The notes beneath the pieces were generated by a model, which saw only the letters and a program-made list of their open reading frames with translations, was not told where the DNA came from and searched no databases. Of a stretch of 44,267 nt of DNA, positions 1-44,267 are shown in pieces; the first letter of the stretch is position 1, and every line of letters starts with the position of its first letter. The DNA lies in NCBI GenBank assembly GCA_025399215.1, contig MU621226.1, positions 934 to 45,200 of the forward strand, read 5' to 3'. A program made the position numbers and the translations under genes. The stretch is from Globomyces pollinis-pini. Lineage: Eukaryota; Chytridiomycota; Chytridiomycetes; Rhizophydiales; Globomycetaceae.

Positions 1-541
1 CCAAAGCAATACCAGCACCAATAGGGACCTAAGGAATCAGAAAGGGGATCGTACCTGTGCACCTACGATACCGTTACCACCGTAGAATTCATTTGCAAAC
101 AAATGCATAGAACCACCTTTACCACGAGAAGAACCGATATCTCTTCCCATTAATTCAGCGATGATAGCAGTAGGAGATTGACCACGAGTGAGAGTGAAAC
201 CGTGACAACGATAAGCAGTGATGATAGAGTCATCTTTATGTATGGCAACGGACATACCAGCGGCGATAGCTTCTTGACCGATGGATAGATGACAGAAACC
301 TCTGATGAGTTTACCTTTATATGCCTAAGAATAAGTGTATATAAGATACTTGATCACAAGCCATTTCTAATCTTCTAATTTGAACCATAGTTTTATATAA
401 ATCCAATAATTCCTCTTTAGTAGCAGTAGTTTTTAATGGAGGTAAATCACAATTATGAGTTTGAAAAGTATTTTCATTAAAATGAAAAGTTGTAGATAAT
501 AATCTTTTATGATTGAATTTGATTATGGAATTGAATTTCAT
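1..541 (-). CDS. PDA1: Pyruvate dehydrogenase E1 component alpha subunit, mitochondrial (5' part only)
   Basis: Thiamine-diphosphate-dependent E1-alpha of the mitochondrial pyruvate dehydrogenase complex, which decarboxylates pyruvate. Three exons are visible. Exon 1 (541-350) has a basic N-terminus that fits a mitochondrial presequence and a segment ending RLEMACDQ. A 25-nt intron (325-349) follows, then exon 2 (324-55) with the family motifs [26 protein letters not shown] and [16 protein letters not shown] 26-nt intron (29-54) is followed by VPIGAGIAL, which runs off the left edge. Joining the exons gives a continuous match to the family, so the splice sites are well supported. The catalytic core beyond the TPP-binding start is outside the window. 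The gene is divergent from the THO subunit gene, with 204 bp between start codons. Confidence 0.95.
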
Positions 542-686
542 GATGAAAAATAAATGACGAAAATTTTAAATTAAAAAAGTGCCACTGCACTAATTACAAA
601 TTGATAACATCAATCAAAAAACTATTTTGATTGAAATTGAAATTTAAATTTTTATTGAAATTATTTTTATTATTAAAAATATTATC

Positions 687-717
687 AAGTTAGTTAGTTA
701 GTTATTAGTTAGTTTAA
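687..717. repeat. Short GTTA-rich tandem repeat in a divergent promoter region
   Basis: About six copies of the tetranucleotide GTTA, interrupted once, lie just upstream of the THO subunit 1 start in the 204-bp gap shared with the PDH gene. The rest of this gap is A/T-rich with poly-A/T runs. No specific regulatory site could be recognised. Confidence 0.6.
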
Positions 718-745
718 ATAGTAAAAAAAAAATGTAAAAATTCTT

Positions 746-3523
746 ATGATTTTAAAAAAATATGAATTGGCACTAGATACTTGTTTATCTTCTTTAAATA
801 CTATCACTAAAAACAAAAATATTCAAATTAAAAATCTGGTAAAAAATCATTTAAATTTATATGATCCTACAATATTACATTATTCTACAATTGAATTATT
901 AGCTATAGTAATAAGAAAAAAATTAGCTTCTCTATTCTTATCTACTCCTAATTTTAATCTTATATTCGATTTATTAGATATCACCCTAGAAGCTACTATA
1001 AATGGTATACTATATTACTAATATTATTAGGTTATGTTGATAATAATCTACCTTTCACTTGTCTAGAAGATTTATTCGACTTTCTCACCGTAGATGGTTG
1101 TGAACGTTTATTTCATTACTTGGAATCTAGAGTAGATAAACTAATCATCGATATGTCCCCTAATAAGGGTAAAGGTTTAACCCTCCTACGTTTCTGTAAT
1201 GAATTATTAAGAAGATTATCAAAGGTTTTTATTCACTACTCTAATCTACAGTCAAAAAATACTGAAACTTGTGGTCGTATACTCATCTTTCTCTCTTCTG
1301 TATTTCCTTTATGTGAAAGATCAGGTGTAAATCATAAAGGTAATTGATATTCAATTCATCGTAGGTGATTTTAATATCGACAATCATACTTTAATTGATT
1401 CCGATATCCTAATTGACTTGACTTTACTCAATGATACCATCCCTGAAGATCTGTCACAATCAATGGATATTAATGATCAATCTTCAATGACAAATCTTGA
1501 AAATCAATCAATAAATCAAAACAATTCAAAAGATATCTCGGAAAATCTTACTCCATCTGATAAATCATTGATACAACCTAAATCAATTACTTTATCAATC
1601 AATAACCCTGAATCAAAAGACCAACAAGAAACCCAATCAAAAGATCAACCACAACCTGAATCAAAAGATAAACCTGAGACTGAATCAAAAGATACGACAG
1701 AATCACTAAACAAAGATAAACAAGATACACTCCCAAACTCAAATGACCATATGAATCTAAAACCAAATGACGAATCAAATCAAAAATCACAGACGGATCC
1801 TATTGACCTTGACTCATTCTATAACCAAATATGGGACCTACAAAAATACTTTTCAAACCCCCCTTTGGTTTTTGAACCTACTCATTTTCTCGTCCTACAA
1901 TCAGTACGTTTTTCTTTGCTTATCTCCGTTCATTCATATTTATTCACCCTCTAATAATGGTTTCTTTCGCTTACACTCATTCACACCACATTCGTCTCAT
2001 TTAATCACACCCTAGTAACCGTTTCTTTCGCTTATATTTACTTATTTACAATCCATTTGTTACACTTAATCACAACCCATTCGTCCAATTTCGTCACACT
2101 CTAATAACATCTTTATCATTCGTACCATTCATGTCCACGTTTCACTCTAATGTTTTTTATTCTATTGGATTCATAAACATACTATCCAAGATCAATACTA
2201 ACATGGTAGAATATGGATAGCGTCATAAAAAAATTCGAAGAAATCCAGGCCGAGAATGATCAAATGTTATCCGAACGTAAACGACGACATCGCGATGAAC
2301 GATCTCAAGTTGTTCATACCCCCCAACATTTCTTTCCCAAATACCTTACCAGCAAAAAACTATTTGATTTACAAGTTTTTCATTTTTCATTTACCATGTT
2401 AGCTCAGTGATCCATTTTTTCGAAGACAAATTTTGACCCAATTCTTGATACTTTCCTCATTTCTATGTTATTGTCTTGAAATCACAAAAACTCCTGGTGT
2501 AGCCAATAAAAGTGTTCAATATACATTATCCATTACACCTGAACAAGTAACCACACTCTTCTAACCCTAGGAACAATGGTTACAAACTTGTAAAACCAAA
2601 ACCTTAAAAATTCTTGAACGTATTTCACCTCATGGACGTACGTACTACAAAACCATCATCAGTGTCATGACCCATGAAAAGAATTGGGTGAATTGGAAAG
2701 AAAATTCATGCAAAACGTTTGAATTGAACCCTATCAATGATATCAATCCAACCACACGTATCCGAGGTTTAAAAGCATCCAAAGCAACTGATATTCATTT
2801 CATTGGTAATGACGAATTGGATCGATTATGGACATTTGGAAAAGATTTGGATGAACAATTAAAAGGAACTCGGTATGAAATCCATGACGTTAAACTTTAG
2901 TGATCAAACTTATTTGAAAGAATTGGATGAAATGATGGAAATGATGAATTCACAAGTAGCAAATGATTTGAAAACTCCTTTAGATGGACTTGAAGAGGAA
3001 TATTTTGTTTGGCATGATAAACGATTTAATTGGTTATTATATCGAAAAGCATTGCAAACTCATTTGGGGTTGTTTTCGAATGAAAAGATTGGGATTGATA
3101 ATCAAATACCAGCCAAATCGTTACTCAAGTCATGGAGAATTGCCAAAGGATTGAATGTGGAGGATGAAAAGGTTGTGGAAGATGTGAAGGTTGTGGATAA
3201 TGTGGAGGATCAGAATGGCGGTGAGGATGTGAAGGTTATGGAAGATGAAAAGGGTTTGGAAGATGAGAAAGGTGTAGAGGAAGGTATGGATGTTGACAGT
3301 ACGCAAAGTCCAATGGCAATGGATGTGGATCCTGGTCATGAATCTGGTCAAATACTTGAAGAGGAGCTTTCATCTCATTCTTCACCTACAACCAAGGTTT
3401 TGTAGTTGATGACTAATGTTATAGAAACGCGTTTTAGACCCTATCCAAGACACCAATCCATCACCTACTGATCTCAAGAAACCAAAACTGGATGTGAATA
3501 CCAGTTCAAACGACCAAAACTAG
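746..3523 (+). CDS. THOC1: THO complex subunit 1 (Hpr1/THOC1-like), nine exons
   Basis: Subunit of the THO/TREX complex, which couples transcription to mRNP assembly and export in the nucleus. Conserved blocks include RFCNELLRRLSK, TCGRILIFLSSVFPLCERSG, FYNQIWDLQKYFSNP, FPKYLTSKKLFDLQ, LSDPFFRRQILTQFLIL and NWVNWKENSCKTF, in the same order as animal THOC1. Introns fitting frame and homology are 1005-1030, 1225-1251, 1340-1364, 1904-2209, 2375-2402, 2547-2570 (24 nt), 2873-2900 and 3397-3424. All are 24-28 nt except the fourth, which is 306 nt. The product is about 761 residues. Residues after the WDLQ-preceding region are low-complexity (SKDQ/ESKD repeats), and the C-terminus is acidic and ends in a basic KKRV...KKPK stretch. 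The apparent stop at 3403 is inside the last intron. The gene is tail-to-tail with SLBP (74 bp). Confidence 0.93.
1904..2209 (+). repeat. Exceptionally long (306-nt) intron made of degenerate C/T-rich tandem repeats
   Basis: This is the only confidently placed intron in this gene that is not ultrashort. The donor GTACGT follows a phase-0 codon, and the acceptor follows a perfect TACTAAC branch point (2198-2204). The interior carries diverged copies spaced 50-61 nt, anchored by TTTCTTTSGCTTA at 1911, 1961 and 2022, with related CACCCTCTAATAA-like segments between them. No long open frame continues the protein across it. Confidence 0.7.
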
Positions 3524-3597
3524 ATCTAGTTTTAACCACATCAAAAGAAAAAATAAAAGCAATCTATAATCAAACAATATTATTTATTAATAGAATA

Positions 3598-4460
3598 CTA
3601 AACCGATTTTGTAGGTGTTTTCTGATCAGGAGGATCAAAAGCATGTAATTTACGACGCCAACTACGTACCAAACCATCCCAAGCCCGTTTACTACATTTC
3701 GAATATTTATCTGGCGTTACTGGATCACCAACTTTCCTATCCTCTCTAACCATCAATCCCATCCCAAACACTTACCTTGCTATTGAATCGTCATAACGTT
3801 TATACCCTATTGTATTCTATAAAAACAAGATTAGTACATTTTAATTTTTTTTTAATACTTTTCCATAATCGATTTGTTTTTGACGTTGTTCTAATCTACT
3901 ATAAAAAGTTAATTTGTATCTAATTACCGATCTTCTGAAGAAGTTTCGATTCGAATTCCCGACCCTAATATAAAAAATCAATGAATATAAAAATCAAAAA
4001 CCTTTTGAAGATTGAGTCATTAGAGATTCCACAATTGAATTAACTTCAGAACCATTTACAGAATTTTCTTGAGTTCGATGATGATCTTTATCAATCATGA
4101 TGGATTCAAATACATCTGCTGGTGGTAATAATGAAGGTACAAATGGTGTCATTAATAATGGATCTAATTTATTATTATCATGTTCAATTTACCATGATGC
4201 ATTGTATTTAACATGAGATGATGTGAATTTGATGATATTTCATCTAATTTTTCTATATAATTTTGTTTCCAATGATGTTGCATATCGGTATAATAATCTA
4301 CTAGTGGAATTTCAAAATGATCAAATGTAGTATTGATTGGAGAATCTGGATTTGATTTATAAGATTTTGATTGGATTTTCATTGGATTGATATGATATGA
4401 ATGGTAATCCATTTGTTGATTTTGATCTTTGGATTCCAATATTGGTTTTTTATTACCCAT
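3598..4460 (-). CDS. SLBP: Histone RNA hairpin-binding protein (SLBP), six exons
   Basis: It is expected to bind the 3' stem-loop of replication-dependent histone mRNAs and promote their processing and translation. Five introns (4164-4192, 3965-4001, 3899-3927, 3817-3858, 3746-3775) assemble a 231-residue protein whose C-terminal third is a clear SLBP RNA-binding domain: RRLEQRQKQIDYGKNTIGY KRY, then TPDKYSKCSKRAWDGLVRSW and RRKLHAFDPP. TPDK corresponds to the TPNK phospho-loop of animal SLBP. The N-terminal ~145 residues are low-complexity with PFVPSLLPP. The start is the first ATG with continuous frame (MGNKKPIL). It lies between THOC1 and the Mic19 gene. SLBP is unexpected in a fungus if judged from yeast, which lacks it. 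Family assignment is secure; function in this organism is inferred. Confidence 0.93.
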
Positions 4461-4582
4461 TTCCAGGTTAAAAAATCTTTCACAGAAAATTTATAGAAAA
4501 ACAAGAATCTCAAATTAGGGATTGGATTCCAAATCCTTTATAAATGAATTTTTTCTTTATTGAATAGAACGAAATAAACTAT

Positions 4583-5131
4583 TCAAGCATACACAAAATC
4601 CTAACCATAAACAATATAAAAAAAATAAACCTTTAAAGCCAATTTCTCTGCTTTTTTGAATTCTTCAACTTCACGCCAACAATCCAATACTCGAGTTGGA
4701 TTATTTCTATAACATCGTACCACTTTATCTTGTAATTCTTGAAATACTGGATTAATCTTCAATACAGGAATCCTTTTCTTTAGTACTTTTGAAACTTACG
4801 CTTGTTGTCGAATTAATAGTTCTTGTGCTTCTCGTTCAACTTGTAATGATGAATTCTTTTCATGAATTAATCGAACTTGTTTTTGTTTTTGTAATTCATA
4901 ATCCACTCGTTCTTGTACTGTTGATTCTAAATCAGCTATTGGTTTTGTATTTTCCTACGTTATTAATCATTCTTTTTAGTACCAATTCTAATCCTTGAAG
5001 TCTACGCATGAAATTCTGTGAAAACTAGATTGTTATTGTAGTGGATGGGTTACATTGATCGGGGTATTCAACGCTTGTGTACTAGCATTGTTCAGTACAA
5101 ATGTCTTTGGTGTTGATTGTCGTACTCCCAT
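4583..5131 (-). CDS. MIC19: MICOS complex subunit Mic19-like (CHCH-domain) protein, 144 aa
   Basis: A small protein that starts MGVRQ (a possible N-myristoylation glycine), followed by a charged helical stretch rich in QKQK/ERE and a C-terminal CHCH-type helix pair. The segment INPVFQELQDKVVRCYRNN, then VLDCWREVEEF, aligns with the end of human CHCHD3 and yeast Mic19. Only the central C-x10-C pair is present; the two outer cysteines of the animal twin CX9C motif are replaced, as in budding yeast Mic19. Introns are at 5025-5053 (or to 5016), 4955-4982, 4773-4799 (AAAG acceptor) and 4601-4630; the last exon is only six codons. Likely role: inner-membrane crista junction organisation. The family is recognised from the C-terminal domain; the N-terminal half is weakly diagnostic. 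Confidence 0.82.
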
Positions 5132-5294
5132 CTTTTTTCAAAGAAATTTTTTATGGAATTTTGAACTTCAATGCTACCATCAATACTTACCATACACTTT
5201 GTTTGGTCATTGTCTGGTAAATGAAGACTCTTTGCGTATTAAAAAACGTCGGGAAATAGTTTGGCAATTAGGATTTATTAAATGTTGTTAAAGA

Positions 5295-7726
5295 TTATTG
5301 TTTTCCAGATACACTATCACCCTTGAGTTTCATTTGTCGGTTTAATTGATGTTGTTCACCTTTACGTCGGATAGTCATTTCTTGTTGCATAATTTTTCGA
5401 TTCTTCATATGTTGCTTTCGAAGTGATTTCTCCTTTTCTAAAGGATCCATTCCCATTAGTTTATATCCCCACCAATGCTTTGAAATTGTTTTTTGTTTCA
5501 ACATTCCTTGTACTTTTAATTGTGGATCGTCTTTTTGGATATGTGGAACAAGGACTTTCAATTCCTTAAGATAGTCCAGATTTCCTTTGGATGCCTCATC
5601 TTGACTCTTTTCCAATAGAACCCAAATATCCCCTAGAACAACAGGTGGTAGATAGTAAGGAAATCTAAACTCTCGGATTTGACCCAACACCTTCAGCGAT
5701 TCTGCAAGTTCTCCTCGGTGTGCATATCGTCTCACCATAGTCAAAAATAATCCCTGTATTGCTTTTGGTGTTCTACCACTCAGTTTTCTATAATCTTCTT
5801 TTTCTTGTAAAGACAATGGAATTTCACTGCTTTCAATCATCTGTTTTTCCAGTTGTGCATCCCAATCAAGAAACTCTTTCCAAATTTTTAATCCAAGTTC
5901 AAAATGTTGTTTTTGTTCAATGGTAGATTTGAGAATTAATTTGAATGATCGAGCATTTCGTTCAATTCCATATTTTTCAAATGATTCAAAAAAATCATAG
6001 GCTTTTTGTATTCCTCGTCGATCTTCACATAACATAGCTAATCGCTTATTCCATAAATTACTAGTCATTTTCAATCTACCCATCACTATCAATTCGTCAA
6101 TATGCTTCCAAATGATATTGGCTTCTTCAATAAATGAAGATCTTGATAACTTAGAACTAGTTAATTTTGGATATAAAATCTGAAGTTCTTGTAATTCGGG
6201 ATTCACACTTTCTTCTTTTGGTAATATGGAAACTTGAACAAATTTAGGTCCAGATGCTGCAGTATTTATAATTTCTTGCTCTTTTTCTTTACTTTTAGGT
6301 GGTACTACTTTCATAGCATTCGTGAAAGCTTCCAATATGGTTTCATAAGTTGAATTATTTGGAATAAATGGTAACGGAGAAGTATTATGGATTTGATTTA
6401 AATAATTTTTCTTGATGTTATAATCAACTAAGGTCTTCTCTTCAGTTAAATTTGCATCAATTTTTTGTTCTGGTACTTGTTCACCTTCAATAGGGTTATT
6501 TAACTTTGACTCTTCAAGTACAACTGATGATTCATTAGCAGTCAATTTTTGGTTGATATTTTCAACCGAATTTGCCATGAAATCTTCAGCATGATATTGA
6601 AGTGGAAGTCTATTTGTTGAAATCCTTGATATTAAGTCATTCCATATAGTCCTAGTCAATAGAATATCATTATTGGTACTAGTTGCTCTAAGAATGGAGT
6701 TGAATGTATTTACGTCAGGTTGAAATCCATTTGCAACCATTTGCTCTAAAAGAGACATTGCTTCTCTATAATAATCTTTTCGTACTGCACAGGCCGCAAT
6801 CAGAGAATTGAAGGTAACAGAACTTATAGGTAAATTTTGTCCAATCATTTCTTGAAATAAATCCAATGCCCGTTCGGTATCTTGAGATTTTGAACATGCA
6901 TAAATCATCAGTGTATAAGTGATTGAATCAGGTCGTTCAATATGAGTTCTTAAGTAATTGAATGTTTTCCATGCTCTATCCAAATCATTCTTCTGTAGGC
7001 ATCCTTTTATCAACATAGAAAGGATAATTTGATTTGGAGACATTTTTTGAATTTTCATGTCTAATACAAAAGTTAGATATCCATCAATATACCTTCGTAT
7101 AATTTGAAAGCAGAATCTAAATCGTTGTTTTCGATACATACTTTGATTAGAGTAGAGTAAGACACCAAATCTGGTCCATCCCTCTCCTTGATTAATTTAA
7201 AGATTTCAATGCATTTATCCATATCTTTGACAGAAGCGTAAGCATTTAATAAATGGTTAAAAGCGACCAGATCTGGTTTCAAACTAAACTTTTCAATAGC
7301 ATCAAAAGCTTCCTGAGCTTGAACTGGTCGATTGGTAATTGCATTGATATGAATTAACTCTGAAAGTGTTTCTAAAGATGGGGTATTATTTGATGATAAT
7401 TTTTGGTTTAAATTTGAATTTCGTTCAAGTAAGTTGGACTCGAACTCGTTGGTTGAATCCACAAATCGCAATTTCAAAGAATTTAGATAATTTTCATCCA
7501 ACTTTAAGGAATATTTTGCATCAGGTCCAATTGCAGGTTGAGAAGGATTTTGTTTTAATACAGAGTATAAATCTATAACATCCTGATCAAACACAGGCAA
7601 ATCCAGGTTTTTTCTGTCCTGTATTTCTGAATTCATTGAAGGTTTTCTGGTTGGTAGTTTTTGCAATGCATGAACTTGTGAGTGTCTAAATGCAGTTGTT
7701 TGAATTTGTCGTTGGAAACGAAGCAT
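5295..7726 (-). CDS. Mitochondrial pentatricopeptide repeat (PPR) protein, 799 aa
   Basis: The N-terminus from the first in-frame ATG (MLRFQRQIQTTAFRHSQ) is basic and lacks acidic residues, as expected of a mitochondrial presequence. Tandem ~35-residue PPR motifs follow from about residue 130: PDLVAFNHLLNAYASVKDMD, PDLVSYSTLIKVCIENNDLD, PNQIILSMLIKGCLQKNDLD, PDSITYTLMIYACSKSQDTE, SSVTFNSLIAACAVRKD and PDVNTFNSILRATS. Less regular helical repeats continue to a lysine-rich tail. One 32-nt intron (7061-7092) interrupts a repeat. It likely binds organellar RNA for mitochondrial RNA processing or translation; which fungal PPR orthologue this is cannot be decided here. It is head-to-head with the next gene: only 36 bp separate the two starts if the upstream ATG at 7763 is used. 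Confidence 0.88.
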
Positions 7727-7762
7727 AAAAAGAAAAAAAAAATAAACGAAGAGTTTATCTAA

Positions 7763-8510
7763 ATGCAAGGAACTGAATTGGCCAGTATAGAAGCTCTTGT
7801 GTATTCAATGTCTATAGGCGATGCAAGTGAATATTTTATCAACGTTAGCATCCTTGGTATTATCACCAACTGAACTTGTCCATTTTTTACCATGTCAGAT
7901 TTCATCAACGACAATCTAACAGTTATAAGAATATCAATATCTTGCTTATTTGCCGGATCATTGTTGTTGAATGTTGCAAAGTCGACCCACTATAAACAGT
8001 TGAATGCATCAAACTCTACATTTCATCAATTCCAGTTTATATGGCCAAATTCACCAGAACAAAGATGGGCCTCTGTTTATTCATTTACCATTATGGAAAC
8101 GATTATTCTTGGGACGTAAGAGATTATTGAACGATCAAACTGGTTTCGTACAAATATTAATGCCAATCAATTATCATTCACTAAGTCCCACTCATACTCA
8201 AATATTATTCAACAGAAACTTGAAATTCAAGATTCTATCTGTTCATCCTGATTCAAACTTACCAATTGGCATTCCATTGGTCCGATTGGTAATCAAGTAT
8301 GTATTCAACTTATAGAAATGGTATCATCCTTTTAAGACGAATATAATTCGCTATTGGATAAAAAATGGATGTACGAAAGTGTCTGAACCGTGGAACATTA
8401 CTGAACTGCCAAATTGCCATACTGTTCAAATGGAACTTCAAGTGCTTAAGGAATTAGAATCAAAAAAGAAGAATCGATGGCGATGGTTAAAAAGTTTCTT
8501 GAACAGATAA
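7763..8510 (+). CDS. Unrecognised protein; 3' exons reliable, 5' end uncertain
   Basis: I do not recognise this gene. An open frame from about 8004 to 8288 (with GPLFIHLPLWKRLFLGRKRL and IGIPLVRL) splices through a 27-nt intron (8289-8315, GTAATC...TATAG, containing an in-frame stop) to a final exon starting KWYHPFKTNIIRYWIKNG and ending in a basic tail (KKKNRWRWLKSFLNR). Upstream, ATGs at 7763, 7820 and 7892 each open short frames, one with a hydrophobic LFAGSLLLN stretch, but I could not find a splicing pattern joining any of them to the 3' frame without doubt. The product is basic and might be a small mitochondrial or membrane protein. It is tail-to-tail with hamartin (21 bp). Confidence 0.4.
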
Positions 8511-8531
8511 TAATTATATATAAATTTTTGA

Positions 8532-11157
8532 TCATTTGTTGGACGTTGCAACGCTCAACAATTTGGCCTATCGTAAACAAAAAAAGATTAATGACTTACT
8601 TGCATTTGTCCTAATAATTTCTTCACAGTTTCAAATTTAGCCTCTTGTGATTTTAACTGTTCGGTATGTATTCTACTCATATCTTCAATCAAATTTGACT
8701 ATAGTTATTATAGCAATTTGTTACCTTTGTAAGTAAATCTTGCTTCAATTGTTCAAAATTTTGAGTCAAATTCGCTTCCAGTTTAGTATTTTGTTCTTGA
8801 TTCCTAAATCATCGTTCAATGAAAATCAAGTACATTAGATCCAGTTTCAATTTGGCAACTTCATCTGAAAGTGACTTGTTGATTACATTCAAGGATAATA
8901 ATCGCATATTCGTCTGGTCTAATAATACTCGGTCCACTACATTCGAATCTGGTAATAGGTTTTCCTTCGCCCTACGAGTCAACAATTTTTTGCATTACAT
9001 CAGTTGTGATTTCAAGTCCAAGTTCTCTTGGTTAACAATGGCCAGCTTGCTCTCCATCATGGAAATTGCTTGTTCGAATTCATTTATCTGTTGATTCAAT
9101 GTAGATACCTTTTCATTTGCTTTTTCCAAATTTTTATTTGCCAGTTGAGTCGAATTGATTTCGTTTGTTAAGCGATTAGCTTGCAGTTTTAATTTGGTAT
9201 TTATAGATTGGATTTTAAGATTCAAATCAAATTCGGTTGTCGCTTGCCTTAGAGTCACTAATTCCAACTCTGATTTTAATCTTCTTTTCTCTGCTTGTGA
9301 ATTTTCCAGCTCAACTTTTGCTGCAGCAAATTTTAATTCCTAAAAATATCAACAGATCTCGATTTACCATATTCTCCAGTTGGGACATATGAAATTGGTT
9401 CTCTATCTGTTGTTTTCGAAGATTACGAATGTGCATGATATGATACTGTCTCATACACTCTTTAAAAAAGCCTTCATTCATTAGGATAATATAATAGACT
9501 TTCAGAAAGATAACGGGTTCCAGTTCCATATTCTTTACCTCTTGCTTTAATGGCTAAACTGTTTTAAAAATCGCATAACTTACCAAGCGTGATTCCATAA
9601 TGGGCCCATGTAGGAAATTATTAATTTGTAAAATCGCTGCTGACACATCTTCAATGGTTCTGAAATCTTTGAATATTTCCAATTTTGAATCCACCGCAGC
9701 GAGCTTTTCTTCAATTCTTAAATCAAAGCAGTATATGATAATTTCTGATGCCTCTTTACTGGAGAACCATGGGGTATCTCGTTCTGTTTGTGGGTCATTT
9801 AAAAGCCAATAAGGGTGAAACTTGTGACATTCCAATAGAGCCTTAAAATATAAGTTATTTATATACTATACTTTGATTCGATCCTGACTAGTTTGTATTT
9901 CATCAACATTATTCGATTTCATTACTGTCTCCCGATAAACTTTAAAATGATCTGAAGCTTGCTGAAACTTTATAGATTTATGAGGCTGTCGATAAGTTCC
10001 AGTTTTTAAGAACAGAGATAGTTGTGATAAAGTGTTACAAGGAAACATTCCATACATCACGGTAAAAAATTGTGAGATTGAGTTTCTAACTGCATTCAAA
10101 CTATACCCTAAAAGAATGGTATCAATGTCTACGTTGAATAAAAGAATAATTCCAAACCCTTTAGTTCCGAATCAATGGCATCAGATTGTGTTGTGTCGGT
10201 CAAAAATTCTAAATAGATAAGACAAAAGGGTCAAATACGTGATGCATTTAAATACTTTGAAGCCTGTTCCAATACTATAGGGTACCAAATTTCCCATTTG
10301 ATCGCGTTGATTAAAATTGCTATCAGATCATCTAATTTTGAAACCGCTTTGATGGACACTATCGGCAAAAATATAGACAAGATTGTTATTGAAGTCAAAT
10401 AAACAGAAACATCAGTATCGTTCTAAGTAATTAAGGTTACGTATATCTTACCAATGCTGATAGTGTTACAGTTTCCAATAGTTGTGAATCTATCAAGTAA
10501 TAAGTTGGAGCTCCCTAATAGAATCAGTACGTCAATAGTACTAACCTCAACAATCAAAAATGTTTTTAATAGCATAAATGCACTTAGTCGAGTTTCAAAG
10601 TTCATTGCCAATTCATTCAACAGATCATAAAAAATCAACGGTTTTGACATTCCAAAAGCAAATACAACACATTCCAGCCTTGGTATTCTAGCAGGGTCTA
10701 GGGGTATACGGTAGTTATATGTTGAATCCTTTAAAGAGAGTTTTGCAAATGTTGACCATCTTTGTTCCCGTTCTTTCACATACTCCCCCAAAAACTTTCT
10801 AGCTGCCATAGTCAATCGAGATTCATAAATAGAATTCGATGGCACATGAGTTTGTAAGGCATTAATTGCAATTGTTGTCACCATATCAACTTGAGAGAGG
10901 TCTGAAGGTTTAACCAAGAATGACATGATCAAATCAAAATAATCTAAAATAAGTTTCCCGGGTTCCATTGAAGGAGATAATAAAGCTAATATTTCTAGTT
11001 TATTCTTTCCTTCATAAGTCAATAAATCGCTTGAAATCTTTTCCGCCAGTGTGATTTCATCTGGATGCCATGGATTCTGCTCTGAAAACTCTATAATTGA
11101 TTCTTTTGGAGGATCATCGTTTAATAAACTGAATATTCTCTTCCAATTTGTGGCCAT
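8532..11157 (-). CDS. TSC1: Hamartin (Tsc1) homologue, about ten exons
   Basis: Stabilising partner of Tsc2 in the TSC complex, the GTPase-activating complex that restrains Rheb-TORC1. The N-terminal helical domain (exon 1, MATNWKRIFSLL onward) leads to NDTDVSVYLTSITILSIFLP, matching the hamartin DTDVVVLTT...LP block. VMYGMFPCNTLS matches the hallmark LYGMYPCN motif. HKFHPYWLLNDPQTERDTPW and a long C-terminal coiled coil (FFKECMRQYHIMHIRNLRKQ, then Q/E/K-rich heptads to the end) complete the architecture. Introns are mostly 26-38 nt. The first intron region is problematic: the best-looking 29-nt intron (10423-10451) breaks frame, while an 18-nt intron (10423-10440) keeps it. The last exon ends KLLSVATSNK. 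Tsc1 is present in fission yeast and absent from budding yeast. Confidence 0.88.
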
Positions 11158-11323
11158 GTATGTTGTTCCGTTATGGTGAAAATAAATCTTAAAGAAAGAA
11201 ATTGATTAGGAATTGGAATGAACTGAAACGTAATTACTTTGATTATAAAAGGGAAATACTGAACTGAAACTCATACTGGTTCAAGCATTCAAACAATGCA
11301 AGTATTTTGACACGAATGATACT

Positions 11324-14089
11324 TTATTGATTGTCAAACACGGTCAATGGAACGTTATGAATGACACCAGCCATTGTTTTGACCGTTTCGGTAATCAAAT
11401 CAATAGGGTTGCAATTCTTTTCAACTAAAGTTTGCATCAGTGTTTGATCAAATTTATGAACACAACCTAAAAAGATATGGACACTGCAATCTTGAATTGA
11501 CAACCCACCTGATTTAGTCAATGCATCGATTAAATCCAAAGCCTTTGTTTTACAACTTAATTGCTCTTCGTTATGTAAAAGCTTTGTTTCTTTTTTTGAA
11601 ATTAAACCTTTGTAAGAAGATTTCTTCCATGGCGATTTGGTTTCAAAAATCATAGATTGGATTGATCCTTCTTTTTGGTACTTTTCAAACTCTTGGTCAA
11701 TTTTCATCGCCACCATTTGATATGATGATTTATCATCTTCTAATCGGCGCACCTTGTTAGATCCGTGTTCGCCTGACCTGTTTGTACTAGCATCTGGGTG
11801 CTGCCCTCTTTTTGAGTCTTCAGTCTTAGATGGAGCTGATTTAGCATCGTCATCACCTGCAGCTACTTTCTTCTTTCCTTTTGGGTTGACTACACTAGTG
11901 ATTGCCTGTGAAGGCTCTTTTACATGTGCCTTAGCATATGAAGGGCTACGAATGTAGCTGTATGATGGAGCAGTTGGAGTATAAGAGGCCGAAGTTGGTG
12001 AATAGGATGGTGATGCATGGGAATAAGACGGGGATGTGGGTGAATAAGAAGGTGAAGTGGGTGAATAAGACGGTGATGCAGGTGAATAAGATGGCGATGT
12101 GGGTGAATAAGAAGGTGAAGTGGGTGAATAAGATGGTGAGTAGGTATCGTATACTGGAGAAGGTGCGTCTGAAGCAGATTTGGATAATTCTTTTTGCTTC
12201 TTAGCTTCTTCATATAACTGGTTTTTTTCATATTCAATCATAGTCAAAACCTTCTTCACATTCTCTTCAACAGATTTTACCATTGTCATAGTAGAATCCA
12301 CACCATTTTCTACTTCATTTGCTAAAATATCGGCTGGTATTTGATACTCAATAAAAAGCTTTAAAATATTTTGAGTCAATTGAATCTCCTTAGTTAATGC
12401 ATCAGCAGGAAGTAATAAAACGCGTTCCAATTGTGGTTTGATTTGAATGATAGTAATTCCGAATAGTGTGCTAGATAACTGCATTTTTCGAAATGATTCA
12501 GCAAACTTTCTTTGCTCTGGTGATATAGATGAGACATGCTTCTTGAACATTTTCGCATTTGGTATGATTTCAATCAACAATGGTATGTTCAATTCATCTT
12601 TATCTTTCACAATTAGGGCGTCCACAGGATCAAATTTATCATCAGATATAATTTTACCAAGTACAATGATAAAACAACTAAACTGTCGTGCATGACATTG
12701 TAAAAACAACTCTGGTTTATTCTGCCCAGAGAACGAAGGTGTAATCCAACCATGCATGTAATGATCACCAGTGATAGTAATTTCTGTGGAAGAATTGATT
12801 GCGAATTTCATTTGCTTATCTGACCCAATTTTGGAAGTAAAAGTTTCAATAGGATATAATTGATCGTTTGCATTCATCATTTGTAAACTAACCATACCTT
12901 CAGGAACATGGTGGGGTCTTCGAACTGAAATAGCAAATTTCTTTGGTGCATACTGTTCTTGAAATATTTGACGACAATGATATTCAAAAAATTCAATTAA
13001 ATCTTGTGGTCGAATGATTTTTCCAATAGCTTCCACAATTTGCTTTTGAATTAATTCTTCAATGTATGTCAGACTATGCATACATGATTTTGAAAGCTGA
13101 CTAGACACATTGAGGATAGCATATGTTTGACCTTCCTTCACATTTACACACGAATCCTTTAAATTTGATTCAATCAAAGAAAGTTTTGTATTCAATTGTA
13201 AATCAAATTCCTTCAATAATAAGTTTAGATCCCCAATCAATATCTTTGACTGATTATTTTCAATTTCCATTAATGGAACTACAGGATTGAACATATCGCA
13301 TGTAGTTAAAATTTGACTGAGATCTAGTTTGTCTTTCTTGGAATCTATCAACATTGATTTATAGATATAACTTTTGATATTTTTGAACCAATCAAACAAT
13401 TCTTGAAAAAATTCGTAGGCTTTAGTTACATCTTCATTTCGACGTGGTGTGAAACAATTGATATGATTTCGGTTGATGGAAAAAATGGCGAGAGATTGCT
13501 GAAAGTTGTAATTGATGAATATCCATTCAATATGAAGTTGAATTGGATCTTGTACTAGTACTTTCGGTTTAGGAGTTTCGTTTTTGGTAGTATACAGTTT
13601 TGTTTCTACTTCATAATGTGTGATTGTTTCTCGTTGTGAATTACAAATTAGAACTAAAGATATATTCCGTTTGAAATTCCAAACATAAGTTTCCACTTTG
13701 GATTCAACATAAGATGTTATTGTGTTTTCCTCGACATCTTCGATAGTTACCGTTTGGAAACGTACTGATTTCTCTGGACTTCTTTCTGTTTTTACTTCCA
13801 TGTTGACATACTGACATGATTCTTGTATCTCAAATGACAAAATTGCGTTTGGATTTCTATCATCGAATACCTTTTGAATAATTTCTAAACTCAGTCCTAA
13901 TCGTTTAAGGCATCGTAGTTGTGATGCAATACAAATATTGACTAAATATTCACACAGGAGATATTTATCTTGATATTGGTGAGGGATATCCCCAATTAAC
14001 TGTGGTTTTCTGGTATTTTCTAATAACCTACCAACTTCTCTCATTGCATTCTTGACCAGTCGCTCAAAATCTTCGTTAATGTCATCCAT
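11324..14089 (-). CDS. Intronless 921-aa conserved protein with RNA polymerase II CTD-like heptad repeats
   Basis: A single open frame with no intron, in a neighbourhood of intron-rich genes. Residues ~80-235 ([32 protein letters not shown]) and ~520-590 ([53 protein letters not shown]) fit, from memory, a large uncharacterised family of protists, algae and some fungi. A helical stretch (600-635) is followed by eight tandem heptads at 654-709, four of them exactly YSPTSPS and the others [21 protein letters not shown] and YTPTAPS. Then come a basic PKGKKK stretch (~735) that could be a nuclear signal and a C-terminal block [18 protein letters not shown]...CNPIDLI (850-900). No catalytic motif was recognised. 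The start is the only ATG giving the whole frame. The function is unknown. The heptads suggest interaction with CTD-binding or CTD-modifying factors; this is inference. Confidence 0.9.
11963..12142 (-). repeat. Tandem 21-nt repeats encoding YSPTSPS heptads
   Basis: One partial (YSPS) and eight full heptad codon units in frame with the 921-aa protein. Synonymous codons differ between units, so the array is not a fresh nucleotide duplication. Degeneration increases toward the C-terminal side (YTPTAPS, then YSYIRSPS), the same trend as in genuine RNA polymerase II tails. Confidence 0.95.
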
Positions 14090-14164
14090 TTTAAAAAACT
14101 AAAAGAAAAAAAAGTGAAGAAAAATATTGCAAATGTGCATTTATTTGAATACTAAATAGACAAT

Positions 14165-15012
14165 TTAATGCTTCTTTACAGATTTGGAAAGAACGTGGGA
14201 GAAACGTTCGAAAGGAGTCTTGGTAAGTGGTTCATCAGCCCATAAGTCAGGGGTAAGGTAACCGTAAGTGTTACCGATAGCCATGAAGACAGCTTTCAAG
14301 AAATTTCCTTGAGTTCTGGTGGAACCACGAGTGGTGGTGTAGACATCATCGATACCAGCCAATTGGATCAATTTCTTTGGGACTGGGGCAGCGACAATTC
14401 CGGTACCACGAGGGGCAGGGACAAGACGAGCAGTTACGGAACCACATTTACCAGTAACCTTAGCGGTAACGGTGTGAGGTTCACCGAGTTTGGAACCCCA
14501 GTAACCACGACGAACTGGAATGACGGAAAGCTTGGCAAGGATGATAGCTCCCTTGATAGCAGATGCGACTTCCTTTGAGCATTTAACTCCAAGACCTACA
14601 TGTCCGTTGCTGTCACCAACAATAACAAAAGCCTTGAAACGAGTACGTTGACCGGCACAAGTTTGCTTTTGAACAGGCATGATTTTCATGACTTCGTCCT
14701 TGAGAGTCAAGAATTTGTCAATGATTTGATATTCCTTGATTGGTAAAGAGAAAAGATAGACTTCTTCGATGGAACGAACATGTCCTTCGTTGACGAGACG
14801 TCCAAGTTTGGTTACAGGAACCCACTTGGCTTCTTCTTCACCACGGCCTCTGCGACCACGTCCACGGCCTCCACGACCACCTAAAAAATTAATAAAGAAC
14901 TAAATAGAGAGGAATGTAATGAAAGTCTCAATGTGAAAGTGAGGTTAAACTTACCACGTCCTCTTCCACGTCCAAATCCTGTTTCTGCTGGGGCTGATAC
15001 TGCGTCGGCCAT
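14165..15012 (-). CDS. RPS2: 40S ribosomal protein uS5 (RPS2)
   Basis: Small-subunit ribosomal protein near the mRNA entry site. The RG-rich N-terminus ([20 protein letters not shown]...[10 protein letters not shown]) leads to the S5 double-stranded-RNA-binding fold ([40 protein letters not shown]) and the C-terminal domain ([40 protein letters not shown]). The product is 257 residues, the normal family length. One 74-nt intron (14881-14954) lies in the RG tract; it is long for this window. The ATG is unambiguous. Coding DNA is noticeably more GC-rich than neighbours, as is common for highly expressed genes. It shares a 113-bp divergent upstream region with the CRN-like gene. Confidence 0.97.
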
Positions 15013-15125
15013 CTAATTAACATTAGTATATGGATGGATGGATGTCTTACATTAATAAACTGAAAGAAATTGTAATTCCAAAATGTGATAAATTTTAGAT
15101 TGACGCCACACCGACTTTTACCTAA

Positions 15126-16363
15126 ATGAATCCATCTGTAAGAATTGTAAAGGCATTTTCAACCAAAACAATTCCAAAAATTTGGGTTAAATTCAATGAA
15201 AACCAAGCTACTCAAGTTACCACTAAAAACTGTACTGATGTGACAGACTTTATCAAGAATATTAAAAAGGAACTCCATTGTCTCTCATCATTTGAAATTA
15301 CCCTTCATGTAACTGATAAATCAGATGCAATCTCTCCTAAAGTCCCGATTGCGGAAGCTTTTAAAAATGTGAGAAGTATTCACTCTAACTTTAGAACTCT
15401 GACATAAATCCATTTTATGTCAAAATTTTATCAAAAACGATCTTCATTCAGGATATTGATATAGATCGTCATCCTATTGATAGTTTTGGAGAATATGTTG
15501 TTGAAAATGATGCTGATATTATCCAAATCTTTGAAGGAGTAGGTTCTGCTCTTTATTCATTAACGAATCCCAACAAATGTATAACAAAGTTCAAACAGTT
15601 GGTAGATGGTGAAAAGTACAATGTTTACTCTCGCTATAACAGATCATATGAGCAACGGACCATGGTAGAAGAAACCTCAAATTCGACCTTTATTAAGAAA
15701 ATTGAAAAAGAAACTCCAAAGACGATATTCATTCAAGATCTTGATGAAAAATATCGTCGTATTGACAGTTTTAAAGAATATGTTGTTGAAAACGAGAACG
15801 ATTTGAAGCAAATCTATGAAGGGGAAGGTTCTGCTCTCTGTCTATTGACCGACCCTAAGAGATGTATAACCAAGGTCAAAAATTTGATTGATGGTGAAAA
15901 GTACACTGTGTACGTTCACCATGAAAGGGCTCTATTTGCTTCAAAAAACCGTCGTCGGCAACATATTGAACACGAGCCCATGGAAGAAACTTTCGTGGGG
16001 TCACAAATTGAACCTGAGCCCATGGATGTGACTATGGAAAGTTTCCTGATCAAACATCTAGGACCTTCTGCCATCGAAATGCGGACCGATATATTGGGAC
16101 TAGATGGAAAGCCCTTGGTCCAAGTCCAAGAGTGGAATGCCGTATTAAAAGTTGATAATGTACTGTATTTATGCGAAGTCAAACACAATATGACCCTCCA
16201 GCAAGTGAACTCGGCTATTGAAAGAATGGTCAAAATTAAGGCTCAAGCAGAATTCCAACAAGCGAATAAGATTGTTGGAGTTTTCTGTGGCAATTTTATT
16301 TCAGAGGATTTAAGGACGTACATACATGAAATGGGGTTTATGTGTGTATATCGGTACGGTTGA
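15126..16363 (+). CDS. Crinkler (CRN)-like protein with tandem middle modules and a putative PD-(D/E)XK nuclease domain
   Basis: 403 residues after removal of a 26-nt intron (15369-15394) that otherwise looks like a frameshift. The N-terminus (KIWVKFNENQATQVTTKNC, TDVTDFIKNIKKEL, ...VPIAEAF) resembles the ubiquitin-like header of eukaryotic Crinkler effectors. Two 68-residue modules follow, 95-162 and 190-257, each with KTIFIQD, D-SF-EYVVEN, EG-GSAL, KCITK and DGEKYxVY; they are about 60% identical by eye. A linker (EPMEE...EPEPMD) leads to the C-terminal domain, where E327 (in EWNAVL) and E342-V-K344 (LCEVKH) are spaced as in restriction-endonuclease-like enzymes. No signal peptide is evident. 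A nucleic-acid-directed effector or conflict function is inferred from the family, not shown. Confidence 0.8.
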
Positions 16364-16564
16364 ACTTTAGATTTGTTTTTCTGGTGCTAATAAGAATTGA
16401 ATGAATCTTGTTTATTTATCTATCAAGAACAGAGTATCATTACTTAATGGTGGAGAGAGTACCAAATAGTAATGTTAAATCGCGTAAAATTGGACTTTTC
16501 AATAATTGTTCAACATGCGACAGGTTAACTGAAAACTAGATATATTTATCTAAAAAAAAAACAT

Positions 16565-17484
16565 TTAGTTCTTGTCATGGAACAGTTCATCCAACAAAAG
16601 ACAAACCGAAGTACAAAGAGCAGCATCTGCACCAGGATGTAGACTCAAGTAATACACATCTTTACCCATCATATTCTTGAAAAAGGCCCCCACAGATTCA
16701 TGAGCACGTTGTTTGTTGCAAGTAGCAACAACCAACTTTTGACCACCTCGAACATCGACGACTTTAAAGTCTCGACTTCTATTGAGGAATTTGCCTTTTA
16801 CTTGGAAATCTGGTTCACGATCACCATCATTGAGGTAAATGTTGATTTTAGGATTCAAAGTAAAGATCTTTGGTTCGATAGAGAAGAGTTTTTGACCCGT
16901 TGGAGACTATAATCATTAACAAATATTCAATTTACAGTTGCTTCCCATTTTGAACCAATGGAAAAGAGTTTCTTTTGTAATGTAACAACAGGACGGTTAG
17001 TACTGTCAAGTAAAACTCGTTTATCTCTTAAACTCCAAGTCTGACTATCCAAGGAGAACCATAGGGAGCCATTTTGATCTTTAATGGTGAAATCATCTCC
17101 ACTAAAACTGTAAGCCTCCTTTAAAGTCAAAGTAGTAGGTTGTGAGACGATAAACTGAGGGGCAATTACAGACGGCCTGGAAGGTTGTTGATAAACAGGC
17201 TGTTGTTGCTGGTAAACAGGTTGTTGTTGCTGGTAAACAGGTTGTTGTTGCTGGTAAACAGGTTGTTGCTGATACTGTTGAGGTGGTGGTTGATATTGTT
17301 GAGGAGGTGGTTGATATTGTTGGGGAGGTGGTTGGTACTGTTGGGGAGGTGGTTGGTACTGCTGATTTGGAGGAGGGTAGTATTGAGGTTGTCCGTTTTG
17401 GTATGGTTGTTGTTGGTAAGGTTGTTGTGGTGGACGGTACTGTTGCTGATTATGCTGGGGTTGTCCGTATGGATATTGACTCAT
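16565..17484 (-). CDS. LURP-one-related (LOR/Tubby-like) protein with a PQ-rich N-terminus
   Basis: 296 residues in two exons with a 29-nt intron (16907-16935). The first ~105 residues are proline, glutamine and tyrosine repeats: a QYQPPPQ unit repeated four times, then a QQQPVYQ unit repeated four times. The remainder fits the LURP-one-related fold (plant-type LOR, DUF567), structurally akin to Tubby and scramblases: LKEAYSFSGDDFTIKDQNGS, LRDKRVLLDSTNRPVVTLQK, DREPDFQVKGKF, GKDVYYLSLHPGADAALCTS. The fold is thought to bind membranes, but no catalytic role is known. The low-complexity head recalls prion-like or WW/SH3-ligand regions. Family assignment is good, function unknown. Confidence 0.85.
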
Positions 17485-17674
17485 AACTTGGAATTCGTTG
17501 GTAACTTGTTTGGATTACTGCTTTTATCCAGTAGCCACTTGTATCACTTTTGGTTGAGTGGCTGTATTTCACACACGCACCAAAAAGAGGCTAGAATTTT
17601 TATAAACGTACAGCCAGAATTATAATATAATTGTACAGCCTTCTTTTAAGTACTTATGTGGGTTTATTTACATC

Positions 17675-18986
17675 TTAATTCATGCCACTTGCTGAGTTAT
17701 CTACCACTGGCTGAATTTGATTGGGATTAAAATCAATCACTTTTGCATTTAATGACTCCATATTAGGAATATTGCCTTCTAATACGGACATTTCCATAGG
17801 ATCTGCAAATGGTTTGTTATCTCTCGCTTCCTCTGATGACAACTCCCGAGCTCTGATTGCCTTTTTTGTCTTGTTTGTTGTTCTATCTGCTTTTTTACTT
17901 GCGATTTCAAACTATTATAAATATACTAATAATCATTACCTTTTGAAAGGTATATTGAGTGCATTTATCTGCATTTGGTAATCCTTGAATTAAATTAATG
18001 ATGGTTGGTTGTGATAATCCAAAATAGTCTGGCCCAGAGGCTGAATTTGAATGTTCTTTATTTCGTAATTTGTTTGCAGCTATAATATGATCAATAGGAA
18101 TGGCCAATTTACCTCTTAACACTGCTGTCCATGCTCCAGTCGCAGACTGGGCTATGATAGGATGTGTTGGATCATCTTCGGCAACAACCTTACATTAGAC
18201 TTATCAATTCATACTTGAAATTTAGGGCCATCTGGAGTTGATATAATCGTACTTCGATAAGTAACTGTTTTTTCTGCATCTATCATGCTTAAATATTGTC
18301 TGATAATCAATGAAATCGTAACTACCTTGAGGTAGTGAAACCAATTGGATAAATATATCGATCATTGTGAAACCCACTAGCTGTAGATATTTCACCTAGT
18401 GATTCAAGAGTAATAATTCCAAGTTGAACTGGTAACTGAGGGTGACCTTCTTTATCACGTCCGATATCTTGAATTTTTCTTATCTTCATTGGCACATCTC
18501 CAGTCTTTCGTCTCACTCTCTTTGCACCTTTTTTTTCCTGTTCTGGTGTAGTATTTAATAAATCTGAAGTTTGTTGAACAGTCCTGAATATAAGTGATCT
18601 GATATATACTTTTTGGGTGTTTCTGTTGGAACATCAGCATCAGGATCTACAGCTGATAGTTCAGAAATGCTTGATGGGGTATCTGATAATTCAGTATCAC
18701 TTGATGCCAAAGTTGGATCCAGTGTATCTAAACGATCCAATAGAAGACTAGATATCAAACCACCTATAATCAAACCTCTTTTCACAGGTTAATATCTGCA
18801 CCTAATACAAGTTAGTTGATTTAAAATACTTTGTATTGAGCTTTTTTTAACCTTTCATTAACTCGATCATTTTCTTCGATGACTTCCTTTAACTGAGTTT
18901 CTATTAATCATTTTGATAGCAACAACCTTGTACTGTTAGGTTCTAGATCTTACCTTTTTCTTCAACAATTTATACTTGTGTTCCAT
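17675..18986 (-). CDS. FYR-domain (FYRN/FYRC) nuclear protein, 330 aa
   Basis: Eight short exons. The N-terminal coiled coil (MEHKYKLLKKK, LKEVIEENDRVNERLKKAQ, CEKSLLLDRLDTLDP) is followed by an acidic/serine-rich linker, a basic KKGAKRVRRK stretch that could be a nuclear signal, and the FYRN motif (GHPQLPVQLGIITLESLGEI, FHNDRYIYPIGF). The FYRC part reads TPDGPKFQVVAEDDPTHPII, then ATGAWTAVL and SGPDYFGLSQPTIINLIQGL. FYR pairs occur in trithorax/MLL methyltransferases, JmjC demethylases and the stand-alone TBRG1 type; this is the stand-alone type, presumably chromatin-associated. Introns: 18893-18953 (least certain), 18802-18829, 18748-18775, 18584-18609, 18300-18325, 18189-18214, 17912-17939. 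Confidence 0.87.
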
Positions 18987-19241
18987 TGAATTTTTCTAAA
19001 AAAAAAGTATAAGATTTCATTTTGACTAAATTCATTGTGTAAGCGACTCAAATTACATTAATGGTTCATGTATGATGGTCATTTTACTATTAATAGCTTC
19101 ACCATCTTTTACTATTAATACCTCACCATCTCAATGTGTACATAATCTCATTAAAACGGAACAAACCAATAGTATTGAAAAAGAGATAAAAAGTGATAGT
19201 ATATTAATATAAGGTAGGTAAAGCTATTCTCTGATAATAAA

Positions 19242-19660
19242 TTAATTCTCTCTCCAATCATGAGCACATTCACAACACTAGAGATTAATTCCACAAGTAT
19301 ACTTTATAGAATAGAGTTGAAGGTTCATCAGCGGATCTGATTTGAATTTGCATAAAGTACGCTCTATTATGTTCACATTGAGGACAAGAGACTAAACATG
19401 AATTTTAATAGTAAACCTTCAGTAGAATCTACGTTATCCCTTTTTGTTAATTCGATTAGTTTACCAAGCTTGAGCACCACCTAGAACATCATCCACTTGT
19501 TTTGCTGTGAATTTAGTTTTATTTGTTAATGGCTAATTATTAATAGTTTAAGAAATACTTTATCAATTCTACAAATATAAGGACAAGATTGACAGAATAA
19601 TTTGTTTTCTCCTCCATTATCTAGTAAAAGTACGTTGGAACAGATGGGACAAAAATACAT
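19242..19660 (-). CDS. RPC11: DNA-directed RNA polymerase III subunit RPC11 (POLR3K)
   Basis: 105 residues from five exons; four introns of 25-26 nt (19533-19558, 19440-19464, 19392-19416, 19278-19302). The N-terminal zinc ribbon is MYFCPICSNVLLL...FCQSCPYIC, and the linker VDDVLGGAQAWDNVDST is diagnostic of the Pol III subunit. The C-terminal TFIIS-like ribbon is SCPQCEHNRAYFMQIQIRSA with the acidic RSADEP hairpin needed for RNA cleavage, then FYKCCECAHDWREN. Length matches human POLR3K (108). It confers intrinsic transcript cleavage and reinitiation on Pol III. No single exon exceeds 34 codons, so ORF-based searches miss it. Confidence 0.95.
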
Positions 19661-19948
19661 AAAAAAAAAGGTAAATTGTCAATACAATTGATAGTACATT
19701 ACATACATTAAATACTATAGATAGTACATTACCATTTATTTTGAAAAGTAAATTATTGAAATGATGATTATACTACTAGTAGATATCATTCTAAATTACA
19801 ACTGTTTGATGAAATTATTTTATAATATCAATTATATCAATAATACAATAAATGAACATCAATTTAATTTATATACAGAGTAAAAGGATACTCAATCCTT
19901 TGAAGTACAAAAGTCTTTGATGGTAAGTTGAAGCCACTTGACTTTTCA

Positions 19949-21241
19949 ATGACAGACCATAATACTCCAGGTAAAAATATTGAGTTATTTAATTCAATTC
20001 ATTTAGGTATTCATAATCTAATTGAATCTTAATTAGGTATCCGATTCTATAATTAATTCTTATGTAATATTTATCTTAAAAATTAATCATTATAGAGCTG
20101 CTTTATTACTCGGTTTCGAAATAATTGCTTTATTAAATGATTCTGTACAAAATATGAGATCAACTAATGAACTTTTAAAACCTTTCGATCAAATTATACG
20201 TACTCAATTAACTTTAGTAAAACGTTTGGTCGAAAATATGAAAGAAAGTCCTGATTCTTATAATACAGATCATTTTCATCATTCTTTAGAATTCTTTAAA
20301 GAAAGTTTAATGGGAATGAGAGGTTTGTTGTAGTGATACTCATTTTAGGTTTCTATAATTTATTAATACCTATTTAGCTTTATGTAATAGTATCGAAAAA
20401 CAGAATTGGGCAACTAAACTTTATTTATCTCAACAAAATCGAAGTGAAGTAGACCACCTCATCAATAGTTTCAAACTTGCTTCAAACTCACTACAACTTG
20501 GTATATCTTATTTGAAATTTAATGAGTAGGTTTACAAGTTGATGGGTTTGATAGAGTCATGAATGAACGATTGAAACAAATCCCAACTGGTCCTTCAAAT
20601 GGTGGAAGTGAAATCAAATTGGATGACAATTTAACACAATTGAATAATAGTATCTCGGTAAAGAAAAATCAGTACCAGTCCAGTGTATCAGCCTCCATTG
20701 CTATGGGCTTAAATGCCAACAGAGTAGATAGAGGTAAATGGATTATTGTTCATAGAGTAGATTATTACTTGGAAGGTTATCAGCTATTTAATGCTGCTGC
20801 TCATGATCGAGGAGCAGCATTCGAACTATTTGAAAAATCGGTATGTAGTGGTTTTTATTTTTCATTCATAGAGGCGACTACCAGAATCTAGATACTACTT
20901 GGGAATCTGTTATTTGAAAGGATATGGAACTGCAAAGGTAATGCGACAATTCCTTTGACTAATAGAATGTTGGAAAAGCAAAATTACTGCTACGTCGCTC
21001 TTGGACTTCAAATCAAATCCCAGGTGCAATGTTGGAGTTAGGTAGACTATTCGAATATGAAGAAAATAATTTGTTGGAAGCGTATGCACACTATTTGACT
21101 GCTGCAGCTTTTGGTTTACCCAGAGCCGTTGAAAAGGTAGTGGAGATATACAAAACAGAAGGACCTCTTTATAATCCCAAAGAAGCAGAACGCTGGGAAC
21201 AAAAGTATCAACTTTTGGAAGTATTCAACGGACAACGTTGA
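19949..21241 (+). CDS. Helical-bundle plus Sel1-repeat protein
   Basis: The C-terminal half contains Sel1-like repeats: YLEGYQLFNAAAHDRGAAFE, SRYYLGICYLKGYGTAKNVG, GAMLELGRLFEYEENNLLEA and AYAHYLTAAAFGLPRAVEKV. The N-terminal ~150 residues (LLGFEIIALLNDSVQNM, LTLVKRLVENMKES, IEKQNWATKLYLSQQNRSEV) look like an all-helical bundle, reminiscent of the four-helix domain that precedes kinase or Sel1 repeats in MLKL-like and early-fungal proteins; that comparison is tentative. Introns at 20323-20377, 20529-20557 (approximate), about 20735-20761, about 20841-20870 and about 20938-20966 restore frame. The 5' end is uncertain: ATG 19949 works with a 91-nt intron (20007-20097) using a non-TAG acceptor. 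Sel1 repeats are protein-interaction scaffolds; no specific pathway can be named. Confidence 0.7.
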
Positions 21242-21392
21242 TAACAACACTGCAATTATCACGACATTCAAATCATCTACAGAATATAAATACATGATAT
21301 GGATCATCCATGCAAACCGTTGAGAATTGTCTAAATTAAATCTTTAACTGATCAAATGAGTGTGTTCATCTTTTTTCCTCCCAATTGAAAAA

Positions 21393-22182
21393 ATGAAAGA
21401 TTACCAAAGACAGTTTATCAAGTTTGCAATTGAAAACAAAGTGTTATCATTTGGATCCTTTACTTTAAAGTCTGGAAGGACCTCACCCTATTTTTTTAAT
21501 GCTGGATTGTTTGCAACTGGGAACGCTCTTGCTCAATTAGGATCCTTCTATGCTGCCGCTTTAGTAGATTCAGGGTTAAAGTATGATGTGCTATTTGGTC
21601 CCGCTTACAAAGGAATTCCTTTGGTGTCAGCATTAGCTGTCGCATTATCCACTCAACATAACGTGAATGCAAATTTTAGCTTTAATAGAAAGGAAGCTAA
21701 AGACCACGGAGAAGGTTTTTTAGTATATTTCTTAAATATTAGGTATTCGAATAATTCAGATTAATTTAGTCAAGGTGGTATCATTGTTGGATCAGTATTG
21801 AGTTTTGATTGAGTAATTTATTTAGGCCCTTAAAGGAGATATAGTAGTTATTGATGATGTGATTACCGCAGGAACAGTAAATTAAATCAGCTAAAATCCA
21901 GGCAATTCGTGAATCAGTTCAGATTATTAAAAAACAAGGAGCGAATTTGAATGGAGTATTGATTGCATTAGATCGACAAGAAAAAGGCAAAGATACTGAC
22001 CAAAGTGCTATTCAACAAGTAGAGTCTGAATATGGAATTCAAGTAGTTTGTATTGTGGTAAAATAGATAAACAAGATAATGAATAGACATTGTTGGATGT
22101 ATTAAATTATTTGGAAGAAGTAGGAGGATACGAGACAGCAGCTCAAGATATTAAAGCTTATCGATCTCAATGGGGTATTTAA
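21393..22182 (+). CDS. URA5: Orotate phosphoribosyltransferase
   Basis: Converts orotate plus PRPP to orotidine 5'-phosphate in pyrimidine synthesis. The 214-residue product, stand-alone as in fungi and bacteria rather than fused as in animals, shows [39 protein letters not shown] (flexible catalytic loop) and the PRPP-binding motif [12 protein letters not shown]. Introns: 21715-21774 (CAAG acceptor), 21795-21825, 21877-21901 (25 nt, inside the PRPP motif) and 22058-22086. It ends YRSQWGI. The start [20 protein letters not shown] matches the family's N-terminus; an upstream in-frame ATG near 21357 would add residues not expected. Confidence 0.95.
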
Positions 22183-22231
22183 AAAATAAAATCAAATTCA
22201 ATGTTGAAAAAAATTTACTTCTTTTTTGTAT

Positions 22232-25009
22232 ATGAGTAGAAGAGAAAGGGAAAGAATTGACAGAGATTCAAGAAATATTCCTCAATATGATCATAAACAC
22301 CAATCTAATTTTAACGATGGTAGATCTAAAGACAATCTTACTAATTCTGGTAAAATATGTTTAATTTTAATACCATTTTATTTAGGTATCTTCATCATTA
22401 AATTATAACTTATTTAGCCTCTAAATACCACTCTAATTTTAATCAAAATAGAATGTCTTCTACAAGACCAATCAAAAATAATAATCATTATCATGCTGAT
22501 TACCAACCTTATTCAGGTATACTAAAACATACTTTAATGACAGATAAACGATATAACACACCTAAAAACGATGATACCAGATATAAGGATGTAAAGCAAC
22601 GACGTTATGACGACTCAAAGAAATATGACGATAATCGATTCGATCATGAACCTTTACAGAAACGACGATTCGATGATGAAAGTCCATTTTCACAACAAAA
22701 GAGAATATCTATTGAACCTCGACGGTTTGAAGATAGAAGAGTGATTGAAAAAGACAGACAACTAGATGTTTTGGATCGACAAATTAGTAATCCACCACAA
22801 GTTTATGCAACCAACAAACGGCATACGCAAAGCAATTCTAAAGAATTGCCAATGACAAAAGTAGGAGTTACAGTATCCAGATTTCCAGTTTACAAAAATA
22901 CCAACATGTATGAAATGGGATCTCAAGTCGGTGAGGGAACATATGGGTAAATCATTCACAGAATTATAATTTGTTAGACAAGTTTTTAAAGCCAAAAGTC
23001 GATTAACTGGAAAACTTGTTGCTCTTAAAAGGCTCTATTTACATGAAGATGATAAAGGAAAAGAAAAAAATAGAGATGGGGTATTTCTTTAGTGATCGTT
23101 TAATCACTAGTTTCCCATTACTGCTATTAGAGAGATTGAAATTCTTCGCTCTTTATCACATCCTCACATTATAGAATTGGAGGCAATGATAGCGACATCA
23201 ACAGGTACATTATAAAGCGACTCATGGTTTAGGAAATGCATTTTTTGAAATGTATATGGTTTTTGAGTATATGGTACTATTTTCATACTCAATTGCAGGA
23301 TCACGATTTGACTGGAATCTTAAATAATTCTGCAGCTGTATATGGCCCATCACACATAAAATGCCTTGCATCTCAATTATTCCTAGGATTGGATTATTTA
23401 CATCAGAAGAAAATTATTCATCGAGATGTTAAAGGTTTTTATTTATAGCTAATAGTAGGGGCCAATTTGCTTTTAAATAACCAAGGATACCTTAAAATTG
23501 CTGATTTTGGTTTGGCAAGGCGTTTCCATTTAGATAGAGATTCTGGTGATCCATTAGAAGGGTTTGAATACACTAATCGTGTCGTCACATTGTGGTACCG
23601 ATCTCCCGAACTTCTATTGGGGTCCACTTCATACGGCACCGAAGTTGATATTTGGAGCACAGGGTAAATACGCCTTGATTAACTGTAGTTGCATTCTATT
23701 AGAATTTTTTACAAAGTATCCAATATTCCAAGGAAGAGCGGAGATTGACCAACTTGAATTGATATTTAAATTATGCGGTTCACCGAGTGTTGAGAATTGG
23801 CCCGGAATTAAAGATTTGCCTTGGTATGGGATGATGCAGTTTACACCGACTGAAAGACTTTTGGTGAATGAATTTTCTCAGCCATCATATGGGCTGAGTA
23901 CAGAATTTGTATTCTTGCTAGATGGATTACTTACTTTGGATCCGTCTAAAAGGCCAACTGCGAAGCAAGCTTTAAGTCATCCGTGGTTTTTGGAGGAAGA
24001 ACCTTTTGCATGCCATCCTAGCGAGTATTTGTTTCACATTCTTACTTTAGACTTCCACGTATTGAAGGGGATTGGCACGAGTACGAAGGAAAGTTACGGA
24101 AGAAGGGAAAAGCACCAGTACCACCACCCGTGTCCGTTTCGCACCAAGTTGATATATCCCAAACTAGCGCACTGGAAAGGAATGACAGTCGTTCGGCGAT
24201 TTCTGGTTCCGTGGCCGATGAAGGATCACCTGAGCGGCGAAATGTATTATAGCTAGTTTTTTTTTACGATAGACTGTTGGTGAATCTCGATATCCAAATC
24301 TTTTAAAAGTTGAAGACCATTTCCAAGTAATCGATTTTAACACTTATATTAGGATGGAAGCATTCCTAAATCGGCAACCAAAATCCATCCAGATCGTCTA
24401 GCACAGTCTCTTCATTCTAGTCGACAGATCAAAGATTCAAAACATAATCACTCGTCTGATATAGATGCAGACTATAAAAGTATTATCTCTAGCACTAACG
24501 AGAAAGAATCAGAAAGAGATTCATACCACTCAAGAGCCCATTACCGTGATGATGGGCGAAGTTATCGAAGTCGATATGTACCACCTTCTAGGAATGACAG
24601 TCGAAATGACAATTATGATAGTCATTATAAAAGAGGAAGAGGTTATAGTCGGAATAGAAGTAGAAGCAGTTCAAGTGTTAGTCGATCGCGATCAAGAAGT
24701 CGGAAATATTCCAGAAGAGATAGGTCACCCTCCAGTTCAGTATCGCCATACCGGTACCGTTCGCGTTCTCCGCATAGCCGTAGATACAAATCTCGAGGAA
24801 AAGATTCACGTTCTCGGTCAAGGTCCTCTACTTCTAGCAGTTCAAGATCCATTTCTCCATATTCAAAAACATCAAAGGAACGCTCCAGTAGTATTGAACC
24901 TAAAGTAGTCAAAGCCGAAGAAAGTACACCACAAGATGATGGACCTCAAGCTTTATGGAAAAAATTTCACAGCTCGTTGACTTCAAAAGGGAAGTTGGCA
25001 CCAGCATGA
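22232..25009 (+). CDS. CDK12/Ctk1-type cyclin-dependent kinase with an RS-rich tail
   Basis: A putative RNA polymerase II CTD kinase. A charged, low-complexity N-terminus (~230 residues, RRxDD motifs) leads to the catalytic domain: GEGTYGQVFKAKS (P-loop), VALKRL (ATP lysine), [11 protein letters not shown] (the cyclin-binding helix signature of CDK9/12/13/Ctk1), [36 protein letters not shown] and [15 protein letters not shown] with the activating threonine. After the C-lobe ([17 protein letters not shown]) there are extra exons and a long serine/arginine tail ([17 protein letters not shown] and similar), like metazoan CDK12 but placed C-terminally. At least ten introns include an abutting pair (22350-22385 and 22386-22417). 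The cyclin partner is not in the window. CDK12-type is favoured over CDK9 by the RS region. Confidence 0.92.
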
Positions 25010-25167
25010 TATGTATAATTTTCAAATTCCAAGAATAGAATCTAATGTTTTTATCTTTGAAAAAATCATTTTTGTACTGTAAACTCAACGCAAATTGAAC
25101 CAACCAAATTCAATGAAATTTTTTTATTTTTATTTTTACCATTGAATTTCAACTCATTAATTTATAC

Positions 25168-25769
25168 ATGGAAGATGATAACAATCTACAGCTAAAATTT
25201 CTTTATGAAGCTGCACATCAGGTTTTCAATACTTGTCCACAAGTATCTAAATATTTGATAACAAGGTTCATTGAACATTCTAATGATGAAAGAATAACAA
25301 TATCACCTTCTACATCTAAAAACTATTGTCACGTAAGTTATTGACATTGAAATTTAATATTCAGCGATGTGGAAGTTTATTTGTTCCTGGTTTAAATGTT
25401 GGTGTCAAGACTGTGAAATCACTTCAACAATTCAATTCCAAATCACATATTTATCCATCACGTAAACGAGATAAACGAGAAAAACAAAAGAATTATATTG
25501 TTTATGATTGTGCTTCATGTACAATTTCAACTGTCATGCCTGGGGTATTTGCATCTGAATTGGATAAACTTTCTTCAAATCCAATTATTAATCTAGATGA
25601 AAATGTTGCTAATTCAACCGTTTCTTCACCGATTCCTAATAATGTAACCTCAAAGGTGGGTAAAAAGAAGAAATCAAAGAAGAATCATACCCTATTGAGC
25701 CTTATTGGAAAGAAAGAAACTTCAAAGTCAAGCACATATAGTTTGACTGATTTCTTGTCTGATGTATGA
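25168..25769 (+). CDS. SNM1: RNase MRP protein subunit Snm1-like (Rpr2/Rpp21/Snm1 family)
   Basis: 189 residues, one 32-nt intron (25333-25364) splitting the first zinc knuckle. An N-terminal helix (FLYEAAHQVFNTCPQVSKYL) precedes a zinc ribbon with CHRC and CASC ligand pairs (NYCHRCGSLFVPGLNVGVKT ... YIVYDCASCTIST), as in the Rpr2/Rpp21/Snm1 family. The C-terminus is lysine-rich and ends SLTDFLSDV, resembling the basic tail and SLESFMKS-like end of yeast Snm1 rather than Rpr2, so the RNase MRP-specific paralogue is favoured. It would act in pre-rRNA processing. It is tail-to-tail with the MFS gene (38 bp). Confidence 0.82.
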
Positions 25770-25807
25770 TAAAATATATTATTTCTGAATATTTTTACAA
25801 ATCTTAT

Positions 25808-27300
25808 TTATGGTGGTGTTGGACTTTCAGAGTTTGTAGATCTACTCACAATTACCGAAACGATCAGGTTTAAGATCAAAAAAGCGAGATGTAGTGCTCC
25901 TAGTAGTAAAAATGGGCCTGTCATTCCAATGTCAAACAAAATACCACCAAGTAAAGACACCACCAGAACGCCTAGTGCACCAAAAAAGCTAGAAAATCCC
26001 GCTATAGAACCACGAGCATGAGCAGGAACAGAAGAATGGGTTACCAAGCCTAAAGATGTAACAATAAGACCAATTTCACCAACACCAATCAGAAACAAGT
26101 AGATATATATAACTGGACTCATTGGGGATTTCAATAGGCCCACTAGAAAGTAACCAAGACCAGCCATCAATGAAGCAGTCATCACGACCCTAAGGCGATT
26201 GAACCGATCAAAAAGAAATCCTACTTGTTAACTGATCAATAAAATACCAAACACTGGTGCACCTATCAGCGCAAAAGTTTGTGCTACACCTGTGATAACA
26301 GAAGATTTTGTATAGGCAGGTCGACAAGAAGACTTGATATCGGAATCGTCAAAAGTGTTTGATGAAGGACATAAATCATTCTCTAAATAGTATTTGTATA
26401 CCCAAATAGGTAAAAAGAGTGTAATTGCCATCGAATCGCTTCTTGCCAAAAAGCAAGCAGCGTATCCAAGAAATACTTTAGGGTTTTTGGCAGCATAAAA
26501 ACCATCTCGAATCGAGTCAATTAACTTGCTTTTTTTAACTTCTTCTGTGGATACTATAGGCGATGTTGAATCCGGACTTGTGTTTAAGGCAGTCGGTTCT
26601 GTAGCCATAGAACGATTGGACCATCTCCGATGTGCAGCCGAAAGAATCATAATAAACGATATTGTAATCGCAGTCACGGATGCCAATAGATATGTGGCAT
26701 TTAATCCTACAACACTATCAGAATATTTGTTTGGTAATGGGAGAAACACAAAAACAGCTAGTAAAGCTCCACAACCAGCAAATAATCCAACAATTCCAGA
26801 TAATTTCCCACGATCTTCCTCGTGTGCAATATGTGCTAACACTGCAGTCAGCATAGATGCAGTTGCAGACCCACCCACTGCGAAGAGCAATCTAAATCCA
26901 AGCAACATAGAAAAGGAAGTTGCTCTTGGATAGCAGAATAATGCAACTGATTCGATCAAAAATCCTAATGCAAAAACATTATAAGACCCTATAACATCTG
27001 AAAACAATCCCCAAAGATATACAGCTGGTAAAGATACAATTTGATCCCAAAATACAAGACTTCCACTCAAAGTTCCTAGACTATCTTTTTCAACATTCAG
27101 GATATCTTTCAGAACAAATCCCTAAACTGAGCAATTGTTGGCTATACCTGAGTAGAGTTTAAAAAAACAAAGAAGTTGATAGACAAGAGAGCAGCGAATA
27201 GGTAAGACAGTAACTGAACGGGACCATAGGATGGTGATAAACGTAAAGAGAACATTGTCGGGTTGTCTGCTGAAGGATTCAAAAGTAAATAAAGACTCAT
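25808..27300 (-). CDS. Major facilitator superfamily transporter, 479 aa
   Basis: Three exons with introns at 27122-27147 and 26221-26247. An in-frame TAA at 26228-26230 lies inside the second, 27-nt intron, so the gene is intact. Multiple hydrophobic segments consistent with twelve TM helices flank a central polar loop (KKSKLIDSIRDGFYAAKNPK). MFS loop signatures are LWGLFSDVIGS between TM2 and TM3, GFRLLFAVGGSATASML, and FLFDRFNRLRVV between TM8 and TM9. The N-terminus MSLYLLNPSADNPTMFSL was chosen as the first ATG of the frame. The substrate cannot be predicted. Confidence 0.9.
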
Positions 27301-27448
27301 ATTTTAGACAGCCACGGAATTGATTCCGAAGGATGTTTTACAATTTTTACGGAACACAAGAACCATTGATGAAGGGAAGATTTATCCAATGGACTGAAGT
27401 ATTTTAATAAAAGAGCTGGGATGCAGATTAAAAGTTCATAACTGAGAT

Positions 27449-28681
27449 TTATTGAAAATTATAAGTACGAGAAAATGTGTTCCAGTCAAAGTACTCCACA
27501 GTGTCTTCATTTTGATCTCCAACATCAACTACATCTTTCAACACATCAAGATCTGGTACTGTATCATTTGGTTTGATTTGTTTTGATTCAATATTTACTA
27601 GAAGAGTTTCTATAGCATTGACCGTCAAACTGAACAGTCCAGGAAAAAGAACACCAACGTTAGGCACTGATGGCAGATATCCAGTTTTACCATCTGATTT
27701 ATAACACGCAAAGACTCCCCATTTTAAATCATTCACAATACTCTTTAACTTTGGCATCGATTTGAACATATCTTTGAGTAGATTTTGAACTGAATGCTTC
27801 TGCGTTAGCGGTTGATTAAACGGATGAATATTCCGAGCCAGTTCAATCGGGCCATGCATTATCCATACAGTTTCATTCGCTTTTTCATCAACATAACTAC
27901 TAAAGAATACATCACTGGAAAATGTTACTTTTGGCAAAAGCTCCACTGGGCCTCTGATACATAGCATATGAAATAGTCTACTTGATTGAAAAATCTTGCT
28001 TTCCTGCTGTAATATGTTTTTAGATACTGCTACTGATGATATACTTTGAATAAGTGATTGATTTCCACCACCGGCTGCCAAAACAACCATATCAGTGGAT
28101 AAATAATATTCATTACCATTTGGAAGTAAAACTGACAACTTACATATATTTTCTGAATTGAGCTTAATTTCTTTGACTTGTCCCTTGAAAATATGATTTT
28201 GAAATCTATTCGCAAAATGCTGTAAAGCACGTTGCTTCAGAATAATACAATCATTTTTGGCCTGGATAATGGTAGAATCTAAAGTGAGTCCACCACCAGT
28301 GACTAGAATTGGCAACTGAGATTCATCCACTATTGAGAAAGGAAGATTGATTTGATTAAAATACTTTGAAGAGTCTCTGGCCATATACTTCGGTACTGAG
28401 ATATAACATTCACCTGCAGTAGCGATGCAATTCTGAGGGATCAACTTCAAGAACTTGTCTGTATTTTGGTAGACATATTCCATAGAATTCAAGTCAGGGA
28501 ACATGGTATAACCATGTTGTAACCATCCATGGTTATGCAGGGACTGACCTGTTCCAAGATCTTCAGCACTGATTAATACTATGTTTTTGTATCCCTCCTC
28601 GATAAACTTGTTCAAAGCTATTAGTCCAGAAAACCCTCCTCCAATAATTACAATGTCAACTTTATCCATTTTTTTATACAT
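27449..28681 (-). CDS. FAD-dependent oxidoreductase (DAO-type), intronless
   Basis: A 410-residue single-exon frame (406 from a second in-frame ATG at 28669, MDKVDIVIIGGGFSG). The N-terminal Rossmann dinucleotide fold has VIIGGGFSGLIALNKFIEEG and a following acidic strand end (VLISAED); HNHGWLQHGYTMF is the conserved substrate-domain start, and DMVVLAAGGGNQSL is the second FAD-contact motif. The family oxidises amines or amino/hydroxy acids, but the residues visible do not fix the substrate. Absence of introns over 1.2 kb is unusual here and could reflect late acquisition (transfer from bacteria or a retrocopy). No signal peptide or TM helix is apparent. Confidence 0.85.
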   Translation of the reverse strand: MYKKMDKVDIVIIGGGFSGLIALNKFIEEGYKNIVLISAEDLGTGQSLHNHGWLQHGYTMFPDLNSMEYVYQNTDKFLKLIPQNCIATAGECYISVPKYMARDSSKYFNQINLPFSIVDESQLPILVTGGGLTLDSTIIQAKNDCIILKQRALQHFANRFQNHIFKGQVKEIKLNSENICKLSVLLPNGNEYYLSTDMVVLAAGGGNQSLIQSISSVAVSKNILQQESKIFQSSRLFHMLCIRGPVELLPKVTFSSDVFFSSYVDEKANETVWIMHGPIELARNIHPFNQPLTQKHSVQNLLKDMFKSMPKLKSIVNDLKWGVFACYKSDGKTGYLPSVPNVGVLFPGLFSLTVNAIETLLVNIESKQIKPNDTVPDLDVLKDVVDVGDQNEDTVEYFDWNTFSRTYNFQ

Positions 28682-28911
28682 TCATTCTATGTACTGTGCC
28701 TATTTATAAAAAATGCGGAAAATATTCTCCATCTTCATTACGTTATACAACGGCAATGAACTACCAGATTAATCATAGAATGTCACCAATATAGAATTTA
28801 TCCATACCATTTGTACATTGCTTTTCTGTATTTACACAAAATGCGGAAAATTTACTTAATTCAATACATATTAAGATGAACTAGATTTATTAACAGTTTA
28901 ATCCTAGGAAA

Positions 28912-36388
<7,477 letters not shown>

Positions 36389-36696
36389 TAAGACAAGATA
36401 CAATTAGATCAAGAAGAAAAAAAAATGTGGTGGAACGACAAGGACTAAAAGACGTACTATGAAAGAGCAAAGAATAGTTAATTAACACTACAGCCAATGA
36501 ACGAAGGGCAACATCAAGTGTAGTGGATAAATGCTAATGAATACATTAGATTGACTTCATGAAGTGAATTACACGGCAGTTAACGATCTCACAGACACTC
36601 ATTCATCAGGTATTTCAAACTAATCAACATACAGTCTCTACTACTCCTGTGGTATCCATCATTGTCCTCTCACTTCTTTTTCTTTTATTTTCAAAA

Positions 36697-38531
36697 ATGG
36701 CAACCGTCCGTTCAAGAAAACAAAAAACATCTTACTTTTATCACGGTATTCTTTACTCATCTGATCTATAGGTTCGATATGCTCTCCTAATTTGTAGCCG
36801 ATATCGGTCATTATCATTATGCTCCATTGCATCCTATGAAACCGCATCGTATTAGAATGACACATAATCTGGTCGTTAATTATGGATTGTATAAACACTT
36901 GGAAATTAACAGACCAACTCCTGCGACAATGAAGGAAATGACTAAATTTCATTCAGATGATTATGTAGACTTTCTATACAGAGTCACTCCTGAAAACACC
37001 GACGAGATCGCAAAATACCAAACAAAATGTAATTATCAATTATCTCTGATTCGTCAATATAGTCAATTTAGGTGAAGATTGCCCTGTATGGGACGGCTTA
37101 TACGAGTTTTGTGCCCTTTCTTCAGGTGGTTCAATTGGTGCAGCTATCAAACTAAATCGAGGTGATTCTGACATATCGATAAATTGGGCTGGTGGATTGC
37201 ATCATGCAAAGAAATCAGAGGCATCTGGGTTTTGCTATGTGAATGACATTAATTTAGCAATTTTGGAATTGCTTCGGTATTTTGTTATTAATGTTCACTG
37301 TTACTAGCTATCATCAGCGTGTTTTATATGTTGATATTGATAATCATCATGGTGATGGGGTAGAAGAAGCGTTTTATACAACTGATCGTGTAATGACTGT
37401 ATCATTCCATAAATATGGTGAATATTTTCCAGGTACTGGAGATCTTCAGGTACGTATTTGGTTTTTCAGCATAAAAAATACTTTCAAAAGCTTTTTTCAG
37501 ACACAACCAAATTTCCACCACTTCTAACTTGAGTAGGATATTGGACATGGAAGAGGAAAAAATTATTCTGTCAACTTTCCACTGAAGGATGGAATTGATG
37601 ATGAATCTTACAAGCAGATCTTTTCTGAGGTAAATTAAATAAGATTGATTTCTAGGTTATGCAAGAAGTAATGGATAGATATCGTCCCGGTGCAGTTGTT
37701 CTACAATGTGGAGCAGATTCTTTGGCTGGTGATCGTTTGGGTTGCTACAATTTGTCTATGAAAGGTTTGATGCTAATTCTAAGACAAAGGTCATGCTTAT
37801 CCATTGCAATTTATGAAGCGATTTAACGTTCCATTGATGGTATTGGGTGGTGGCGGGTATACCATAAGAAACGTTTGTCGGGCCTGGACGTATGAAACAA
37901 GTATCTGTGTGGATGAAGAACTCCCAGAAGGTACTCTTTAATCGTCTATATTAACATATCAGCCTTGCCTTTCAATGATTACTTTCAATATTTTGGTCCA
38001 GACTACAGACTGGAGGTTCCCAGCACCAACATGGAAAATATGAACTCTAGAGAGTATCTGGATAAAGTCAAGTATGATATTTTTATTTAAATAGACAGAA
38101 CTAAGATATTGGAAAATCTAAGACATCTGGATTTTGCCCCAAGTGTTCAAATGCATCGTATGATTGATCTATCACTAACTATAAGAGGTCCCACATGATT
38201 TGTACTCTTCCGATGAAGATGAGGACGAAGATAAAAGAGATAAAGATCGTAGAATTACACGTATCCAATGTCATTTGATGCCTAATTCATAGAAAAAATG
38301 TCTGACAAACGACGTGTTCCTGAGAATGAACTCTCTGATTCTGAAGATGAAGGTGATGGAAGACGTGATCGAATTTCATATCGATCAAAATCGTTGATGT
38401 CTTATGATAAAGAGACTTCGGGCAATCGAAATTTACCAACTGAGCAAAACTCTAACCCACAAACTCCAATGGAAACGGATGAGCCAATGGGTATGGACGG
38501 TGCCGAAGGGGATGATGAAGCTGAAGAATAA
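36697..38531 (+). CDS. RPD3: Class I histone deacetylase (Rpd3/HDAC1-type)
   Basis: Zinc-dependent lysine deacetylase acting in chromatin repression complexes. The reconstructed protein reads [108 protein letters not shown] and [12 protein letters not shown], i.e. all class I motifs with zinc ligands and catalytic histidines. The residue between the zinc-binding Asp and His is Asn instead of the usual Ile/Leu/Val. An acidic tail ([16 protein letters not shown]) and a C-terminal extension ([16 protein letters not shown]) are typical of fungal Rpd3. Around ten introns; the first (36746-36797) consists of two abutting 26-nt GT...AG units. Confidence 0.95.
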
Positions 38532-38605
38532 CAATCTTTGATGAACATAATATATTTCAAATTTGAACAAAATGTTTACGCGCTTTTTTCTTTAGTCTGC
38601 AAAGG

Positions 38606-39046
38606 ATGGTATTGATTTTCAATAATCTTATGTAAATTAGTCAGCTGCAAAAGATACTAACCGAGATTATAACGAAGTGGAGATAGCATTGAATAGGTTA
38701 CAAACTCATAAAGGTGTTCAAGGTATAATGTTTTGATTAACAAAATTAGGAATTGTCATAACGACTCATGAAGGTACTGTAATTCGCTCGACTATGGACA
38801 ATATCCAAACACCACAAATATCTACACTTGTCACGCCATTAGCTGCAAGAAGCAAAGGAGTTGTTCGCGATTTAGATCCAGAAGTAACCTAACAACAAAA
38901 AAGTTAATTTATTTAGGATGAACTCAAGTTTTTACGGATTCGATCAAAAAAGCATGAGATTATGGTCGCCGAGAGTAAGTATTTCTAACTAAACTGTAGC
39001 AAAATCTTATTTGATGATTGTTATTCAAAATCCTCATGAACTTTGA
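38606..39046 (+). CDS. DYNLRB: Dynein light chain roadblock-type (DYNLRB), 107 aa
   Basis: Homodimeric light chain of cytoplasmic/flagellar dynein. Five exons encode EVEIALNRLQTHKGVQGIVI, RSTMDN, ARSKGVVRDLDPEDELKFLR, IRSKKHEIMVAE and YLMIVIQNPHEL, nearly collinear with human DYNLRB1 (96 aa). Introns: 38609-38640, 38723-38749, 38884-38916 and 38975-38999. The first coding exon contributes only the ATG, immediately followed by GTATTG. The exons are so short that no single frame reveals the gene. Presence of this dynein subunit argues for a dynein-using, possibly flagellated, fungus. Confidence 0.92.
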
Positions 39047-39601
39047 TCTTGAATACTTGAACAATAAATATTAGTGAATAGACCTAGTTTTTAATCCTTG
39101 AAATGGTTGTTTAAAGATTTACAATCATTCAACTACAGAGCATAGAATTCCAAGGAGTGGTTTGTTTTAAGGTTATTATGGAGACATTAGAACATTACCT
39201 ATCCATCAATTAAATACTCATTGATGACATATTATGGTGTAATAATTCATGGTAGATTCTTAAATACCCACGAACAATCAAATTACTGCTTTTTAAGGTG
39301 CCGTATATTATTAACTGATTAAATTTCTTGACAAATCTGAAAACTCGTCCCAAGATATTTAAATACCACTTGCTGGAGGTTGTATATAGGTTTTTTTTTC
39401 GAATTGGACATTCATATGTTAATGATTTAAATAAGCTTTCAACGGTGCAAAGTATGATATATCATCTCTATCATTTATGGTACTTAGGTGATTGTTCATT
39501 ATCAACGATGGCACCGACACTAAATGAAAACATTTCAGTGTCCTCTAGAGGTTGATTCTGTAGCTACACTCGTACTTTCTGTTGTATTTCTACAAGTTTA
39601 T
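39047..39601. other. Gene-poor AT-rich stretch; nothing recognised
   Basis: Between the roadblock gene and the accessory region. A short plus-strand open frame (39328-39555) has no recognisable motif and no family resemblance. No tRNA, transposon end or effector header was found. The boundary marks a change from housekeeping to accessory DNA. Confidence 0.5.
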
Positions 39602-39823
39602 CTAATATTCACATATATGGGTAGAAAGAATTGAAATCCATTTAAGACCTGCATCAATGATGGTATTTGCGAGCTTATGACAATAAGGCCAATCAAATGA
39701 TCTCCTCACCAACCGTATAGAGCTTCCGTTAATACCATTCCTATTTTCCACCATTCCATATTTATGAGTTCCAATCCAGATAGGATGGTCAGTTTCTTTG
39801 AAGCGAACGTATAATCCTTCCAT
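39602..39823 (-). CDS. Hypothetical 73-aa protein or fragment
   Basis: An ATG-initiated open frame with balanced amino-acid use (RRSFDWPYCHKLANTIIDAG, LKWISILSTHICEY). It does not match any family I recognise and is much shorter than a typical domain, so it may be a gene relic. Its 5' end overlaps the upstream side of the second CRN-like gene on the other strand. Confidence 0.25.
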   Translation of the reverse strand: MEGLYVRFKETDHPIWIGTHKYGMVENRNGINGSSIRLVRRSFDWPYCHKLANTIIDAGLKWISILSTHICEY

Positions 39824-39869
39824 TTCTTTCTTTTTGGGTGAATATATTTCTTCCCTTTTTTCTTCAAAA

Positions 39870-40685
39870 GTGACACTTCATTTCGTTAAACTCGTACTGG
39901 GAAACAAGAACTACAAGGAACAAGTCTCTACTGATGGTTGCTCAAACGTTGCAGCCTTCAGAGGTGCTATCAAGAGCAAGTTCTCACCGGACTTGGATTC
40001 CTATGCTCCTCACCACCTCACTCTCTTCCAACCCGATGGAACCTCACAAATTGACCCAGAAACTCCTGTTACTGATTTGAAAGAAATCCCTTGGAAGCCA
40101 ATGGTGGTGACTGTTGAGGAATTACCTATACCAGTTCCCATTGGCAGTTCCAAAAAACAACTCACTTACAAAGGACTAGGTGTTGAAGCTTCCTGCAGAA
40201 ATTATTTTGATGCTCTTGCGGCAAAGCTTGCTCTTTTCTACAAGTTTGACTGGGGTGTGGATAGCTCGTTTCCTACAATTGGCGATGTTTTCAAGGCTAT
40301 AAATGAGCCAAACTGGAAATATCAGAAAAGACAAAAGACGTTGGCAGAAAGAACAAATGAAGTTGGATACGTTGAACCACCGACAAAAGTTCCCAAACTT
40401 CCCATTCCTCTTCCCGAATTATTTGACCAGAACGAATGGAAAAAAATCAAGGAGCTCAACAGAAAAACCACTGACCGAATTCACGATACTACGCTACCAA
40501 AAGAAAAGGGAAAGTTCTTTATTATTCTTCCTACTGCTGAATTTAACGATGAGACTGTACGTTTCTTCAAAAGGATTGGTGTGAAGGGAAAGCTTTTCGC
40601 GTACGAAGAGGATTTGATTGTAAAAGATGAAGCGGAGCTCTCTGGATCTGGCTCTGAGGCTTCCAGTTCTCTAATGTATGCCTGA
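39870..40685 (+). CDS. Second Crinkler (CRN)-like protein; start codon unclear
   Basis: The N-terminal header is a textbook CRN ubiquitin-like domain (HFVKLVLGNKNYKEQVSTDG, LTLFQPDGTSQIDPETPV, PWKPMVVTVEELP). A body without recognised enzymatic motifs (NYFDALAAKLALFYKFDWGV, PTKVPKLPIPLPELFDQNEW) leads to FFIILPTAEFNDETVRFFKR and an ending DLIVKDEAELSGSGSEASSS. The frame is open upstream to 39768 but contains no ATG before the header; the codon where CRN proteins usually begin is GTG (39870). Either an upstream exon supplies the start, a near-cognate start is used, or the gene has decayed. No introns are visible inside. It differs completely from the CRN-like protein at 15126 after the header. 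The neighbours are repeats and transposon relics, as is common for effector loci. Confidence 0.65.
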   Translation: MTLHFVKLVLGNKNYKEQVSTDGCSNVAAFRGAIKSKFSPDLDSYAPHHLTLFQPDGTSQIDPETPVTDLKEIPWKPMVVTVEELPIPVPIGSSKKQLTYKGLGVEASCRNYFDALAAKLALFYKFDWGVDSSFPTIGDVFKAINEPNWKYQKRQKTLAERTNEVGYVEPPTKVPKLPIPLPELFDQNEWKKIKELNRKTTDRIHDTTLPKEKGKFFIILPTAEFNDETVRFFKRIGVKGKLFAYEEDLIVKDEAELSGSGSEASSSLMYA

Positions 40686-40955
40686 CACAGACACAGTGTC
40701 AGCGGATACAGTGTCATGACACAGTATCAGCCGTGTCAGAGAATTCTTGATACATAAGTGTCAGGGTTAGCCTAACCCTAGCCTTAGCCCTGCCCTCTCT
40801 CAACCCTAACACTAAATTATGTTTTTTAACTCTCGAGTAAAGATGAAATTGGAAGAATATTGAGTGTTATTCTTGTGTCCCCATGTACCCAGGTACATGT
40901 GTCAGATGTGTCTGACACAGTGTAAGATGTATCAGGAATTCCTGACACTGTGTCA
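40681..40955. repeat. Cluster of palindromic GTGTCA/TGACAC motifs
   Basis: Begins just before the stop codon of the CRN-like gene. The hexamer GTGTCA or its complement occurs about ten times in 275 bp, including the perfect 12-bp palindrome GTGTCATGACAC (40711-40722). Two near-palindromic blocks built around GAATTC-like cores (40733-40753 and 40929-40948) mirror each other, and CATGTACC/GGTACATG (about 40882-40900) forms another short hairpin. Confidence 0.75.
40764..40814. repeat. Degenerate telomere-like CCCTAA tract
   Basis: GGGTTAGCCTAACCCTAGCC followed by CTTAGCCCTG and CAACCCTAACAC: imperfect copies of the TTAGGG/CCCTAA repeat used by most filamentous and early fungi, in an interstitial position between the two mirrored palindromic blocks. 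Confidence 0.5.
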
Positions 40956-41474
40956 TGGACTTCATTACAGTTCTCCTGATAAAGAAAAGAAATTGTAGTA
41001 TAATGAATAAACAGTCTCAATCTCTTTTTAGTTTTTATTGAAGGACTTTGTTTAATCAAGTCTGAGTCTGGCACTGAAAGCGACCTGTTATTTCAGGCAA
41101 TAAGATTTGATTAGATTTTAAAAGCCAAAATCAGATTCTAATTAGAAACTAAATGCCAGAATTTTCCATCTTGGATGAATTTACCGTACAATTTGTTAGA
41201 GGAAACATCTTCAACTTTTGACTGACTTTAGCAGAGAATCCCGCCTAGAAACTTCAGACAGCCGCGCAGTTTTCATTGGTTAACTTTCTCAGACAATTCA
41301 GTGACTTTTGAATCAATTTAGTAGTAAATTCGGTTAAAAATCTGGTTTCATCCGATCGTTTACATTTAAAGCATAAAGTATGAATCAGGCACAGAGAATT
41401 TCTGTTAATTCAAACTTAAATGTTATCTACTATAATACTCTAACGGTTTTGACCTGAGTATCATTCAGTGCCTT
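40956..41474. other. Non-coding stretch; nothing recognised
   Basis: Lies between the palindrome cluster and the copia relic. No open frame of interest, LTR, primer-binding site or tRNA could be recognised. It may hold decayed upstream parts of the retrotransposon, but no protein similarity survives by eye. Confidence 0.4.
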
Positions 41475-42976
41475 ATCTATATGTGGAAAGGGATTTAAGC
41501 AAATTCTTGGAAAAGATTATTTCGAAGTTTTTGCTCCAGTAGCAACCTATGATTCTATTAGATTGTTTGTTTTACTAATGGTTGCTATGGACTATGAAAT
41601 TGACACTTTTTGATATCAATACTGCCTTTCTATTGGCTCCACTTACAGAAGAAGTTTACATCAATATTCCTGATGGATATCCAAACGCAACTCAAAACAA
41701 AGGAAAAGTTCTTCGGTTGCTTAAAAGTCTATATGGCTTGAAACAAGCACCATATCTTTGGAATAAAGAACTGGATCAATACTTGAAATCTGTTGGTTTT
41801 CAAAATACAGAATCTGAACCATGCATATATGTGGGACGATTTGGACTCAATGGAGATACAGTCATATATTTACTTGTTTATGTAGACGATGTTATGATTG
41901 CTGCAAAAAATTAGATTAATTATAGATCATATGTTTAGAAGTTATCTTTTATTAAGTTAAGAAAATCTATTCTATATTACGTGTCTTAGTGACACGTAAA
42001 CAATGATGAATCACTCACAGTAACAACAACATCAATAATATGAAACAGAAGATACATGCGAAGTTTCCATTAAAAGATAAAGGTCCGATCAGTATTTTTC
42101 TGAATATGCAATTTATTAGAAATCGAGAAGAACGGACTATAATCATTCATCAAATGCTCAAAATTGATCTATTATTGAACGATGCTCGACTTACAGCTGA
42201 AGAAAAACAATTAGTCTCGAAACCTGCTAAGACTCCTGCTGACCCAAATATTCAACTTACCACAGAAATGAATGCACAAACAATTGAAGAAAATAACTAT
42301 ATGGCCAATAAGAATTACAAGAGCTTCCTAGGGGCATTACTCTATATTGCCATTACTGCAAGACCTGATATAGCTCCTGCAGTCAGTGTTATAGCTCGTT
42401 TTGCTCACAGTCCAGGTGAACAACATTGGAAGGCACTGCTCAGAATTCTCAGATATCTACAAGGTACTCGTACACTTGTCTTGAAACTTTCTGGAAACTC
42501 ATTCAAGCAAGACTTAAATGATTTGGCGATAATGGCTGAAGCTGATGCTGACTGGGCTACTGACAAGGACACCAGACGATCAAGAACTGGGTATGTGATC
42601 GTTGTGCTTAATTCTTTAATTGGGTGGTCTTCGAAAATGCAACCCAGTATTTCATTAAGTTCTACTGAGGCTGAATATGTGGCTCTGGTGTCTTGCGCAA
42701 GAATTGTGATATGGATTAGATCATTGTTATCTGAATTGGGATTTTCCCAATTGCTTCCTACAATGATTCATTCAACAAGACAACAAAGCAACAATTGATA
42801 TATCATCTTCTAGAAAAGCACATCCAGCAATCAAACACATAGATATTCGTCATCACTTCATCAGAGATCGAATCCTAAATGTTAAGGACATTTCAATACG
42901 AAAACAATCCACAGCAGACATGACAGCAGATATGTTCACAAAGGCATTGGTTCCTTATTTGTTCTTGAAACACAGG
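41475..42976 (+). mobile_element. Decayed Ty1/copia retrotransposon pol fragment (RT and RNase H)
   Basis: Reverse-transcriptase motifs typical of copia elements are present: KGFKQILGKDYFEVFAPVA, FDINTAFLLAPL, LLKSLYGLKQAPYLWNKELD and the catalytic YVDD (LVYVDDVMIAA). They are followed by the RT-RNase H connection (FPLKDKGPISIFLNMQF), LGALLYIAITARPDIAPAVS, and RNase H (ADADWATDKDTRRSRTGY, SLSSTEAEYVAL, IKHIDIRHHFIRDRI, ADMFTKAL). The copy is dead: a frameshift in a T run near 41607-41613, an insertion after 41911 and a further frameshift near 42770. Gag, protease and integrase are absent, and no LTR was found on either side. Confidence 0.9.
41912..42021 (+). other. About 110-nt insertion inside the copia relic, with a hairpin
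   Basis: Coding similarity to copia stops at the codon before 41912 and resumes at about 42022 in a compatible frame. The inserted AT-rich DNA contains a 9-bp-stem hairpin (TTACGTGTC ... GACACGTAA, about 41976-41998) whose core repeats the GTGTCA/TGACAC motif of the nearby palindrome cluster. No clear terminal repeats or target duplication could be assigned. Confidence 0.55.
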
Positions 42977-43173
42977 ATCGATTTCCAGCTCTGTGTCAAT
43001 TTTGTGGGGATCTGGCATCAGCATTTCCAAATACAGCAACCGTTGAGTCAGATTTTTCAATCATTGGTTGGGAGAAGGATGACTACCGAAAATCTCTAAC
43101 AGACTTTTCCTTGGAAGGGATTCTGCATACCAAGCAGTTTATGACACTTAAAAATTTACGTTCCCAGCTCTAA
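42977..43173 (+). mobile_element. 3' fragment of a hAT-family transposase (dimerisation region)
   Basis: A 64-codon frame ending in TAA reads RFPALCQFCGDLASAFPNTA, TVESDFSIIGWEKDDYRKSL and TDFSLEGILHTKQFMTLKNL. This fits the C-terminal hATC dimerisation end of BED-finger hAT-like transposases known from oomycetes and fungi (VESDFS / LTDFSLEGILH signature; recalled, not searched). It starts exactly where copia similarity ends, in a different frame, so it is a chimeric junction. The catalytic part of the transposase is absent. Confidence 0.7.
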
Positions 43174-43202
43174 ACCTTCAATAAAGTAGTTGTTTCATTA
43201 AA

Positions 43203-43272
43203 GTCCCCTAATTCCCCTAAATAAATTTTTAAGCGTCCCCTATATAGACTATTTAGGGGATTTAAGGGATAT
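43203..43272. repeat. Imperfect palindrome with TAGGGGA-type ends
   Basis: The left arm GTCCCCTAATTCCCCTAAAT is mirrored by ATTTAGGGGATTTAAGGGAT, with about 27 bp between. TAGGGG-type termini are usual for hAT terminal inverted repeats, and the block lies 30 bp after the hAT transposase stop codon, so it could be a 3' terminal repeat or a small non-autonomous element. Confidence 0.6.
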
Positions 43273-44267
43273 CCCATAAATAGAAAGGCCTGAACATGTG
43301 TGTGAATCATGTTCAACATTTGAGTTTTTTATTGATTTCGGTTACGAGCCATACTTGATCGTAGACACTTCCAGACATTTTGCGGTGTGTTCCATGGCCG
43401 ATCGGAATCTTCTTGAACATCTGTCATGTAATTTTACCGAGACTACATATGAAGGTGGTTTTATTTTTAATCGTGAAGGTCATTTTATGTTCTCTAGGTG
43501 ATGAATTAACAGGTGGGGCTTTTCTAAACTTAATAAGACAAAGCAACAAGTTCAAGTGAAGATAATAGAGGGGATTATATTACCAAATCATATTCACAAA
43601 AGGTCTCATATATCCAAAAGGTAAAATTCTGAACCTCAAGTTATCAGAAAACGGTGCATGATTTGTTTGAAATGTAAGCCAATCTATAACAGTTGGAATT
43701 ACCTGGAGAAATTTTTGTGAGGTGCACAAATTGTGATTCGGAATATTGCTTTGGAGAACCTAAACTCCAATTAAGAGAGAGACATATAAAGTTCTGTTTT
43801 GAATTGCTATTGCCACTAAGTTCTATATAGCGAAAAAAAGTAGTAGTATATTTGTCTCGTAAAATGTGTTGTTTGTATCCGAAACAGGATTCCTACAATT
43901 TGCATTGTTCGCTTAACATGAAAATATCGTTTTAAAATGCTTGCTGGCTTAACAGCTACCTAGCGTTTTGATAAGTCTGATGAAATCATCTCGAATAACA
44001 CCAAATAGTAATGGTGAATGCTGCCTCAATAAATCTGAAGCTGGCATTTCAATAGTACAAACTCAAAGAAACTCTGATAATCTTCCCTCCATCTTTCTCT
44101 TTTTGCATTCAAATTCTCATGAATATACGCTAGCCTATTTTTCTTCGATAGTTCCAAAGCATAATGATGTATTTAATTAAAGTAATAATCTGCTGCAATG
44201 GGTTTTAAAATAACTTAAATAGGGTTAAAGGGCAAATGTATCTGTAACTGTAAATCACGAACTACTA
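43273..44267. other. Right-edge region; only weak open frames
   Basis: A 67-codon frame at 43298-43501 (MCESCSTFEFFIDFGYEPY ... FIFNREGHFMFSR) and a cysteine-rich stretch near 43650-43790 (KRCMICLK, then VRCTNCDSEYCFG in another frame) hint at a broken zinc-binding protein, possibly of transposon origin. A further frame at 43968-44180 has no recognisable motif. I could not assemble a convincing spliced gene. Confidence 0.3.

Follow-up and report, generated by a model that had tools for sequence, protein, structure and literature searches.

A CTD-like heptad array in the variable linker of a conserved non-polymerase protein from Globomyces pollinis-pini

CTD mimicry outside RPB1 has been described in yeast, where Sen1, Trf4, and Mpp6 carry CTD mimics (NIMs) in disordered regions of non-polymerase proteins (PMC7110113). 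Borrowing of a different kind has been described in plant NLR immune receptors, where self-derived domains, so-called integrated domains or decoys, have been inserted repeatedly in a conserved body (PMC4759884). Receptors with such self-derived baits (NLR-IDs) are a minority of their family, making up 3.5% of NLRs on average (PMC5067614). In the titles and abstract openings that partially cover the literature on CTD-like arrays outside RPB1 and on integrated-decoy protist families, the two-block family described below is not named.

Here, we describe P0001, a protein of Globomyces pollinis-pini that displays eight CTD-type heptads between two conserved blocks. Its gene lies in a window of 44,267 nucleotides (the whole stretch of DNA analysed, from contig MU621226.1). 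We propose, while granting this reading somewhat less than an even chance, that P0001 is a lineage-specific CTD mimic whose swappable linker would be read by CTD-handling proteins, with the linker acting as an input or bait that shifts the two blocks.

The features of P0001 are collected in Table 1. The N-block (~640 aa) is conserved and mostly ordered, with helices and long beta-strands followed by a beta-rich part and a SLSPEQQ...LTKEI...IPSDLL region, and the C-block (~130 aa) is a conserved alpha/beta domain with the motif DLxDALxxSG...H...H.F...N.NPI. In the AF2 model (mean pLDDT 82.7; 91 for the N-terminal 380 aa modelled alone), confidence is mostly high at residues 1-640 and 791-910, and the stretch 645-786, within the linker that lies between the blocks, is disordered; we infer that N-block and C-block pack into one ordered core. 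RNA polymerase domains, including the RNA_pol_Rpb1 catalytic domains, were absent from P0001 in Pfam at E up to 1, in agreement with an earlier reading of the same DNA (hereafter the sequence-only reading) that had called it a non-polymerase protein. NB-ARC and LRR were likewise absent in the Pfam scan.

Table 1. Position of P0001 and its parts within the window
Feature	Residues	Window positions	Strand	Basis
P0001 ORF (921 aa, ATG start, no interruption)		11324..14089	minus	
N-block	1-640	12170..14089	minus	72-sequence alignment; AF2 model
Disordered linker	641-787	11729..12169	minus	AF2 pLDDT <50 at 645-752 and 754-786
CTD-like array, eight heptads	654-709	11963..12130	minus	translation, codons, PDB phmmer
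Two 63-bp blocks (units 1-3 at 12068-12130, units 4-6 at 12005-12067)		12005..12130	minus	inferred tandem duplication
Basic cluster PKGKKKV, candidate nuclear localisation signal	736-742	11864..11884	minus	sequence
C-block and stop codon	788-921	11324..11728	minus	conserved columns of the alignment; pLDDT >=89 over 791-910

The eight heptads are in tandem and in register, four being exactly YSPTSPS, and an additional YSPS immediately precedes them; translation and codons confirm the number, quality, and position of the units as first reported. In PDB phmmer, P0001 for the most part matched RPB1 chains or CTD peptides, with the array as the matched stretch. When the P0001 linker was shuffled 20,000 times, six shuffles gave one YSPTSPS and none gave two. 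The CTD mimicry suspected earlier is upheld at the level of residues, where the array is of CTD grade on a non-polymerase protein. Like the RPB1 CTD, it consists of exact heptads in register in a disordered region; unlike that CTD, it is an internal linker with 8 units rather than ~40, in a protein without a polymerase domain. What it has in common with NIMs is that a CTD-like stretch sits in the disordered part of a protein that is not a polymerase. However, NIMs are described as short motifs, bearing an electronegative stretch, that imitate the CTD in its phosphorylated form (PMC7110113), whereas P0001 bears a multi-unit exact array in an unrelated protein, and its binding to CID proteins is putative.

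Searching the 18.5-Mb eukaryotic assembly (459 contigs) with the array alone returned the P0001 locus (contig C137) and one other contig, C66, among the best candidates scored, and no third heptad array among them. Matches of PRP8 and uS5 gave this assembly no taxonomic placement. On C66, RPB1 domains 5 and 7 lie immediately upstream of a CTD of ~40 units. Since the RPB1 domains and CTD sit at this separate locus, the P0001 array is not a mis-joined RPB1, an origin the sequence-only reading had allowed for. Nor does it look like a simple recent RPB1 copy: the codon for Ser5 is AGY in 0 of the 7 array units with Ser5 as against 19 of 29 YSPTSPx units of the genome's own RPB1 (p 0.002), a difference that argues against such an origin. 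The same genome holds a second, divergent family member (G000:C92:59078-60010, equivalent to L002:1501-2433), 34% identical over residues 8-300; it ends at the contig end, with its linker outside the sequence.

At the DNA level, units 1-3 and 4-6 of the array resemble a 63-bp tandem duplication, and part of the array is therefore fairly recent, given that unit 1 is identical to unit 4. The two 63-bp blocks differ at six positions, five of them synonymous and one changing Pro to His. If ~30% of random changes are synonymous, six changes would include at most one replacement with a probability of ~0.013, the comparison having been picked after the sequence had been seen. On this codon evidence the array looks held by selection. 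Codon differences between units had been taken earlier as the mark of an old and maintained array; the maintenance stands, with 5/6 changes synonymous, but the array is not wholly old.

A search for homologues with residues 1-640 found 175 proteins, of which the best 120 were listed, and two further searches raised the total to 236 protein ids, P0001 included. Leaving out a paralogue fragment from the same genome (P0121) and an RPB1 recruited via its CTD (P0163), the working set comprised 234 proteins, many of them gene predictions on single metagenome contigs. Among the matches listed, many members align with 97-99% of the N-block; the C-block is also conserved, and both blocks, with their conserved motifs, flank a variable linker. 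Named chytrid sources are Geranomyces, Powellomyces, Fimicolochytrium, Phlyctochytrium, and Thoreauomyces; others are Arcella, Vannella, stramenopiles, a haptophyte, and dinoflagellates. The body has no match in Pfam, NCBIfam, or the PDB, and the description as an uncharacterised protist and fungal family accordingly holds for its protist and chytrid members. AF2 was mostly confident over both blocks; the fold comparison gave no match pointing to a function. Pore-forming proteins of the aerolysin/enterotoxin type were included in the comparison as a possible case of shared fold.

The family also reaches into Myxococcota-type MAGs, which is new beyond the sequence-only reading. Twelve loci come from bacterial genome records (10 with Deltaproteobacteria or Myxococcota labels, 1 Planctomycetota, and 1 uncultured bacterium), 4/12 of them on contigs >100 kb, and the family seems to be common to bacteria and eukaryotes. 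The ten neighbours at three of these loci (L015, L016, and L018) share no common partner in Pfam. By eye, the linkers at L011-L018, bacterial MAGs that are mostly Deltaproteobacteria/Myxococcota, are Pro/Ala/Gly-rich without a module; L014 is truncated where its contig stops.

Clear heptads occur in seven of the 234 proteins: P0001, five Geranomyces proteins (P0057, P0078, P0081, P0085, and P0091), and the metagenomic P0086. Fimicolochytrium P0225, with three degenerate units, is an eighth bearer. The heptads of every bearer lie in the linker; in P0057 and P0086 they align to P0001 residues 661-712. The remaining 226 proteins lack them, among these the second Geranomyces paralogue (P0214, P0221), Powellomyces P0042, Phlyctochytrium P0220, and Thoreauomyces P0223, whose model is without the C-block. 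The possibility raised earlier, that homologues would have only generic linkers at this position, is thus half borne out: it describes the 226, whereas in Geranomyces and P0086 this linker does contain heptads. Outside P0001, 30 seven-residue units (framed by hand on Y, with broken trailing units counted in) kept P3 in 26, S5 in 26, S2 in 23, and P6 in 22, T4 and S7 being the most variable (13 and 12). Positions 4 and 7 are likewise the most variable in the genome's own RPB1 CTD (29 and 27 of 40).

On a 173-row tree, in which P0216, P0162, and P0223 were entered by their N-block only, the linker changed state at least 13 times (six states, with degenerate heptads as their own state) and heptads fall in three places. 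P0001 itself is on a very long branch, beside P0050 in FastTree and beside P0002/P0006/P0026 in IQ-TREE. In constraint tests, whose groups were named after the trees had been seen, P0001 with eight chytrid rows (nine rows in all) was not rejected (p 0.68) and neither was P0086 with P0001 (p 0.376); P0001 with the three Geranomyces rows alone was rejected (p 0.0005), as was P0086 with the same three rows (p 0.0013). The last rejection implies at least two gains of heptads or several losses.

Might the array be no more than a product of drift? The linker could be a disordered spacer in which tandem slippage built a YSP-rich array with no CTD-specific role. Growth by slippage would look like the 63-bp duplication, and the unit number varies from ~3 to 5 among the Geranomyces variabilis records. 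Many family linkers, bacterial ones among them, are by eye unrelated low-complexity stretches without a module, and the plain QPS-type tandem repeat of P0231 is what a drifting spacer would yield. Such an origin would nevertheless have to arrive at exact YSPTSPS units, at a CTD-like pattern of variable positions, and at a 5:1 synonymous excess, in a genome where no third array was found among the best candidates scored. It would also have to do so again in Geranomyces and P0086, whose single clade is rejected, and to accommodate ubiquitin, CRIB, and like modules in the same linker of relatives. We consider the spacer unlikely, if still the strongest of the alternatives.

These other modules bear directly on what the linker is for. 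Modules were found in the linkers of 19/234 proteins: 7 with heptads, 1 with degenerate heptads, 5 with ubiquitin, 2 with CRIB, and 4 with a SNARE motif, one of them weak. Across the family, several self-derived modules, heptads among them, occur in this linker, an observation that goes beyond the sequence-only reading. Ubiquitin occurs in P0061, P0088, P0162, P0215, and P0216, and CRIB in P0027 and P0156, the top PDB match of the P0156 CRIB being PAK. Beside the ubiquitin of P0088 a ZZ-like finger is visible by eye; the precomputed Pfam list for this protein has ubiquitin families only. A partial R-SNARE motif is clear in P0050, P0109, and P0116 and weak in Fimicolochytrium P0195 (Pfam E 0.13; PDB E 0.38, followed by a lipase at 0.72). 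The top PDB match is YKT6 for P0050, P0109, and P0195, at chance level for P0195, and VAMP8 for P0116. The modules of nine relatives map onto P0001 residues 638-735; other body loops hold the WW domain of P0119 and the ZZ finger of P0205, at P0001 residues 104 and 312.

Close relatives can differ in their module. P0156 and P0216 are 82.5% identical over 527 aa and then carry CRIB and ubiquitin, respectively, while P0061 (ubiquitin) and P0095 (no module) are 62% and 68% identical in N- and C-block. The P0156 model has an incomplete start, and the P0216 and P0162 models stop inside ubiquitin, with the C-block beyond the model. Pfam was run on 171/234 proteins and the other 63 were judged from precomputed domains. 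Among 151 further members (E up to 0.01), it gave one synaptobrevin match (E 0.0006; bearer not pinned down) and seven other families, each in one or two members. A local profile scan, seeded with all SNARE, ubiquitin, and CRIB bearers including P0195, found no bearers beyond its seeds; because the bearers were its seeds, it confirms the place of the modules and is not independent proof of them, which the Pfam matches are.

A native nuclear role is the next alternative. The array could work as a scaffold, much as Sen1, Trf4, and Mpp6 do with their CTD mimics that bind Nrd1, by drawing CID proteins or further CTD readers into a nuclear complex; foreign proteins would not be sensed. CTD mimicry by disordered non-polymerase segments is established in yeast (PMC7110113), and the candidate nuclear localisation signal noted after the array by the sequence-only reading is indeed present as a basic cluster, its nuclear role being predicted from the residues. 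Basic clusters (at least 3 K/R in 5) past linker position 60 occur in 8/8 heptad-bearing linkers versus 78/166 others, and stricter ones (at least 4 K/R in 5) in 4/8 versus 20/166, counts that are affected by kinship, 5/8 heptad bearers being close relatives. FG motifs are about fourfold enriched over shuffles in 175 family linkers (173 vs 43.8 expected), with LFG at 17 vs 2.2 and FxFG at 13 vs 1.2 expected; they are most numerous in P0052 and occur in several chytrids. LFG and FxFG enrichment is a likeness to FG nucleoporins, but the motifs are few per family linker, no nucleoporin domain was found, and the P0001 linker has no FG motif. Nuclear location of P0001 is itself a prediction, and a scaffold leaves the ubiquitin, SNARE motif, and CRIB of relatives unexplained, which makes it improbable.

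In light of these modules, we return to P0001 as a CTD mimic in a swappable linker. Between N-block and C-block, the linker would present the CTD-type array to readers, which may be CDK-type kinases, CTD phosphatases, Ess1/Pin1, or CID proteins, or else foreign proteins attacking the CTD. Once bound or phosphorylated, the linker would alter how the N-block is arranged relative to the C-block and so serve as an input to a switch. Different lineages would plug ubiquitin, an R-SNARE motif, a PAK-type CRIB, or CTD heptads into the one slot. The pieces found are the CTD without the polymerase, CRIB without the kinase, part of the SNARE motif with no membrane anchor in the match, and ubiquitin. They suggest that the family is built for presenting parts of the cell's own machinery. 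An input or bait fits because the modules are recognition elements without catalytic or anchoring parts. Against this reading stand the rarity of modules, the many low-complexity linkers and the QPS-type repeat of P0231, the incomplete models of P0156, P0162, and P0216, the frequency of single metagenomic models among the relatives, the very long branch of P0001, and the lack of a functional fold match.

One further option is that the family consists of integrated-decoy sensors, independent of NLRs, in protists and chytrids with bacterial cousins. Linkers would then be baits taken from much-attacked hubs (ubiquitin, a YKT6/VAMP-type SNARE motif, the PAK CRIB, and the Pol II CTD), and an invader protein that binds, cuts, or modifies the bait would free the two blocks to set off a response. 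In that case, the CTD array would serve to lure parasites or viruses that take over the host transcription machinery. As in NLR-IDs, a conserved body has repeatedly received different self-derived inserts in a minority of its members (PMC5067614, PMC4759884), and different self-derived domains at one place in close relatives are also found here, in P0156 and P0216, both with incomplete models. Unlike NLRs, P0001 has a different body without NB-ARC or LRR, and an immune role for the family would be by analogy; we regard the sensor option as quite improbable. Least of all do we credit mis-assembly or a mis-joined RPB1, for which no supporting evidence was found and which a single open frame with conserved blocks on either side of the array, a separate RPB1 locus, differing Ser5 codon usage, and heptads in other relatives make very improbable indeed.

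The window holds several other features. The CTD-kinase gene reported earlier is present as a CDK12-like kinase exon; the link then implied between it and the array is not supported; the kinase lies ~8 kb from the P0001 gene and is only a neighbour. A 322-aa ORF at 15395-16363 (+) contains by eye two similar units of ~75 aa, its C-terminal part weakly resembling DUF6602 (E 0.0018, below the cut-off). At 16927-17514 (-), a YQPPPQ tandem repeat is followed by a LURP-one-related domain, and at 41579-43099 (+) there are pieces resembling a Ty1/copia-type retroelement, with one weak RVT_2 match.

With perfect consecutive CTD heptads outside RPB1, the kinases, phosphatases, and readers of the CTD would have another substrate, and the interpretation of phospho-CTD data from these organisms would be affected. 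More broadly, one body whose linker repeatedly takes up ubiquitin, SNARE, CRIB, or CTD pieces resembles the way in which plant immune receptors integrate domains, but the family is an unrelated one and extends into bacteria. If sensing is its function, the inserted modules would point to the host targets of microbes in protists and zoosporic fungi.
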